Below are positions 1 through 64,000 of a DNA stretch of 64,000 nt, one piece after another; the first letter of the stretch is position 1; every line of letters starts with the position of its first letter. Below the pieces are notes generated by a model. That model made no database searches, was not told where the DNA came from, and worked only from the letters and a program-made list of their open reading frames with translations. Source of the stretch: Arcobacter ellisii (GTDB taxonomy: Bacteria > Campylobacterota > Campylobacteria > Campylobacterales > Arcobacteraceae); the NCBI RefSeq assembly GCF_003544915.1, contig NZ_CP032097.1:1364001-1428000 (forward strand), written 5' to 3'. A program made the translations under genes and the position numbers.

Positions 1-2
1 GT

Positions 3-1001
3 AAACCATTTATAACAGATTTAAAAAAGCTTCCACATCTTTTGATTGCTGGAACAACGGGGTCAGGTAAATCAGTTGGAATTAACTCAATGATTTTATC
101 TTTACTTTATAAAAATTCACCAGATAATTTAAGACTTGTGATGATTGACCCAAAAATGCTTGAGTTTTCAATGTATAATGATATTCCACATCTTTTAACT
201 CCTGTTATTACAAAAGCAAGTGATGCAATCAATGCTTTAGCAAATATGGTTAGTGAGATGGAAAGACGTTATACATTAATGTCAAAAACAAAAACAAAAA
301 ATATTGAAAACTATAATGAAAAAGCAAAAAATGAAGGTTATGAAACTATGCCTTATATTGTTGTTGTAATTGATGAGTTAGCAGATTTGATGATGACAAG
401 TGGAAAAGATGTTGAATACTCAATCGCAAGACTTGCCCAAATGGCAAGAGCAAGTGGAATTCACTTAATAGTTGCAACTCAAAGACCATCTGTTGATGTT
501 GTAACAGGACTTATTAAAGCAAATTTACCAAGTAGATTATCTTATAAAGTAGGGCAAAAGATAGATTCTAAAATTATTTTAGATTCAATGGGAGCTGAAT
601 CACTTCTTGGACGTGGAGATATGTTATTTACACCTCCTGGAATGTCTGGACTTGTGAGAATTCATGCACCTTGGTCAACAGAAAGCGAAATTGAAAAAGT
701 TGTAGAGTTTTTAAAAGACCAAAGAGAAGTTTCTTATGATATGAACTTTATAAAAGATAGAAATTCTGGTGTTTCTTCATCTGGTGGTGGAAATTCAAAT
801 AATTCAGATTTAGTTGAACTTGATGAATTATATGAAGATGCAAAAGAGATTGTTTTAACTGAGAAAAAGACTTCAATCTCATATATTCAAAGAAGACTTA
901 GAATTGGATATAACAGAGCAGCAACAATTGTTGAACAGTTAGAACAAACTGGAATTTTATCTGAAGTAAATGCTAAGGGAAATAGAGAAATCTTAATTTA
1001 A
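3..1001 (+). CDS. ftsK: DNA translocase FtsK, C-terminal part (5' end outside window)
   Basis: The reading frame is open from the first bases of the window, so the gene is truncated at its 5' end and 332 residues are visible. The Walker A motif GTTGSGKS lies near visible residues 17-24 and a Walker B-like VVVIDELADLMM near 121-132. The end (about 270-332) is a winged-helix gamma domain, containing SYIQRRLRIGYNRA. FtsK is a hexameric inner-membrane-anchored motor that pumps DNA toward dif during division and activates Xer recombination. This fits with the xerH gene and dif-like sites at 44-55 kb. Identity is secure; the N-terminal membrane domain is not visible. Confidence 0.95.
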   Translation, partial: KPFITDLKKLPHLLIAGTTGSGKSVGINSMILSLLYKNSPDNLRLVMIDPKMLEFSMYNDIPHLLTPVITKASDAINALANMVSEMERRYTLMSKTKTKNIENYNEKAKNEGYETMPYIVVVIDELADLMMTSGKDVEYSIARLAQMARASGIHLIVATQRPSVDVVTGLIKANLPSRLSYKVGQKIDSKIILDSMGAESLLGRGDMLFTPPGMSGLVRIHAPWSTESEIEKVVEFLKDQREVSYDMNFIKDRNSGVSSSGGGNSNNSDLVELDELYEDAKEIVLTEKKTSISYIQRRLRIGYNRAATIVEQLEQTGILSEVNAKGNREILI

Positions 1002-1007
1002 CAAATT

Positions 1008-1039
1008 GTTACTTTTTATTTACATTGATACACTATAAT
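1008..1039 (+). promoter_or_regulatory. Promoter with GTTAC-N6-TTTAC box upstream of the response regulator
   Basis: GTTAC (1008-1012) and TTTAC (1019-1023) are 11 bp apart start to start. Ten bases later comes a perfect TATAAT (1034-1039). The box replaces a normal -35 element. The same geometry recurs before flgD, flgE and the EF-hand gene. An 11-bp tandem half-site is typical of OmpR-family regulators, so autoregulation by the downstream gene is inferred. Confidence 0.6.
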
Positions 1040-1064
1040 TCAAAAGTAAATAAGGAGTAAAAAT

Positions 1065-1751
1065 TTGATTAATATTTTAATGATTGAAGATGACATTGAA
1101 CTAGCTAAAATCTTAACTGAATACCTAAACCAATATAATATAGTTGTTACAAATTATGATACTCCAGAACTTGGAATATCAGCACTCTCTTTAAAAAAAT
1201 ATGATTTAGTTATATTAGATTTATCTCTTCCAAATATTGATGGAATAGAAGTTTGTAGAATAATTAGACAAAAATATGATTTACCAATTATTATATCTTC
1301 TGCAAGGTCATATTTAGGTGATAAAATCGCTTGTTTTTCTTATGGAGCTGATGATTTTATGCCAAAACCATATGATACACAAGAATTAATACTTAGAATA
1401 AAATCTATTTTAAAAAGATGTAATCATCAAATTATTGAAAAAGAGTCTTCTTTAAATAAAAAACAAATATTTACTTTTGATGAATCTAAAATGGAAATAT
1501 ATAAAGATGGAGAACTTCTTGATTTAACAAATGCTGAGTATTTTATACTTCAATATATGATTCAAAAAAATGGTTTTGTTGTTTCAAGGCAAGAGTTACT
1601 TTCAAATGTTGATTCTATAAAATATGAAAGTTCTTATAAAAGTATTGATGTTTTAATTGGTCGAGTTAGGACAAAAATCGAAGAAAATACTAAAAAACCC
1701 AAATATATTTTGTCAATTAGAGGAGTTGGTTATAAACTGGTTAATCAATAA
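1065..1751 (+). CDS. OmpR-family response regulator
   Basis: 228 residues. The receiver domain (about 1-115) has acidic D9/D10, phospho-acceptor D52 in LVILDLSLP, S78/S79 and K101. The C-terminal winged-helix domain spans about 133-228 and ends RGVGYKL. The start is TTG at 1065, seven bases after AAGGAG; the next ATG (1080) would cut the first beta strand. The kinase gene overlaps its 3' end. It acts as a phosphorylation-controlled transcription factor. The shared promoter box in front of this gene, flgD, flgE and an EF-hand gene suggests it controls hook genes. That target set is inference; the family is certain. Confidence 0.92.
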   Translation: MINILMIEDDIELAKILTEYLNQYNIVVTNYDTPELGISALSLKKYDLVILDLSLPNIDGIEVCRIIRQKYDLPIIISSARSYLGDKIACFSYGADDFMPKPYDTQELILRIKSILKRCNHQIIEKESSLNKKQIFTFDESKMEIYKDGELLDLTNAEYFILQYMIQKNGFVVSRQELLSNVDSIKYESSYKSIDVLIGRVRTKIEENTKKPKYILSIRGVGYKLVNQ

Positions 1752-3054
1752 AAAAGATTCTATTTTTTTTCAAATTAGGCTTTTTTTTCTTTCAATTTTT
1801 TTAATTATTAATATCATCATAATAATACAATTTATAGTTGATAGCAAAACATACTCTTTATTGGAGATAAAAAGATATCTCTCAACAATTAGAATAGTTG
1901 AAGATTTGAATATGAAAAATGCCTCACTTCAAGAAATTAATGAAAAAATTGCAATTTTTGATATGAAATTATCAAATAAAAATCTACAAGATATATTAAC
2001 TTCAAATTATAAAAAATTAGAAATTGACAAAGAAGCTCCTCTTGATATATATATGCTAGAGGGAATTAAATATATTCATTTTAATCCTAAATTTCCTGAT
2101 TTAAAAAGAATGCCTCCACCACCTGAAAAACCACTATTTGAAAGATTTGAAGAACCAATTTTTTTTAAATTAAGACCTAAACCTTTTGAGGTATTATTAA
2201 TTGATGAATTGAAAGAAAAAAATTTTAAATATTTTTGGTTGTTAGTTTTAAGTGTAATTGATATTTTATTGATTTGGTTTTTTCTATTTATTAAGAAAAA
2301 GTTAAAACCACTTATTAGTTTAAGAGAAGATATGAAAAATTTATCAAAAGGTAGTTTTAAAATTTCTACCAAAACAGATGGAAAAGATGAGATTTCAGAG
2401 CTTACAAAAGAGTTCTCAAATGCATTAAAACAATTAAAAGAGTTAAGAGATTCAAGAAATCTATTCTTGCGAAATATAATGCATGAATTAAAAACACCAA
2501 TTACAAAAGGAAAATTAATAACAGATTTTTATGAAGATAGTGAAAGAAAATATATTTTAATTAGGGTTTTTCAAAGATTAGAATATTTATTAAGTGAGTT
2601 TGCAAAAATTGAAGAATTAACTTCTGGTCAAATCACTCTAAATAAAAATGAATATCATATTATTGAATTAGTTAATCAATCTTTTGATATTTTATTATTG
2701 GATGAACATTCTATTGAAATTGATGAAAAAGCTGATTTAAAAATTAATGCAGATTTTGAACTATTTTCTATTGCTTTAAAAAATTTAATTGATAATGCAA
2801 TAAGGTATAGTGTAGAAGAAGAACCAAAAATTATTATTGAAAAAAATTCAATAAAAATAATTAACAAAGGAAAAAAACTAACAAAAGATATTGAAGAATA
2901 TTATAAACCTTTTAACCATGATTACGAAACAGCAACGAGTGGTTTGGGATTAGGACTATATATTTCAAATAATATTATTAAAATTCATAATTATAAACTT
3001 GAATATAAATATATAGATGGTTGTCATCATTTTTATATAATTATTAGTAGCTAG
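1726..3054 (+). CDS. Membrane sensor histidine kinase (ArsS-like)
   Basis: Partner of the preceding regulator. The first transmembrane segment is near residues 15-35, followed by a periplasmic sensor with a proline-rich KRMPPPPEKP stretch. The second membrane segment is near 169-192, then a HAMP-like linker, the H-box MHELKTPITKG (His about 253), the N-box NLIDNA (about 354) and the G-box SGLGLGLY (about 405). The ORF is open from 1657, but most of that overlaps the regulator. TTG at 1726 is my best start and is weakly supported because its purine-rich stretch sits too close. The H-box resembles ArsS-type kinases of Campylobacterota. The signal sensed is unknown. Confidence 0.88.
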   Translation: MVINWLINKKDSIFFQIRLFFLSIFLIINIIIIIQFIVDSKTYSLLEIKRYLSTIRIVEDLNMKNASLQEINEKIAIFDMKLSNKNLQDILTSNYKKLEIDKEAPLDIYMLEGIKYIHFNPKFPDLKRMPPPPEKPLFERFEEPIFFKLRPKPFEVLLIDELKEKNFKYFWLLVLSVIDILLIWFFLFIKKKLKPLISLREDMKNLSKGSFKISTKTDGKDEISELTKEFSNALKQLKELRDSRNLFLRNIMHELKTPITKGKLITDFYEDSERKYILIRVFQRLEYLLSEFAKIEELTSGQITLNKNEYHIIELVNQSFDILLLDEHSIEIDEKADLKINADFELFSIALKNLIDNAIRYSVEEEPKIIIEKNSIKIINKGKKLTKDIEEYYKPFNHDYETATSGLGLGLYISNNIIKIHNYKLEYKYIDGCHHFYIIISS

Positions 3055-3106
3055 TTACTTTTTATTTACTCTTTAATACCCTATATTTACTCCTAAGAGT
3101 TAGAAT
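3054..3106 (+). promoter_or_regulatory. Double tandem box and promoter upstream of flgD
   Basis: Four TAC-containing half-sites lie at 3054-3058 (GTTAC), 3065-3069 (TTTAC), 3075-3079 (AATAC) and 3086-3090 (TTTAC), with spacings of 11, 10 and 11 bp. Ten bases after the last one is TAGAAT (3101-3106), a good -10. The first 16 bp of this region are identical to the box before the response regulator at 1008-1023. It reads as two adjacent dimer sites. Function is inferred from geometry. Confidence 0.6.
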
Positions 3107-3137
3107 TTTTTATTCTATACTATTAAGGAGTTATACT

Positions 3138-3890
3138 ATGTCAACTACAAGTTCCGTAACAACAAGCTCATCATTAGATGCTTATGGTAATACAGTAACT
3201 TCAGCAGTAAGTAATGATCAATTAGAAAGCTCTGATTTTATTACTTTAATGTTAACCCAATTAAAACTTCAAGACCCAACAAGTGCTGTTGACTCTTCAA
3301 CAATGCTTGATACACAACTTCAATTATCAAATTTAGAAGCAAGTACAGCAACCGTAGAAGCAATGGAAGCTTTACAATCAACTTTTGAACAATCAGCACT
3401 TTCTAGTTCAGCCTCTTTAATAGGTACTATCGTAGAAAATGGTGATACAGATGATGAAGGAAATAATAAACAATATAAAATATCTTCTGTTTCAATGAAT
3501 GATGGAGAAATCAGTTTAACAGCATATGAATTAACTGGATATTATGATGTTTATTATTTTGATGAAGTATCAAGTGGTTCTGATGTTATTGATTCAACTA
3601 ACGAAGATAGTTCAATGACTTTAACAAATAGTGATGGAAATTCCTATAGTTTTTCAACTTATAATAAAACATATGATGAATTAGCAGCTGAAATATCAGA
3701 AACTTCAGGAATGACATCAAGTGTAGTTCAAAACAGTAGTGGAAATTATCAATTAGTGGTTTCAATTAGTAATGGTTCTTCATCTTTATCTCAAAATAAT
3801 TTAGCTCTAGCATATTCAGAAGATACGGCAACAGCTTATGGAAGTGAAGCAAAAACTATTTCTTACAATAATATTACAAAAATTTACTAA
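3138..3890 (+). CDS. flgD: Flagellar hook-capping protein FlgD
   Basis: 250 residues. The N-terminal region (about 30-80) has the FlgD signature around SSDFITLMLTQLKLQDPTSA, followed by a glutamine- and serine-rich helical stretch. The remainder is a low-complexity Ser/Thr-rich beta region like the FlgD Ig-like/Tudor part. FlgD is exported through the flagellar type III apparatus and caps the growing hook while FlgE polymerises. ATG at 3138 follows AAGGAG at normal spacing. It is the first flagellar gene after the two-component system, and flgE follows with its own promoter. Confidence 0.9.
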   Translation: MSTTSSVTTSSSLDAYGNTVTSAVSNDQLESSDFITLMLTQLKLQDPTSAVDSSTMLDTQLQLSNLEASTATVEAMEALQSTFEQSALSSSASLIGTIVENGDTDDEGNNKQYKISSVSMNDGEISLTAYELTGYYDVYYFDEVSSGSDVIDSTNEDSSMTLTNSDGNSYSFSTYNKTYDELAAEISETSGMTSSVVQNSSGNYQLVVSISNGSSSLSQNNLALAYSEDTATAYGSEAKTISYNNITKIY

Positions 3891-3934
3891 CTGTTACCAA
3901 CGGTTAGTAAATTATTAAAACTATTTATTTTTTA

Positions 3935-3966
3935 GATACCCTAAATTTACCCTAAATCCTTATGAT
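3935..3966 (+). promoter_or_regulatory. Promoter with 11-bp tandem repeat upstream of flgE
   Basis: The 10-mer TACCCTAAAT occurs at 3937-3946 and again at 3948-3957, an exact 11-bp period. Read as the shared box this is GATAC (3935-3939), N6, TTTAC (3946-3950), N10, then TATGAT (3961-3966) as the -10. It matches the flgD, response-regulator and EF-hand promoters. Confidence 0.6.
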
Positions 3967-4005
3967 TAAATAAGTGGAATCACTATTAATTATAAAGGAT
4001 TAAAA

Positions 4006-5976
4006 ATGATTAGTGCATTATGGACTGGAATTGCAGGACTTTCTTCTCAGCAAACAGCTTTAGATAATGAGTCAAATAATATTGCAAACGTAAATACTGT
4101 TGGATATAAAGCATCAAGAGTCTCTTTTGCTGATTTGATGTATCAAGACAGTATAGGAAAAGGTTCATCTGTTACAAATGCAGAAAAACAATATACACAA
4201 GGAAGTTTAAATTTAACAGGTTCTTCTTATGATTTAGCACTTGATGGAGATGGTTTTTTTGTTGTATCAAATAAAAACTTTAGTGGAACATCTGAAAATT
4301 ACTATACAAGAGCTGGAAATTTCAGAATGGGAGAGAACGGAACTTTACAAGATGCATCAGGAAATCAAGTTCAAGGATGGGCAATAAGTACAATTGATGC
4401 TTCATCAGATGTTACTTCTACTAATTCTAATCTTTCTTATTTTACAGATGTTTTTAGTGAAATAGCAGGAAATCAAGTAATTCAATTTTCTAATAAAATT
4501 GAAACTTATGCTGCAAAAATGTCTGATTATACTACAAGTGCAAAAAGTGATTCAACTGAACTTTCAGGTTCAGGAATAAAGACACAATCAGCAAAAATTT
4601 CAGATATTGAAGCATTAATTACTAATTATAATAAAGCTTTAGAAAGTTATGCCAAAAATCCAGAAGAATCAAGTAGTGCTTCAATTGCGCAAACAACACT
4701 AATTGATTATCCAAATACAGGAACAAGTTTATTAGATAGTGAAAGTGACCAAATATATGTTTATGTAAATGGAAATAAAATTACACAAAATTATATAACT
4801 ACTACAGCAACAGATTCATTTAAAGATGAAATGGATGCAGCTGGAATTACAACATCTGGAGTTACAACGGATGAAGAATATAATGTACTAGCAAGTAGAG
4901 TTGCAACTTATAAATCTTTGGCTGATGAAATCTCAAAAATCACTGGATTAAAAGCTTATACAGTTGATTCATCAAATAATGCTAGTACATCAAATGTAGA
5001 TGTTTTAAATGGTGCTATAAAAATAGATTCAGTAATTCCTGGAACATCATTTATAATAGGTGATTTAGCTGAAGTTTCTGGAACAACTGAACAAGTTGGA
5101 ACAAAAACTACTCTAACAAATGCAGTTGAAGGAACTGGTGAAGCAGCAGTTAAAAGTGCGATGGAAGCTTTAAGAGATGCAGTTGCTGGAACTCAACAAG
5201 ATGTATATGATGCCTCAGATATTATCAGTGATGACAATGGAAATATTTTAAGTTTTGATGTAGGAGATACAATATCTTTTACTTTAAATGGAGTTACCCT
5301 AACAACTGATAATACTCTTACTGATTACAATAGTGCAATTCAAGACTTAATATCAAAAATAAATACAGATGCAGATTTACAAACTTTAGTTGAAGCAAAA
5401 ACAATAAATGGAATGTTAGTTATAGAAGCAAAAAATTCAGGTGAAGAGTTCTCAGGTGTAATAGAGTTTGATGATGCTGGAACTGTTTATTCAAAAGAAA
5501 GAAATCAAGATGCAAGTGGAAATAGTGGAGCAAATGCTGAATTTATGCAAATTGTATCAACTGTTGACCAAACAACATCTTTATCTTCTTTACAATTAAA
5601 TCTAAGCTCTTTAGGTTTAACTGATTCATCTTTTGGAGAATTTTCAGTTGATGATAGTGGAATTATAACTATGACTCAAGATGGAGTTGATTTTGTTATT
5701 GGACAAGTTGCAATCGCTCAATTTACAAATAATATAGGATTAGAGTCTATAGGAAATAATTTATTAGCTGCAACTAAAGAGAGTGGTAATCCAATCTATG
5801 CTGTAAACAATAATAATGGTGTATCAGTTGAAAGTGAAACTTTAGAATTAAGTACAGCAGATTTGAGTGAGAGTTTAGTTAACTTGATGGTATTTCAAAG
5901 AGCTTTTGAAGCAAATGCAAAATCTATTACCACAGCAGATGAAATACTAACAACATTAATTGGTCTTAAAAGATAG
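4006..5976 (+). CDS. flgE: Flagellar hook protein FlgE
   Basis: 656 residues. The N-terminus carries the rod/hook family signature with NNIANVNTVGYKASR (about 25-39). The C-terminal helix ends VFQRAFEANAKSITTADEIL. The long central domain (about 140-560) is Ser/Thr/Asp-rich and is the variable surface region. The length is within the broad range of the family. FlgE polymerises into the universal joint linking rod and filament. The GGATTAAAA upstream of ATG 4006 is an adequate ribosome site. flgL follows after 13 bp, so flgE-flgL-unknown-flgK-fliD looks like one operon. Confidence 0.93.
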   Translation: MISALWTGIAGLSSQQTALDNESNNIANVNTVGYKASRVSFADLMYQDSIGKGSSVTNAEKQYTQGSLNLTGSSYDLALDGDGFFVVSNKNFSGTSENYYTRAGNFRMGENGTLQDASGNQVQGWAISTIDASSDVTSTNSNLSYFTDVFSEIAGNQVIQFSNKIETYAAKMSDYTTSAKSDSTELSGSGIKTQSAKISDIEALITNYNKALESYAKNPEESSSASIAQTTLIDYPNTGTSLLDSESDQIYVYVNGNKITQNYITTTATDSFKDEMDAAGITTSGVTTDEEYNVLASRVATYKSLADEISKITGLKAYTVDSSNNASTSNVDVLNGAIKIDSVIPGTSFIIGDLAEVSGTTEQVGTKTTLTNAVEGTGEAAVKSAMEALRDAVAGTQQDVYDASDIISDDNGNILSFDVGDTISFTLNGVTLTTDNTLTDYNSAIQDLISKINTDADLQTLVEAKTINGMLVIEAKNSGEEFSGVIEFDDAGTVYSKERNQDASGNSGANAEFMQIVSTVDQTTSLSSLQLNLSSLGLTDSSFGEFSVDDSGIITMTQDGVDFVIGQVAIAQFTNNIGLESIGNNLLAATKESGNPIYAVNNNNGVSVESETLELSTADLSESLVNLMVFQRAFEANAKSITTADEILTTLIGLKR

Positions 5977-5989
5977 TTAGGAGTTTATT

Positions 5990-7123
5990 ATGGTTAGTTC
6001 AATAAATACTATTATGTATAATTTAAGTTTGTTAAATAGTAGAAATGAAAAAGTAACTTATGGATTAAGTAGTAATGAAGCTTTACAATATGGTAGTGAT
6101 GATTCTTCAAAGTATAATCAATTATTATCTATAAATAATAGTGTTAATTCTTATAGTTCAATCTTAGATAGAATTCAATCATCTACTTCATATAATACAA
6201 CAAGTGATACAGCTGTTTCGAGTATAAAAACATCTCTTGAATCAGCTCAATCTTTGATTTTAAAAGCCTCTACTGATACAACAGATAGTGATAATAAAGA
6301 AACGATTGCAAATGAATTAGAATCTATAAAAGATTATATATTCTCTCTTGCAAATAGTAGTGCAAGTAATCAATATCTTTTTTCTGGAAATAGTGTAACA
6401 ACACAACCTTTTGTAAAAGATGAAACAACTGGAAAAATCTCTTATGTAGCTACAAATGACAATAAAACAGTTAATGTTGAAACAAATACTTATAATAATC
6501 AGGGATTAAATGGTATTGAACTTTTATATTATACAAATCAAACTGCTCAAACTGGTGAAAATTTAACATTTGATGAAAATGAAATTATTCTAGATAAAGA
6601 CGGTAATCAATATAAATTATTAGACACAGATAATGATGGTGTTTATAATGGTTTATATCTAAATGGTGATAGTTCCCAAACACCTCTATCAATTACAGAT
6701 AATGGAGATGGAACTTTTACAACTACTAATACTGGAACAACACCTTTAACATCAAAACACTCTGTTTTTGATGATTTAGATGAAGTAATAAATTCTTTAA
6801 AACAACAAGATAAAAATGGTAATTCAATAACTGAAGATGAAGCTGATTCAATTTTATCAAGTTACGTTGATAAAATTGGAGATATCTACGATAATGTAAA
6901 TTTAGCCCATGCAAAACTTGGTATAAGAACTGCTTCAATTGAAAACTATGAATCAATTGTTCAAACAAAACTAACAAACTTTAGCATTTTACAAGAAACA
7001 GTTGGTGCAGCAGATTTAACTGCACTTGCTGTTGAATCTCAAGCTTTAGAAAATACATATACAGCTTTATACTCAACTATCAACAAAGTAAATAACTTGT
7101 CATTAGTTAAATATTTAAGTTAA
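5990..7123 (+). CDS. flgL: Hook-filament junction protein FlgL
   Basis: 377 residues with flagellin-like coiled ends. The N-terminus is NTIMYNLSLLNSRNEKVTYG and the region after 110 contains DYIFSLANSSASNQYLFSGN, typical of FlgL/HAP3. The C-terminal helix is YESIVQTKLTNFSILQETVG and the end ESQALENTYTALYSTINKV. The centre is an Asp/Asn-rich insert. FlgL joins FlgK to the flagellin filament. The gene sits between flgE and flgK in the hook operon, with GGAG upstream of ATG 5990. Confidence 0.88.
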   Translation: MVSSINTIMYNLSLLNSRNEKVTYGLSSNEALQYGSDDSSKYNQLLSINNSVNSYSSILDRIQSSTSYNTTSDTAVSSIKTSLESAQSLILKASTDTTDSDNKETIANELESIKDYIFSLANSSASNQYLFSGNSVTTQPFVKDETTGKISYVATNDNKTVNVETNTYNNQGLNGIELLYYTNQTAQTGENLTFDENEIILDKDGNQYKLLDTDNDGVYNGLYLNGDSSQTPLSITDNGDGTFTTTNTGTTPLTSKHSVFDDLDEVINSLKQQDKNGNSITEDEADSILSSYVDKIGDIYDNVNLAHAKLGIRTASIENYESIVQTKLTNFSILQETVGAADLTALAVESQALENTYTALYSTINKVNNLSLVKYLS

Positions 7124-7136
7124 AAAAGGATTGAAA

Positions 7137-7511
7137 ATGAAAAATAATATTATGGATATAAAAGGTCTAGAATCACAAGTAATTGAGTGTTATAGCTATT
7201 TTATGAATAATTATCAAAATACAAATTTTGATAATTTAGAATCGATGGTAATTCAATTACAAAAATCAATGAATTTATTAACTATGACAAATATTGTAAA
7301 TATTATTGATAGAGTTGTCGAAGATGGTAGATTAAGAAATGGTGAAAGAGGTTTTAGACAATTTAATGTTAGTTCAATTCAAACAACAAAAGATAATAAA
7401 ATATATTTAGTTTGTCATGAAGTTTTAGGAATAGATGCTTTAGAAAAAAAATATATTTTAGATGACACTGTAACTTTTATTGATTTTGTTGATGTAAAAA
7501 GAATCTATTAG
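7137..7511 (+). CDS. Unknown protein between flgL and flgK
   Basis: 124 residues from ATG 7137, which has AAAGGA at proper spacing; a TTG two codons earlier is less likely. I recognise no family. The N-terminal half is predicted helical (YSYFMNNYQNTNFDNLESMV), and the C-terminal half has alternating beta-like stretches (KIYLVCHEVLG). There is no signal peptide or membrane segment. It is 13 bp after flgL and 9 bp before flgK, so it is co-expressed with the junction proteins. A cytoplasmic chaperone or assembly factor for FlgK/FlgL (FlgN-like role) is possible but not shown by sequence. Confidence 0.75.
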   Translation: MKNNIMDIKGLESQVIECYSYFMNNYQNTNFDNLESMVIQLQKSMNLLTMTNIVNIIDRVVEDGRLRNGERGFRQFNVSSIQTTKDNKIYLVCHEVLGIDALEKKYILDDTVTFIDFVDVKRIY

Positions 7512-7520
7512 GAGTTTATT

Positions 7521-9119
7521 ATGATAAATTCTTTATACATCGCAAAAAGTGGTCTTAATGCCTCAAAATATTCTGTTGATGTAACTTCTAATAATATTGC
7601 AAATGAAAATACTGATGGTTATGTAAAAAGAGTTGTTAATACTTCAGAATTAAGTAGCTTAGAGGATAATATTGGAAATGGAGTCTCTTTTGATGGAGTT
7701 ACTAGAACAACAAATAGTTATTTATATGATAAATTAGTTGCTCAAAGTAGCTTAGCTTCATATTATGAACAAGAAGATTCTATATTAAGTAGTATCGAAA
7801 TAATGTTTGATGAAGCTGATGATAGTGGTTTTTCAACAACTTTGAGTAACTTTTTTAATTCAATTGAATCATTAAGAGAAGAACCTACAAACTTAATTTA
7901 TCAAAATGAATTATCAACTCAATCTCAATTATTAGTAAACAATTTACAATCATTAAACAGTGATTTAGATGATACCTTAGAGAGTTTAAATACACAATTA
8001 CAAGAGCAAGTAAATAGTGTAAATGAAATTTTAGAACAAATTGTGTATCTAAATAAACAGATGCAACAAAGGGGAGAAACAAATGATTTGCTTGATAAAA
8101 GAGATGCTTTAGAAAAAGAGTTAGCAAATTATGTAGATATAGAAATAAATAGAGATAGTGACACTTATAACTTAAAAATTTCAGGTGTGAATGTAATTTT
8201 CAATGATACAAATTTACATGAAGTTAGTATAAATGAAGAAAATATTGCACAAAAAGATATTTATTCTTCATCTTCTTTAGATGATAGTAATTTTAGTGAT
8301 GGAGATGAAATTACTATTTCTTTAAATAACACTACAACATTAACATTAAGTGCAAATCTTAGTGGAACAGATGAAAATGAGTTAAAACAACAAATCATTG
8401 ATGAAATAAGTTCAAATTCTAATTTTTCAAACTACACAGCTTATCTTGATTCAAGTAATAATCTTGTTATTAAATCAAATATTAAAGGAGAAGAGGGTTC
8501 TTTTGATATTGGTATTTCTGTAAATAGTAGTGAAATATCAAAAAGTGCAACTTCTGTTGAAGCTGAAAATAATGTCTCACTAGCTGTTTATAATAATGAA
8601 TTATCTCTTGCAAGTGGTTCTTTAAAAGCTATAACACAAGAACTTACAACTTCAACTTCAAATATATATTCATATAAAAATAGTTTAGATGAATTTGGAA
8701 GTTCATTGGTTGATTTAGTTAATTCAAGTAGTGATACACCTCTATTTACTGGTTCAAGTGTTGATACACTAAATTTTATTTCTGATAATGTAAGTTCTTT
8801 ATCAAGTGATGATTTAGAAAATTTATCACAAATACAATGGTCAACAAATTTAACTATTGGTTCAACTTCAAATACCTCATTTAGTGAGTTTTATCAAAAT
8901 TTATTAGTTACAGTCTCTTCAAATGTTGAGAATAATAGTTTTAAACTTGACTCTCAAAATGCAATAGTAAATTCTTTAGAAACAACATATAACAATCTTA
9001 CAAAAGTAGATTCAGATGAGGAAATGATAAATCTTCTTCAATTTCAAGCAGCATATGAAGCAAATGCAAAGATAATAACTGCAGTTGATGAAATGCTTCA
9101 AACGCTTTTAGCAATGTAA
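7521..9119 (+). CDS. flgK: Hook-filament junction protein FlgK
   Basis: 532 residues. The N-terminal signature includes YSVDVTSNNIANENTDGYVK (about 17-36) and a FlgK-type helix around SGFSTTLSNFFNSIESLREE. The C-terminus NLLQFQAAYEANAKIITAVD matches the family's final helix. The middle is an Asn/Ser-rich variable domain. FlgK caps the hook and is the base for FlgL. GGAG precedes ATG 7521. The gene is in the hook operon between the unknown gene and fliD. Confidence 0.92.
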   Translation: MINSLYIAKSGLNASKYSVDVTSNNIANENTDGYVKRVVNTSELSSLEDNIGNGVSFDGVTRTTNSYLYDKLVAQSSLASYYEQEDSILSSIEIMFDEADDSGFSTTLSNFFNSIESLREEPTNLIYQNELSTQSQLLVNNLQSLNSDLDDTLESLNTQLQEQVNSVNEILEQIVYLNKQMQQRGETNDLLDKRDALEKELANYVDIEINRDSDTYNLKISGVNVIFNDTNLHEVSINEENIAQKDIYSSSSLDDSNFSDGDEITISLNNTTTLTLSANLSGTDENELKQQIIDEISSNSNFSNYTAYLDSSNNLVIKSNIKGEEGSFDIGISVNSSEISKSATSVEAENNVSLAVYNNELSLASGSLKAITQELTTSTSNIYSYKNSLDEFGSSLVDLVNSSSDTPLFTGSSVDTLNFISDNVSSLSSDDLENLSQIQWSTNLTIGSTSNTSFSEFYQNLLVTVSSNVENNSFKLDSQNAIVNSLETTYNNLTKVDSDEEMINLLQFQAAYEANAKIITAVDEMLQTLLAM

Positions 9120-9130
9120 AAGGATATAAA

Positions 9131-10468
9131 ATGGCAGATGGAATTTTAGGACTTGGAAGTTCAGGAAGTGTAGATTTAAGTTCAGAGTTGATTACTAAAT
9201 TAAAAACAGCAGAAAGTACAGCAACTCTTGACCCTATAACAGAAGAAATAGAAGATACTCAAGCAGAATTAGATGCTTTAACAGAGATAGAAACAATGGT
9301 GTTAGAATTACTTGATTTAGTTGATGATTTTGATTTATATACAAGTGGAACTAATGCATTTGATGAAATTAGTGCAACAACATCAGGTGATTCTGTAACT
9401 TTTGATGCAACTGATTCAAGTAAATTAACTCCAGGGACAATTAGTGTTAGTGTTAGTCAATTAGCTCAAAAAGATGTATATCAATCAAATACAATTTCAG
9501 ATACAACAGCAACTATGGATTCAGGAACCATAACTATTACAGTGGGTGAAAATAGTTATGATTTTTCGACAGATGGAAAAACTTATGAAAGTTTGGTAAC
9601 TGAAATGGGTTATAACTCTAATTTTGAAGCAAGTTTAGAGCAAGTAGGTGATGATTCATATAGACTTGTAATAAAAAGTAGTGAAACTGGAGAATTAAAT
9701 GCAATTTCTATTTCTCAAACAGATATAGATTTAGGATTTGAAGATGAAGATAGTCATGTTTTAACAGCACAAAATATGCAAGCAACAATTGATGGTATTT
9801 CTTACGATGTTTCATCAAATAAAGTAACAATGGCTAATGGTTTAATAATAACTGCTACTACAACTGGTGATTCATCAATTACCATGGAAAGAGATACAAG
9901 TACATTAGTATCAACAATCGAAGAAGTTGCAGATAAATATAATGATTTAGTTGATTTAGTAAACTCTTATATTCTAGGTGATGAAGATGACCCAGCAACT
10001 ATTTCTGATTCAAGTACATTAAAAACAATGATGAATAGTATAAAAGAGATTTTATTTGGAAGTTATGGTTTAGATGATGAAGAGAGTTTGTTTAAGTATG
10101 GAATTTCATTTGATAGTGATGGTTATCTAAATGTCGATTCAACAGAATTAACTGAAGCAGTTACGGATAATTATGATGATTTAAAAGAATTATTTGTTGG
10201 TTATGCTGAAAAAGAAGGAATAGGCACAAAATTAAAAACATACTTAGATTCATTAGATAGTTTAGATGGACTTTTTACAACTTATGAAGATAAATTAAAC
10301 GACAGAATAGATACATTAAATGAAGATTATGAAACAGCTTCTGATAAATTAGATGAAAAATATGAACAAATGGCTACACAATTTGCAGAATATACAGTAT
10401 TGATTACACAAATGGAAACAGCTTTTGAATCTTTAAAATTAATTATTGACGGAAGTAGTGATTCTTAA
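9131..10468 (+). CDS. fliD: Flagellar filament cap protein FliD
   Basis: 445 residues. The N-terminal region begins ILGLGSSGSVDLSSELITKL, as in FliD. The centre holds a hook-associated-protein-2 domain with ATIDGISYDVSSN, and the C-terminal coiled region YEDKLNDRIDTLNEDYETAS is typical. FliD forms the distal cap under which flagellin folds. The gene starts 11 bp after flgK with AAAGGA upstream and is probably the last gene of this operon. The next gene has its own box-type promoter. Confidence 0.9.
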   Translation: MADGILGLGSSGSVDLSSELITKLKTAESTATLDPITEEIEDTQAELDALTEIETMVLELLDLVDDFDLYTSGTNAFDEISATTSGDSVTFDATDSSKLTPGTISVSVSQLAQKDVYQSNTISDTTATMDSGTITITVGENSYDFSTDGKTYESLVTEMGYNSNFEASLEQVGDDSYRLVIKSSETGELNAISISQTDIDLGFEDEDSHVLTAQNMQATIDGISYDVSSNKVTMANGLIITATTTGDSSITMERDTSTLVSTIEEVADKYNDLVDLVNSYILGDEDDPATISDSSTLKTMMNSIKEILFGSYGLDDEESLFKYGISFDSDGYLNVDSTELTEAVTDNYDDLKELFVGYAEKEGIGTKLKTYLDSLDSLDGLFTTYEDKLNDRIDTLNEDYETASDKLDEKYEQMATQFAEYTVLITQMETAFESLKLIIDGSSDS

Positions 10469-10475
10469 TAATTTT

Positions 10476-10507
10476 GTTACCCATTATTTACTTTAAAAGA
10501 ATAGCAT
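10476..10507 (+). promoter_or_regulatory. Box-type promoter upstream of the EF-hand gene
   Basis: GTTAC (10476-10480), N6, TTTAC (10487-10491), N10, TAGCAT (10502-10507). Box and spacing are the same as before the response regulator, flgD and flgE. The -10 is weaker (4/6 matches). Confidence 0.5.
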
Positions 10508-10527
10508 TTTAAAAAAAGGAGGATACA

Positions 10528-11373
10528 ATGACAATTTCTTCGTATAGTTCTATAGGTATAATGTCTCCTATAAGTAATATTTCAAAAGACATTATTTCTC
10601 AAAGTGATACAAATTCTGATTCATCTTTAAGTATTGATGAATTAGGTGTTAGTGAAGAACAGTTTTCTACACTTGATAATGATGGAGATGGACTAGTTAC
10701 ACAAAATGAAATAGCAAGTGCAATTGATAGTAAACTATCTTCTTTTGATGGAGAAATGCCTTCAAAAGAAGAGTTTGAAAGTTTAATATCTGAATTAGGT
10801 CTTCAAATGCCAGAACCATCAACTACTAAAGAAGCAAATGATTTTAGTTCTATGATAATGTCAAGTTATGATAGTGATTCAGATTCACTTCTTAGTGCAA
10901 GTGAAGTTTCTATATTAAGTGATGAAGAGTTTTCTGCACTTGATACAAATAGCGATGGTTCAATTTCAACTGATGAATTATCAAGTGCATATGATCAAGT
11001 AACTAATACATCTTCTAATTCTTCTGAATTTGTAGCATCAATGCCACCACCTCCAAGTGGTGGAGGTAGCAGTTCAGCTAGTGAGGAAGAAGAGTATGAT
11101 GAACTTGATACAAATAAAGATGGCGTAGTTTCTCAAGAAGAAAAAAATGCAGCATTAGGAATTGAAACAGCTGATAATTCAACGGTAAAAGATACTATAA
11201 AATTATTACTTGATACTATAAAAACAAATAGTTCTGATTCATCAGAAAATTTAGATTTAAGTAACTTCAAAAACATTATGAAAATGATGAATAATCAAAC
11301 AAATAATAGTGAATTAAATAGTTACGTTAAAAACCTTTCAAACTCAAATTCTTCTATATTTAATTACACTTAG
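10528..11373 (+). CDS. EF-hand calcium-binding protein
   Basis: 281 residues with five EF-hand loops visible at about 27-38 (DTNSDSSLSIDE), 50-61 (DNDGDGLVTQNE), 115-126 (DSDSDSLLSASE), 139-150 (DTNSDGSISTDE) and 194-205 (DTNKDGVVSQEE). A PPPPSGGG linker lies near 173-180. There is no classical signal peptide. The start ISSYSSIGIMSPISN is Ser-rich like neighbouring flagellar substrates. GGAGG precedes ATG 10528. Placement after fliD under the same kind of promoter suggests co-regulation with the hook, and export through the flagellar system is possible. Calcium binding is well supported; the role is unknown. Confidence 0.85.
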   Translation: MTISSYSSIGIMSPISNISKDIISQSDTNSDSSLSIDELGVSEEQFSTLDNDGDGLVTQNEIASAIDSKLSSFDGEMPSKEEFESLISELGLQMPEPSTTKEANDFSSMIMSSYDSDSDSLLSASEVSILSDEEFSALDTNSDGSISTDELSSAYDQVTNTSSNSSEFVASMPPPPSGGGSSSASEEEEYDELDTNKDGVVSQEEKNAALGIETADNSTVKDTIKLLLDTIKTNSSDSSENLDLSNFKNIMKMMNNQTNNSELNSYVKNLSNSNSSIFNYT

Positions 11374-11521
11374 AGTTTTCTAAGCGTAATTTATAAAAAT
11401 TCAAAAAATTATCAAAATTTCTCTTCATTTACAAGGTTATACAAGTGTTATTTTTTTAAGAAACTAACCCATTTTATCTTTTTTATGTTAGAATAAATAA
11501 ATTATATATAAGGAGTATGTT

Positions 11522-12064
11522 ATGAATACAAGTATTGTAGGAAGACACATAGAATTAACAGATGCGATCAAAGATTACATTAATAGCTCAGTAGAAGTGT
11601 TTAAAAAATATAATTTAGATATTATTTCTGTAAACTCAATAATTTCACAAGATGAAAAACATGGTAAAAAAGCTTTCTCTTTTGAATTCACTTTAAATAT
11701 TGCTCATTTAGATACAATTGTTGTAAAACAAAAAGATAAAGATTTATACGCTGCAATTGATATTGCAGTTGATAGAGTATCTAAAGTTTTAAGAAGACAT
11801 CATGATAAAATTGCAGCTCACAAAGCTACTAAATTATCAGAAGTTGAAGCTAATGAAATTCAAGATAAAATTGCATTAGAATTAGAGAAATTTGAAGAAG
11901 AAATTACTCCTGTAAGATTAACATCTTATAAACCAATGGATATTGAAGAAGCACTAGAAGATTTAAAAGCTTCAGATGCTTTATTTAAAGTATTTATTGA
12001 TAAAGATGACAATATGAGAGTTTTATATAAAAGTTCAGTTGCAGGTAAATTTGGATTATATTAA
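11522..12064 (+). CDS. hpf: Ribosome hibernation-promoting factor, long form
   Basis: 180 residues. The N-terminal domain (1-100) has the HPF/YfiA fold signature: IVGRHIELTDAIKDYI, a central beta sheet and the basic helix DRVSKVLRRHHDKI. The C-terminal domain (about 125-180) ends EDLKASDALFKVFIDKDDNM and RVLYKSSVAGKFGLY, as in long HPF, which dimerises 70S ribosomes into inactive 100S particles. The ORF follows AAGGAG. The leader 11374-11521 is non-coding and AT-rich. A strong terminator follows, so it is probably a single-gene unit. Confidence 0.93.
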   Translation: MNTSIVGRHIELTDAIKDYINSSVEVFKKYNLDIISVNSIISQDEKHGKKAFSFEFTLNIAHLDTIVVKQKDKDLYAAIDIAVDRVSKVLRRHHDKIAAHKATKLSEVEANEIQDKIALELEKFEEEITPVRLTSYKPMDIEEALEDLKASDALFKVFIDKDDNMRVLYKSSVAGKFGLY

Positions 12065-12086
12065 TATAAACCTCTTTTATTTAAGG

Positions 12087-12119
12087 AAGGTATTAGCTAT
12101 AATGCTAATACCTTTTTTT
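12087..12119 (+). terminator. Intrinsic terminator after hpf
   Basis: AAGGTATTAGC (12087-12097) pairs perfectly with GCTAATACCTT (12104-12114) across a 6-base loop and runs into seven Ts. This is the clearest Rho-independent terminator in the window. Confidence 0.92.
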
Positions 12120-12156
12120 ATTTAAAAAACAAAAAAACTTAGGATTTAAAATATTT

Positions 12157-13623
12157 ATGGATAAAACACTAAAAAAGATTGCACTAATAGGGCAACCAAA
12201 TGTAGGAAAATCATCATTATTTAATAGAATTGCAAATAAAAGAATTGCAATTGTATCTGATATGGCAGGAACTACAAGAGATATTAGAAAACACGAAATT
12301 GAAATAATGGATAGAAAAGCATTAATGTTAGATACAGGTGGTATCGATGAAACTAATGATGCTATATTTTCAAATGTAAAAAGAAAAGCTATAGAAACAG
12401 CAAAAGAGGCTGATATAATACTTTTTATGGTTGATGGTAAAAATATACCTGATGATAAAGATAAAGAATTATTTTATGAGCTTCAAAGATTAGGGAAAGA
12501 GTTAGCCTTAGTTGTAAATAAAATTGATAATGATAAAGAATTAGAAAGACTTTGGGAGTTTTTTGAATTTGGTATTGGAGATGAAAACCTTTTTGGAATT
12601 TCAGTTTCTCATAATAGAGGAACAAAAAATCTATTTGAATGGATTTACCAACACCTTCCTGTTAATCTTGAAACAGTTGCACGTGAAGAAGCAGAGGCTT
12701 TAAGAAAAGAAAGAGAAGAAAATTTTGATTTTGATGATGAAGAAGATTATTCTTTAGAATCAGATGAAGATTTTGTTAAAGAAGAAGTTACTGAAATTGA
12801 TGAAAATAAAATCAATGTTGCAATTATAGGAAGAGTAAATGTTGGAAAATCTTCTATACTTAATGCAATTTTAGGTGAAGAACGTTCAGTTGTTTCTCCA
12901 ATTGCTGGAACTACAATTGACCCAGTTGATGAATCGTTTGAATTTAAAGATAAACAAATTACTTTCGTTGATACAGCAGGTCTTAGACGTAGAGGAAGTA
13001 TAGAAGGTATTGAAAAATATGCTTTAATGAGAACTAAAGAGATGTTAGAAAAAGCAAATATGGCTTTAGTTGTTTTAGATGCTTCAAGAGAACTAACAGA
13101 TTTAGATGAAAAAATTGCTGGGCTTGTTGATGAGTATGGTTTAGGAACAATTATTGTTTTAAATAAATGGGATGAAAATATGGATACCTTCCAAAAAATG
13201 GAAGAAGAAATAAGAAGAAGATTTAGATTTTTATCTTATGCTCCAATAATTGCAGTTTCTGCAAAAACAGGAAGAAGTATAGAAAGACTAAAAGATAAAA
13301 TTATTGAAATTTTCAATAACTATACACAAAGAATTCCAACTTCTCAATTAAATAGAGTAATTGAAGAAGCTGTAATTAGACATTCACTTCCAAGTCCAAA
13401 TGGTGCTTATTTAAGAATTTATTATGCAACACAATTTAGTACTAGACCACCAAGAATTGCACTTGTAATGAATAAACCAAGTCTTTTACACTTTACGTAT
13501 AAAAGATATTTAATTAACTTCTTAAGAGAACAGTTCAATTTTGAAGGAACTCCAATTCACGTAATTGCACGTGGTAAAAACGATAAAATGGGTGATGAAG
13601 AGTATTTAGAAAGAGATAAATAG
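12157..13623 (+). CDS. der: Ribosome biogenesis GTPase Der (EngA)
   Basis: 488 residues with two G domains in tandem, the hallmark of Der. The first P-loop is GQPNVGKSS (about 12-20) with DTGG and NKID. The second is GRVNVGKSS (about 225) with DTAG and NKWD. Between them is an acidic linker (about 185-215), and a KH-like domain forms the C-terminus. Der acts in 50S subunit maturation. The gene follows the hpf terminator, and a SulP gene follows after 17 bp. Confidence 0.95.
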   Translation: MDKTLKKIALIGQPNVGKSSLFNRIANKRIAIVSDMAGTTRDIRKHEIEIMDRKALMLDTGGIDETNDAIFSNVKRKAIETAKEADIILFMVDGKNIPDDKDKELFYELQRLGKELALVVNKIDNDKELERLWEFFEFGIGDENLFGISVSHNRGTKNLFEWIYQHLPVNLETVAREEAEALRKEREENFDFDDEEDYSLESDEDFVKEEVTEIDENKINVAIIGRVNVGKSSILNAILGEERSVVSPIAGTTIDPVDESFEFKDKQITFVDTAGLRRRGSIEGIEKYALMRTKEMLEKANMALVVLDASRELTDLDEKIAGLVDEYGLGTIIVLNKWDENMDTFQKMEEEIRRRFRFLSYAPIIAVSAKTGRSIERLKDKIIEIFNNYTQRIPTSQLNRVIEEAVIRHSLPSPNGAYLRIYYATQFSTRPPRIALVMNKPSLLHFTYKRYLINFLREQFNFEGTPIHVIARGKNDKMGDEEYLERDK

Positions 13624-13640
13624 TTTTTAGGAGTATTTCC

Positions 13641-15212
13641 TTGAATAGAGTTAAAAATGATATTTTTGCAGGAATAACTGCTGCCGTTGTAGCTTTACCA
13701 TTAGCTTTAGCTTTTGGAGTTGCAAGTGGTGCGGGTGCAATTGCTGGATTATATGGTGCTATAATTTTAGGTTTTTTTGCTGCTTTATTTGGAGGAACTC
13801 CAACTCAAATTTCAGGTCCAACAGGACCAATGACCGTTGTTTTTGCATCTGCAATTGCAGCCTTCCCAAATGATTTTTCTACTGTTATGACTATTGTTTT
13901 CCTTGCTGGTTTAATGCAAATTTCTTTTGGAATAGTAGGAATTGGTAAATGGATAAAATATATTCCATATCCAGTAATTTCTGGTTTTATGTGTGGAATT
14001 GGTGTTATTATCATTATTTTACAAATTAATCCATTTTTAGGTGTGGATTCATACACATCAATCATTTATACAGTAACTCACTTACTTGATACTTTTGGAA
14101 AAATTAATTATGAAGCAGTAATTCTTGCTACACTTACTTTGATTATTATGTTTTTAACTCCTAAAAAAATATCAAAAATCATACCTCCTGCTTTAATTGC
14201 TCTTGTTTCAATGACACTATTATCAATATTTTTAAGTTTTCAAGTAAAAGTTATTGGTGAAATTCCTATGGGATTACCTGATTTTGTTTTACCAATGTCT
14301 TTTGATATTTTAAAACTAAGTACGATTTTAACATTGTCTATTACATTAGCTTTATTAGCTTCTATTGATTCTCTTTTAACTTCTGTTGTTGCTGATTCAA
14401 AAACAAAAACAAAACATGATTCTAAAAAAGAGTTGATTGGGCAAGGAATTGGAAATGCCATTTGTTCTTTCTTTGGTGCAATTCCAGGAGCAGGGGCAAC
14501 AATGAGAACTGTAATAAATATTAATAGTGGAGCAACAACAAAACTATCAGGAATGGTTCATTCAATAACACTTTTGTTAATAGTTTTATTTTTAGCTCCT
14601 CTTGCTTCAAAAATCCCATTAGCAGTATTATCTGGAATTTTGGTAAAAGTAGGTTTTGATATTTTAGATTATAAATTTTTAAAAGTTTTAACAAAAATAA
14701 CAAAACAAAATTTAATTATTATGATTACTGTTTTTTTACTAACTGTATTTGTAGATTTAATTATGGCAGTTGGTGTTGGTATAACAATTTCATCAATTAT
14801 GGCTGTTTATCAAGTTTCAAGAAATACACAAATAAAAACTGCTCGTTCAAAAGTATCTTTTGATATAGATATAGAAAATCAAGATGTAAAAATCATAAAA
14901 GTAAATGGTTCTTTATTTTTTGGAACGGCTGCATTTCTTGAAGATAAATTAGAAAAAGTTAAGAATTGTAAAAAAATTATAATTGATTGTAAAAATGTAT
15001 CCTTTTTTGATATTTCTGCAATATTTACTTTAGAAGAAATTATTGAAAAATTCAAAAGTAAAGATTTGGAAATAATTTTAGTTCTTAGATATAGACATAA
15101 AAGAAAAATACTATCTGTAGATAATGATAACGTGTTTAAAAAGATTAGAATGTATTCAAATTTAGATGATGCGATAAATTATACGCAAAAATATGAATTA
15201 ATTCATGGCTAA
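13641..15212 (+). CDS. SulP-family anion transporter with STAS domain
   Basis: 523 residues. About ten to twelve hydrophobic segments span residues 10-400, with the SulP signature near GLYGAIILGFFAALFGGTPT and QISGPTGPMTVVFA. The C-terminal 420-515 is a STAS domain with IIIDCKNVSFFDISAI. The family imports sulfate or bicarbonate, often coupled to sodium; the substrate cannot be read here. The start is TTG at 13641 with TAGGAG ahead. The gene overlaps hemD by 8 bp. Confidence 0.9.
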   Translation: MNRVKNDIFAGITAAVVALPLALAFGVASGAGAIAGLYGAIILGFFAALFGGTPTQISGPTGPMTVVFASAIAAFPNDFSTVMTIVFLAGLMQISFGIVGIGKWIKYIPYPVISGFMCGIGVIIIILQINPFLGVDSYTSIIYTVTHLLDTFGKINYEAVILATLTLIIMFLTPKKISKIIPPALIALVSMTLLSIFLSFQVKVIGEIPMGLPDFVLPMSFDILKLSTILTLSITLALLASIDSLLTSVVADSKTKTKHDSKKELIGQGIGNAICSFFGAIPGAGATMRTVININSGATTKLSGMVHSITLLLIVLFLAPLASKIPLAVLSGILVKVGFDILDYKFLKVLTKITKQNLIIMITVFLLTVFVDLIMAVGVGITISSIMAVYQVSRNTQIKTARSKVSFDIDIENQDVKIIKVNGSLFFGTAAFLEDKLEKVKNCKKIIIDCKNVSFFDISAIFTLEEIIEKFKSKDLEIILVLRYRHKRKILSVDNDNVFKKIRMYSNLDDAINYTQKYELIHG

Positions 15213-15858
15213 AATTTATTTACTTAACTCTCAAAAATATGAGGGTATTGAAAATTTAGAAGTTTTTCAAATAGAATTTTTAAAAAAGAATATTGATTTA
15301 ACAAAATATGATGCTTTGATATTTACTTCAAAAAATGCTATTTACTCTTTAGATTCATCTAATAAAGATTGGAAAGATGTTCCTTCATATGCAATTGCAC
15401 CTAAAACTGCAAGTATTATTAAAAGTCTAGGTGGTAAAATATCATTTATAGGTAATTCAGGTCATGGAAATGATTTTGCATATGAATTAATACCTTTATT
15501 AAAAGATAAAAAAGCTTTATATATAAAAGCTTTAAAAACTGTTTCAGATTTACCAAAAATTTTAAAGGAAAATGATATTTTTGTTGATGAAGTTATTACA
15601 TATAAGACTTCTTGTAAAGAATCAAATAAAGTTTTAGAAGATAATTCTATATTTATTTTTACTTCTCCTTCAACAATTGAATGTTTCTTTAAACAATACT
15701 CATGGAAAGATTCTTATAAAGCAATTGTAATTGGAAAAACAACAGCAAAATATCTACCAAAAGATGTTAATTATGAAATAAGTTTAGAAACCTCTGTAGA
15801 TGAATGTATAAAACTAGCAAAGCAAAATTTTTTTAAACTCAATTTTAATCATAATTAG
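15205..15858 (+). CDS. hemD: Uroporphyrinogen-III synthase
   Basis: 217 residues. The HemD fold is suggested by YDALIFTSKNAIYSL near 33-47, IAPKTASIIKSLGG near 64-77, and IFIFTSPSTIECFFKQY and KAIVIGKTTAKYL in the second half. HemD closes hydroxymethylbilane to uroporphyrinogen III for haem and sirohaem. Its ATG lies inside the end of the SulP gene, indicating translational coupling. The gene ends right where the 6S-like RNA promoter begins, so the RNA -10 region overlaps the stop codon. HemD is poorly conserved, so confidence rests on motif pattern and length. Confidence 0.82.
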   Translation: MAKIYLLNSQKYEGIENLEVFQIEFLKKNIDLTKYDALIFTSKNAIYSLDSSNKDWKDVPSYAIAPKTASIIKSLGGKISFIGNSGHGNDFAYELIPLLKDKKALYIKALKTVSDLPKILKENDIFVDEVITYKTSCKESNKVLEDNSIFIFTSPSTIECFFKQYSWKDSYKAIVIGKTTAKYLPKDVNYEISLETSVDECIKLAKQNFFKLNFNHN

Positions 15859-15871
15859 ATAAAATAAGAGA

Positions 15872-16041
15872 ATCTAAGTAGTTCGAGATTTCCATTGTTG
15901 TGGGTCCGAATAAATAATTTTCGCGGGCAGTTGTAGTCAGATGGTGTGCAGCGATTCATTGCGTTCTCGCTCCTAAAATCTGCACTTGCCTGCAATTTGT
16001 GGCTTATGTGGGCCATTTGATGGTTAACGACTACTTGGGTA
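15872..16041 (+). ncRNA. ssrS: Structured RNA, probably 6S RNA (ssrS); left copy, complete
   Basis: A GC-rich, rod-foldable stretch without coding potential. AAGTAGT (15876-15882) pairs with ACTACTT (16030-16036); inward, CCATTG pairs with TGATGG, a GGTCC pairs with GGGCC, GCGGGCA pairs with TGCCTGC, and the apical hairpin is GTGCAG with CTGCAC enclosing AGCGA with TCGCT. A long rod with an open centre and about 165-170 nt is what 6S RNA looks like. 6S RNA binds sigma-70 RNA polymerase. A TAAAAT (15860-15865) is the likely -10. A copy of its 3' part sits just upstream of purD, and as I recall 6S RNA neighbours purD in epsilonproteobacteria. SRP RNA, tmRNA and RNase P hallmarks are absent. Confidence 0.62.
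15936..16041 (+). repeat. Left attachment repeat of the island (3' part of the 6S-like RNA)
   Basis: These 106 bp recur at 31461-31566 in the same orientation with two mismatches (in the segment near 15974-15980). Flanks diverge immediately on both sides, defining target-type duplication by site-specific integration. The left copy completes the RNA gene. Confidence 0.88.
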
Positions 16042-16093
16042 TTACTCAATTTTATGGGCTTTCTAGCTAATTCTTAAAGAAAACTTAGAATAC

Positions 16094-16115
16094 TCTATCA
16101 CAAACTCATTCACAT
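16094..16115 (+). repeat. Left copy of 22-bp internal direct repeat
   Basis: Starts CTATCACAAACTCATTCACA and is identical at 31357-31378. One copy lies 52 bp inside the left att repeat and the other 82 bp outside the right one, both inside the island. Candidate integrase arm site. Confidence 0.75.
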
Positions 16116-16151
16116 TTTTGATGTATTTTAGTCAACTTAACAAGGCTAAAG

Positions 16152-17384
16152 ATGAGTGTAAATCAACTAATTCCTACATTAAATACTAATAAATATGGTG
16201 TCTACTATCTTAGATTTAGAGTATCTAAAAGACTAAGAAGATTTTTTGACAAAGAGTACATTACTAAAACACTGTCTACAAAAGAATATAAAAAAGCTAA
16301 AGTTAAAGCTATGGTCTATAGAAGCAGATACTTAGAGTTACTTGAAGTTTCAGACTGGATTGATGATGATACATTAAAGTTAAAAGTTGATGACTACACA
16401 AAGAATATTCTTAAACTTGTTATTCCTGATAAATTAGAAACACAGACTAAACAAGACTTAGGGCTTAATATTAAAGAAGCTTTTGCATTGTATGATAAAT
16501 GGTACAAGAAGCAAAATATTTCAGAACACCAATATAAACTTGTAATAAAAAGACTAGGAACAGCTATAAACTACTTTGGAGAGTCTAAGCTTGTAAGAGA
16601 ACTTACTACAGATGATATTGAAGAGTATATTGATTTTCTTACTACTTATCCAAATCCACTTAAAAGCCCTTACAAGTCTATGAGTTTCAAAGAAATATTA
16701 CAGCTAACAAATGTTCCTTCTAAAGACTTTATCTCATCTAGTACAGTAATTAAGTATATCAAAGCATTTAGACAACTAGAGAACTTTCTTGTAGATGATG
16801 GTAAGATAGATAGAAAAATAAGTAAGAGAGCAAAACTACCAACACCTTCTACAGTTAGTGTTAATCCATTTAATGAAGATGACTTAAAGATTCTTCATAA
16901 GGAGTTTGATATGTTAGGTGATTTAGGTCTTATTTACTATACATTTGCCTATACTGGAATGAGAACTTCTGAGTTTTGGAAATGTAGAATAGGGTGTAAA
17001 GATAAGATATACTATTTTGATTTGTCATATAAAGGCGTAGAGCTTAAAACAGCTTCAAGTAGACGTTTGATACCTATTCACTCTAAACTTATCGATAAAG
17101 GCATTCTAAATAGCTTAAAACACCTACAATCAAACTATAAACAATCTACTGTGAGTAATACTTTCAATAACAAGGTTATAAACTCAATTAAAGATAAAAA
17201 GAACAAAGTAATGTATGGTTTTAGACATACTGTTGCAACTAATCTAAAAAGAGCTGATGTTGATATTGACAAAATCTCAGAAATATTAGGTCATTGTTAT
17301 GAAAATACTTCAATGACAAAAACAGTTTATACTAATGGTTACACACTTAAGCAACTAAAAGAAGCCATAGAATGCTTGATGTAA
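16152..17384 (+). CDS. int: Tyrosine recombinase, island integrase
   Basis: 410 residues. The N-terminal 1-60 is a DNA-binding region starting with NKYGVYYLRFRVSKRLRRFF, followed by a core-binding SAM-like domain (about 115-235). The catalytic domain has the first arginine in AYTGMRTSEFW, the box-II GFRHTVATNLKR, then ILGH and the nucleophile tyrosine in TVYTNGY. The gene lies 110 bp from the left att repeat and reads away from it, the usual arrangement for integrases of RNA-gene islands. It meets hsdR tail to tail (5 bp apart). ATG 16152 has only a weak purine-rich ribosome site. Confidence 0.9.
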   Translation: MSVNQLIPTLNTNKYGVYYLRFRVSKRLRRFFDKEYITKTLSTKEYKKAKVKAMVYRSRYLELLEVSDWIDDDTLKLKVDDYTKNILKLVIPDKLETQTKQDLGLNIKEAFALYDKWYKKQNISEHQYKLVIKRLGTAINYFGESKLVRELTTDDIEEYIDFLTTYPNPLKSPYKSMSFKEILQLTNVPSKDFISSSTVIKYIKAFRQLENFLVDDGKIDRKISKRAKLPTPSTVSVNPFNEDDLKILHKEFDMLGDLGLIYYTFAYTGMRTSEFWKCRIGCKDKIYYFDLSYKGVELKTASSRRLIPIHSKLIDKGILNSLKHLQSNYKQSTVSNTFNNKVINSIKDKKNKVMYGFRHTVATNLKRADVDIDKISEILGHCYENTSMTKTVYTNGYTLKQLKEAIECLM

Positions 17385-17389
17385 AAACC

Positions 17390-20254
17390 TTACCTATCAT
17401 AAAACTTTTCAACAAAATCTACAATCTTATCAAGCACTCTTGGAATGATTGTTTTTCTTTCAAGCAACTTTGGTTTGACTTGAAGTGTTCCTGCAACATC
17501 ATCATTAAGTGGTTTTCTTCCATCATATAAATAAGTATCAATCACATCTTTTAGTTTATCAGTATGTAATTTCTCTTGTGCACATAAAACTTCAAAAGCA
17601 ACTGTTCTCTCTTCTTCAACGAACTTATCAAACTCTTCTTCAATCTCTTCAGGATTAATTCCCTCTAACGTTGTATCAATAAACTTCTCAATAAGCTCTT
17701 TTTTACTTCTAAGCTGAGGATTAGAGTTAATAGTATTTATAATATTTTCTCTTTGTTTTGCTTTGTGTTCTTTTGATGATTCTTTATATTTTGCTAAAAG
17801 TTTCAGGATATATGATACATTTATCTCATCTCTATGGATTAGTTCTAGTTCAAAATCAACATCATTTAAAATAGAAGTTTTACCATCTCCTAAACCACCT
17901 TTTTGAGCTTTTATCTTTTCATATAAATCAAGGTATTTAGATTTATAATCTTCAAACTGCTGTTCAGTCATAGATAAATCAGACCACTTAAACTCACTAA
18001 ACCCTTCAAGAATATTTTTAAGTCTAATCAGCTCTCTAAATGCTTTTATAAAATCTAGTTGTTTCTCTTCATCAATAATCTCATCAACACTATTTACACT
18101 TGGAGCTATTTTTATTAGTTCTACAAAAGCTTCATTAAACTTTTTAACATAAGTGTCATAAGGCTTCATCAAAATAATATCTTTTGCTTCTTTATTTGAG
18201 AAAAGTGCAATAGCATCATCTGTATATTTCTTTAGATTTCTAAAGCACACTATATTACCTTGAGATTTTTTCTCTCCAAGTATTCTGTTTGTTCTACTGT
18301 AAGCTTGAATTAAACCGTGATATTTAAGGTTTTTATCTACGTATAAAGTATTTAGTCTTGGACTATCAAAACCAGTTAAAAACATATTTACAACTAAAAG
18401 AATATCTATTTGAGCCTCTTTTACTCTTTTTGAAATATCATTGTAATAGTTGTAGAAACTTTGAGAGTCTTTTGTAGTAAACTTTGTATCAAAGGTTTTA
18501 TTATAATCACTAATATACTCTTCAAGTTTATCTCTTGAGTGTTTATTTATATGTGATTCATCAATATGTGCTCCATCAGATTCTTCAAGGTCATATATAC
18601 CATCAGCACCTTTGTCCTCTTCATTTGCACTATATGAGAAGATTGTAGCTATCTTTAGATTATGTTTTTTCTTTTTGAACAGTTCATAATATTTACAAAG
18701 AACTTCTACACTACTTACACACATCATAGCTGTAAACTCTTTTGAGTGAGTTTTTCTATCGTGGTTTGTGATGATATAATCAACTATTTGTTCTAGTCTT
18801 TTATCATCTTCCATAAGCTCTTTAGTATCAATACCCTCAACCTCAAAGTCTTTAAATACTTCATCATTATCTTTTCTTTTATATCTTCCAATATATTCAA
18901 CTGAAAACTTCAATACATTATCATCGCTTATTGCATCAGTTATAACATATCTATGAAGTATCTCATTAAACAGTTCAGCTGTAGTTCTTTTACCAAACTT
19001 ATTTCCAACTGCATTTTCAGGGAATATTGGAGTTCCCGTAAATCCTATAAGTTGAGCATTTGTGAAAAAGTTTGTGATATTTTTATGTGTCTCTCCAAAC
19101 TGACTTCTATGGCACTCATCAAATATAAATACAATCTTTTTATCTTTTAAAGCTTCCATATCTTTTAAGTAGTGAGGTTTTGATATTGCTGTGTTTAGTT
19201 TTTGAATAGTTGTGATGATTAAGTCACTATCTTTTGTAACACCTTTTTTATCTCTATGAACTCCTAAAAACTGATTTACTAAAACTTTTGTATTATCAGT
19301 TCCATCAACACTTCCATCACTAAAGCTATTAAACTCTTTGCTTGTTTGATAATCTAAATCTTTTCTATCTACAACAAAAACTACCTTATCAACCTCAGGA
19401 AGTTTTACTAAGATTTGTGAAGCTTTAAATGATGTAAGAGTTTTTCCTGAACCCGTTGTATGCCAAATATATCCGTTTTTATTTGTATTTTTAACCCTAT
19501 CAACAATAGCTTCAACTGCATAATACTGATAAGGTCTTAATATCATCAAAATCTTTGGAACTTCTGCCAAAACAATATATTTACATATCATCTTAGAGAT
19601 ATGACATTTTTCTAAAAAGATAGTTGTAAACTCTTCAAGGTTTGTGATATTTTTATTGTTTTTATCAGCCCAAAAGAATGTTTGTTTGAAAGTTTGTTTT
19701 TTATTGTTTGAGTAGTATTTTGTATTTACACCATTTGAGATAACAAAGATTTGAACATAGTGAAATAAAGCACTATTAAAGCCATAAGAGTGTTTTTGAT
19801 AACGATTAATTTGATTAAAGGCCTCTTTTAGTTCTAATCCTCTTCTTTTTAGTTCTATTTGAACAAGAGGCAGACCATTTATCAAAATAGTTACATCATA
19901 TCTGTTTTTATATGCTCCATCTATTGTTACTTGTTGAGTTACTTGAAAAAGGTTTTGACACCAATGTTCACTATCCAAAAACTCAATGTAAGTGATAGTT
20001 GTATTATCATCTCTTAGAAGTGCATATTTATCTCTAAGAATCTTAGCCTTTTCAAAGACATTTCCTTTGTTTAAATGGTTTAGTATTTTTGCAAACTCGG
20101 TATTGCTTAGAGTTGTTTTATTATGCTTTTCTAGTTGTGATTTTAGATTTGCTTTTAGTTGTTCTTCATCTTTGATAGTTACTTTTTCATAACCTTGAGA
20201 AGCTAACTGTTTTACTAAGTTTTCTTCTAATACTGCTTCACTTTGTTTACTCAT
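17390..20254 (-). CDS. hsdR: Type I restriction enzyme, R subunit
   Basis: 954 residues. The N-terminal nuclease domain shows the PD-(D/E)xK core with PLVQIELKRRG near residue 130, followed by NQINRYQKH. The motor domain has Walker A TTGSGKT (about 265), helicase motif II FDECHRSQFGE, motif III GFTGTPIF and motif VI-like QAYSRTNRI. The C-terminal helical region (about 780-954) contacts the methylase. It cleaves unmodified DNA after ATP-driven translocation. It is last in the operon hsdM - small ORF - hsdS - hsdR, 14 bp after hsdS. It appears intact. Confidence 0.95.
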   Translation of the reverse strand: MSKQSEAVLEENLVKQLASQGYEKVTIKDEEQLKANLKSQLEKHNKTTLSNTEFAKILNHLNKGNVFEKAKILRDKYALLRDDNTTITYIEFLDSEHWCQNLFQVTQQVTIDGAYKNRYDVTILINGLPLVQIELKRRGLELKEAFNQINRYQKHSYGFNSALFHYVQIFVISNGVNTKYYSNNKKQTFKQTFFWADKNNKNITNLEEFTTIFLEKCHISKMICKYIVLAEVPKILMILRPYQYYAVEAIVDRVKNTNKNGYIWHTTGSGKTLTSFKASQILVKLPEVDKVVFVVDRKDLDYQTSKEFNSFSDGSVDGTDNTKVLVNQFLGVHRDKKGVTKDSDLIITTIQKLNTAISKPHYLKDMEALKDKKIVFIFDECHRSQFGETHKNITNFFTNAQLIGFTGTPIFPENAVGNKFGKRTTAELFNEILHRYVITDAISDDNVLKFSVEYIGRYKRKDNDEVFKDFEVEGIDTKELMEDDKRLEQIVDYIITNHDRKTHSKEFTAMMCVSSVEVLCKYYELFKKKKHNLKIATIFSYSANEEDKGADGIYDLEESDGAHIDESHINKHSRDKLEEYISDYNKTFDTKFTTKDSQSFYNYYNDISKRVKEAQIDILLVVNMFLTGFDSPRLNTLYVDKNLKYHGLIQAYSRTNRILGEKKSQGNIVCFRNLKKYTDDAIALFSNKEAKDIILMKPYDTYVKKFNEAFVELIKIAPSVNSVDEIIDEEKQLDFIKAFRELIRLKNILEGFSEFKWSDLSMTEQQFEDYKSKYLDLYEKIKAQKGGLGDGKTSILNDVDFELELIHRDEINVSYILKLLAKYKESSKEHKAKQRENIINTINSNPQLRSKKELIEKFIDTTLEGINPEEIEEEFDKFVEEERTVAFEVLCAQEKLHTDKLKDVIDTYLYDGRKPLNDDVAGTLQVKPKLLERKTIIPRVLDKIVDFVEKFYDR

Positions 20255-20268
20255 TTTAAACCTTTGTT

Positions 20269-21507
20269 TTATACAAACATCTGTTGTAGTAGTGCTTTTT
20301 TGAACTCTTTTGTAGAGTCTAGTTGTTTTTGAACTTGCTCTATTTTTGAATCTATTGAAGATAGGAAGTTGGCTATTTTTGTTTGTTCCTCAATAGATGG
20401 ATAAGGAAGTTTGATTTCAGAAAACTGTTTAAAACTAATCATTTTACCATCTCTTATACCTTCAATGTTTTTATTAAGTTCTTTAATATAATTATCTGTT
20501 TTCATATATAATTTATAAAGCCTATCTTCAACTTCAATGTGAGGTCTTAAGATGATGTAAGCTGGACTGCAAATACCTTTATAATTGGAATATTCAATTC
20601 CTCCTTGAAATGACCTAAGGCTAATTATAAAATCACCTATTTCTACAACTTTATATGTTGCAACACTTTTGTCAGTAACACTAATTTGATAATCAATCAT
20701 ATCTCTAGGTATAGCACCATATTCTTGTGTAATAGCCAAAATAGGTAACTCTGAACTGTGATTTTTATTTGTAATTGTTTGAAATATTTCATTCCCATAT
20801 TTCCATTTCCATTCAGGAAACTCACTACCATCATCAGCTTTAAATCTAATCTCTTGTGAAAAGATTTTTTGCATTACACCTTTTTTATATTGTTGTAAAA
20901 GTTCTTCTTTACGTGTCAGCTGTTCTATTTTTGTATCAACTGAAGTTAGAAATGAAGCTATCTTTTCTTGTTCCTGTTTTGAGGGTAGCTGAACATAAAA
21001 TAACCGTTGAGTAGTTATAGGTACTTGATTTCTTGTTGATTGAGACATAACTCTCGAATATTGTTCTATAAAATCATTAGTATTAAAATATACTTTAAGA
21101 TAATTATTTAACAATCTTTGATTATCACATCTATAATATGTGGCTGTTGTACTTAATACAACATAGTCAAAATCTGTTTCAAGTAATGCCACAGGACCTA
21201 CTGTTGCATTATGTGCGAATAAAACATCTCCATTCTTGGCAATGCCTTTTTTAAACTTTGAAGCTCTTTCAATAGGTAAACACTTACATTTTTTTAAATT
21301 AACTTTACCATTTATAAAATCATTTGCTGTAACATATGGAATACCATTTTTTGTGAACTCATCACTTTTTGGATATAAAGCTCCGTGATTACCATCTAAG
21401 TGACTTATAATAGATTTATTATCAATAAGATTTTGTATTTTTATTTTTTCCCAATCTCCACTAAACTCTTTAAATCTCAACTTAGGTACATTCATATTTT
21501 TACTCAT
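20269..21507 (-). CDS. hsdS: Type I restriction-modification specificity subunit
   Basis: About 412 residues from ATG 21507, which has AAGG nine bases upstream; an in-frame GTG at 21513 is less likely. Two target-recognition domains are separated by conserved helices: the first repeat ends LPSKQEQEKIASFLTSVDTK and the second LPYPSIEEQTKIANFLSSID. HsdS determines the bipartite DNA target; each half recognises one part. It overlaps the preceding 79-codon ORF by 8 bp, implying coupled translation. No recombinase or spare hsdS fragment is adjacent, so phase-variable shuffling is not suggested. Confidence 0.93.
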   Translation of the reverse strand: MSKNMNVPKLRFKEFSGDWEKIKIQNLIDNKSIISHLDGNHGALYPKSDEFTKNGIPYVTANDFINGKVNLKKCKCLPIERASKFKKGIAKNGDVLFAHNATVGPVALLETDFDYVVLSTTATYYRCDNQRLLNNYLKVYFNTNDFIEQYSRVMSQSTRNQVPITTQRLFYVQLPSKQEQEKIASFLTSVDTKIEQLTRKEELLQQYKKGVMQKIFSQEIRFKADDGSEFPEWKWKYGNEIFQTITNKNHSSELPILAITQEYGAIPRDMIDYQISVTDKSVATYKVVEIGDFIISLRSFQGGIEYSNYKGICSPAYIILRPHIEVEDRLYKLYMKTDNYIKELNKNIEGIRDGKMISFKQFSEIKLPYPSIEEQTKIANFLSSIDSKIEQVQKQLDSTKEFKKALLQQMFV

Positions 21508-21739
21508 TATCACTACCTTTTAAAAGTAGATTTCTTTCCCTTAAAAGCTCTTTTTGTAGCTCTTCAACTGTTGGTAAATATTTATTACTCACTAAGTCTT
21601 GAATTGAAAAAATTAGATTATGAGTCCAACTCAATTTGAGAGACACCGTCTCCTGAATTAGTAATCTTGAGTTGATTAAAAGATTTCTAATATCTTCTAT
21701 CATTTGATTATTGATTATATTACCCATAACATATTCCAT
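21500..21739 (-). CDS. Small unknown protein encoded between hsdM and hsdS
   Basis: 79 residues. Its ATG overlaps the hsdM stop as TAATG and its stop overlaps hsdS, so it is translated as part of the restriction operon. Predicted all-helical: NNQMIEDIRNLLINSRLL, then a hydrophobic centre with SWTHNLIFSIQDLV, and a charged end TVEELQKELLRERNLLL. No signal peptide, no zinc or nucleotide motif, and no family recognised. It could be a regulatory or anti-restriction partner of the enzyme. The tight overlaps on both sides argue that it is real. Confidence 0.7.
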   Translation of the reverse strand: MEYVMGNIINNQMIEDIRNLLINSRLLIQETVSLKLSWTHNLIFSIQDLVSNKYLPTVEELQKELLRERNLLLKGSDNE

Positions 21740-23298
21740 TAAAATGGTTTAGCAATACCAAGCTCATCACAGAACTTAGCTATTATTTCATCTGTTGTTT
21801 TCATATCAATCTCTAGTGCTTTTAGTTCACTTGAAACTTTATCTAAGTCTATTTGCTCTTCCTCTTCAAACGTATCTACATATCTTGGAATATTTAAGTT
21901 GTAATCATTTTCTCTTATTTCGTCCATAGAAGCAAGATGAGAATACTTTTCTATCTCTTCTCTTTTTGCGTAAGTATTTACTATCTTTTCAATATTTTCT
22001 TCTGTTAGATAGTTCTGATTTTTGGCTTTTTCAAAATCATTTGAAGCATCTATAAATAAAACATTTTCACTATCTTCTCTACACTTTTTAAATACTAAAA
22101 TACAAGTAGGAATAGAAGTACCATAAAAGATATTTGAAGGAAGTCCAATAACTGCATCTAAATAGTTTCTATCTTCTATTAAATATTTTCTTATGTGACC
22201 TTCAGCAGAACCTCTAAATAAAACTCCGTGAGGTAAAACTATAGCCATTGTTCCATTGTCATCAAGATGATAAATCATATGTTGAACAAATGCAAAGTCA
22301 GCTTTTGAAGATGGTGCTAATTTTCCATATTGAGAAAATCTATCATCAGACATAAATAAATCATTTGCAGACCATTGAGCAGAAAATGGAGGATTAGCAA
22401 CGATTGCTTCAAATCTTTCGCTTAAGTGTTGAGGGTGTTCTAGTGTATCTTCTTGTTTAATGCTAAACTTTCTATAGTGCACGTCGTGCATAATCATATT
22501 CATTCTAGCTAAGTTATATGTAGTTCTATTTAACTCTTGACCGTAAAAGTTAGATACATCATCAACTTCTTTTGCAACCCTTAAAAGTAGTGAACCTGAA
22601 CCACAAGTTGGGTCATATACAGATTTTAGTTTTGATTTTCCATTTGTTACTATCTTAGCTAAGATTTTAGATACTTGTTGAGGAGTATAAAACTCTCCAG
22701 CTTTTTTACCAGCACCAGCCGCGAATTGTCCGATTAGATACTCATAAGCATCTCCAAGTACGTCTCTATCGTGGTTTTTTAGTTCAAAATTGATTTTGTC
22801 AAGGTGTGTTAATACTTGAACTATTAGTTTGTTTCTTGCTTCTACTGTTTTTCCAAGTTTTGTAGAAGTTAAATCAAGGTCTTCAAATAGGTGTACAAAG
22901 TCATCTTCTGACTCGTGCCCCATAGTTGTCTGTTCAATGTTTCTTAGGATTGAAGTTAAGTCTTCTAATATGAAGTTGTTTGAAGTACCATTTCCTCTTT
23001 TTGCTATTTGTGAAAATAACTCTTCAGGTCTTAAAAAATAACCAAGTTTTTCAATAGCTTCTTCTTTTATTGCACTAATATAATCTTCTTCATCTTTTGA
23101 GCCAATAATTTCAAAATATGTTTTACCATCTTCTACAAGTATTTCATTTGCATAATCTTCCATTTTTTCTGATAAGTATTTGTAAAAGATAAATCCTAAT
23201 ATATAATCTCTAAACTCATCAGCGTCCATTTTACCTCTAAGGGTATTTGCTATATTCCATAATTGTTGTTCTAAAACTTTTTTATTTTCTTCACTCAA
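21739..23298 (-). CDS. hsdM: Type I restriction-modification methyltransferase subunit
   Basis: 519 residues. The N-terminal helical domain begins LEQQLWNIANTLRGKMDADE. The catalytic domain contains the SAM-binding motif DPTCGSGSLLLR (about 225) and the N6-adenine motif NPPFSAQW (about 300). With HsdS it forms the methylase, and with HsdR the restriction complex. First gene of the operon. The upstream region 23299-23425 includes a GC-rich CCCCCGTGGGGG palindrome (23406-23417) and one of two direct repeats that flank the interrupted recombinase. Confidence 0.96.
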   Translation of the reverse strand: MSEENKKVLEQQLWNIANTLRGKMDADEFRDYILGFIFYKYLSEKMEDYANEILVEDGKTYFEIIGSKDEEDYISAIKEEAIEKLGYFLRPEELFSQIAKRGNGTSNNFILEDLTSILRNIEQTTMGHESEDDFVHLFEDLDLTSTKLGKTVEARNKLIVQVLTHLDKINFELKNHDRDVLGDAYEYLIGQFAAGAGKKAGEFYTPQQVSKILAKIVTNGKSKLKSVYDPTCGSGSLLLRVAKEVDDVSNFYGQELNRTTYNLARMNMIMHDVHYRKFSIKQEDTLEHPQHLSERFEAIVANPPFSAQWSANDLFMSDDRFSQYGKLAPSSKADFAFVQHMIYHLDDNGTMAIVLPHGVLFRGSAEGHIRKYLIEDRNYLDAVIGLPSNIFYGTSIPTCILVFKKCREDSENVLFIDASNDFEKAKNQNYLTEENIEKIVNTYAKREEIEKYSHLASMDEIRENDYNLNIPRYVDTFEEEEQIDLDKVSSELKALEIDMKTTDEIIAKFCDELGIAKPF

Positions 23299-23360
23299 AG
23301 TAAAACCTTATTTATATTTTTAAAGGGTGTATAATAGCCAAACTCCTATAAAAAATAACA

Positions 23361-23409
23361 AAAAAATCTCAAAGCTAATAATCTATAGTGTTACTTTTAG
23401 ATTCTCCCC
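23361..23409 (+). repeat. Direct repeat, copy 1, flanking the interrupted recombinase
   Basis: AAAAAATCTCAAAGC, 23 unmatched bases, then AGATTCTCCCC. The same two conserved arms with exactly the same spacing are at 27256-27304. The two copies bracket the broken recombinase gene, as att or arm sites would. Confidence 0.6.
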
Positions 23410-23425
23410 CGTGGGGGTGTTGGAT

Positions 23426-24030
23426 TTATGTATGATTAATAAGTTTTATATCTTGTATATTTGTAGCTCCTCCATCTCTTATATCCTCAATTCCCAAATG
23501 AATATAGTTTAAACTTGTACTAAGATTTTTATGTCCCATAAAGGTCATAATCTTATAACTATTCCATTTACTAATACTTGCTAATTTTGAAGCGACTGTG
23601 TGTCTAAGACCATAAGGTATATACTCTTTATATCTTTCTTTATCTGTCCAACCAAGATATCTTTTCATCTTATTCCATCTGTATTCAATCATATCTTTTG
23701 TAAGTGAAGTAAAGGTTAGTTTACTGTAGTTAATATTGTTTATTTCATCTTTCAATACAAAAGGTTTGTTTAGCTTTAATTCATAAAGTTTAGTTAGTGC
23801 AAACTCTAGCTGTAATTTAACTGCTTCTAAAACAACTCCGTTTAAGGGTAAAGTTCTTATCAAATTATTTTTTGTTGAAGCATAAGTACCTCTACTTATT
23901 GTTAATGTATTTTGTTCTAAATCAAAATCTCCAATCTGCAAATTATAATACTCTGCTGGACGTAAACCTAATCCTGAATTAATTATAAAAAACTGTATCA
24001 TTTCCCAATCAGTTGGATTTCTTGTGAAAA
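23426..24030 (-). pseudogene. Tyrosine recombinase, C-terminal fragment (cut by IS21-type element)
   Basis: About 200 codons carry the catalytic half: GLGLRPAEYYNL (first Arg), PYGLRHTVASKL, FMGHKNLSTSLNYIHL (His and nucleophile Tyr). The reading frame runs back into the insertion sequence, which supplies a false start. Together with the fragment at 26551-27134 it forms one recombinase of about 400 residues. Rejoining with a 4-bp AAAA duplication gives a continuous frame reading MNFFTRNP across the junction, so the gene was probably intact before insertion. Confidence 0.85.
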
Positions 24031-24096
24031 TTTTGATTGAAATTTGACCCACTTTTTTGATTAAAAATGACCCACCTGCAGATTGAAATTATAACA

Positions 24097-24936
24097 TTAA
24101 ATTTCGTTATTTTTATTCTCTAAATTTTGTTTCTTTTTACTTTTTGGCAATAAATCTTTCATTCTATAACTTGGACCATTTATTAAAAATGGATGTGAAT
24201 GATGTAAAAGTCTATCTAGTATTGCTGTTGCTATCACATCATCATTAAATATCTGTCCCCATTCTTGAAATTCTTTATTTGATGTAATTATTGTTGAAGA
24301 TTTTTCATATCTCTTTGAAATAAGTCTAAAAAAAAGTGATGCTACTTCTCTTGAAAGGTCTAAGTATCCAATTTCATCAATTATTAGTAACTCTATTCTA
24401 CTCATACTTTCAAGATAATCTGTTATAGTATTAGAGTGATTTGCAGCTATTAGTTCATTGGTTAAATCTTCAGCACTTATAAATTTTACTCTTCTTCTTT
24501 GTTTGGTGGCTTCAAGTCCTAATGCAATTGAAAGATGAGTTTTTCCAACTCCTGGTGCTCCAACTAAAAGTACATTTGTAGCACTATCTAAAAAGCTTAG
24601 AGTTGCTAATTCTCTTATTAATTTTTCATCTATTTGTGGTTGAAAGCTAAAATCAAACTCATCTAAAGTTGCCATATATTTGAATCCTGCTTTTTTAATT
24701 CTAGCATTTACACTTCTATCAACTCTATCAACAATTTGTTGTTGCAATAGTTTATACAGATAATCTTGATATGATAGTTTTGCTTTAGCAGCATCGAGTG
24801 CTGCACTTTCATAATTATCTGCTACTGATGAAAGAGATAAAAGTTTGCAATAACTCTCTATATTTGCTTTTAGTGAACCATTTTCTAAATTAACTGGTCC
24901 AGAATTACGTAAGTTTGTTGTATTTTTAGTTCTCAT
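24097..24936 (-). CDS. istB: IS21-family helper ATPase IstB
   Basis: 279 residues, DnaC/DnaA-like AAA+ ATPase. Walker A is GAPGVGKTHLS (about 126-136) and Walker B LLIIDEIGYLDLS (about 189-201), with the family's RLISKRYEKSSTIITSNKEF after it. The N-terminal helical part (about 1-100) is typical of IstB. It forms oligomers on DNA and directs IstA to the target. The start overlaps the istA stop by 4 bp (ATGA), coupling the two. Confidence 0.95.
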   Translation of the reverse strand: MRTKNTTNLRNSGPVNLENGSLKANIESYCKLLSLSSVADNYESAALDAAKAKLSYQDYLYKLLQQQIVDRVDRSVNARIKKAGFKYMATLDEFDFSFQPQIDEKLIRELATLSFLDSATNVLLVGAPGVGKTHLSIALGLEATKQRRRVKFISAEDLTNELIAANHSNTITDYLESMSRIELLIIDEIGYLDLSREVASLFFRLISKRYEKSSTIITSNKEFQEWGQIFNDDVIATAILDRLLHHSHPFLINGPSYRMKDLLPKSKKKQNLENKNNEI

Positions 24937-26435
24937 AATTTGTAATCTCCTAAATCTCTTTTTATATTTGCTTGGGGTAATTTGATATTAAACAGATTTA
25001 ACTGTTCATTTTTTGGCTTAGTTTGATGTGTAATTGTTCCTTTGATAAAGGAGAAGCTATAAATATTTAAACTAATTGCTTCTTCCATTGCCATAATACA
25101 ATCAGCTTCATCATAGTATTCAAACAAGTTTGCTATTTTATAAAGGTGATAAGCTGGGCTAATTCTTTTTTGAACTTTGATATTTTCAATGAATTTATGA
25201 ATATTTATGTAGTTAGCAAATCTTTTTATAAGTCTTGATATTGAAATGGCTATTGAATCAAACTGACTCTCTTTTCTATATCCAAAGAAATGCTCTTTAT
25301 TAACAAGGACTTCACCTTTTTTAAGGCTAATTGTATGAGTTGCTATTAGTTTATTTTTACTTGAGTATATTTGCAAAGTTGTTCCATATAATACTCTTAA
25401 CCACACCTCTTTACTTGCAAAGTAATGTGGAACTGAATATTTATTACCTTTGTAAGAGACTAAACATTCAGAATTTGCCTTTCTAAACTCTTCTTTAAAT
25501 CCAACATATCGTTTTAATTCCCCAGTTATTGGATTTATTGGTAGTGGTTTTAAAAAACTTTGTTCCTCTTTTTCAAAGAGTATTTTTGAAATTTGTTTAG
25601 TTGTTCCATGAATTTCAAGATTATGCTCATCTTGGAATTGTTTTAATCGTTCTCTTAGATCTTCAAAGCTTTTAAACTCATTTCCAGATATAAAATGTGT
25701 TTCAAGATAACTAAAAGGTGATTCAACTTTACCTTTACTCCATGGATGTGATGGCATACTTCGTGTTGGTTTTATTCCATATAATCCACACAATGACAAG
25801 AATCTTGGATTCCAAATTAGATTATCTTTAGAAGCATTTGTTATAAATACTGTTGCATTATCAACTTGTATTCTCTCACAAACTCCACCAAAGAAGATAA
25901 AACTCTCTTCTAATGCTGTATATACATCACTTCCTGATACATTTAAACTTACATCATAAAATTTATATCTACTAAATCCTAAGATTGTTTGATGTATATT
26001 TATTTTTACAAGATTTTCCCCAATAGTAACTGTATATGGACTCCAATCATATTGCATCTGTTCAGCTGGTTTTGTTTCATATCTCATGTAAGCATGAGGT
26101 GAATTTTTACTTACATCGTTTGCTATTGGTTTTAAAATTTCTCTTATGTAAGCATATAAAGCATATTGACTTCCTCTATATCCTTTTGATTTTATATCTT
26201 TTAAAATTCTACTAGCTTTTAAATTTTTCTTTAAAAATGACTCTTTGATAAAATCAATAAATGGTTCAACTGCTTCATTTATCTTTTTCTCACCTCTGTT
26301 ATATAAAGGTAATTCATCACTTGCTAATGCTTTTTTTACAGTATTTCTACTAATACCTAACATTAAAGCAATGGTTCTTGTCCCTAAGTTTGGATCTTTC
26401 TTTTTTAGATTACGAATAGTTACCCAATCCTCCAT
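24933..26435 (-). CDS. istA: IS21-family transposase IstA
   Basis: About 500 residues. The N-terminal helix-turn-helix has GTRTIALMLGISRNTVKKAL. The DDE catalytic core includes Asp in MQYDWSPYTV, Asp in IQVDNATVFI, and Glu in WSKGKVESPFSYLE. A C-terminal beta-barrel follows (about 320-390). I place the start at ATG 26435 (MEDWVTIRNLKK), nine bases after GGAG; the ATG at 26444 directly abuts the ribosome site. It cuts and joins the IS ends, with IstB as partner. Confidence 0.95.
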   Translation of the reverse strand: MEDWVTIRNLKKKDPNLGTRTIALMLGISRNTVKKALASDELPLYNRGEKKINEAVEPFIDFIKESFLKKNLKASRILKDIKSKGYRGSQYALYAYIREILKPIANDVSKNSPHAYMRYETKPAEQMQYDWSPYTVTIGENLVKINIHQTILGFSRYKFYDVSLNVSGSDVYTALEESFIFFGGVCERIQVDNATVFITNASKDNLIWNPRFLSLCGLYGIKPTRSMPSHPWSKGKVESPFSYLETHFISGNEFKSFEDLRERLKQFQDEHNLEIHGTTKQISKILFEKEEQSFLKPLPINPITGELKRYVGFKEEFRKANSECLVSYKGNKYSVPHYFASKEVWLRVLYGTTLQIYSSKNKLIATHTISLKKGEVLVNKEHFFGYRKESQFDSIAISISRLIKRFANYINIHKFIENIKVQKRISPAYHLYKIANLFEYYDEADCIMAMEEAISLNIYSFSFIKGTITHQTKPKNEQLNLFNIKLPQANIKRDLGDYKL

Positions 26436-26550
26436 ACTAATCATCTCCTTTTACCTTTCTTCATAATTATTATTTTTATGAGAAAAGAGTATGTTTTTTT
26501 AGTTTACAGGTGGGTCAAAAGTTTTCAAAATAGTGGGTCAATTTTCAGTC

Positions 26551-27134
26551 AAAAAATTCATTCTTGTTTCATCATAAATATTAAGTAAGGTGTTATACAT
26601 ATCCAACTCTTCATCTTTTGTAAAACTAATTTTTCTTTTTGAGTCTATACTCATTTTTAAACCTTGAAATGATAGTTTATTTTCAAGTATAATTTTTTGT
26701 TTTCGTTCAAGATATTCAACACTTGATTTTAGTGCAGAAATGTAGTGATTAACTGTTTTATTTGCATATTTTTTATTTACAAGGTATCTTTTAAATCTAT
26801 CAAGGTCATCTATTGTAAGATTTGAAATAGCTCTTTTTTCTCCAAAAAAACTGCAAATCTTTAACCATCTATCTTTTGGATTTCTTTTATCTCTAAAATA
26901 CTTCCATTTTGTTTCATATAAATATTCAGTAGCATCATAAAAAGTTAATTTTCTTGAACCATTTTCAGGGTTAGGATATATACTAGGTTCTTTTATATAT
27001 TTTTTCCACTCTTTTTCAAGTCTAAGAGCTAATTCTTTATCTTGAGTATCCCAACTTTTTTGATACCTAATATGATTAATTTTAAAATCTGATTTCCAAT
27101 AACCATTAGTTTTTTGATACATTCTAATCTCCAA
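26551..27134 (-). pseudogene. Tyrosine recombinase, N-terminal fragment (cut by IS21-type element)
   Basis: About 195 codons from ATG 27134, with an AP2/Arm-type DNA-binding start (YQKTNGYWKSDFKINHIRYQ) and a core-binding domain (TIDDLDRFKRYLVNKKYANK). Its frame ends four codons inside the insertion sequence. It is the missing front half of the fragment at 23426-24030. This recombinase is different from the island integrase at 16152. It may have belonged to an earlier or nested element; direct repeats at 23361 and 27256 flank it. Confidence 0.85.
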
Positions 27135-27614
27135 AAAATAATTAAAAATAGCAATATACTTTTTTCAAATAGATATGTCAATAGGCATTAAGGATACGGT
27201 AATCCTTATACTTTATGTATTCAATACTCTTATAAAAAATATTTTAAAAATAATTAAAAAATCTCAAAGCCCATATCTCAATACACGTAAAAGAGATTCT
27301 CCCCATACCCCCACTTGAGTTTCATTTTTGACAACTCAAAGGGCAACTTAATCCACCAACTAAAATAAAAACCTTTCTGTCAGAAGCCTACAAGCTCTTT
27401 TATTCTTCTTTGTGATTGATTCGATTAATAAATTAGTTCTAGTGTTCCTAGATGAGCTAACAGACTTCTATTCGTTTGATTAATAATCTAGTTTATCAAG
27501 TTATAACCATCATTAAAACTTTATTGATTTATTAAGTATAATACTTGACAAAGAGTTTATGATTTGATAAAGTTTCAAGTAAAATATATATTAAGACTTG
27601 AAAGGAGATTTTAG
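27135..27614. promoter_or_regulatory. Non-coding region with direct repeat and possible resolvase (res) site
   Basis: 480 bp without a convincing ORF. The part 27256-27304 is copy 2 of the direct repeat. From about 27410 to 27600, upstream of the resolvase gene, are repeated GATTAATAA motifs. There is also a TATAAT (27537-27542) and an inverted pair TACTTGA (27542-27548) / TCAAGTA (27575-27581). Serine resolvases commonly bind such spaced inverted sites next to their own promoter; that role is inferred. Confidence 0.4.
27256..27304 (+). repeat. Direct repeat, copy 2, flanking the interrupted recombinase
   Basis: AAAAAATCTCAAAGC (27256-27270) and AGATTCTCCCC (27294-27304), spaced exactly as in copy 1 at 23361-23409. 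The central 23 bp differ. Confidence 0.6.
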
Positions 27615-28247
27615 ATGACAATAGGATACCTTAGAGTTTCAACTGATAAGCAAACTGTTGAGAATCAAAAGAGTGAGATTAGAGCTTACTGTAATGATAA
27701 ACTAAAGATAACTGTTGATGATTGGATTGAAGTTGTAATGAGTTCAAGAAAAGATTTAAGAGATAGAAAGATTGATGAACTTTTATCTGTCTTATCAAAA
27801 GATGATAAAGTAATTGTAAGTGAACTTTCAAGACTTGGTAGGTCAACTCAAGAAGTATTACAAACAATAGAAAGACTAATGAACTTACACGTAGAACTAC
27901 ATATCATTAAAAACAATCTAGTAATTAATCCTAATAATAAAAATGACTTTGTTTCAAAAGCTATGGTAACTTTGTTTGGTCTGTTTGCAGAACTTGAAAG
28001 AGACTTGATTAGTCAAAGAACTAAAGAGGCTCTAAAGTCAAGAAAAGAACAAGGTGTTAAACTTGGTAAACCTGAGGGAACTTTACAAAAATCAAAATAT
28101 GATGAATATAAAGATAGAATCATTGAACTTAAAAACTTAGGTCTATCTCTAAATAAAATAGTTTCAAATCATTTAGAACCAGTTATGGGAAAAGGTAACT
28201 GTTCAGTTCAAAGCTTATCTACTTACATCACTAAAAGAGGTCTGTGA
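27615..28247 (+). CDS. Serine recombinase (resolvase/invertase family)
   Basis: 210 residues. The catalytic serine is in IGYLRVSTDKQTVENQ (Ser about 9). The conserved arginine region SELSRLGRSTQEVL is near 73-86, and the E-helix is LFGLFAELERDLISQRTKEA. The C-terminus (about 165-210) is a helix-turn-helix. It resolves cointegrates or inverts DNA at paired sites. AAAGGAG precedes ATG 27615. The spaced inverted motifs upstream could be its binding sites. It could serve the island or be a plasmid relic. Confidence 0.93.
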   Translation: MTIGYLRVSTDKQTVENQKSEIRAYCNDKLKITVDDWIEVVMSSRKDLRDRKIDELLSVLSKDDKVIVSELSRLGRSTQEVLQTIERLMNLHVELHIIKNNLVINPNNKNDFVSKAMVTLFGLFAELERDLISQRTKEALKSRKEQGVKLGKPEGTLQKSKYDEYKDRIIELKNLGLSLNKIVSNHLEPVMGKGNCSVQSLSTYITKRGL

Positions 28248-28401
28248 AGTCATCTCACAGCTCTTGTTTTAATTTATCCTAATACTTTTATTACCTAACT
28301 ACTAAAAAGGCTTGTAGCCAACTTCAGAGAAGACTTTTATATCAAAAAATCACCCTAAAAATCCACTTTCAGAAATGCTCATAAAATCGGCTTTGTAGAA
28401 G

Positions 28402-28421
28402 ATAGCCCACTCTAGGAAAGA
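28402..28421 (+). repeat. Dispersed repeat containing TAGCCCACTCTAGGA, copy 1
   Basis: ATAGCCCACTCTAGGAAAGA matches the 3' half of the two repeats at 29596 and 29656. It sits 65 bp ahead of the small ORF at 28467. Confidence 0.6.
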
Positions 28422-28466
28422 AAATCTATCCAAAATAAACAAAATCAAGTCAAAAAGGAGGTTCAA

Positions 28467-28538
28467 ATGAACAACAATCAAACACAAAGGATAAGCCACT
28501 TAAATTGGTGTATCAAAGGGAAGCGTAATGGCTACTAA
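28467..28538 (+). CDS. Possible 23-residue leader peptide
   Basis: A short ORF (ATG 28467, stop TAA 28536-28538) beginning MNNNQTQRISHLNW. It is preceded by a very strong ribosome site, AAAAAGGAGG. It overlaps the first 11 bases of the next gene, whose own ribosome site is weaker. This is typical of a leader peptide or coupling ORF. No function is known. Confidence 0.45.
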   Translation: MNNNQTQRISHLNWCIKGKRNGY

Positions 28539-28980
28539 TCGAAAATATATTGCTAAAGTTCAACGAAGTAAAGTTGATATGAAAGAGACAGTTATTGAAT
28601 TAAGTCCTAATGCCTTTAAACTTCTTAATCTGATTTACTATGAAATATTAAAAGATGAAAACCTAGCAGATGATAAAGCAATGAAACAACTTGGAGTTTC
28701 ACGAAGACCATACTATAAAGCAAAAGATGAACTCAAAGAAAAAGGTTATATTAAAATCGTTCAAGTTGGTTCAACTAAATATAAATGGTATGTAGGTAAA
28801 GAAGCAATATCTAAAGATGACTTGAAGTATCAAAATAAGAAGAGAAAAGATGATGAACTCTTTGCTCAATTAGTTTTAGAAGGTATTTCTATTAATAATC
28901 AAGATTTTAAATCTAAAGAGAGTGGTGTATTTGTTCTTGAAGGGTTTGAACAAGACTTTGAAGATGAAATAGTAATCTAG
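28528..28980 (+). CDS. Winged-helix DNA-binding protein, unknown role
   Basis: 150 residues. The segment 20-85 looks like a winged helix: LSPNAFKLLNLIYYEIL, then MKQLGVSRRPYYKAKDELKE, then the wing GYIKIVQVGSTKYKWYVG. The C-terminal half is charged and acidic, with no further motif. Such domains occur in plasmid/phage replication and regulatory proteins. ATG 28528 has GGGAAG upstream and overlaps the small ORF. The non-coding region behind it contains repeats that could be its binding sites. Confidence 0.7.
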   Translation: MATNRKYIAKVQRSKVDMKETVIELSPNAFKLLNLIYYEILKDENLADDKAMKQLGVSRRPYYKAKDELKEKGYIKIVQVGSTKYKWYVGKEAISKDDLKYQNKKRKDDELFAQLVLEGISINNQDFKSKESGVFVLEGFEQDFEDEIVI

Positions 28981-28985
28981 TATGG

Positions 28986-29130
28986 TATGACCAAAAAGGA
29001 CATAATGGTAATATATACTTGTAAGAAAACTAAAGAGACTTTTAGTTGCTGTCAAAACTTCTAAACTAACGATATAAAATGTGCTATGACCAAAAAGGTT
29101 ACGATAGTAATATATACTTATGAGAAAACT
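28986..29130 (+). repeat. Two 46-bp direct repeats
   Basis: Copies at 28986-29031 and 29085-29130 share TATGACCAAAAAGG and GTAATATATACTT, with roughly 39 of 46 matching positions and a period of 99 bp. They lie directly after the winged-helix gene. Confidence 0.75.
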
Positions 29131-29595
29131 TAACTGGACAGAAAGTATAAAGCTAAAACTGTCCAATATAAAAATTAAGCCCATTTGATAGGCTATACAG
29201 AGCTTATACTGTAAAGAACAACAATCTTATTTTAAGTAGGGACTTTAAGAGTCTTTGGTTGTTGGTTAAGCTTGATAATCTATAGAAAAGAGATTATCAA
29301 CAGACCATAAATCATATTAAACTGACTGTTACTGTTGCTGTGTAGTTGTTCTTTAACTCTCTTCTATATTAGTATTGTATTTAGAAATAAGATGTAGTAG
29401 CTAGTATAGATGTATTAAAAGTAGTGCTATTGCTAGACCTTAATCTCATTTCTAATAATCAATAAACTTAGAATTAATACTTAAAGAATAACTATAGGTT
29501 GGACTTTAAGTTCCCTGCTCAATAAGTGTCTTTCTTTTATATTGTCTATTTCTTTCTTTAAAATGCCACCTATTGTACTTCTCAAACCGAAAGCT

Positions 29596-29697
29596 TGTCG
29601 GATTAAAGTTCCTTCCTACAGCCCACTCTAGGAGAGAAAATAGTTGAAACTTGACTGTCGGATTAAAGTTCCTTCCAATAGCCCACTCTAGGAGAGA
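29596..29697 (+). repeat. Two 42-bp direct repeats with 60-bp period
   Basis: Copies at 29596-29637 and 29656-29697 share TGTCGGATTAAAGTTCCTTC and GCCCACTCTAGGAGAGA. A partial third copy is at 28402, and a degenerate GGACTTTAAGTTCCCTGC is at 29501. They are upstream of the gene at 29817. Confidence 0.8.
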
Positions 29698-29816
29698 GAT
29701 ACTCCAAACACTTAATTTAATTAAGTTACATAAATTACGGAATTACCGTCATAAATAGTCTTGTTGCCCTTATTGTAGGGTTAATCAATCTAAAAATCAA
29801 AAAAGGAGATTTAAAA

Positions 29817-30458
29817 ATGAAACAAACAGAAAAATACAAAATGAGATTTGGAGCTTCTATAATGGGAGATACAGATTACATAATGATAAGAAATGAGTTC
29901 TTAAAAAGTAAAAAAGTTTTTTCAAGATTTAAGAAACTTGAGAAAGCTGAAGGATTCAGTTGGTATGAAGTAGAGAATGCAAGACAACTTATTACTACTT
30001 TCAATTGGAAAAATACATCTGAAGGTTATTCTTATTGGAATAAAATCCATACTGAATGGTTAGAGTATATAGGTATATTTGGGAAATATAATAATTTAAA
30101 GCAATATGAAACAGCTTTAGAGAAAGTAGCTGTATTTAAAAGTTTATTAAGTGAAATTGATAAAGATGGTTTTGATGCTTTTTTGTCTGCCTTTATAACT
30201 GATAATGAAGATTTAGAGTTATTTATAAATGATACATTACTTAAAACTTTTCTTGGAGGTTATAGTAACTCTAGTGTTATAAAGATTTGGTTAGATGACT
30301 ATCACTTAGAACAAGATTACTGGAAAAATATTTTAGAAAAGATGAAAAAAATAGATTTTCTAATGTACGAACTGGATAATAATCCAACTCTTAAAGCATC
30401 ATTTCTCAGAACTATACCACTAGATGAACTTTTTTCAGAGGACGACTTATGCAACTAA
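29817..30458 (+). CDS. Unknown island protein
   Basis: 213 residues, no family recognised. Predicted helical and rich in aromatic residues (SYWNKIHTEWLEYIGIFGKY, VIKIWLDDYHLEQDYWKNIL). No signal peptide, membrane span or catalytic motif. AAAGGAG precedes ATG 29817. It overlaps the next gene (Rha-like) by 10 bp, so the two form an operon. The region upstream has 42-bp tandem repeats that may control it. It resembles small phage or island host-interaction proteins only in general features. Confidence 0.75.
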   Translation: MKQTEKYKMRFGASIMGDTDYIMIRNEFLKSKKVFSRFKKLEKAEGFSWYEVENARQLITTFNWKNTSEGYSYWNKIHTEWLEYIGIFGKYNNLKQYETALEKVAVFKSLLSEIDKDGFDAFLSAFITDNEDLELFINDTLLKTFLGGYSNSSVIKIWLDDYHLEQDYWKNILEKMKKIDFLMYELDNNPTLKASFLRTIPLDELFSEDDLCN

Positions 30459-31144
30459 TATCTAAACACAAAATAAAAGGGGAGAATATCCCTGTAACAA
30501 CTTCAAGAAAAGTTGCAGAGATTTTTGAGAAAAGACACGCAGACGTAATTAGAGCTATTGAAAACTTGATAGATGGAGGAGACCCCAATTTTGGGTTGTC
30601 CTCTAACGAGCTCAATATTGCGTTGGTTAAAATGTTCTTTATTTCACAGTATAAAGACAAGAAAGGCGAAACAAGAAAAGAATATCTTTTAACTCAAGAT
30701 GGGTTCACTCTTTTAGCTATGGGATTCACTGGACCTAAAGCTCTTGAGTTTAAGTTAGCTTATATAAAAGCCTTTAATGAGATGAAGAAAGAGCTAGAGG
30801 ACTTTAGGTTTCAACGTAAGATAGCTAAAGAAGGTTACAAGGGACTTACGGGTTCACTTAAAGATGAGCTTGGAGATGACGCTAAGATTTATCACTTTAG
30901 TAATGAGGCTGATATGCTAAATAAGATTGTCTTAGGGCTTACAGCTAAACAATATTGTGACATTCATCAAGTAGATAGAAAGTGTATGAGAGACCATTTA
31001 AGTTCAAAAGACTTAGAGGTAATATCAGAACTAGAGAAGTATGATGAGTTCCTGATAAGGAGAGGTTTCACTTATAAACAAAGAGAAGAAGAATTAAGTG
31101 AATATCATTTAAGAAGATTAAGAAAAACTTTGGAGGTGGCTTAA
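30449..31144 (+). CDS. Rha-family phage regulatory protein
   Basis: 231 residues. The N-terminal pRha domain (about 12-110) shows TTSRKVAEIFEKRHADVIRA and then KEYLLTQDGFTLLAMGFTGP with KALEFKLAYIKAFNEMK. The C-terminal part (about 120-231) is a second, unassigned region with AKQYCDIHQVDRKCMRDHLS. Rha proteins occur in temperate phages and phage-inducible elements, where they influence phage growth. It starts inside the preceding gene. A frameshifted zinc-ribbon ORF follows directly. Confidence 0.85.
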   Translation: MQLISKHKIKGENIPVTTSRKVAEIFEKRHADVIRAIENLIDGGDPNFGLSSNELNIALVKMFFISQYKDKKGETRKEYLLTQDGFTLLAMGFTGPKALEFKLAYIKAFNEMKKELEDFRFQRKIAKEGYKGLTGSLKDELGDDAKIYHFSNEADMLNKIVLGLTAKQYCDIHQVDRKCMRDHLSSKDLEVISELEKYDEFLIRRGFTYKQREEELSEYHLRRLRKTLEVA

Positions 31145-31244
31145 TGAAAAAAGTTTATGTATGAGCTGTGGGCACATAGGGTATTTAACGTACTTGCATA
31201 ATGACGAGCACTGTGAGAAGTGTTACTCAAGAAATATACTTTAA
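31144..31244 (+). pseudogene. Small zinc-ribbon protein with apparent frameshift
   Basis: ATG 31144 with GGAGGTGG upstream reads only six codons before TGA. One base shift at the six-A run (31147-31152) would give a 33-residue protein containing CMSCGH and CEKC, a complete CxxC...CxxC zinc ribbon, ending at TAA 31242-31244. Either an A was lost from the run (mutation or sequencing error) or expression uses slippage. ATG 31161 would give a 27-residue version lacking the first cysteine. Confidence 0.55.
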
Positions 31245-31356
31245 AGATAATACTTAACATTAAAACAATAGCACATAAAAAGTCTTTATTAAATGTAATT
31301 AAATAGGAAAAGGCCTTATTTTATATTATTAGAAAAGATAACTGATATAAAGTTTA

Positions 31357-31378
31357 CTATCACAAACTCATTCACATT
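31357..31378 (+). repeat. Right copy of 22-bp internal direct repeat
   Basis: Identical to 16094-16115 and in the same orientation, near the other island end. The region 31245-31460 otherwise holds no gene. Confidence 0.75.
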
Positions 31379-31460
31379 ATCCAAATATTAAGCTTTAGTT
31401 AGATAAAATAACTGCAAATTAAATACATAAATTGTGTTTGAGAAATAATCCCAAAGTCCC

Positions 31461-31566
31461 GTCAGATGGTGTGCAGCGATTCATTGCGTTCTCGCTCCTG
31501 AAATTTGCACTTGCCTGCAATTTGTGGCTTATGTGGGCCATTTGATGGTTAACGACTACTTGGGTA
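31461..31566 (+). repeat. Right attachment repeat; 3' fragment of the 6S-like RNA gene
   Basis: 106 bp matching 15936-16041 with two differences. The RNA's 5' strand, needed for the closing stem, is absent here, so this copy is not a full RNA gene. A TTAGATAAAATAA identical to the -10 area of the intact copy is at 31399-31411, which may be chance or an old copy. purD starts 35 bp downstream. Confidence 0.85.
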
Positions 31567-31601
31567 ATCTTACTTAATTAAAAACATTACAAGGAATTAT
31601 C

Positions 31602-32867
31602 GTGAATATATTGATACTAGGAAGTGGTGGTAGAGAATACTCTATTGGATTAGCAATATACAAAGAAAATGCTCATAATTTATATTTTATGCCAGGAAAT
31701 GGTGCAACTGATAGATTGGGTACAAATATAAATATAAAAGATTATAATCAACTAGCAGTTTGGGCAAAAGATAATTCTATTGATTTAACTATTGTAGGAC
31801 CAGAAGCTCCTTTAGTAGATGGTGTTGTTGATATATTTAAACAAAATGGATTAGTGATTTTTGGACCAAGTGCAGCAGCTGCTCAACTTGAAGGTTCAAA
31901 AGTGTATATGAAAAATATACTTAAAAAATATAACATACCAACAGCAGCATTTATAGAAACATCAAATGAAAAAGAGGCTTTTGATTTTATTGATACAATG
32001 AGTGAGCCAATTGTTGTTAAAGCAGATGGTTTATGTGCAGGAAAAGGTGTAATTATTGCACAAACAAAAGATGAAGCAAAAAAAGCTGCAAGTGAAATGT
32101 TAAGTGGAGCAGCTTTTGGTGATGCTGGAACTTCTATTGTTGTTGAAGAGTATTTAGATGGTTATGAACTATCAGTATTTGCTATTTGTGATGGAGAAAA
32201 TTACAAAGTATTACCAGCTGCACAAGACCACAAAAGAATAGGGGATGGAGATACTGGTCCAAATACAGGTGGTATGGGTGCTTATGCTCCAACTCCTTTA
32301 GTGAATGATGACATTTATAAAAAAATAGAAGAAAGAGTAATCAAACCAACTTTAAAAGGTATGCAACAAGAGGGTGCACCTTTTGAAGGTGTACTATTTA
32401 TTGGAGTTATGGTAGTAAAAGGTGAGCCAATTATTTTAGAATATAATGTAAGATTTGGTGATCCAGAGTGTGAAATTTTAATGCCATTATTAGCAACTCC
32501 TGTATCTGAACTATTTTATAAAGGTGCAACAAAACAACTTGACAAACTTGATATTAAAATCAAAGATGAGTTTGGTGTTGGTGTTGTAATGGCAAGTGGA
32601 AACTATCCTTATGGTTCAAGTGCTCCTGCTGAAATTATAGTTGATGAAATTGTTGATGCTGATTTATTAGAAAACTCGCATATTTCTTATGCTGGTGTTG
32701 AAAAAATTGATGATAAATTAATGGCAACAGGGGGAAGAGTTCTTGTTTGTGTTGGATTTGGTAAATCAATAAAAGAGGCAAGAAATAGAGCTTATGCTTT
32801 ATGTGGTCAAGTACATTTTGCTGGTAAAAAATGTAGAACTGATATTGCGTATCAAGCACTAAAGTAA
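31602..32867 (+). CDS. purD: Phosphoribosylamine-glycine ligase
   Basis: 421 residues, ATP-grasp enzyme for step two of purine synthesis. Starts [18 protein letters not shown], then [16 protein letters not shown]-binding [15 protein letters not shown], and [13 protein letters not shown] with [12 protein letters not shown], all family signatures. The start is GTG at 31602 after AAGGAA. It now sits behind the island's right end. Without the island it would follow the 6S-like RNA directly. Confidence 0.96.
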
Positions 32868-32874
32868 TTTTTTA

Positions 32875-33312
32875 ATGCAAAATAATACAAATAATCTTCA
32901 ACTAGCGTCAATGCGTTCACGTGCATTTGCTTATGTAATAGATGATTTACTTGTTACTTTAATTATTATGATTATATTTTGGGAAAATATTTACGCAGTT
33001 AGTAATGATCCAGATGCTTTAATGTATCTAATGAAAGCTGAATTAGTTATGCCTTTAATAGTGTTAAAAGTTATATATCATACTTTTTTTGTTTGGTATT
33101 ATGGTGCAACAATCGGTAAAATAGTAGCTAAAATACGAGTAATAGATGCAAATAATTGGGGAAGAGTTAATTTGTTTTCTTCTTTATTAAGAGCTGTAGG
33201 AAGAATATTTTCAGAAATGTTTTTTTATGTAGGTTTCTTATTAGGATTTTTTAATGATGGAAGAAAAACATTTCATGATATTACAGGTAAAACGTTGGTA
33301 GTTAATGTATAA
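32875..33312 (+). CDS. RDD-family membrane protein
   Basis: 145 residues with the RDD pattern: SMRSRAFAYVIDDLLVTLII opens the first membrane helix (Arg, then Asp-Asp), a second helix follows around VMPLIVLKVIYHTFFVWYYG, then TIGKIVAKIRVID, and a third near FSEMFFYVGFLLGFF. The end RKTFHDITGKTLVV is typical. The function is unknown; some relatives are ion exchangers. It is between purD and lptD, and lptD starts inside its last codons. Confidence 0.88.
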   Translation: MQNNTNNLQLASMRSRAFAYVIDDLLVTLIIMIIFWENIYAVSNDPDALMYLMKAELVMPLIVLKVIYHTFFVWYYGATIGKIVAKIRVIDANNWGRVNLFSSLLRAVGRIFSEMFFYVGFLLGFFNDGRKTFHDITGKTLVVNV

Positions 33313-35428
33313 AAAAATCATAGGTTCACTACTAATTACATCTGCATTATTGCAGGGTCAAGAAATAAATAACGAAAAATTTCAATTAATTGCTAAAAAC
33401 ATTGATGCAAAAGATAATATTATCACAGCAACAGGAAGTGTAGTAATTTACTCACCTACATACTATTTAAGTGCCGATAAAATAATATTTGATAAAGAGA
33501 AAGAGACTTTTGAATTATTTGATAATGTTTTAATAATAAAAGAAAATAATATTCAAACTCAAAGTGAACATGCTTTTGTAGATTTAAAAAATGATACGTC
33601 AAATCAATATCCTATGTTCTTATTTGAAAATAGTAATAATATTTGGCTTAATTCAAAAGAGTCAAATAAAGAAAAAGAGATTGTAAAATTAGAAAGTTCG
33701 ATAATCTCTTCTTGTGATTGTTTAAATCCAATTTGGAGTATTAGAACATCAAGTGCTGATTATGATACTGAAAATAAATGGATAAATGCCTATAATCCAA
33801 GATTATATATAAAAGATGTACCTGTATTTTATAGTCCTTATTTTGGATTTCCTACAGATACAACTAGAAGAACAGGATTATTACTTCCAACTTTAGGTTT
33901 TTCTGAAGGAGAAGGTTTATACTACTCGCAACCAATATATTTTGCCCCTGCACAAAATTATGATTTAGAATTAATTCCACAAATTAGAACCCAAAGAGGA
34001 AAAGGTATATATGGATATTATAGATATGCTGATTCTCCAGATTCTCTTTTAAAAATAAAATCAGGGGTTTTTGTTGAGAATGAAGATTATAGAGAAGAGA
34101 ATCTTTTAGAGCACAAAGAACATTTTGGATTAGATATTGATTATAGTAGGAGAAATATTTTTACAAATTCTCAAACTTCAGAATCAACGGATGGTTTATA
34201 TACAGCAATAAAGTATCTAAATGATGTTGAATACATAACTTTAGAAGAATCAGATTATACTTTGTCAACTGATAAAAAAGTTGAATCAAAAATAAATTAT
34301 TTCTATAATACTCCTGATTATTATACAGGTGCTTATTCAAGATATTATATTGACACTTCAAAAGATAGTAATAGTCAAACTTTACAAGAGTTACCACAAG
34401 TACAATTTCATTCATATAATAAAGAAGCATTTGTTGATAATTTAGTATATTCTTTAGATACAAAAGTTATGAATTACACAAGACCTGAGGGTTTAACATC
34501 AACAATTTATGAAGTAAGTGCACCTATTAGTTATACAAAATATCTTTTAGATGATTTTATGTATTTAACTCTTGAAAATAAAATAGTTGTTAGTAAATAT
34601 GATTATGATAACTTTTATGATTCTACTTATGAAGATGGGAATTTAATCCAAAATAGAGCATCAATTTTACTTGGTAGTGATTTAATTAAACCTTATGAAA
34701 ATTACTTACATACTGTAAATTTAGGTGCTGAATATGTAATTCCAAAGAATCTAAAAGAGGATGGGGATTTATATAAAATTACAACTGTAAGTGGTTCCAC
34801 AAAAGAAGAAGAATTAAAAGCATTTCCAATTAACCAAGAAGAAAAAAATATTAATTTAACACTTAATCAATCACTATATATGAAAGATAGTTTAAAACAA
34901 TTTATTAATCATAAAATGTCTCAATCTATACTTTATGATGAAGTAGATAATCCAAAACTACAAGATTTTGAAAATTATGTAAAAATAAATCATGACTTTG
35001 GTTACATATCTGGAAGAGTTGTTTATAATATGCAAGATGAACAATTTGTAGAAGATACATTTAGTAATACTTTAACTTATGAAGATTTATCATTTACTTT
35101 AGGTTATTACAAATCTAAAGAGACTCCAAATACAGATAAAGAAGATTTAGAATCATATAGAGTTAGCACTTCATATAAAATATCAAAAGATTATAGTATT
35201 AGTTATTATGAAAATTATAACCTTTTGGAAAAAATTAGAAGTAAACAAGGTATAGGTTTTAATATAAATGATAGTTGTTGGAATTTAGATTTTAAATTAG
35301 AAAGTGAAATTAGACCTTCTTCATCAACTTATAAAGATGGTGTTGACCAAAAACTAATAACTATGAATCTATTATTAAAACCATTAGGTGGAATAAAACA
35401 AAAATATAAAATGGAAAATGATAATTAA
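33305..35428 (+). CDS. lptD: LPS assembly outer-membrane protein LptD
   Basis: 707 residues. The signal peptide is near 1-20 (MYKKIIGSLLITSALLQG). An N-terminal OstA-like beta-jellyroll (about 25-150) has IITATGSVVIYSPTYYLSAD. The rest is an outer-membrane beta barrel with the family motif FYSPYFGFPTDTTRRTGLLL. LptD with LptE inserts lipopolysaccharide into the outer leaflet. It overlaps the RDD gene by 8 bp and the next gene by one base. Confidence 0.92.
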   Translation: MYKKIIGSLLITSALLQGQEINNEKFQLIAKNIDAKDNIITATGSVVIYSPTYYLSADKIIFDKEKETFELFDNVLIIKENNIQTQSEHAFVDLKNDTSNQYPMFLFENSNNIWLNSKESNKEKEIVKLESSIISSCDCLNPIWSIRTSSADYDTENKWINAYNPRLYIKDVPVFYSPYFGFPTDTTRRTGLLLPTLGFSEGEGLYYSQPIYFAPAQNYDLELIPQIRTQRGKGIYGYYRYADSPDSLLKIKSGVFVENEDYREENLLEHKEHFGLDIDYSRRNIFTNSQTSESTDGLYTAIKYLNDVEYITLEESDYTLSTDKKVESKINYFYNTPDYYTGAYSRYYIDTSKDSNSQTLQELPQVQFHSYNKEAFVDNLVYSLDTKVMNYTRPEGLTSTIYEVSAPISYTKYLLDDFMYLTLENKIVVSKYDYDNFYDSTYEDGNLIQNRASILLGSDLIKPYENYLHTVNLGAEYVIPKNLKEDGDLYKITTVSGSTKEEELKAFPINQEEKNINLTLNQSLYMKDSLKQFINHKMSQSILYDEVDNPKLQDFENYVKINHDFGYISGRVVYNMQDEQFVEDTFSNTLTYEDLSFTLGYYKSKETPNTDKEDLESYRVSTSYKISKDYSISYYENYNLLEKIRSKQGIGFNINDSCWNLDFKLESEIRPSSSTYKDGVDQKLITMNLLLKPLGGIKQKYKMENDN

Positions 35429-36078
35429 TGAATTCTGATAAAGTATATTTCAAAAATAGAGAAGTTGCTGCATATAGACTTTTAGATGTTTTACCAATTG
35501 ATAGTATGAAATTAGAAGATTGGACGGTAATTTCAAGCTCTTATGGAGGATTTGAAATAGCAAAAATAATTGCAAAAACACTAAATGGAAAATTTGATAT
35601 TATGTTTTCTGAAAAAATATACGCCCCAAATAATGAAGAGTGTGAGATTGCAGTTGTTACGGAACATGAAGAAGTATTAATACATGAGGAGTTAGTAAAA
35701 TCGTTTAATATTAGTTTAGATTATATATATGCAAAATCTAAACAAGTTTTTGAAGAATCTATTGTAAAAAAAGTTAATAGATTTAGACATGGTGAGAGAA
35801 TTGAAAAATTAGAAGATAAAAATGTTTTAATTGTTGATGAGGGAATTAATACAGGTCTTACAATGATGGCTTGTATTAAAACTGCAATTAATCTAAAAGC
35901 AAAATCTATTTCAGTAGCTACTCCAATTTTACCAACAGCTAGTATTCCAACAATTGAATCTATTGCTGATGATTTATATTTTATTAAAAAATTAGATCAT
36001 TTTGTAGAAATAGATTTTTATTATGATAGTTTGGAAGAACTTAGTTTTGAAGATATAGAGAAAATAAATAAAGGATAA
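35428..36078 (+). CDS. Phosphoribosyltransferase-family protein
   Basis: 216 residues. The PRPP-binding motif is NVLIVDEGINTGLTMMACI (about 132-150), and an early loop SSSYGGFEIAKIIA fits the type I phosphoribosyltransferase fold. The substrate cannot be assigned. Its ATG overlaps the lptD stop by one base, and pnp follows after 6 bp, so it belongs to the purD-RDD-lptD-pnp run. Confidence 0.85.
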   Translation: MNSDKVYFKNREVAAYRLLDVLPIDSMKLEDWTVISSSYGGFEIAKIIAKTLNGKFDIMFSEKIYAPNNEECEIAVVTEHEEVLIHEELVKSFNISLDYIYAKSKQVFEESIVKKVNRFRHGERIEKLEDKNVLIVDEGINTGLTMMACIKTAINLKAKSISVATPILPTASIPTIESIADDLYFIKKLDHFVEIDFYYDSLEELSFEDIEKINKG

Positions 36079-36084
36079 AAAATT

Positions 36085-38259
36085 ATGGCAACAGTGTGTG
36101 AATTTGAATTAAATGGAAAACAAGAGATTTTTGAATTTGAGAAAGTAGCTAAACAAGCAAATGGTTCAGTTTTAGCAAAAATAGGGAATGCAGTAGTATT
36201 AGCAACTGTTGTAAGTGAATTCGATAATCCTGTTAGTGAAGATTTTACTCCTTTAACAGTTCAATATATAGAAAAAACTTATGCAGCTGCAAAATTACCT
36301 GGTGGTTTTATAAAAAGAGAAGGAAAACCAAGCGATTTTGAAACTTTAACATCAAGAGTAATTGATAGAAGTTTAAGACCACTTTTCCCAAAAGGTTATG
36401 TTTATCCTACAACAATTACAGTTATGGTTTTAAGTGCAGATAAAGATGTTGATTTACAAACATTAGCGTTAAATGCTGCAAATGCTGCTTTATACACATC
36501 TAATTTACCAATTAAAAAATCTGTTTGTGGAGTAAGAGTTGCTAAAATAGAAAATAATTTAGTTATTAATCCAACTCCAGCTGAGTTAGAAAATTCTGTT
36601 TTAGATTTATATGTAGCTGGATCTAAAGATGAATTATTAATGATTGAAATGAAAACTATCTCTTCTAGTGAATTAGTTGAAGTTGATATTGAAGCATTTA
36701 CTAAAATCCATAATTCAAATGAAATGAATGAAGATACTTTAGTTGAAGCAATTGCCTTTGCACAAAATGCTTTAAAAGAGGCTAACTTAAGTTATGAAAA
36801 AGCTTTTGAAGAAGTTTCAAAAGAAAAAGTTCAAGTAGAATTAATTAAATTTACTATTGAAGAGTCTGTAATAAATTATGTTAGAGATAATTTTTCAAAT
36901 GAGATAAGAGAAGCTATTAAAAAACTTGCAAAAAGTGAAAGAGCAACTCAATTAAAAGATGTTGCTAAAATGATTTCTAAAAATGAATATTGTATTACAA
37001 ATGAGTTAGAATTTAATACAATTTATGAAGCAGTTTCAATTGTAAAAAGAGAAATTGTAAGAGCAATGATTGTAAATGACAAAGTAAGAGCTGATGGAAG
37101 AGGATTAAAAGATGTTAGACCAATTACTATTGAAACAAATATTTTACCATCAACTCACTCTTCTTGTCTATTCACAAGAGGTGAAACACAAGCATTAGTT
37201 ATAGGTACAATTGCAGGACCTAAAGATGGACAAATGTATGAAGTATTAACTGATAAATCAACTTCAATGGAAAGATTTATGGTTCATTATAACTTCCCAG
37301 GTTTTTCAGTTGGTGAAGCTAAACCTATGTTTGGTGTTGGAAGACGAGAATTAGGACATGGTAATTTAGCTAAAAAAGCACTTGAAGCTACAATTGATGA
37401 TGATTACAATGAAACTGTAAGATTAGTTTCTGAAATTTTAGAATCAAATGGTTCTTCTTCTATGGCTACAGTTTGTGGAGGTTCTTTAGCATTAAAAGCA
37501 GCTGGAGTTCCAATTTCTGATTTAGTTGCAGGTGTTGCTATGGGAATGGTTGTAGAAGATGGTAAATATTCAATTTTAACAGATATTATGGGACTTGAAG
37601 ACCATGATGGGGATATGGACTTTAAAGTTGCTGGAACTAATAAAGGAATTACTGCTTTACAAATGGATATAAAACTTGGTGGAATTGAATTAAATGTTTT
37701 AAAAGAAGCCTTATTACAAGCAAAAGAGGGTAGAGAGCATATTTTAGGACTTATGAATGAAGCTGCAAATGAAATAGTTCCAAGTGAAGCTTTACCTTTA
37801 GTTGAACAATTTGCAATTGACCCAAGTAAAATAATGGTTATCATTGGAAAAGCTGGAGCAACAATCAAAGAAATTATTGAAAAATTCACTGTTTCAATCG
37901 ATTTAGATAGAGATAGTGGAACAGTAAAAGTTAGTGGTGAAAATAAACAAAATGTTTTAGATGCTTGTGAACATATTAAAACTATTTCAAATAATGCTCC
38001 TTCAAGAAAAGAGACACCAAAAAATGTTGATTTTGAAAAATTATATCAAGTTGATGAAGTTGTTACAGGAAAAGTAGAAAGATTAGTGGATTTTGGTGCA
38101 TTTATTCTTTTACCAAAAGGTGGAGAAGGTCTTTTACATATTTCAAAAATTTCTAAAGAAAGAGTAAATAATATTTCAGATGTTTTATCTGTTGGACAAG
38201 ATATCGAAGTAAAAGTTTTAAAAGTTAAAAAAGATAGAATAGAATTATCTTCAAATTAA
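36085..38259 (+). CDS. pnp: Polyribonucleotide nucleotidyltransferase
   Basis: 724 residues. Two RNase PH domains: the first has PGGFIKREGKPSDFETLTSR, the second FTRGETQALVIGTIAG and GGSLALKAAGVPISDLVAGV. A KH domain (about 580) has IMVIIGKAGATIKEIIE. An S1 domain (about 650-724) ends the protein with VVTGKVERLVDFGAFILLPK. It degrades RNA 3' to 5' with phosphate. A perfect palindrome follows immediately. Confidence 0.96.
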   Translation: MATVCEFELNGKQEIFEFEKVAKQANGSVLAKIGNAVVLATVVSEFDNPVSEDFTPLTVQYIEKTYAAAKLPGGFIKREGKPSDFETLTSRVIDRSLRPLFPKGYVYPTTITVMVLSADKDVDLQTLALNAANAALYTSNLPIKKSVCGVRVAKIENNLVINPTPAELENSVLDLYVAGSKDELLMIEMKTISSSELVEVDIEAFTKIHNSNEMNEDTLVEAIAFAQNALKEANLSYEKAFEEVSKEKVQVELIKFTIEESVINYVRDNFSNEIREAIKKLAKSERATQLKDVAKMISKNEYCITNELEFNTIYEAVSIVKREIVRAMIVNDKVRADGRGLKDVRPITIETNILPSTHSSCLFTRGETQALVIGTIAGPKDGQMYEVLTDKSTSMERFMVHYNFPGFSVGEAKPMFGVGRRELGHGNLAKKALEATIDDDYNETVRLVSEILESNGSSSMATVCGGSLALKAAGVPISDLVAGVAMGMVVEDGKYSILTDIMGLEDHDGDMDFKVAGTNKGITALQMDIKLGGIELNVLKEALLQAKEGREHILGLMNEAANEIVPSEALPLVEQFAIDPSKIMVIIGKAGATIKEIIEKFTVSIDLDRDSGTVKVSGENKQNVLDACEHIKTISNNAPSRKETPKNVDFEKLYQVDEVVTGKVERLVDFGAFILLPKGGEGLLHISKISKERVNNISDVLSVGQDIEVKVLKVKKDRIELSSN

Positions 38260-38280
38260 TCCTTTATAAAGGATTAATTT
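38253..38280. terminator. 28-bp perfect palindrome after pnp
   Basis: AAATTAATCCTTTA followed by its exact complement. It contains the pnp stop codon, and the arm ends in ATTT. Candidate terminator or RNA 3'-end stabiliser; without a long T run it is less certain. Between it and cheY (38281-38426) is an AT-rich leader with no gene. Confidence 0.6.
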
Positions 38281-38426
38281 ACCTACTAAAATCCCCTAAA
38301 TATGACCATTTAAGCAAATTTTATATCAATATCAAAAAATTATAATCAATTCTAATCCTAAATTAATATTTCTTACGTTAGTATAGTTAAAATAATTTTT
38401 TATAAGTAAACTTAAGGGGTTCTAAT

Positions 38427-38795
38427 ATGGCTAAGCTTTTAATCGTAGACGATTCTACAATGCTAAGAGATATGCTAAACTATGCATTAAATGAGGGTGG
38501 TTATACGGATGTAACTGAAGCCGTTGATGGTGTTGATGGTTTAGCAAAAGCAAAAGCTACAGATTTTGATTTAATTATCACAGACGTAAATATGCCAAAT
38601 ATGGATGGTTTAACATTAATTGGTGAATTAAGAAAAATACCACAATATACTAAAAAACCAATTCTTGTTCTTACAACAGAAAGAAGTGATGAAATGAAAG
38701 CGAAAGGTAAAGCTGCAGGAGCTACAGGTTGGATTGTAAAACCATTTGTACCAGACCAGTTATTAAAAGCAGTTAACATAGTATTAAGTAGATAA
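38427..38795 (+). CDS. cheY: Chemotaxis response regulator CheY
   Basis: 122 residues, a single receiver domain. Acidic pocket D8/D9, phospho-acceptor D53 (LIITDVNMPNMDG), T83 and K105 (WIVKPF) are all in place. Phosphorylated by CheA, it binds the flagellar switch. AAGGGG precedes the ATG. cheA follows 16 bp later, starting a cheY-A-R-D-B operon. Confidence 0.95.
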   Translation: MAKLLIVDDSTMLRDMLNYALNEGGYTDVTEAVDGVDGLAKAKATDFDLIITDVNMPNMDGLTLIGELRKIPQYTKKPILVLTTERSDEMKAKGKAAGATGWIVKPFVPDQLLKAVNIVLSR

Positions 38796-38811
38796 AAATA
38801 AAGGAGCTTTC

Positions 38812-40902
38812 ATGTCGTTTGATATTTCTAAATATAGGGAAATGTTTCTTGAAGAAGCTGTTGAACTTTTCGAATCAGCGGATAATGTTCTTTTAGAAGC
38901 TGAAAATAATGGTACATTAACAGATGAAGAAATGGGACAACTTTTTAGAGATGTACATACTTTAAAAGGTAGTGGTGCATCTGTTGAATTAGCTTTATTT
39001 GCTGAATTTACACATGATGTTGAAAACTTGATGGATAAATTAAGAAATCATAAAATTGAATTTATTCCAGAAATGGCAGAAACATTAATTGATGGTCTTG
39101 ATGTTATGAAAGAGATTTTAGACCTTGAAGTAGCAGATAAACTAGATAGAGATACTTTTACTCAAATGACTAGCTCTTTATTAGAAGAAATTAGATCTTA
39201 TTCAAATGGAACAGCAGTAAAAAAAGAAGTAGAACCTGTTAAAGTAGAAAAAATTGAAAAACCAAAAGTAGAAGAAAAAATTGAAATTACTACATTAGAT
39301 AGTGATAATTTTGGATTTTTTGATGATGATTTAAACGAACAAAGAGATACAAAAAACAAACCTTATGGAATTTTTGCAGATGATGATATTGATGCAGTTC
39401 ATGAAAATATAGGTTTTTATGATGATGATTTAGAAACAATTTCTAAAAATACAAAAGATAGTGATTTTAAAATATCAAATGATGATAAAGAAAATTTTGG
39501 TTTCTTTGATGAAATGCCAAATATCACTCCTGATTCTGTAATGCAAACAAATGACATTGAAGAAAAAATTCTTCCAACTGTTGAAAAAGAAGAAGTTGTT
39601 GAAAAATCTGCACCAGTAGTAAGAAAATCAAGAGCTGTAACAGCTGAAGAAAATGAAGATGCAGCTGGGAAAAAATCAGTATCAAATAACAACAATAGTA
39701 TTAGAGTTAATCTTGATAAAATTGACTTATTAATGAATAATGTTGGAGATTTAGTTATTACAAATGCAATGTTAACACAGTTCTCATCAACAATTGACGA
39801 AACAAAAACAAGAAATTCTGTTTTAGAAAGACTTGAATTATTAGAAAGACATATTAGAGATATGCAAGATTCTATTATGAGTATTAGAATGGTTCCTATG
39901 GATTCAATTTACTCTAAATTCCCAAAAGTTGTAAGAGATATTTCTAAAAAACTTGGGAAAAAAGTAGAATTCAAACATTATGGAGATAATGTTGAAATTG
40001 ATAAAGCTATGATTGAAGGATTAACTGATCCTTTAATGCATATTATTAGAAACTCTTTAGATCATGGAATAGAAACACCTGCGGAAAGAGAAAAAACAGG
40101 GAAACCTGAAGTTGGTTCAATTAGCATTTCAGCGGAACAAGCAAATGGTCAAATGATTATTACTATTGAAGATGATGGTAAAGGAATTAATTCTGAAAAA
40201 GTTGCTCAAAAAGCACTTGAGCAAGGTCAAATTGATGAAAATCAATATAACACAATGACTGAAAATGAAAAAGCTTTATTAATCTTTGGAGCAGGGGTTT
40301 CAACAGCTGATCAAATTACTGATATTTCAGGTCGTGGTGTTGGAATGGATGTTGTTAAAACAAACATTCATAAACTTGGTGGAGCAATTAAACTTGATAC
40401 ACATTTAGGTGAGGGGACAACAATAACAATTATGTTACCTCTAACTCTTGCAATTTTAGATGGTTTAGATATTAGAGTTGGTAATCAAAAATATATTTTA
40501 CCTCTAAGTTCAATTGTTGAATCTTTACAACCAACTTCAGATATGATTAAAAAAATCGGGGATGGAACACAAGACTTATTAATGTTAAGAGAAGAATTTA
40601 TTCCTGTTGTAAAATTACATCAACTGTTTGGTTTAGAAAAAAGTTTTGATAAACTAGAAGATGGAATGTTAATTGTTGTTAAATCAGGAAATACAAAAGT
40701 TGCTCTTTCAATTGATGAATTCCTAAATCAACACCAAGTTGTTGTTAAACCTTTAGATAAAAACTTTAGAAGTGTTCAAGGAATTGGTGCAGCAACAGTA
40801 AGAGGAGATGGAAGTATTGGTCTAATTTTAGATGTTGTTGGAATAATCAATGCACAAATAAAAATTGAAAAAGATATGAATGCTGCAAAAAGGGCTTCTT
40901 AA
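38812..40902 (+). CDS. cheA: Chemotaxis histidine kinase CheA
   Basis: 696 residues. The HPt domain (1-125) has phospho-accepting His49 in FRDVHTLKGSG. A long acidic linker (130-290) replaces a globular P2 and holds four similar motifs: NFGFFDDDL (166), YGIFADDD (185), NIGFYDDDL (199) and NFGFFDE (228). Dimerisation, ATPase (RNSLDHGIE, GRGVGMDVVKTNI) and CheW-like domains follow. It ends after the CheW-like domain without the receiver domain often fused to CheA in Campylobacter and Helicobacter (CheAY). The repeats may be docking sites for CheY or CheB; that is inference. Confidence 0.95.
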   Translation: MSFDISKYREMFLEEAVELFESADNVLLEAENNGTLTDEEMGQLFRDVHTLKGSGASVELALFAEFTHDVENLMDKLRNHKIEFIPEMAETLIDGLDVMKEILDLEVADKLDRDTFTQMTSSLLEEIRSYSNGTAVKKEVEPVKVEKIEKPKVEEKIEITTLDSDNFGFFDDDLNEQRDTKNKPYGIFADDDIDAVHENIGFYDDDLETISKNTKDSDFKISNDDKENFGFFDEMPNITPDSVMQTNDIEEKILPTVEKEEVVEKSAPVVRKSRAVTAEENEDAAGKKSVSNNNNSIRVNLDKIDLLMNNVGDLVITNAMLTQFSSTIDETKTRNSVLERLELLERHIRDMQDSIMSIRMVPMDSIYSKFPKVVRDISKKLGKKVEFKHYGDNVEIDKAMIEGLTDPLMHIIRNSLDHGIETPAEREKTGKPEVGSISISAEQANGQMIITIEDDGKGINSEKVAQKALEQGQIDENQYNTMTENEKALLIFGAGVSTADQITDISGRGVGMDVVKTNIHKLGGAIKLDTHLGEGTTITIMLPLTLAILDGLDIRVGNQKYILPLSSIVESLQPTSDMIKKIGDGTQDLLMLREEFIPVVKLHQLFGLEKSFDKLEDGMLIVVKSGNTKVALSIDEFLNQHQVVVKPLDKNFRSVQGIGAATVRGDGSIGLILDVVGIINAQIKIEKDMNAAKRAS

Positions 40903-40907
40903 AATAA

Positions 40908-41753
40908 ATGGCATATACAACACAAGATGTTCATAATAAAGTAAAAAAACTTCTTTATTCTCTAACAGGAATTACTCTTTCAGACAATAAAGATATTATG
41001 ATTTCAAATAGAATTGATAAATTAAAGAGAAATTGTAAATATTCTGGCGATATAATGGATTTATTAAATTCAATTGAGCAAGGAAATAATGTAACAGAAT
41101 TTATCAATTCTTTTACTACAAATAAAACTCATTTTTTTAGAGAAGATTTTCATTTTGTAGATTTAAAAGATAGAGTTCTTCCTGCATTTGCAAATAGTGG
41201 AACAAAAATAAATATGTATTGTTCTGCTTCTTCAACTGGAGAAGAACCTTATTCTATGGCAATGACTGTATTTAAAGCAAGTGAAGAATTAGGTAAAAAT
41301 ATCAGTGCATCAATTATTGCAACAGATATTGATACAAATGTTTTACAATATGCAGCAAATGGGATTTATAGATATTCTAAATCATCAAAAGAGTTTCCAT
41401 CATGGATTAGACCACAGAATTTTTTTAAAAGAAGAATTCAAAAAAATCTTTCTGGTGAAGAAATTCTTATAAAAGTTAATGATGAATTAAAAAGAATGAT
41501 TACATTTCATGTAATGAATTTAAGTGATCCTTCTTATCCCTTTGCAAAAAATCAATTTGATGTAATTTTTTGTAGAAATGTATTAATTTATTTTTCTGCT
41601 GAAGATCAAAACTCAATATTAAAAAAGTTATTTAAACATCTAAAAATCGGTGGCACTTTATATTTAGGACATTCAGAAAATCCTCAAGATTTAGTTCATT
41701 ATGTAAAAAGAGTTGGGCAAAATATCTTTGTTAAAGAGAAGGAAATAGTATGA
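40908..41753 (+). CDS. cheR: Chemoreceptor methyltransferase CheR
   Basis: 281 residues. An N-terminal helical domain is followed by the SAM-dependent methyltransferase core with INMYCSASSTGEEPYSMAMT (about 104-123), IIATDIDTNVLQYA, and the motif DVIFCRNVLIYFSAE. It methylates glutamates on chemoreceptors, with CheB doing the reverse. It starts 5 bp after cheA and overlaps cheD by 4 bp (ATGA). Confidence 0.95.
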   Translation: MAYTTQDVHNKVKKLLYSLTGITLSDNKDIMISNRIDKLKRNCKYSGDIMDLLNSIEQGNNVTEFINSFTTNKTHFFREDFHFVDLKDRVLPAFANSGTKINMYCSASSTGEEPYSMAMTVFKASEELGKNISASIIATDIDTNVLQYAANGIYRYSKSSKEFPSWIRPQNFFKRRIQKNLSGEEILIKVNDELKRMITFHVMNLSDPSYPFAKNQFDVIFCRNVLIYFSAEDQNSILKKLFKHLKIGGTLYLGHSENPQDLVHYVKRVGQNIFVKEKEIV

Positions 41754-42427
41754 TTGTTATTGGACATAAAGACGGAAGTATTGAAAAAACTTCTGCTGTA
41801 AGATTCACTCAAAAAACTAAAGGTTTTTTAACTCATACTGTTATTGGTGGAGAATTTGCAGTTGGAAGTGATTTAGATCAAATTGCATTTAAAACATTAC
41901 TTGGTTCTTGTGTGGCTATTATGTTTTATGATAAAAATACAAAAATAAAAGGTATGAATCACTTTTTATTACCAAAAACAAACAATACTAATGATGATAT
42001 GAAATATGGATTATACTCAGTTGAGGCAATGCTTAATGAAATGTATAAATTAGGTTGTAGTAAAAATAATATGGTTGCAAAAATATCTGGTGGTGCAGAT
42101 ATTATGCAAATTAATATGTCTAGTCAATCTATTGGTTTTAGAAATGTTGAATTTGCTAAAGATTTTTGTAAATCAGAAGGTTTCAAATTAGTAAGTGAAC
42201 ACACTCGTGGTGAACATGGAAGATTAATATTATTAGCAGATAATTTTGAGACATTTATCAAAGTTACTCAAAAATCTGAAACTGATAGTAAAATCTTATC
42301 TGATGAAAAATATTTACAACAAGAGATTACAAAAGCTCCTGTTATCAAAGAATATGTTGGTGGTGTTGACTTATTTGGTATTGATACTAAAGAAGTTGAA
42401 CCTCAAATGGAAATTGAACTTTTCTAA
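41750..42427 (+). CDS. cheD: Chemoreceptor glutamine deamidase CheD
   Basis: 225 residues. The catalytic Cys is in TLLGSCVAIMFYDK and the His in GMNHFLLPK, followed by SVEAMLNEMYKLG and KISGGADIM, all CheD signatures. The C-terminal 40 residues are an acidic extension. It deamidates receptor glutamines and can interact with CheC/CheY-P in other bacteria. The gene sits between cheR and cheB in the operon. Confidence 0.93.
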   Translation: MIVIGHKDGSIEKTSAVRFTQKTKGFLTHTVIGGEFAVGSDLDQIAFKTLLGSCVAIMFYDKNTKIKGMNHFLLPKTNNTNDDMKYGLYSVEAMLNEMYKLGCSKNNMVAKISGGADIMQINMSSQSIGFRNVEFAKDFCKSEGFKLVSEHTRGEHGRLILLADNFETFIKVTQKSETDSKILSDEKYLQQEITKAPVIKEYVGGVDLFGIDTKEVEPQMEIELF

Positions 42428-42446
42428 AAATAGGGTAGGAATATAA

Positions 42447-43520
42447 GTGTATACAGTATTAGTTATAGATGATTCACCTTCTATGAGAAGAATTATAAAA
42501 GATATGATTAATTCCATAGATGAATTTGAAGTTATAGGTGTTGCAACAGATGCCTATGATGCAAGAGAAAAAATAAAAGAGTATGAACCTGATCTTGTAA
42601 CTATAGATATAAATATGCCTAAAATGGATGGAGTTACATTTTTAAGAAATTTAATGAGATTACATCCTATGCCTGCTGTTGTAATTTCAGGAGAAAGTGT
42701 AAGAGGAAATGATATTTTTGATGATGGTGCAGTTGGGTTTATTCCAAAACCTGATACCGGTGAATCAATGAATTCATTTTCTGATAGAATAAAAGATACT
42801 CTTTTAAATTTAACATTCTTATTAAAAAGATATACTCTAAAAAAGCCACCTGCTTTAAAAAAGAGTAATAAGGTATTAACTAATATAGAATATAAAGTAC
42901 ATCCTGATGAAGTAATACCATTAAGAGCAGCTAAATTTCCAGGGATGAGATTAATAGCAATTGGTTCATCAACAGGTGGAGTTGAGTCATTATTAAGAGT
43001 TTTTAGAAAACTTCCAGGAGATTTACCTCCTATATTAATTACTCAACACATTCCATATGGATTTTCTAACTCTTTTGCTCATAGATTAAATGATAATTCT
43101 GAAGTCGAAGTTTGTGAAGCAAAAGATGGAATGATATTAGAAAAAGGTCATGCTTATTTAGCACCAGGAAATATGCATCTTACAATTGAGAAATATGCAA
43201 ATGAATATAGAACAAAATTATTAGATACAAAAAAAGTAAGTCAACATAAACCAAGTGTTGATGTTCTATTTAGATCTGTAAATAATGCTGTTGGTGGAGC
43301 TGCGATGGCTGTTATGATGACTGGAATGGGCGATGATGGGACAATCGCAATGAAAGAACTACATGATAATGGTGCATATACAGTTGCACAAAATGAAGAG
43401 AGTTGTGTAGTTTTTGGAATGCCAATGAAAGCAATTCAAGCAGGAGCTGTAAAAGATATCGTTCATTTAGATGAAATTGCAGAATATATAATAGATTTTT
43501 CTAGAGGGAAAAAGAGGTAA
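42447..43520 (+). CDS. cheB: Chemoreceptor methylesterase CheB
   Basis: 357 residues. The receiver domain (1-125) has D54 (LVTIDINMPKMDG). The methylesterase domain (about 165-357) has catalytic Ser in AIGSSTGGVESL, His in ITQHIPYGF and Asp in MTGMGDDGT. Unlike the receiver-less CheB known from Campylobacter jejuni, this one is full length, so it can be feedback-controlled by CheA. The start is GTG at 42447, with GGGTAGGA upstream. Confidence 0.95.
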   Translation: MYTVLVIDDSPSMRRIIKDMINSIDEFEVIGVATDAYDAREKIKEYEPDLVTIDINMPKMDGVTFLRNLMRLHPMPAVVISGESVRGNDIFDDGAVGFIPKPDTGESMNSFSDRIKDTLLNLTFLLKRYTLKKPPALKKSNKVLTNIEYKVHPDEVIPLRAAKFPGMRLIAIGSSTGGVESLLRVFRKLPGDLPPILITQHIPYGFSNSFAHRLNDNSEVEVCEAKDGMILEKGHAYLAPGNMHLTIEKYANEYRTKLLDTKKVSQHKPSVDVLFRSVNNAVGGAAMAVMMTGMGDDGTIAMKELHDNGAYTVAQNEESCVVFGMPMKAIQAGAVKDIVHLDEIAEYIIDFSRGKKR

Positions 43521-43530
43521 TATCTTTTAA

Positions 43531-44121
43531 ATGTTTATAAAAATAATTGATTGCACTGAGAAATCAGATAAAAATATTGAAGATATAATAAATTTCCTCA
43601 TAAATTATTTTGACTCTTTAAATATAAAAAATGAAAGAATAAAATTTAAAGAATTTAAAATTGTTAAATGTACCCAATGTAGATGTTGTACTTTAATAAA
43701 AAGTGATAGTCCTACCAAATGTGTTATAAAAGATGATATGAATGATTTACTTGACAAAATTGAAGAAGGAACGGCATTTGTAATTATAGCTGATAGAAAT
43801 GATTTATTTAATAGAAATAAGTTATTTGAGAAAGTTGAAAGTAGATTAATTGCATATCATTATTGGCCATATAGTCAAGCTCATTCAACTCCAAGAAAAA
43901 CAGTTTTAGATAAAACTTCTATTTTAATAAACTATAATACTACAAAGTATTTTATGAATCATAGTTTTTATATGGCTAGAATGTATATGGAAGAAGCATC
44001 AATTTCTATTGGAGCAAAAGTATTAGATTGGCAAGCAATAATTCCAACAAATGACTTAATAAAAGATTATGCTAAAAGATTAAAAGAGATGGCAGATAAA
44101 TTAGTTAATAATTCAAAATAG
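43531..44121 (+). CDS. Flavodoxin-like / NADPH-dependent FMN reductase-type protein
   Basis: 196 residues. The segment IVKCTQCRCCTLIKSDSPTK with C-VIKDDMNDLLDKI (about 48-75) matches the cysteine-bearing region of iron-sulfur flavoprotein-like reductases. The rest is an alpha/beta fold, and a Met-rich end follows. The usual early Ser-x-Arg phosphate-binding loop is not evident, so flavin binding is uncertain. It follows cheB by 10 bp. It is the last core gene before the dif-bounded element. Confidence 0.6.
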   Translation: MFIKIIDCTEKSDKNIEDIINFLINYFDSLNIKNERIKFKEFKIVKCTQCRCCTLIKSDSPTKCVIKDDMNDLLDKIEEGTAFVIIADRNDLFNRNKLFEKVESRLIAYHYWPYSQAHSTPRKTVLDKTSILINYNTTKYFMNHSFYMARMYMEEASISIGAKVLDWQAIIPTNDLIKDYAKRLKEMADKLVNNSK

Positions 44122-44135
44122 CTAATTTAAATTTA

Positions 44136-44160
44136 TTTTAGTATTGAAAACCATAATTTT
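44136..44160 (+). repeat. Left dif-core site of the Xer element
   Basis: TTTTAGTATTGAAAAC then CATAATTTT. It matches 55119-55143 at 24 of 25 positions. The right arm of the dif palindrome is lost here (next bases AAGAATAG), as expected for a hybrid site made by Xer integration. Confidence 0.82.
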
Positions 44161-44322
44161 AAGAATAGAGCTATAAAATTCTAGTCTTATTTTTCTTAAT
44201 TTTTACTTAATTTAGTAAAAACGAGTTAAAACAATAAACGACATTAAATAAATAATATTTATAGAGTAGGGATATTACAAAAGTTATAATTAAAAATAAC
44301 TTAGAAATAACCTTTTATTTAT

Positions 44323-44748
44323 TTAATTATTGACAATCAAAGCAAAAATTTTATTTAATCTTTTCTTTTGATATTCCCATAAATCCATATTTATTTCATA
44401 ATTAACAGCTTTATCAAAAATTTTATTCATTAAATTTTTAACTCTTATTAATTTAATTTCATTAACTTTTTTTTCATTTATAATATTTTCTAAATCATCA
44501 AAATTAATAGATTTAATTTCTTTTAATGTAGTTTTAAATCTTAAATAATATTTATATTCACAACCTTTGAAAGTGTTTCCACCATCTATGAAAACAATAT
44601 TATTAATTTTATATTTATTTTTTAAAATAAATAAAACTTTTTTTGAAAAATCTTCAAGAGAACTAAATTTATTTAATTCTAAATCAATAATTTGCTCTTT
44701 TAATGTTTTTTTCTTAGTGCTATTTAAAAACTTAATCATTACTTGCAT
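44323..44748 (-). CDS. Unknown protein at the element's left end
   Basis: 141 residues, very Lys/Asn/Ile-rich, no family recognised. FSSLEDFSKKVLFILKNKYK and IVFIDGGNTFKGCEYKYYLR suggest a small alpha/beta fold. No signal peptide or membrane helix. AAAAGGAAA lies upstream of ATG 44748. It is divergent from the small HTH gene, with 107 bp of control DNA between them, an arrangement common for lysogeny regulators, but there is no visible DNA-binding motif in this protein. Confidence 0.65.
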   Translation of the reverse strand: MQVMIKFLNSTKKKTLKEQIIDLELNKFSSLEDFSKKVLFILKNKYKINNIVFIDGGNTFKGCEYKYYLRFKTTLKEIKSINFDDLENIINEKKVNEIKLIRVKNLMNKIFDKAVNYEINMDLWEYQKKRLNKIFALIVNN

Positions 44749-44855
44749 TTGTTTCCTTTTGTTATTTATTTATACTGAAAGTATAGCATACTAAACCTTA
44801 AGAATAGTTTAATAAAGTCTAGGTTATTATACTTTTATTAATTTAAAGGAATAAT
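44749..44855. promoter_or_regulatory. Divergent control region with operator-like palindromes
   Basis: Contains TATACTGAAAGTATA (44771-44785), a 6-bp arm palindrome with three-base centre, followed by GCATACT, and an AACCT/AGGTT pair further right. It separates genes pointing away from each other and is the likely repressor-binding switch of the element. Confidence 0.5.
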
Positions 44856-45041
44856 ATGCAAATAACATATAATGAAATAGCCGAATTAATCGGAAGAACT
44901 GAAGCAAATATGAAATATATGAAAAAACACAACCCCGAACAATTGGAACTATTAAAAATAGGGGGATTGTGCAAAAAATATAACATTAGTTTAAAAGACC
45001 TTGAAGCGATTATCAAATTAAAAGAAGATATTAAAAAATAA
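44856..45041 (+). CDS. Small helix-turn-helix protein (regulator candidate)
   Basis: 61 residues. ITYNEIAELIGRTEANMKYM looks like a helix-turn-helix, and ISLKDLEAIIKL follows like the last helices of small Cro-like proteins. AAAGGA precedes ATG 44856. Position beside the palindromic control region supports an operator-binding role. The family cannot be fixed from so short a sequence. Confidence 0.65.
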   Translation: MQITYNEIAELIGRTEANMKYMKKHNPEQLELLKIGGLCKKYNISLKDLEAIIKLKEDIKK

Positions 45042-45128
45042 TAAAAAAAATAATTGTTAATAAAAAAAGAGTCAAAAAAAAGTTTTTATTTTGATAGAAT
45101 TTATAAAAATCTATTTAAAAGGCTTAAT

Positions 45129-45212
45129 ATGTGTAAATTAAATTTTAATAGTATTGATTGGCTTTTTTTATCACTTATAACAATAGGTATTTTTATTATA
45201 ATATTTATATAA
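45129..45212 (+). CDS. 27-residue single-membrane-span peptide
   Basis: ATG 45129 to TAA 45210-45212, with AAAAGG upstream. After a short polar start (MCKLNFNSIDW) it is wholly hydrophobic, LFLSLITIGIFIIIFI, one membrane helix. It is followed within 15 bp by the secreted TolA-like gene. It could be a toxin-like, coat-like or regulatory membrane peptide. Confidence 0.5.
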   Translation: MCKLNFNSIDWLFLSLITIGIFIIIFI

Positions 45213-45226
45213 AGGAAAAAGAAAAA

Positions 45227-45547
45227 ATGATTAAAAAAATATTAGTTAGTTTTTTGATGTTGTTTAGTTTAATTAGTGCAAATGATGATTTTATAGACTC
45301 ATATTATAGCAGTATAGGGGAAAGGCTTTCAGAATGGATACCAGTTGGAGAAAATGAAAAAGCTACATTAAATATTTTTATTGATGAAAACGGGGCTTTT
45401 GATTATGAATTTATTAAAAAGGCAAATTCAGAAGAATTTAACAATAGTTTAAAAAATTTTTTAGAGAAACAAAAAAAAATAAAATATCCAGTTTATAAAA
45501 ATAAAAAAATAAAAATAAAAACTGATTTCGAAAGCGAAAAAAAATAG
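45227..45547 (+). CDS. Secreted protein resembling the TolA/TonB C-terminal domain
   Basis: 106 residues from ATG 45227. The signal peptide MIKKILVSFLMLFSLISA is followed by a compact domain: IDSYYSSIGERLSEWIP, then ATLNIFIDENGAFDYEFIKK, then FNNSLKNFLEKQKKIKYPVY, then KIKIKTDF. This order (helix, two strands with G turn, helix, YP motif, last strand) is that of the TonB/TolA C-terminal domain, without the membrane anchor or long linker of a real TolA. The mature protein would be periplasmic. TolA domain III is the receptor for filamentous phages and colicins, so a decoy or superinfection-exclusion role is a reasonable inference. Confidence 0.65.
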   Translation: MIKKILVSFLMLFSLISANDDFIDSYYSSIGERLSEWIPVGENEKATLNIFIDENGAFDYEFIKKANSEEFNNSLKNFLEKQKKIKYPVYKNKKIKIKTDFESEKK

Positions 45548-45559
45548 AATAGGGGAGTT
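45545..45559 (+). repeat. TAGAATAGGGGAGTT interspersed repeat, copy 1
   Basis: A 15-mer identical at 54045-54059; the shorter GAATAGGGGAG also occurs near 47640-47650. All are on the + strand, at gene ends or in non-coding DNA of the element. Confidence 0.6.
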
Positions 45560-45577
45560 TAAACCCCTATTTTTTTT
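45548..45577 (+). terminator. Intrinsic terminator, probably bidirectional
   Basis: AATAGGGG (45548-45555) pairs with CCCCTATT (45564-45571) over an 8-base loop, followed by eight Ts. On the other strand an A/T-rich tract also allows termination of the leftward genes that end at 45576. Confidence 0.88.
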
Positions 45578-45806
45578 AATTTGTTTTATGTCTAAAATCG
45601 CATATTTTGGGAGTAACAAATTTATCATTTAAAGAATGTATATCTTTTTTTATCTCATCTAATATCTTGTAAATGTCTTTTAAGTCTTGATGTTTAATCG
45701 TTGTTAATTCAATCTCTTTTAATTTTCTATCAGTTCTCCAAACCCAAACAAACAAAGGAATAATTAAATAGTTAATCATTTCTTTAAATAATTCTAAATT
45801 TTCCAT
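45576..45806 (-). CDS. Membrane-anchored coiled-coil protein (holin-associated type)
   Basis: 76 residues. A hydrophobic helix near 11-23 (NYLIIPLFVWVW) is followed by a charged helical stretch IELTTIKHQDLKDIYKILDE. Small proteins with one membrane helix and a coiled coil occur beside phage lysis genes, but this one is far from the endolysin and right after the fibre gene. No family is assigned. Confidence 0.6.
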   Translation of the reverse strand: MENLELFKEMINYLIIPLFVWVWRTDRKLKEIELTTIKHQDLKDIYKILDEIKKDIHSLNDKFVTPKICDFRHKTN

Positions 45807-45814
45807 AAATAAAA

Positions 45815-46984
45815 TTAACCAATAAATGGAGGTTTTGGAAGTCCATCATAGAATGCTTTATCTGCTGTAACTTCTACAAATTCAGAAACAAGATTATTTC
45901 CTTCTCTTGATATTGTTATAGCATAAGAGTCGAAAGGATAAATAACTTCATTATTTTCATTCTCAAATTTTAAATAAAATGCAAAGATTTCATTTTCAGA
46001 ATTAATATTATAAAATGGATATTCCACTATATTTTCAGGTAGATTACTACTTGTTAATTCTAAATTTTTTCCATAAACAGTTGCTGAAACTTCATACTCT
46101 AGTAAATATGTATTAGTTCCATTTGAAAGAATAAAAGTAACTGCGTCAAACTCTTGTAAACCTAATTTAAAAGCGAAATAATATTGTTTCTGTAATAGTT
46201 CAGGACTAGAAAAAATAAATTCATTAACTGCATTATATTCTTTTATAATTTCAATATCTCCACCAGTTGAACCAGTTGAATTATTTTCAAGATTAGTTAA
46301 TCTTTGTAATAATTGTGTAAATTGAGTTAAATTAAAAAGATAAGTTGATATTTTTTCTTTTTGGATTGTATCTAAAGTATCAAAATCAAAAATTGCACTT
46401 TCTGCGTCTTGACCGTCAGCACCTTTTAAACTTTCTAACCATTCGTTAAGTGTACCAGTAAAACCATTATTAACCGCTAATTCATAAGCACTTAATCCAT
46501 TTTCACCATTAACACCATTTATTCCATCAACTCCATTTACTCCGTCTTTTCCTTTTAAAGAGTTAAGGTAATCTATTTCATTTCCTACAAAACCATATCT
46601 TACAGCTAATTGATAACTATTATCCCCTTTATCTCCCTTATCTCCTTTTTCTCCTTTTAAAAATGCTTTTTGTTCAGGAGTTAAAGAGTCAAATTCAATT
46701 TTTAAGGTGTTAATTTCTAAATTTGTTATGATTGAGTTTAATTGAGTTAATCTATCATTAAACTGAACTTTTAAGGCTTCAAGTTCTGAAACAGTGTAAT
46801 TAATTGTTTTTCCTGATAATTCATTCAAAACTTTATTAATGTCGCTTAGTTCTTTTTCGAAATCTTTTCTTTGGTCGTGTGTATATTCATTATTTGAAAT
46901 TAAATCTAAATATGCCTCACTTTGTTTTTTTAAACCTAATAGTAAATTTTGTACTATTCCTTCTTGTAATTCCAAATTAGTCAT
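45815..46984 (-). CDS. Collagen-repeat fibre protein
   Basis: 389 residues. The N-terminal 1-100 is helical coiled coil (LNDINKVLNEL, FNDRLTQLNSIITNLE). Collagen-like Gly-X-Y runs lie at 111-122 (GEKGDKGDKGDN) and 145-164 (GKDGVNGVDGING). Between and after them are two copies of a phage-fibre repeat with LAV, GF and SLKG (123-145 and 165-188). The C-terminal 240-389 is beta-rich and unassigned, possibly the receptor-binding tip. It has the strong ribosome leader AAGGAAAATAAA. Likely a host-attachment spike. Confidence 0.8.
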   Translation of the reverse strand: MTNLELQEGIVQNLLLGLKKQSEAYLDLISNNEYTHDQRKDFEKELSDINKVLNELSGKTINYTVSELEALKVQFNDRLTQLNSIITNLEINTLKIEFDSLTPEQKAFLKGEKGDKGDKGDNSYQLAVRYGFVGNEIDYLNSLKGKDGVNGVDGINGVNGENGLSAYELAVNNGFTGTLNEWLESLKGADGQDAESAIFDFDTLDTIQKEKISTYLFNLTQFTQLLQRLTNLENNSTGSTGGDIEIIKEYNAVNEFIFSSPELLQKQYYFAFKLGLQEFDAVTFILSNGTNTYLLEYEVSATVYGKNLELTSSNLPENIVEYPFYNINSENEIFAFYLKFENENNEVIYPFDSYAITISREGNNLVSEFVEVTADKAFYDGLPKPPFIG

Positions 46985-47088
46985 TTTTTTATTTTCCTTT
47001 TTATTTTTTTATTTTTTATTTATAAATTAAAAAAGGTTAGATAAATGAATACCTAACCTTTAAACATATTTTAATAATCCTTTAAAGA

Positions 47089-47484
47089 TTATAATAAAGA
47101 CATATTTCCTGAGTCGATAGAAACGTCGATTGGTAAATCAGAACTATATGGAGCTTCAAAAGGTTTAATTGCACCTAATACGTTGATAACATTTTCTAAA
47201 CTTGCATTAAATACTAAAGGTCTTTTATTTCCATTTGAAATATAAATAGGTTTTAAAACATTGTGTCTAATTTTTACAAAATCAGCAATATTAAAAGATG
47301 AAGTAATAGTCGAAGCTTCAACCGAAAGAGTTAAATTTTGTTCAAAAACTTCGATTTTACCGTCTAAAAGAGCAATATAACCTGCGATGTCACCTTCGTC
47401 CATTTGAACAGTAGAAGTACCTACTTTTTCCCCTTTTGAATTCCAGTTAGTTGTTTGTTTGATAATATATTTTTTTACAGCCAT
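47089..47484 (-). CDS. Unknown protein, candidate abundant virion protein
   Basis: 131 residues, no family recognised, mostly beta-strand pattern (TSTVQMDEGDIAGYIALLDG, LTLSVEASTITSSFNIADFV). No signal peptide. The ribosome leader AAAAAAGGAAAATAAA is the same as for the fibre gene and the 25-residue ORF, suggesting high expression. A small all-beta protein next to a spike gene could be a coat or spike-base protein; this is inference from context. Confidence 0.65.
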   Translation of the reverse strand: MAVKKYIIKQTTNWNSKGEKVGTSTVQMDEGDIAGYIALLDGKIEVFEQNLTLSVEASTITSSFNIADFVKIRHNVLKPIYISNGNKRPLVFNASLENVINVLGAIKPFEAPYSSDLPIDVSIDSGNMSLL

Positions 47485-47716
47485 TTTATTTATTTTCCTT
47501 TTTTTATAATTTTAAATTTGTTTTTTTTCTTTTTTATTTTTCTATCTTTTTTAAAAGGTAAAAAGTTAAAAAGTAATGAAATTAAAATAGATTTTTTAAA
47601 ATGTGTCAATATTTAACTTTTTTTTTCAAGATAAGCGAAGAATAGGGGAGAGCATAAAAAAAAAGTGAAACAATAAAATATTTTAATAATTTAAAGTTTC
47701 ATTTTTTTTATTTTTT
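47485..47716. other. 232-bp AT-rich gap inside the element
   Basis: No ORF. Long T and A runs, a GAATAGGGGAG copy (near 47640-47650) and no strong hairpin. Probably contains the leftward promoter for the 131- and 389-residue genes. Confidence 0.4.
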
Positions 47717-48460
47717 TTATGATTTTAAAAAGAAATTAATTTTATCAGCTTCAATTTTTTTATTATTAAATCTTAAATTATTAGTAATTAATTGTTTAAT
47801 CAAATTAAAATCTTTATTCTTTTTTATATTTGGAATAAAAGTTTTAAATACCAAGTTATCATCAATAAATTTTAATGAAACTCTTTTATAATAATTTCCG
47901 TCGTCCTCTTTTATTGATAAATTTGAGAACTCAAATTCTCTAATTTCTACAAGTTCGCCACTAACAAATTTTTCAAAGAATTTTTTTAATTCTTCGATAT
48001 TATTAGAGTAAAAATTTTCATTATAAGTTCTTGAATTATATTTATATACTACTTGATAAAGATTTTCATCAAATATATTTGTATCTTTGAAATCTGTTCT
48101 TACATCATCATAAAAACCTATTATTGGCTCATCTACTATTAATTGAGTTTTTAAAAATTTTTCTATATCTTCTTTTGTTGTGTAAGGCTTCAAGTTATAG
48201 AGGTCAATTTGTTTAGAGTGATTATTTGAATAACAAAACCAAGACCACTTATAAATGCTATCTTCATTTTTTGGATATTGACTTAGAGAGTCATTTGTAG
48301 CAATTTTATAATTTTTTGAATAAATGATTTTTTTAATGTTAATAATATCGGCTTCACTTATTTCATTTAATAGATTTATAATGTCTTGCGAACTGTTTGC
48401 CTCTAAAAAAAAGCTATCCATTCGCCCTAATTGTGTTGTAACGTGATAAATATTTGACAT
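47717..48460 (-). CDS. Unknown element protein
   Basis: 247 residues, no family recognised. Aromatic- and Asn-rich, with FIDDNLVFKTFIPNIKKNKD at the end and LYQVVYKYNSRTYNENFYSN in the middle, suggesting two related alpha/beta halves. No membrane segment or catalytic motif. It is the last gene before the AT-rich gap. Two pieces look similar to each other (KPYTTKEDIEKFLKTQLIVD and YSNNIEELKKFFEKFVSGEL), a possible internal repeat. Confidence 0.65.
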   Translation of the reverse strand: MSNIYHVTTQLGRMDSFFLEANSSQDIINLLNEISEADIINIKKIIYSKNYKIATNDSLSQYPKNEDSIYKWSWFCYSNNHSKQIDLYNLKPYTTKEDIEKFLKTQLIVDEPIIGFYDDVRTDFKDTNIFDENLYQVVYKYNSRTYNENFYSNNIEELKKFFEKFVSGELVEIREFEFSNLSIKEDDGNYYKRVSLKFIDDNLVFKTFIPNIKKNKDFNLIKQLITNNLRFNNKKIEADKINFFLKS

Positions 48461-48496
48461 ATATTTTTATCCTTATTTTTTATATTAATTTACCCC

Positions 48497-48512
48497 AATC
48501 GGGCAAAGCCCT
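48497..48512 (+). repeat. AATCGGGCAAAGCCCT repeat, copy 1
   Basis: A 16-mer with a GGGC-AAA-GCCC hairpin, lying between two genes of an otherwise AT-rich element. Identical at 53988-54003. Confidence 0.7.
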
Positions 48513-48520
48513 CAGGGATT

Positions 48521-49276
48521 TTATTTTGCTAAATTTGTTCTATTTACTATTTTTAAAATAGCTTCAGTTAAATTAAAAATTCGTCCTTCGACGTCTTTTG
48601 CAAATTCTGAATAATTATTAATTGTTTCGACCATATCCGACCAAGATGTGCCACTATCTGCGATTAATTGCCCAGTTACTTTTTCAAAGAGTTTTTTATC
48701 TGCGTTTGTATTTTTCCAACTGCTAGTTTTAGTCTTATGAAGATATAAATTAAAATTTTCTTGACTTGAAACCCCTTTTAATTGTGTAGAAGTTGCCCCA
48801 AGAGAAACTATCTTATTTTCAATTGCCATACGATTATTTTTTTCGTTTTGTATTTGTGTATCAATTTGTCTTAAGTTTGAGTCCGCAATTTTCATTACTT
48901 CAATTCTCTCTAACGTTTTATCACTACCAATCACAGCACCAAGAAAGTTTAAAGCTTTTTTTCCTTTTATGTTTTTTGTTTTTAATTCTTGTATTTTCTT
49001 TTTTAATTTTCCTGAAACAATATAACCCCACATAATCCCAGTTCTAGTTGCTACTTTTGTTATATATGCCATAATTCCAGTATAAGCCCAAAGCGTAGCA
49101 CCGAAAGAAAGTTGTGTAATAAAATTGTTTATTGCTTCATCTTTTAAGGTTAAATCGTCGCCAGTTTTTAAAATTGGTTGAGTAAAATTTCTCATATTCA
49201 TAAATAAATAAGTACTTATAAAATCGTCGGTTGTATCTTCAAGAGAATTAGTAAATACAGTTTTTAAAGATTGCAT
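48521..49276 (-). CDS. Unknown element protein with hydrophobic segment
   Basis: 251 residues. Hydrophobic helices lie near 51-90 (ATLWAYTGIMAYITKV, TGIMWGYIVSG), and the rest is charged and helical. Its Met1 overlaps the stop of the upstream 320-residue gene. It contains SLGAT (about residue 160), also found in the SSB-like protein and, as PLGAT, in the 320-residue protein. Candidate membrane or virion-internal component. No family recognised. Confidence 0.65.
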   Translation of the reverse strand: MQSLKTVFTNSLEDTTDDFISTYLFMNMRNFTQPILKTGDDLTLKDEAINNFITQLSFGATLWAYTGIMAYITKVATRTGIMWGYIVSGKLKKKIQELKTKNIKGKKALNFLGAVIGSDKTLERIEVMKIADSNLRQIDTQIQNEKNNRMAIENKIVSLGATSTQLKGVSSQENFNLYLHKTKTSSWKNTNADKKLFEKVTGQLIADSGTSWSDMVETINNYSEFAKDVEGRIFNLTEAILKIVNRTNLAK

Positions 49277-50238
49277 TAAATACTCCCTACATTATTAATA
49301 TTATATTTTGTTTTAATTTGTGAAAACTCATCTTTTAAACCTTTTTCAATTTCATCAAGTAAATATTGGAAAGGATTAAAGTCAAGGCTAAAACCGTCAT
49401 TAATCATAAAATCTTCAACCATTTCTAAACCGTCATTTAATGCAAATTCATTTTCATCTTTTAAATTTTTAATTTTTTCAACATTAGACAAATTTTGTAA
49501 TTCTGTTTTATTGTACATTTTTCCCTCAAATTCGACATTTTTGTCTAAATCTGCGTTAATTTTTTCTATTATTTTTTGATTAACTTCTTTGTTTGATGTA
49601 GTTAAGTTATTAAGCGACTCTACGAGTTGGGAAGTATCAAGCTTTACATCTCCTAAATTTAAGTTATCTGTACTTAATGTATATTCTTTTTGAGCAATAA
49701 CACTTTTTAATTTTGCTATATTTGTTAATAATGTAGAAGTTTGTTTAATTATTCTCTCATTTTGTTCATATAATTTACCTTGCATATTAAGTTGCAATTG
49801 TTGAATTGCGTTTGCCTCTTCTTGCAATTTTATAGTTTTTAATTTTGCTTGTATATCAGCTTTTTTGTATTCAACTTCAACTTTAGCGAGTTGTATCTCT
49901 CTTTCGTGCTGTTTTTGCTTTAAATCGTTTCCCGCTTTCATTTGTGAAATCAAAGGGGAAGTTGTTGGGGCTTGTGGGACTGTTAATTCAGCGTCAAAAT
50001 CTGTTAACATTTTGTTCATTAAATGTTCTTTAAATCTTGTTTTTTGTTCGTCAAGTATTCCAGCGAGTGCCAAATCGTCATCTATTGTTGTTCCTTGTGT
50101 TTCGTTAGCTAGTGCGAACTCATCTTCTCCAATATAAAAGGAAAGTTTTCCTTTCCCATTTTGTGTTGTTACTGTCCATTTTCCAGTTGCACCAAGAGGT
50201 AAGTAATGGTCTTCAATTTGTGGGATTTCATCAGCCAT
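49276..50238 (-). CDS. Unknown coiled-coil element protein
   Basis: 320 residues. The N-terminal 1-50 is beta-like (YLPLGATGKWTVTTQNGKGK). A long coiled coil covers about 110-250 (EIQLAKVEVEYKKADIQAKL, AIQQLQLNMQGKLYEQNERI), and a hydrophilic helical end follows. No P-loop, so it is not a Zot/pI ATPase. It follows the 25-residue ORF by TAATG overlap and overlaps the next gene. A scaffold, minor virion or injection protein would fit. Confidence 0.65.
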   Translation of the reverse strand: MADEIPQIEDHYLPLGATGKWTVTTQNGKGKLSFYIGEDEFALANETQGTTIDDDLALAGILDEQKTRFKEHLMNKMLTDFDAELTVPQAPTTSPLISQMKAGNDLKQKQHEREIQLAKVEVEYKKADIQAKLKTIKLQEEANAIQQLQLNMQGKLYEQNERIIKQTSTLLTNIAKLKSVIAQKEYTLSTDNLNLGDVKLDTSQLVESLNNLTTSNKEVNQKIIEKINADLDKNVEFEGKMYNKTELQNLSNVEKIKNLKDENEFALNDGLEMVEDFMINDGFSLDFNPFQYLLDEIEKGLKDEFSQIKTKYNINNVGSI

Positions 50239-50315
50239 TATTGACCCCCTAATAATTCTCTAATAGCCATTAATTCGGCTAAAATTTGTTCTAATAATAA
50301 TTTGCATTCGTCCAT
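50238..50315 (-). CDS. 25-residue coupled ORF
   Basis: ATG at 50315 with AAGGAAAATAAA upstream; begins MDECKLLLEQILAEL, an amphipathic helix. Its TAA overlaps the ATG of the next gene, so it probably couples translation. The ribosome leader is like those before the 131- and 389-residue genes. Confidence 0.6.
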   Translation of the reverse strand: MDECKLLLEQILAELMAIRELLGGQ

Positions 50316-50360
50316 TTTTTTATTTTCCTTTTTTTATTTTAATTTTTAATTTTTTTATGA

Positions 50361-51116
50361 TTAATTTTTTTTAGTAAAACAATCATAAATACAACAATCG
50401 GGCATAATTGGTAACTTTGTAACATCTGTATGCGATATAAACATTTTAAGACGTGGAGTTATCCAAATATAATCGAAACCTAATTCAAACAATCTAAAGC
50501 CAGTTTGATAAACTGTTATTCTTATGCCACTAGAACCGGCATAGTGTGAATAATATGTATCTTCAATATATTCCTCAGGATATTTATAAGAAGGAACACG
50601 AAAAGAATGAAATAAATTTGATGTATTACTATAAATATATTTTATTGTGTCATCGTTAAATAATCTCATCATTTCAAGTTGCGAAGGCTTCAAACCGTAG
50701 TAATTAACAACTCTATAATTAGCTTTACTTGCAATTAAATAAGATAACTTTCCATCTTCAAAAAAACATAAAGGAACTCCGCCACCTTGCAAAATTGCTT
50801 CATATTGCCATTTTAAATAGTTGGGATTATCATTGCACGTTGAAGTAGTAAAATAGAAATTATCAGGTAAGGGCAAATATTTAGTTTTATCGTAATTTAT
50901 AACACAACTAACTCCATTAATAGTAGGCAAATTAATTGTAAATGAATATTCCCTAAAAATCTCTTTTATAGAGTTATAACGTATCAATCTTTTTATATTA
51001 TTTGATACGTTTATATTTCTTAAACCTTCTGCCCCGTAAGTTTCATAAATATTAACACTAGGATTATTATTATCGGCTTTTTTTCCCCAGTATCTACCGT
51101 CTAATAAAATTGACAT
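50361..51116 (-). CDS. Unknown element protein, beta-rich
   Basis: 251 residues, no family recognised. Tyr- and aromatic-rich with likely beta strands: YSFTINLPTINGVSCVINYD, FYFTTSTCNDNPNYLKWQYE, GIRITVYQTGFRLFELGFDY. No signal peptide, no catalytic motif; six cysteines. Its length and beta content would suit a capsid or spike protein, and a double jelly-roll is worth testing by structure prediction, but nothing in the sequence proves it. Confidence 0.65.
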   Translation of the reverse strand: MSILLDGRYWGKKADNNNPSVNIYETYGAEGLRNINVSNNIKRLIRYNSIKEIFREYSFTINLPTINGVSCVINYDKTKYLPLPDNFYFTTSTCNDNPNYLKWQYEAILQGGGVPLCFFEDGKLSYLIASKANYRVVNYYGLKPSQLEMMRLFNDDTIKYIYSNTSNLFHSFRVPSYKYPEEYIEDTYYSHYAGSSGIRITVYQTGFRLFELGFDYIWITPRLKMFISHTDVTKLPIMPDCCIYDCFTKKN

Positions 51117-51125
51117 TTTAATAAC

Positions 51126-51362
51126 CTAATTTTTACTTTTTTGCATAAAAGTTTTATTTTCTGTTAATGCTTCATCAATTTTCGGAGATAAGCCACCTTT
51201 TGAGTTTTTTGCATTTTCCAAAGTGTTTGAAACAGCTTTTAAAATTTTGATACCTAAATCAATTTTACTAGCATATTTAACTGGTAAAAGATACATTAAA
51301 GGGGGATATACAGCCCCAAGAACTAATAATATATTTCCTAAATTTTCTGTTATGATTTCCAT
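51126..51362 (-). CDS. Holin-like small membrane protein
   Basis: 78 residues. A hydrophobic segment near 9-27 (NILLVLGAVYPPLMYLL) is followed by a polar, charged tail. It starts right after the endolysin gene (1 bp gap). A small membrane protein next to a phage lysozyme is the usual holin arrangement. Only one clear span is seen, so the class is uncertain. Confidence 0.6.
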   Translation of the reverse strand: MEIITENLGNILLVLGAVYPPLMYLLPVKYASKIDLGIKILKAVSNTLENAKNSKGGLSPKIDEALTENKTFMQKSKN

Positions 51363-51363
51363 T

Positions 51364-51822
51364 TTAATATTTTCCTTCTCTCATTACTTTTGATAAATAT
51401 TCACTTCTTAAAAGTCCTGAATTACCTCTTTTATTATCTTGCATATCGTAGTTAATAAAATCTTTATGCCATTTTGAATTTAGCATTTCTTCCGAAGCAC
51501 TTTGAAAGTCGTTATTTTGTAAATATTTAATAGTATTTTTAAATTCCAATAAGTTTGGAACACCCATATTAAAAGCCATTTCTAAAAGAACATTTTGTCT
51601 AATATCATCTAATTTTTTAAATATTGGAAGTTTGTCTTCTAATTCCAATTTAATATTTAAAATGTCATTTCTTAATAATAAATCTGCTTCACTTTTTGAA
51701 ATTCCATTAAGTTTTAAATTTCTACCCCAACCAATAGTTAAATGACCTTTTGGGCATAAGTAGGGTTTTAAACTTATGTTTTCACTTTTTTTAATTGATT
51801 TTTCTAATAATTCATAATTCAT
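51364..51822 (-). CDS. Phage-type endolysin, GH24 lysozyme
   Basis: 152 residues. The catalytic Glu lies near residue 14 (KKSENISLKPYLCP), followed by GHLTIGWGRNLK with the catalytic-site Thr and by the AFNMGVPNLLEF helix; the tail has SKWHKDFINY and a final Arg-rich segment. This is the T4/P22-type lysozyme pattern. It has no signal peptide, so it needs a holin to reach the cell wall. Its presence argues against a filamentous (non-lytic) phage. Confidence 0.9.
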   Translation of the reverse strand: MNYELLEKSIKKSENISLKPYLCPKGHLTIGWGRNLKLNGISKSEADLLLRNDILNIKLELEDKLPIFKKLDDIRQNVLLEMAFNMGVPNLLEFKNTIKYLQNNDFQSASEEMLNSKWHKDFINYDMQDNKRGNSGLLRSEYLSKVMREGKY

Positions 51823-51826
51823 TGTT

Positions 51827-52006
51827 TTATATTTCCTTTAATCTTTTAATAATTTTTCTTACTCCGTTATAAGTAATCCCTAAATCTTTTGAGATTTGAA
51901 AAGCATTTATATTAATTTTATTTTCTGAATTAATATTATTTTCTATCAAATCGCACACACTTTTTAAAAAACAAATTTCATTCTTTTTTAATGTAATTTC
52001 ACGCAA
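51827..52006 (-). CDS. Small HTH protein overlapping rep
   Basis: 59 residues from TTG 52006, which sits inside the rep stop (8-bp overlap), with AAAAGG 8 bp upstream. It has INAFQISKDLGITYNGVRKI, a helix-turn-helix, and ends with a basic helix (KIIKRLKEI). The overlap implies coupled translation with Rep. It could be a copy-control or Rep-accessory protein. Confidence 0.65.
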   Translation of the reverse strand: MREITLKKNEICFLKSVCDLIENNINSENKININAFQISKDLGITYNGVRKIIKRLKEI

Positions 52007-53360
52007 TTTTTAACCTTTTATTAAATTCTTTAAATGTTTGTATTGTTGACTCTTTTCCGTCGATTAATACGAAAGTATCCATTAAATTTTTTCTTAATTG
52101 TTGTGAATAATTGTTATATTGTATTTCATCAATTCCAGTATGATTATAATAATCTTTAGCCCTAGAGCAATAATCTAAAGTTTTAAGACGTGCATTATCT
52201 ACGATATTAATTTTCTTTTTTTGTTGGAGTTCTTTATCTGCTTCGATTAAAATTTCTGTTAATTCATAAGAATTAAAAACACCTCTTTTAAGTTTAATAA
52301 ATGTAGAAAGTACAGCTTTAAAAGCATTTTTTACATACATTGAAGCAGGTTTTTTAATATCTTTTATCTTTTGTAATTTTTCTACAATATTGCCCTTAAA
52401 TGTTGAAATAAAAGACCATAAAGGCGACAAATTCGCCCTTTGAAATCTTTTTTTAACTGTATCAGCATTTAAAATTAATAACTCATCTCCTTTAAATCTG
52501 TAACCTGCTTGTATTTCTTGACATTCTTTAATTGATAAATCTTTTAAAACAAAAGTATTTATTAAATAATCCCACAAGCTACCAATAGATTTTAATAAGC
52601 TTTGTAAACTTTCAACCATACCCCAAGAACTGTATAGTTGTTTTAATTTTTCCCTTCTTAATTGAAACTCAATCCGCCACACGGGCAAAGTTTCATCATA
52701 AGAGGGGTTATAATCCCAACTCAAATATTTAACAAAAGCTTTATTTTTGTTTTTGTCTATTTCGTGAGTTTTATTATAAATTCTTAGCATTTCCGCACCT
52801 TTACCAACAGAAAAGCCAGTAAATTTTAAACCGCTGTAATATATGTTTGTATCTTGATTAAATATTTCTTTATTACGTTTTAATGTTTTTAATCTATAAA
52901 AATCCAACATTGAGAAATTATATTTTTGCACGTCCTTAGCTAAATGTATCTCACTAACTTTAATAAAATAGTTTTTTAACATTTCTTCAACTGTTTCAAC
53001 TACAATATTAATAGCTTTTTGATAACCACATCTTAAAAGAAACTCCGCCCTAAATTCAGCTTTTACAACTGGATTATGATTTTTATCATCAATTTTTCTT
53101 AAAGATAACGTAAAATCTCCATTTTGAAGAACTACATTAAAGCCCTTTTGTGTTGTTGCCATTACTCTAAACTTTATTTTATCAATAGAAGTCATTTTAT
53201 AACGTTGTTGAGGGTCGTCGCTTTTAATTGTCATTGCTTCATTTTTTAAATCCATATAATGCGAAACGTGCAAATTAAAATGTAATTTATCCTTTTCAAC
53301 GTCAGAGCAATAAAACTGTAATTTTAAAGTATCAACTAAATCATTTAAACAAACAAACAT
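51999..53360 (-). CDS. Replication initiator, Rep_trans family
   Basis: 453 residues. Motifs of the replication-initiation-factor family of filamentous phages and Tn916-like elements are present: EIHLAKDVQKY (137-147), MLRIYNKTHEI (191-201) and WRIEFQLRRE (228-237). The C-terminal 270-453 is extra and unassigned. This family nicks one strand through a tyrosine to start rolling-circle replication, so the excised element probably replicates as a circle. ATG 53360 has AAAAGGATT ahead. A small GC-rich spacer with imperfect inverted repeats (CCCGTTT / AGACGGG) lies between it and the SSB-like gene. Confidence 0.82.
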   Translation of the reverse strand: MFVCLNDLVDTLKLQFYCSDVEKDKLHFNLHVSHYMDLKNEAMTIKSDDPQQRYKMTSIDKIKFRVMATTQKGFNVVLQNGDFTLSLRKIDDKNHNPVVKAEFRAEFLLRCGYQKAINIVVETVEEMLKNYFIKVSEIHLAKDVQKYNFSMLDFYRLKTLKRNKEIFNQDTNIYYSGLKFTGFSVGKGAEMLRIYNKTHEIDKNKNKAFVKYLSWDYNPSYDETLPVWRIEFQLRREKLKQLYSSWGMVESLQSLLKSIGSLWDYLINTFVLKDLSIKECQEIQAGYRFKGDELLILNADTVKKRFQRANLSPLWSFISTFKGNIVEKLQKIKDIKKPASMYVKNAFKAVLSTFIKLKRGVFNSYELTEILIEADKELQQKKKINIVDNARLKTLDYCSRAKDYYNHTGIDEIQYNNYSQQLRKNLMDTFVLIDGKESTIQTFKEFNKRLKIA

Positions 53361-53456
53361 ATTTTTTTAATCCTTTTTATTTTGTCTATTGGGTTGCTTT
53401 GTCCCGTTTAGCCCCCCTTGTTAATCCAGACGGGGGAAAAGCTTTTTTTTTGAATT

Positions 53457-53861
53457 TTAAAGCTTAATAAACTCCGTGAAAATAGGTCTTATATAAGTAT
53501 TCCCAAACTCTTTAACCTCTCCAAGTCTTCCTTTAGCTAAATATTTTTCTCCAGTTTCTAAAGAATTAAAATTGTTTTGGTTTATTGGTGTTTCGATTTC
53601 TCCACCATTAAAAGATAATTTAACCTTATACGAGTTTGGATAAAAGGCTAACTCTCCATTAATTTCTTTTTGTTGTTTAGTTTCTTTGTCTAAAATTGGT
53701 TTACCATCAATTTGTATTAACTCAACAACAGTAGCCCCAAGAGATACTTTATTCTCTTCCCTTTGTTTTAATTTGTTCTCAAATTCAATTCTTTGTTTTT
53801 CCAGTTCTTTGGCTACTAACTCCTCAAATGTTAAGCCAGTTTCTTTTAATTCTTTACTCAT
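53457..53861 (-). CDS. Single-stranded-DNA-binding-like small protein
   Basis: 134 residues. The N-terminal 1-40 is a charged helix, followed by an all-beta part (about 45-134): VSLGATVVELIQ, ELAFYPNSYKVKLSFNGGE, and GRLGEVKEFGNTYIRPIFTE. The position immediately before rep is that of the SSB genes in filamentous phages, and an OB-like fold fits. No aromatic stacking motif can be assigned with confidence. It also carries the SLGAT motif seen in two other element proteins. Confidence 0.55.
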   Translation of the reverse strand: MSKELKETGLTFEELVAKELEKQRIEFENKLKQREENKVSLGATVVELIQIDGKPILDKETKQQKEINGELAFYPNSYKVKLSFNGGEIETPINQNNFNSLETGEKYLAKGRLGEVKEFGNTYIRPIFTEFIKL

Positions 53862-54057
53862 AATAAAAATCCTTTTTTTTGTTTAATTTTTTTGGTTAAG
53901 TTCATAAGAACTTAAAGAAAGCTAAATTAATATTTAGATTTTTTTAAATTCTTTTGGCTTCGCCCTTTTCTAATTTCATTTAGGGCAAATCGGGCAAAGC
54001 CCTAAGCCCAGTTTTTTTCTCTTATTCTTTTAATTTCTTTTTTTTAGAATAGGGGAG
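53862..54057. other. Origin-like intergenic region with GC-rich hairpins
   Basis: A perfect hairpin TTAAGTTC-ATAA-GAACTTAA (53896-53915). Then a cluster of stems: GGCTTCGCC, AGGGC...GCCCT and GGGC-AAA-GCCC (about 53955-54010). It includes the 16-mer repeat AATCGGGCAAAGCCCT and ends in a TAGAATAGGGGAGTT copy. The GC-rich islands stand out from AT-rich surroundings. Location upstream of ssb and rep suits a replication origin or packaging signal; unproven. Confidence 0.5.
53988..54003 (+). repeat. AATCGGGCAAAGCCCT repeat, copy 2
   Basis: Identical to 48497-48512. Part of a longer pair-forming stretch AGGGCAAATCGGGCAAAGCC. Confidence 0.7.
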
Positions 54058-54059
54058 TT
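54045..54059 (+). repeat. TAGAATAGGGGAGTT interspersed repeat, copy 2
   Basis: Identical to 45545-45559. Here it lies at the end of the 73-residue gene and can form an imperfect hairpin with AACTTCTCCT downstream, a terminator-like structure. Confidence 0.6.
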
Positions 54060-54279
54060 ATAAAACTTCTCCTAAGTCCAATTTATAGAAAAGACCGTCA
54101 AAGCCTAAATAAAAATTTTTTCCCATATTTACAACTTTTTCAAAGTTGTGTTTTTTCTCATCTAATGAAGGAAATGATTTTTCAAAAGCTTCAAATAATT
54201 CATTAACAGTCACTTTTTTTATTAAGTGTTGTTGGTCGTTTGGTATTCTGTTTTTGTAATAAATTTGACACGCACTCAT
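54058..54279 (-). CDS. Unknown small element protein
   Basis: 73 residues, no family recognised. Helical centre VNELFEAFEKSFPSLDE and a beta-like end NFYLGFDGLFYKLDLGEVL. Two cysteines are not spaced for zinc. It is 2 bp after the upstream 69-residue gene, so it is in the same transcript. Confidence 0.6.
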   Translation of the reverse strand: MSACQIYYKNRIPNDQQHLIKKVTVNELFEAFEKSFPSLDEKKHNFEKVVNMGKNFYLGFDGLFYKLDLGEVL

Positions 54280-54281
54280 AA

Positions 54282-54491
54282 TTAAAATCCTTTCATTTGA
54301 GAAGCTATGAAAAATTTACTTTTTAAACTGATTTCTAAAAGTTTTATTTCTTCTCCTAAGATTTCTTTTTGTTGTTTAGATAAAAAAATAGAGCCTAGTT
54401 TCTCCACCTCATTTTCATATTGTTTAATTAGTTGTTTAAGTTCTTGAACTGCTTTTAATTTGTTATGATTAGTTGCTTTTAATAAATTCAT
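54282..54491 (-). CDS. Unknown small coiled-coil element protein
   Basis: 69 residues, entirely helical by pattern: KAVQELKQLIKQYENEVEKL, then KEILGEEIKLLEISL. No further motif. Lies between the winged-helix gene and the 73-residue gene in an early, replication-type block. Confidence 0.6.
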   Translation of the reverse strand: MNLLKATNHNKLKAVQELKQLIKQYENEVEKLGSIFLSKQQKEILGEEIKLLEISLKSKFFIASQMKGF

Positions 54492-54494
54492 TTA

Positions 54495-55088
54495 TTAATT
54501 CTCCTTTGTTGATGTAATTTGATTTTTATTTTCATAAAGTGAAATAATTTCATTTATATTTTTTCTAAACGAAAGAGGGCGAGAATATAAAAATTTTAAT
54601 TCCTCATTTTCCGAAACAAAATCAATTAGATTTTTTAAATATAAAATAGGATAATTATCAAACTCTAATAAGAGAGTAATTTGTTTTAAATTTAAGTTTT
54701 TATCTACTTTTTTATTTGTTGGGATTTTTTCAAAGAAGTAATAATATAAATTCCAATTATCATAGAAAGCATTATTAATCGTGTTTTTATTATTATTTTG
54801 TAATTGCAACTTTTCAACATTTATAAAATAATTATATGAACTAACATTTTTAGAATTTTTTATATGTTTAGAAACTTTAATAATATAGTTTTCATTTACT
54901 AGATTTTTTAAAAATTTAGAAATCATATTAAATGATGATATTCTCAAATCTTTTTTTAATTGAGTGATTAGAAAATCAGAGTTATTAAAAATATATAACA
55001 GCATTTTAAACTCATAGTTATTTATTTTTTCATCTTTTAAAGCTATGTTTAAAAGTTTTATAAAATCGTCATTTGATATATTTTCCAT
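54495..55088 (-). CDS. Winged-helix, replication- or regulation-type protein
   Basis: 197 residues. The segment about 15-95 reads as a winged helix: FKMLLYIFNNSDFLITQLKK, then RISSFNMISKFLKNLVNENY, then the wing YIIKVSKHIKNSKNVSSYNY. The second half (about 110-197) is helical. It is the first gene of the leftward transcript, beginning 31 bp inside the right dif core. Similar architecture is found in phage replication proteins that feed a helicase, but the family is not certain. Confidence 0.65.
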   Translation of the reverse strand: MENISNDDFIKLLNIALKDEKINNYEFKMLLYIFNNSDFLITQLKKDLRISSFNMISKFLKNLVNENYIIKVSKHIKNSKNVSSYNYFINVEKLQLQNNNKNTINNAFYDNWNLYYYFFEKIPTNKKVDKNLNLKQITLLLEFDNYPILYLKNLIDFVSENEELKFLYSRPLSFRKNINEIISLYENKNQITSTKEN

Positions 55089-55118
55089 AGAAAAAAACCT
55101 TTTTTAATTTTTTTATAG

Positions 55119-55150
55119 TTTTAGTATTGAAAACTATAATTTTCAAACTA
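55119..55150 (+). promoter_or_regulatory. dif-type Xer recombination site, right end
   Basis: TTAGTATTGAAAA, centre CTATAA, TTTTCAAACTAA: two arms that are inverted repeats apart from one extra base. Located 59 bp before xerH, where Campylobacterota dif sites are often found. Its left 25 bp are repeated at 44136-44160. This is either the reformed chromosomal dif or the element-derived half. Confidence 0.8.
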
Positions 55151-55208
55151 AAATAAATATATCTTCTGTTATAATACTTTCATTAGATATTTATTGATTA
55201 GGATTAAA

Positions 55209-56261
55209 ATGAGATATGATTTAGATTTTAAGAGTAACTTTAACGATACATTATTATTTTGGATTGAAAGATTTGTTAGAAATAAACTTACAACATTATC
55301 AAACAGACAAGTTACAGATAAAGAAAAATTAGCTTCAATAATTCAACAATTAGTAAAAGGAACTAAATCTATTGATGAATTAGCTACTATTGTTAAAGAA
55401 GCAAGAAATATAGGTTTAGCAGGAGTTAATACATATTTTAATCCCCTATTAAAACTATACAATTTTATTGTTACTCTTGGACTTGCTTCAATGAAAGAAA
55501 TAGATGAAGAATTACTTAGTGATTTTTTAGCTAGTGAGACAAGTTCTTTATCTGATGCTTCTAAAAAAAACCATAGAATTGCCCTATTATCACTATTTTC
55601 ATATATAGATAAACAAAATCAAAATGAAGATGGAAGTTCATATTTATTTAAAATTGAACTAAAAAATTGGGGAGGTTTAAGTGGAAAAAGTGGTACAAAA
55701 CTACCCTCTTTTATGAATAAAGATGAAATTGATAGATTTTTAAATGCAATTGATACTTTTGAGTTTTCAAACAATACTTCTTATAGGAATAGATTAATAT
55801 TAAAAATTATAATATATACTGGAGTTAGGGTTAGTGAAATCCTAAATTTAAAAATAAAAGATATATTTAAAGAAGATAATGTTTATTTACTTCAAATAAG
55901 AGGAAAAGGTAATAAACCAAGAGTTGTAATGATAAAAAGCTTAATTATTGAAAATGATTTAAGAAATTGGTTAGATATGAGAATTTGCAATAGTGATTTG
56001 TTAGTTTGTAATCAAAAAGGTGAAAGATTAACTCAAGCATACATAAGTAGAATTGTTGAAAACATTTTAATAAGTGCAGGAATAAGAAAAGAAAAAAATG
56101 GTGCACATATGTTAAGACATAGTTTTGCAACCCTACTTTATGCAAAACATCATGATTTAATACTTGTTCAAGAAGCTCTAGGTCATGCAGATATTAACAC
56201 ATCTAGAATTTATACACACTTTGATAAAGAAAGATTACGTAAAACTACAGAGATATTTTAA
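55209..56261 (+). CDS. xerH: Xer tyrosine recombinase XerH
   Basis: 350 residues from ATG 55209 (AGGA upstream); a TTG at 55194 is less likely. N-terminal SAM-like domain, then catalytic residues: Arg in YTGVRVSEIL, Lys region IRGKGNKPRVVMI, HMLRHSFATLL, and LGHADINTSRIYTHF with the nucleophile Tyr. XerH is the single Xer enzyme of Campylobacterota, resolving chromosome dimers at dif under FtsK control. It probably also integrates and excises the adjacent element, which has no recombinase of its own. Confidence 0.93.
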   Translation: MRYDLDFKSNFNDTLLFWIERFVRNKLTTLSNRQVTDKEKLASIIQQLVKGTKSIDELATIVKEARNIGLAGVNTYFNPLLKLYNFIVTLGLASMKEIDEELLSDFLASETSSLSDASKKNHRIALLSLFSYIDKQNQNEDGSSYLFKIELKNWGGLSGKSGTKLPSFMNKDEIDRFLNAIDTFEFSNNTSYRNRLILKIIIYTGVRVSEILNLKIKDIFKEDNVYLLQIRGKGNKPRVVMIKSLIIENDLRNWLDMRICNSDLLVCNQKGERLTQAYISRIVENILISAGIRKEKNGAHMLRHSFATLLYAKHHDLILVQEALGHADINTSRIYTHFDKERLRKTTEIF

Positions 56262-56314
56262 ATAATATTTCTGTAATATAAATAAATATTTAATTTAAGA
56301 GAAAGGATGGAAGA

Positions 56315-56671
56315 ATGGAAGCTTTAATAATTGTAGCTCATGGTAGTAAAATGAAAAGTTCAAATGATGAAATCGTAACAATTGTAGAAAAAATTAAAGA
56401 GTCAAATGAAAATACAAATCTTCATGTTTTTCATGCTTTTTTAGAACTGAGTGAACCATCTTTATTTATAACTATAAATAATGCAATAAATAAAAACTGT
56501 AAAAAAATAAAAATATTTCCTTATTTTTTAGCTGCAGGGAAACATGTTTTAGAAGATATTCCTTGTGAAATAAAAAAATTCAAAAAACAATATCCTGAAT
56601 TAGAATTTATTTTATTACCACATATTGGATTATGTAATGGCATTGAAAATATGATAATATCAAACTCTTGA
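56315..56671 (+). CDS. CbiX/SirB-type sirohydrochlorin chelatase-like protein
   Basis: 118 residues, the short single-domain form. Starts EALIIVAHGSKMKSSNDEI with the first metal-site His, and has FPYFLAAGKHVLEDIP with the second His, the class II chelatase pattern. It inserts cobalt or iron into sirohydrochlorin. AAAGGA lies upstream. It converges with the next gene, whose stop lies at the following base. Confidence 0.88.
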   Translation: MEALIIVAHGSKMKSSNDEIVTIVEKIKESNENTNLHVFHAFLELSEPSLFITINNAINKNCKKIKIFPYFLAAGKHVLEDIPCEIKKFKKQYPELEFILLPHIGLCNGIENMIISNS

Positions 56672-56950
56672 TTACCAAAGAGTTTGAGTATTATCATCTA
56701 AGTTTGATTCAGTAACTTCTAAATAAATATTCTCATTATAATCAAAATACAAATTATATTCTCCAATTGAAACGCTCTCTTCAACATCTCGTTTGTTAAA
56801 ATATACATTGTCATTGTTATAATTGTAAAAATTTGATAAATGATACTCTACTAATGAAGGAGCCATAGAATCAATCTTATCTTCTAAAGAATTGAAACTA
56901 CTAACTCCAAATATATTAAATAAAGAATCTTTATCTACAGAAATAATCAT
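56672..56950 (-). CDS. Unknown small protein
   Basis: 92 residues, acidic and Tyr/Asn-rich (YNYNNDNVYFNKRDVEESVS), no family recognised. No signal peptide or membrane span. Lies 17 bp after the coiled-coil gene and may be co-transcribed with it. Confidence 0.65.
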   Translation of the reverse strand: MIISVDKDSLFNIFGVSSFNSLEDKIDSMAPSLVEYHLSNFYNYNNDNVYFNKRDVEESVSIGEYNLYFDYNENIYLEVTESNLDDNTQTLW

Positions 56951-56967
56951 AAATTCAAATTCTTTTA

Positions 56968-57429
56968 TTAATGATTAAAACCATTTAATAAAGAAGCCAT
57001 TCTATTTAAATCTATTTTATTACTATTTGATTCTTCTTTTACTTCTTCTTTTTGTAATACATTTTCAAAAGAGTTTGGGTTTGTATTTAAAATATTTGGT
57101 TCTTCTTTTACTTCTTCCTCTTCTTTTTTATCTTCAACTTTTGTAGCTGTTGAACTTGAAGGTGTAGAATCACCAATTTTTCTATTTAAAATACTTTCTA
57201 TTTTACCTAACATAGAACTAATATTTGATTTATCTTCTTGAGTATGATTTTTAAACTCATCAACATTTTTCTCTAAATCTTCTTTTGCCGCTTCTAATTC
57301 TAAAACTTCATCTTCTAATTCATTAATTCTACTTTTCAAATTATTATTTTCATCTTGAAGTTCTTCATATGCCTTAATTAAAGTACTTAAAGCGTTATTT
57401 AATTTTGAAATTGTTTCTGCGTTTGTCAT
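56968..57429 (-). CDS. Coiled-coil protein with acidic tail
   Basis: 153 residues from ATG 57429, which has GGGGATTT upstream; a longer frame from 57501 lacks such a site. A coiled coil spans about 5-75 (EELQDENNNLKSRINELEDE, VLELEAAKEDLEKNVDEF). The tail from about 100 is low-complexity Glu/Lys-rich (KVEDKKEEEEVKEEP). Such architecture fits a ZapB-like or scaffold protein, but identity is not established. It starts 53 bp after the oligopeptidase stop. Confidence 0.7.
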   Translation of the reverse strand: MTNAETISKLNNALSTLIKAYEELQDENNNLKSRINELEDEVLELEAAKEDLEKNVDEFKNHTQEDKSNISSMLGKIESILNRKIGDSTPSSSTATKVEDKKEEEEVKEEPNILNTNPNSFENVLQKEEVKEESNSNKIDLNRMASLLNGFNH

Positions 57430-57481
57430 GTTATTAAATCCCCGTTGGTATATATTATTAAAAGCCGTATTATTACAAAAT

Positions 57482-59449
57482 TTAGCTAATAATTCCATCA
57501 ATTTTTAATAAAGAATCAACACTTGGTTCTCTTTGTGCAAAATTGAAAAATAATTTATCCATATCATACGAACCACCTTGGCTTAAAATCGTATCTCTAT
57601 ATTTAATTCCTAACTCTTTGTTAAAGATATTTCCTGAATCAATAAACATATAAAATGCATCTGCACTTAAAACTTCTGCCCATTTATATGAATAATATCC
57701 AGCAGAATATCCTCCACTAAAGATATGAGAAAAACCATTTTGGAATTTATTATATCTTGGAGGTATCATTGCTGAGAATTTTTCTCTTACAGAATCCAAT
57801 AAATTTTGTATCTCTTCTTCAGTTTTGTATAATTTTTGATGTAGTTTAAAATCAAACAATGCAAATTCAACTTGTCTTACAGTTGCTAAAGAAGATTGAA
57901 AATTTTTAGCTTTTATAATTCTATCAATAGCTGCATCATCTAAAACTTCTCCTGTTTGATAATGTTTTGCAAAAAGTTTTAAAACATCTTTATCATAAGA
58001 GAAATATTCTAAGAATTGTGATGGAAATTCTACTGTATCCCAAGCAACACCAGAAATTCCACTAACAAATGGCTCTTCAATTTTACTTAAAAGATGATGT
58101 AATGCATGACCCATCTCGTGGAAAAGTGTTACTACATCTGAATGTCTTAATAGTGAAGGAGTTTCTTCTGTAGATTGTGGGAAGTTTCCTACAATATAAG
58201 CTGTTGGAAGTTTTATTTCACCTTTTGAGTTTCTATGGTATGTATGCCAATTATTCATCCATGCACCACCACGTTTCTCTTTTCTAGCTTCTAAATCTAT
58301 ATAAATTCTAGCAACTATTTTTCCATCTTCGCTTAAGTCATATACTTTTACTTTTTCATCCCAAGCAGGAGTATTTGCTTTTGTAAATTTGATATTAAAC
58401 ATTTGATGTAAAAAATCAAAAAATCCATTTAAAACAGATTGTTGTTCAAAATATGGTCTATAATATTCTTCATCTAAATCATATTGAGCTTTTTTTAATT
58501 TCTCAGAATAATATGACATATCACTAGATTTAAAATCTGATATTCCATCTTTTAAAGCAAGAGCTTTTATCTCTTCAAGTTCTTCTTTTGCTCTATTTTT
58601 AGCTTTACTTCCTAATTCTTCTAAAAATGAAACAACATCTTCTTCTTTTGAAGCCATTTTGGTAGCAAGTGAATATTGAGCATAGTTTTCAAAACCTAAG
58701 ATTTTTACTTTTTCATCTTTTAAAGCTAAAAGTTCTTCTATTATTTTTCCATTTTCTGGTGCTCTTGTACAATATGCTTTATATATTTCTTCTCTTTTTT
58801 CTCTAGATGTTCCATAAGTAATATATGCTAAATAAGATGGCATTTGTAATGTAAATTTATATTTTGTAATTCCTTCTTCTTCAAATTTTGCTAATTCTAA
58901 ATCAGAAGCTGGGATTTCTTTTACATCTTCAAAATTGTCAATAATCATTTCAAAAGATTTTGTAGCATTTAAAAGATTTTGTGAAAACTTATGAGAAATT
59001 TCACTAAGTCTTAAATTTATCTCTTCAAGTCTTTTCTTTTTGTTATTTTCTAAGTGACAACCTGAAAGTTTAAAATCTCTTATTTCATTTTCTAAAACTT
59101 TATTTTGTATATTGTTTAAAGTACTTTTTTCTTTAGACTGTATATCTACTAAAGCACTATATATATTCTCATTTTGAGAAATTTCTGTTTCATATTTTGA
59201 GATAACTGGAATACACTCTTCATAAACTTTTGTAGTTATTTCTGAGTTTTTAACAGAATCAATATGAAAGATTGGAGTTAAAAAATCATTTATACTCTCC
59301 CCTATTTCTTGAAAAGGTAAAACAAAATTTTTATAAGTTTTATTTTCTATTTTTAATAACTCATCAACTTTTTTTCTATTTTCATCTAAAAACTTTTCTA
59401 ATAATTCTTTACTATTTTCTAAATTACTTAAATCAAATTCTTTAAACAT
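57482..59449 (-). CDS. M3-family oligopeptidase (OpdA/PrlC-like)
   Basis: 655 residues. The zinc site is in TLFHEMGHALHHLL (about 438-451, HExxH), and the downstream Glu in FPSQFLEYFSYDK. The helical N-terminal half and length match M3A peptidases. A cytoplasmic enzyme that degrades short peptides, including cleaved signal peptides. It follows prmC by 14 bp on the minus strand. Confidence 0.93.
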   Translation of the reverse strand: MFKEFDLSNLENSKELLEKFLDENRKKVDELLKIENKTYKNFVLPFQEIGESINDFLTPIFHIDSVKNSEITTKVYEECIPVISKYETEISQNENIYSALVDIQSKEKSTLNNIQNKVLENEIRDFKLSGCHLENNKKKRLEEINLRLSEISHKFSQNLLNATKSFEMIIDNFEDVKEIPASDLELAKFEEEGITKYKFTLQMPSYLAYITYGTSREKREEIYKAYCTRAPENGKIIEELLALKDEKVKILGFENYAQYSLATKMASKEEDVVSFLEELGSKAKNRAKEELEEIKALALKDGISDFKSSDMSYYSEKLKKAQYDLDEEYYRPYFEQQSVLNGFFDFLHQMFNIKFTKANTPAWDEKVKVYDLSEDGKIVARIYIDLEARKEKRGGAWMNNWHTYHRNSKGEIKLPTAYIVGNFPQSTEETPSLLRHSDVVTLFHEMGHALHHLLSKIEEPFVSGISGVAWDTVEFPSQFLEYFSYDKDVLKLFAKHYQTGEVLDDAAIDRIIKAKNFQSSLATVRQVEFALFDFKLHQKLYKTEEEIQNLLDSVREKFSAMIPPRYNKFQNGFSHIFSGGYSAGYYSYKWAEVLSADAFYMFIDSGNIFNKELGIKYRDTILSQGGSYDMDKLFFNFAQREPSVDSLLKIDGIIS

Positions 59450-59463
59450 TTTTTATTCCTTTC

Positions 59464-60291
59464 TCATTTTTTAAATTTTAGAGTAAATCCTCTATCAAAA
59501 CTTTCATAATCTTTATAAAAACTATAAGATTCAACTTCAAACTCTTTGAAATAGTTTTCTAAAGGAGTTTTTTGGTCATATCCCATTTCACAAAGTAAAT
59601 ATGGAATTTTTTTATCATTAGTTTGTTTTATAATATCTTTTAAAAGTTCATCCCCAACTACTCCTCCAAAAAGTGCATTTGATGGTTCAAACTTTACATT
59701 TTGAGGTAATTTATAATCATCTGCTATGTACGGAGGATTTGAAATTGTAAGAAAGATATCATCTTCATTTACATTTTCATATAAATTACTCAAGCGAAAA
59801 TCTATTTTTTCTAAAACATTATGCTTAATAGCATTCTCTTTTGCTAAAGCCAATGCTTTTTCATTTATATCAACTGCAATAATTTTAATATTTTCAATTA
59901 ACATAGCTAACATTACAGATATTATTCCACTACCTGTTCCAATTTCTAAAACTTTTATAGGCTCTTTAATATCTTTTAAGATTTCAACAGCATTTTCAAC
60001 CAAAATTTCAGTTTCAGGTCTAGGAATTAATACACCTTCTTTTACAATGAACATTTCACCATAAAATGAAGCTTTATTTATAATGTATTCCAAAGGATAA
60101 TTCGTAGCTCTTTTTTTTACTAAAACTTCAAGTTCTTTTTCTTTTGAAAATTCCTGATTGTAGTTTAAATGAAGCCAAATAGCATTTTTATCTAGTAGAT
60201 GCATAATTAGTATCTCAACCTCTTTTGCAGGAATATGAGTTACTAATTTTAATTGATTTGTATATTTTCTTACAATTTCTTTTATCGTCAT
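59464..60291 (-). CDS. prmC: Release-factor glutamine methyltransferase PrmC
   Basis: 275 residues. SAM-binding motif VLEIGTGSGIISVMLA and the hallmark LTISNPPYIADDY. The early RPETEILVENA is also diagnostic. It methylates the GGQ glutamine of release factors. The final segment ends SFDRGFTLKFKK. It precedes the oligopeptidase in the same direction. Confidence 0.94.
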   Translation of the reverse strand: MTIKEIVRKYTNQLKLVTHIPAKEVEILIMHLLDKNAIWLHLNYNQEFSKEKELEVLVKKRATNYPLEYIINKASFYGEMFIVKEGVLIPRPETEILVENAVEILKDIKEPIKVLEIGTGSGIISVMLAMLIENIKIIAVDINEKALALAKENAIKHNVLEKIDFRLSNLYENVNEDDIFLTISNPPYIADDYKLPQNVKFEPSNALFGGVVGDELLKDIIKQTNDKKIPYLLCEMGYDQKTPLENYFKEFEVESYSFYKDYESFDRGFTLKFKK

Positions 60292-60344
60292 TAATTTATT
60301 TACCTTTTAAAAGTTTAGATTATATTATAAAAATAATTAAGAGA

Positions 60345-61412
60345 TTAATCTAATATGTATAAAGCTAACTCATCAGCTAGCAAAAAGTTTTTATTATAAA
60401 CTTTTTTATTTTCTATATACAGCTTATTATATTGTATTAATTCATCAATTTTTTCTTTTTCTTTTTCATTAAAAAGCTCTAATTCTACTCCATTTGAACA
60501 TCTAAATCCAAGTAAAATTTTTTCAGTTTTTACGTCAACTTCCTCTATTTTTTCTATTTCAAAAAATAGTGGATCATTGATATATTCTTCAATACTTTTA
60601 CTTGGATATTCTCTTTGAGAATTAATATATCCAACAGCTCCAGCTCCAACTCCTAAATACTCTTTATGTTGCCAATAACCATAATTATGTTTTGATTCTG
60701 ATTCTTTATTTTTTGCAAAATTTGAGATTTCATATTGGTGAAAACCTTTTTTATTAATGTAATCAAAAATTTCATAAGACAACTCTTCATCATCAATTTT
60801 TACACTACTTCTATCAAAAAACTTTGTTCCTTCTTCAATAGTAAGTGAATATGCACTCAAATGTGTAATTGGAAGAGAAAAAGCAACATCTAAATCACTT
60901 TTTATACTCTCTATCGTGTCACCTCGAACACCATAAATTATATCACAGTTAATACCTTTAAAACCTATACTATTTGCATTTTGTATAGCTTTTATAGCAC
61001 TATTACTATTATGTGAACGTCCTAGGAATTTTAGTTTGTTATTTTCAAAACTTTGTACTCCAAAGCTAACACGATTTACTCCAAAATCTTTCATACTTTG
61101 TAGCCATTCAAAAGATGCTGAATTAGGATTTGCTTCAGTTGTAATTTCTGCAAATTCTGTTAAAAAAGGTTTTATCATCGAAAAAATTTCTTCATATTCA
61201 AAAGCTTTTATTGTAGAAGGAGTTCCTCCTCCTATGAAAACTGTTTCAATTTTTTTATTTCTTTTCAAAACATAATTATCTAAATTATATTTTAATTGTT
61301 TTTTTAATGCCTTCATATATTCCTGTTTTAGGTGAAATCTATCAGTATATGAGTTAAAAGCGCAGTAAAAACATTTACTATCGCAGAAGGGAATGTGTAT
61401 ATATAAAAGCAA
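60345..61412 (-). CDS. hemW: Radical SAM haem chaperone HemW
   Basis: 355 residues. Starts LLYIHIPFCDSKCFYCAFNS with the Cx3Cx2C iron-sulfur motif, then TVFIGGGTPSTI, VSFGVQSFENNKLKFLGR and HLSAYSLTIEEGT. The length and lack of the fourth cysteine pattern fit HemW rather than the oxidase HemN. HemW delivers haem to respiratory enzymes. Divergent from rppH. Confidence 0.9.
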   Translation of the reverse strand: MLLYIHIPFCDSKCFYCAFNSYTDRFHLKQEYMKALKKQLKYNLDNYVLKRNKKIETVFIGGGTPSTIKAFEYEEIFSMIKPFLTEFAEITTEANPNSASFEWLQSMKDFGVNRVSFGVQSFENNKLKFLGRSHNSNSAIKAIQNANSIGFKGINCDIIYGVRGDTIESIKSDLDVAFSLPITHLSAYSLTIEEGTKFFDRSSVKIDDEELSYEIFDYINKKGFHQYEISNFAKNKESESKHNYGYWQHKEYLGVGAGAVGYINSQREYPSKSIEEYINDPLFFEIEKIEEVDVKTEKILLGFRCSNGVELELFNEKEKEKIDELIQYNKLYIENKKVYNKNFLLADELALYILD

Positions 61413-61467
61413 TTTTTAATCCTAGTTTTTGTAAAATATCTGGCTAATTATAAGGGAAAATATATTT

Positions 61468-61965
61468 ATGACTGATAAAAGAGAAAATACAATTAACCAC
61501 GAGAAAAAAAAGTTTAGACCAAATGTTGCCGCAATTGTACTATCAGCAAAATATCCTCATAAATGCGAAATATTTATTGCTTCAAGAACTGATGTAGAAA
61601 ATGCTTGGCAATTTCCTCAAGGAGGAATTGATGATGGTGAGTCATCAAAAGAAGCATTATTTAGAGAATTAGAAGAAGAGATTGGAACTAGAGAAGTAGA
61701 AATTATTGCTGAATACCCTACTTGGGTTTCATATGAATTTCCTCCTGCAATTGCAAAAAGGATGTATCCTTATGATGGGCAAAGACAAAAATATTATCTA
61801 GTGAAATTAAAAAAAGGCGCTAAAATAAATATTAATACGGAGATTCCTGAATTTAGCGAATATAAATTTGTGCCTACTAAAAATATTTATGAATATATAA
61901 CTTTTTTCAAAAGAACTGTTTATAAACAAGTTTTAAAATATTTTAAGAATGAAGGTTATATTTAA
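61468..61965 (+). CDS. rppH: RNA pyrophosphohydrolase RppH
   Basis: 165 residues. Nudix box GGIDDGESSKEALFRELEEE with EIG (about 53-75), preceded by AWQFPQGG, and the RppH marker YDGQRQKYYLVKLKKG. It removes pyrophosphate from 5' ends to start mRNA decay. 17 bp before lysC; the order rppH-lysC-hobA-holB is as in Helicobacter pylori, as I recall. Confidence 0.94.
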   Translation: MTDKRENTINHEKKKFRPNVAAIVLSAKYPHKCEIFIASRTDVENAWQFPQGGIDDGESSKEALFRELEEEIGTREVEIIAEYPTWVSYEFPPAIAKRMYPYDGQRQKYYLVKLKKGAKININTEIPEFSEYKFVPTKNIYEYITFFKRTVYKQVLKYFKNEGYI

Positions 61966-61982
61966 AAAGGATAAAAAATTAA

Positions 61983-63194
61983 ATGTTAAAAGTACTTAAG
62001 TTTGGTGGAACAAGTGTTGGTACACTTGATAGAATACAAAATGTTGCAAATATCATCAAAAAAATCAGAGATGAAGGGCATGATGTAATTGCTGTTGTTT
62101 CGGCTATGAGTGGAGAGACTAATAAATTAATTGAATATGCTGAATATTACTCGAAAACTCCTAAGTTAGATGAAATTGATATGCTTTTAAGTTCAGGAGA
62201 AAGAGTTACTTCTGCACTTTTATCTATTGCTTTAAATGAAATGGGTTATAAAGCAATGTCTATGAGTGGAAGACAAGCTGGAATTATTACAGATAATGCT
62301 CATACAAAAGCAAGAATTGAATCTATTGATACAATGGAAATGAAAAAAGCAATAAATGATGGAAACATCATAATTGTTGCAGGTTTCCAAGGTGTTACAC
62401 AAGATACATTAAGAGTTTCAACTTTAGGTAGAGGTGGAAGTGATTTAACTGCTGTCGCAATTGCTGGGGCTATTGAAGCTGATGTTTGTGAAATATATAC
62501 TGATGTTGATGGTATTTATACAACAGACCCTAGAATTGAACCAAAAGCAAAAAAACTTGAAAAAATTTCTTACGATGAAATGTTAGAATTAGCAAGTTTA
62601 GGTGCAAAAGTATTACAAAATAGATCTGTAGAAATGGCGAAAAAATTAAATGTAAATTTAGTATCAAGAAGCAGCTTTACGCCAGAAGTTGATGGTACAT
62701 TAATCACAAAGGAAGAAAATATAATGGAAAAACCAATCGTTAGTGGAATTGCTTTAGATAAAAACCAAATTAGAGTAGGAATGTATGGAGTTACTGATAA
62801 ACCTGGTATTGCTTCTGCTATTTTTACAGCTCTTGCTGATGCAAATATCAATGTTGATATGATTGTTCAAACAAGAGGATTAGATGGTACTACTGATTTA
62901 GACTTTACAATTCCAACTACAGATTTTGAAATTTGTAAAAAAGTTATGGAACAATTTAAAGAACAAGCAAAAAACATTGACTATAATGAAGCAATTTGTA
63001 AAGTTTCAGTTGTTGGTGTTGGTATGAAATCTCATACAGGAGTTGCATCAAAAGCATTTACAGCTATGGCAAATGAAAATATCAATATTAGAATTATTTC
63101 TACAAGTGAAATTAAAATTTCTATGATTGTTGATTTAAAATATGCTGAATTAGCAGTTCGTGCTTTACATGACGCATATGAGCTGGATAAATAA
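61983..63194 (+). CDS. lysC: Aspartate kinase
   Basis: 403 residues. Starts LKVLKFGGTSVGTLDRIQNV, then the substrate loop TLGRGGSDLTAVAIAG and EIYTDVDGIYTTDP. Two ACT domains (about 265-400) bind lysine/threonine for feedback (GIASAIFTALADANINVDMI). It makes aspartyl phosphate, the entry to lysine, threonine and methionine synthesis. Confidence 0.96.
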   Translation: MLKVLKFGGTSVGTLDRIQNVANIIKKIRDEGHDVIAVVSAMSGETNKLIEYAEYYSKTPKLDEIDMLLSSGERVTSALLSIALNEMGYKAMSMSGRQAGIITDNAHTKARIESIDTMEMKKAINDGNIIIVAGFQGVTQDTLRVSTLGRGGSDLTAVAIAGAIEADVCEIYTDVDGIYTTDPRIEPKAKKLEKISYDEMLELASLGAKVLQNRSVEMAKKLNVNLVSRSSFTPEVDGTLITKEENIMEKPIVSGIALDKNQIRVGMYGVTDKPGIASAIFTALADANINVDMIVQTRGLDGTTDLDFTIPTTDFEICKKVMEQFKEQAKNIDYNEAICKVSVVGVGMKSHTGVASKAFTAMANENINIRIISTSEIKISMIVDLKYAELAVRALHDAYELDK

Positions 63195-63196
63195 TA

Positions 63197-63748
63197 GTGC
63201 AAGAATTTCTAAATTGGACTGTAAATACAATCAGGGAAGATAGATTAATATCTCCTTGGTTGGAAGAAAAAAAGTACGAATGGACACCATTAGTATCTAA
63301 AAACATAAACAATTTATTAGAAAGAGGTTTTTCTATTATTGTTGTTACAGATAAAGAGAGAGAATGGTTTTTAGAATATATTTTAGGAAATATTAATTCT
63401 CCTAAATTAAATCGACCGTTTTTACCTTACTATGATTTTAAATCTTTTTATAGATATATTGATGCTGTAAAATCAGATGAAGATATTTCATATATAAAAG
63501 ATATGTTAAGTATCTCTTTTCCAAATGGATATTGTTTTTGGTATATTGGTAAAAGTCAAGATGTAAGAGCTATTATTCCAAAAGTTTCTAAGAACTCTTT
63601 TTTATGGTTATTTGATGAAGAGAAACAAGATGCATTTAATTTAAAAAGTAGTGATGAAGCTTTAGATATGAAACTTTTACAAATGTTTAGATTATATAAT
63701 AAATCAGTTAGTGCTTCTTTATTTGCTGAAATTAATGTGGAAAATTAA
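63197..63748 (+). CDS. hobA: DnaA-associated replication factor HobA
   Basis: 183 residues. Starts QEFLNWTVNTIREDRLISPW, followed by FSIIVVTDKEREWFLEYILG and ends with a helical LLQMFRLYNKSVSASLFAE. HobA is a Campylobacterota-specific homologue of DiaA that tetramerises and organises DnaA at oriC. The start is GTG at 63197, two bases after lysC. This gene is a strong marker for the class. Confidence 0.9.
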   Translation: MQEFLNWTVNTIREDRLISPWLEEKKYEWTPLVSKNINNLLERGFSIIVVTDKEREWFLEYILGNINSPKLNRPFLPYYDFKSFYRYIDAVKSDEDISYIKDMLSISFPNGYCFWYIGKSQDVRAIIPKVSKNSFLWLFDEEKQDAFNLKSSDEALDMKLLQMFRLYNKSVSASLFAEINVEN

Positions 63749-63750
63749 AA

Positions 63751-64000
63751 ATGATTGAATTCATTGAAAACTCTTCTATTTTAATAGTAAATGATATTGA
63801 AACAACTATAAATGAATTGATTCCAAAATATCCTTTACATTCTACAAGAATTATAAAAAATGAAGAAAAAGAAGAATTTCAAATTGCTCAAGCTACACAA
63901 GCAATAAAAGAAGCATATATTGCTTCAATTGAAAAAAAATATATTTTTTTATGTGGAACAACTTTTAGAAAAGAGGCTCAAAACTCTTTACTTAAAATTT
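63751..64000 (+). CDS. holB: DNA polymerase III delta' subunit, N-terminal part (truncated by window end)
   Basis: Open from ATG 63751 to the end of the window (83 codons). The sequence LFLCGTTFRKEAQNSLLKI contains the delta'/clamp-loader motif after the Walker B position, where many family members have Q-N-A-L-L-K. It loads the sliding clamp. The gene is directly after hobA, as in related genomes. Only the start is visible. Confidence 0.8.
   Translation, partial: MIEFIENSSILIVNDIETTINELIPKYPLHSTRIIKNEEKEEFQIAQATQAIKEAYIASIEKKYIFLCGTTFRKEAQNSLLKI

Follow-up and report, generated by a model that had tools for sequence, protein, structure and literature searches.

A conserved noncoding module, tentatively read as a structured control RNA, in small integrative elements of Arcobacteraceae

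Three kinds of described systems come closest to the locus studied here. The C4 antisense RNA of phages P1 and P7 is short and acts on the adjacent ant gene, ColE1 RNA I and IncFII CopA are antisense RNAs of plasmid replication, and origins are placed beside rep genes in both plasmids and phage satellites. We compare with them a noncoding stretch (28981-29816) of Arcobacter ellisii that lies in a mobile island, behind a winged-helix gene and ahead of the genes for a 213-aa protein and Rha.

We analyzed a window of 64,000 nucleotides, part of a 2.8-Mb genome, in which the stretch belongs to an island of ca. 15 kb. The order of the island genes is integrase (16152-17384), type I restriction system, IS21-type element, resolvase, winged-helix gene, noncoding stretch, 213-aa gene, and Rha gene (Table 1). 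The IS21-type element (ca. 24025-26560) apparently interrupts a second integrase gene (23426-24052 and 26538-27134), and a copy of it with 98% identity is present in the locus of genome G018. Two near-identical copies of the purD RNA motif (RF01069) lie at the island edges, at 15933-16040 (46.2 bits) and 31461-31565 (39.7 bits, slightly below the cut-off of 41), and inside them there is a 16-bp perfect repeat (16100-16115 and 31362-31377). Among the 31 genomes searched, including the window's own, only the latter and G011 had two matches to the motif. Given that its copies bound the island, the integration site seems to be a structured purD leader RNA. Neither the 79-aa nor the 213-aa island protein had a family above the cut-off, and the remaining 103 family genomes had zero matches to the latter. 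For the winged-helix protein, AlphaFold gave a model (pLDDT of 39) too poor for a structure search. The leader ORF begins with ATGAACAACAA, and the operons of G018 and G124, two genomes that also carry the module described below, have this sequence at their head.

Table 1. Features of the noncoding stretch and its neighboring genes (window coordinates)
Feature	Position	Strand	Remarks
Repeat-2 core AGCCCACTCTAGGAAAGAAAAT, 22 nt	28404-28425	+	In leader 5' of winged-helix gene
Short leader ORF, 23 codons	28467-28538	+	Overlaps start of winged-helix gene
150-aa winged-helix-type protein, weakly DnaD-like	28528-28980	+	phrog_186, 1.1e-05
Repeat 1, copy 1	28983-29034	+	52 nt
Repeat 1, copy 2	29082-29133	+	52 nt; joined to 5' domain of core
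5' domain of core (model R1)	29126-29276	+	Contains hairpin 29135-29165
Center of variable stretch	29328-29343		Ca. 71 bases longer in G018; absent with its surroundings in G124
3' domain of core (model R2)	29360-29570	+	Hairpin A 29382-29454; conserved tail ca. 29524-29560
Repeat 2, copy 1	29596-29637	+	42 nt
Repeat 2, copy 2	29656-29697	+	42 nt; upstream of 213-aa gene
213-aa protein, function unassigned	29817-30458	+	Weak PHROGs of unknown function only
Rha-family phage regulator, antirepressor type	30449-31144	+

The plus strand of the stretch has no ORF of at least 60 aa, and a 102-aa ORF on the minus strand overlaps its left part. An earlier note on this DNA had described direct repeats with periods of 99 and 60, including a third, partial copy of repeat 2, and all of them were found where it had placed them, far above the level of shuffles. 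The two copies of repeat 1 are 83% identical and those of repeat 2 are 95% identical; the best 40-nt direct match (offset of 40 to 120 within 28981-29816) was 38/40, whereas none of 60 dinucleotide shuffles exceeded 27. The repeat-2 core also has a 19/24 match upstream of the gene for a 250-aa protein in G018. The 11-bp spaced inverted repeat (arms 29212-29222 and 29345-29355) and the perfect 10-bp hairpin (arms 29272-29281 and 29291-29300) that the note had reported exist as well; they are only mildly above chance, with at least one 10-bp inverted pair within 60 nt in 58/500 shuffles and at least two within 160 nt in 21/500. By eye, both are mostly retained in G018 and absent from the other copies of the module, unlike hairpin A, which is a conserved structure (see below).

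Comparison of genomes shows that the core of the stretch (29125-29561) is noncoding DNA conserved as a module in small integrative elements. When 100 relatives were searched at the DNA level, 10 genomes, the window's own among them, had matches at an E value of ≤0.001. Long matches were confined to G018 (94% identity over 29125-29327 and 85% over 29344-29561); G052 had a 49-nt match to repeat 1, and the remaining seven genomes had matches of 25 to 39 nt. A search of 398 genomes of the order added G124, with 81% and 80% identity. We then used two models, R1 for the 5' domain and R2 for the 3' domain, each built from the window, G018, and G124. R1 matched four of the 104 family genomes, with G121 newly found, and these four were within the six matched by R2 (window, G018, G124, G121, G133, and G052), so that the module is present in 6/104. 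In two wider samples, R2 gave three matches among the 398 order genomes, none of them new, and R1 found the window alone among 347 genomes of the phylum. There was no blastn match to the module in phage and plasmid collections, and IMG/VR pattern scans and a protein search returned nothing. Rfam gave no match at the gathering score over the whole window, and what it gave for 28200-29900 at E values up to 10 was far below the cut-off.

Short matches to the core (E value of ≤0.001) were found in 28/398 order genomes. Eight of the 26 beyond G000 and G124 were inspected and rejected as module copies, all being isolated matches with no module around them; by eye, those of G415, G112, G057, and G365 fall in one common coding sequence (the ORF being confirmed only in G415), which we take to be sugar-transferase-like. 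Along similar lines, the repeat-1 block, with up to two mismatches, occurred at eight places in six of the 104 genomes. Five were at modules (twice in the window and once each in G121, G133, and G052), and the other three were away from modules, each with two mismatches. Since a backwards control of the block also matched in six genomes, once each, we consider the two-mismatch matches to be noise. A report on Arcobacter sp. L describes rare noncoding regions confined to the genus and leaves them unnamed (PMC6429828), so that the module may have been sighted before. The literature on mobile elements of Campylobacterales, as far as abstracts show, holds nothing close.

The module copies are ca. 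290 to 520 bp long and differ in their 5' part. In G052 and G121, a single repeat 1 lies only a few bases behind the winged-helix gene, and a short 5' part and then the 3' domain come next. The copies in G018 and G124 are without repeat 1, and in them the 3' domain, which is the same, comes after a 5' domain whose hairpin is of the GGACAG or GGACAC type; a remnant of this second type is found further along in G121. The window merges both types, with the winged-helix gene, two copies of repeat 1 (seen only here), and then the 5' domain of the G018/G124 type. The copy in G133, which looks degenerate, lacks the winged-helix gene and has a single repeat 1 and the 3' domain, upstream of which lies another, partial 3' domain. 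After this module, there are ca. 2.6 kb of noncoding DNA (L045, 6200-8840, minus strand) with, by eye, ca. 10 copies of a unit of ca. 110 nt that is probably hairpin forming and apparently derived from the 3' end of a Rha gene.

A Pfam-confirmed integrase was present in all six module-bearing elements, of which that of G124 measures 5.4 kb and is flanked by two tRNA-Val copies. The gene 5' of the module encodes the winged-helix protein in the window, G052, and G121, the two relatives being 58 to 60% identical to the window's protein. Their DnaD-like matches were at 8.5e-05 (G052) and 0.031 (G121), compared to 1.1e-05 in the window. A search of 298 order genomes for this protein found the window's own only, and the two relatives came from a scan of genome contigs. 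In G018, this position is taken by the unassigned 250-aa protein and in G124 by an RNase H followed by a 419-aa phrog_2467 protein (L025, 8061-9320), a possible replication protein as judged by its relatives, which include YonV of SPbeta and proteins of Acinetobacter plasmids. On the 3' side, five of the six elements have an antirepressor-type gene with the same orientation as the module, namely, Rha in the window (where the 213-aa gene separates it from the module), G018 (a partial gene, 6.5e-10), and G124 (below the Pfam cut-off; 1.4e-10 with PHROGs) and KilA-N in G052 and G121. A 55-aa fragment in G133 is Rha-like by eye only, and Pfam and PHROGs gave nothing for it.

Folding was more stable than in shuffled sequences at 29125-29480 (z of -3.0; 0/100 shuffles as good) and 29205-29365 (z of -2.9; 2/200). 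Whole-module z values on the plus strand were -4.0 for the window, -3.6 for G121b, -2.1 for G018, -2.0 for G124, -1.1 for G052, -0.6 for G133a, and +0.2 for G121a, with values of ≤-2 in four of the seven copies on this strand and in three of seven on the minus strand. The 3' domain alone ranged from -0.8 to +1.0 on the plus strand in five of seven copies. We also compared, in six copies (the partial G133b was excluded), the pairing of the two arms of hairpin A with their own partners or with arms swapped between copies. Own partners reached -18.8 kcal/mol versus -13.7 for swapped arms, and ranked 4/720 among permutations on the plus strand and 8/720 on the minus strand; among the six copies, three are close relatives whose arms are interchangeable. 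The energy gap of 5.1 compares to ≤1.6 in 12 control windows, which had shorter arms; the controls ranked from 11 to 705, two of them reaching 11 and 18 of 720. For the inner stem of hairpin A, the ranks were 180/5040 (plus) and 770/5040 (minus), and for hairpin B, they were 220/5040 and 1038/5040. Overall, the covariation among homologues, a check that the earlier note had proposed, is thin; hairpin 1, with 28/28 cells paired and one double change, was within the range of shuffles (135/500 as high). Hairpin A is probably real, its pairing being kept despite sequence divergence, as RNA or single-stranded DNA and on either strand. Together with repeat 1, a structured core is kept in the homologous islands, where the note had asked for conservation, in line with its view that the stretch exceeds ordinary promoter DNA.

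The conservation of the core, its position, its variable middle, and the one hairpin that is kept can be read in several ways. We favor, with a probability of roughly 40%, a structured control RNA that would be transcribed and regulate either the replication operon or the antirepressor (lysogeny) genes of the element, over a replication origin, the main rival, or plain regulatory DNA. We infer transcription, strand, and target as follows. The module would be exchanged as a unit between small integrative elements, with repeat 1, at its upstream edge, serving as an operator or a site of promoter type. The core would be transcribed from one strand or both and act as a structured RNA that sets the expression of the replication operon or the antirepressor, in a mode that may be likened to plasmid antisense RNAs or the C4 RNA of phage P1. 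The noncoding RNA that the earlier note had offered as one identity of the stretch is compatible with what we found. A scan of the window called no promoter at repeat 1. If the core is an RNA, the small integrative elements of Campylobacterales would encode a new regulator.

Pairing of the module was evaluated with the start of the replication operon as the target. Perfect complementarity of the minus strand to the opening codons of the operon extends over 11 nt in the window (3/1000 shuffles) and 10 nt in G124 (15/1000), followed by 8 nt in G018 (161/1000) and 7 nt in G052 and G121 (592 and 648/1000). Against 300 shuffles, minus-strand duplex energies stood at 1 for the window, 90 for G018, 8 for G124, 9 for G052, and 16 for G121, and plus-strand energies stood at 27, 36, 89, 126, and 51 in the same order. 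Windows of the same element that paired at least as well were 28/730 in the window's element, 368/734 in G018, 44/470 in G124, 18/571 in G052, and 196/745 in G121. Given that the operon start is not special among them, it is a lead, and an only weakly supported one, as the antisense target. We consider it quite improbable that the module is a new RNA family of small integrative elements in which the 3' part is a fixed scaffold and the 5' domain can be exchanged, the latter pairing with the start of the element's own replication operon and changing along with the replication gene. A ColE1-like RNA primer, prompted by the RNase H in G124, found no further support and was set aside.

The replication origin is a serious if doubtful alternative. 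Here, the module and repeat 1 would be the start point for the replication protein of the element, the hairpins would be single-stranded DNA structures, and the replication module of these elements would thereby be defined. Its position agrees with this, directly 3' of a replication-type gene wherever one could be named (window, G052, G121, and G124), as does the AT-rich repeat 1, in which an TATATATA run adjoins a conserved TGACCWAAAAGG block. Relatives of the 419-aa protein of G124 are plasmid borne (28 records), and one Acinetobacter plasmid has no other replication protein in its gene table, which is incomplete. However, the core is nearly constant while the upstream protein is replaced, unlike what is expected of a cognate origin, and phage and plasmid collections gave no match. 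BLASTP detected no similarity between the winged helix and the proteins upstream of the module in G018 and G124 (E values of 0.30 and 0.62), and since such dissimilar proteins precede a near-identical module, it is, on these comparisons, unlikely that the latter serves as the specific site at which the winged-helix protein binds. The iterons bound by this protein that the earlier note had suggested therefore do not fit the core. At most, the suggestion suits repeat 1, which directly follows the gene in all three elements that have it and may be a site of the protein, but there is no iteron array, the repeat is single in two of these elements, and it is present in G133 without the gene.

It appears unlikely that the module is regulatory DNA only, in which operators, promoters, and terminators form a mosaic that separates two operons and structure is incidental. 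Single hairpins are indeed within reach of shuffles, and the window (29194-29178, within the 5' domain) and G018 have terminator-like hairpins at a shared position of the minus strand, which would also suit the control RNA; none was called in the modules of G124, G052, and G121. On the other hand, ca. 440 bp at 80 to 94% identity, save for the variable middle, is much for separate sites, and the pairing of hairpin A is kept between divergent copies. As for the oriT of the earlier note, which would have to be served by a relaxase in trans, inverted repeats are present, but a Pfam scan of 13 island proteins found no relaxase, plasmid collections gave no match, and the module follows replication-type genes, which makes it very improbable.

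Set beside the described systems, the module resembles each of them in part. Like C4, it is a noncoding control region that a mobile element carries 5' of a gene of antirepressor type, although C4 is short, whereas the module spans several hundred base pairs and has no match in Rfam. In common with ColE1 RNA I and CopA, it adjoins a replication-type operon that has a short, overlapping ORF in its leader, and there is a complement of 10 to 11 nt to the leader start in the window and G124; in contrast, it is located 3' of the replication gene instead of within the leader, and within the element, its pairing with the target does not stand out. With rep-adjacent origins, it shares an AT-rich composition and a place directly after a replication-type gene, but its core stays constant across different upstream proteins and has no iteron array. 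If the module is an RNA, its conserved partners, a replication-type gene and an antirepressor, make its function directly testable.
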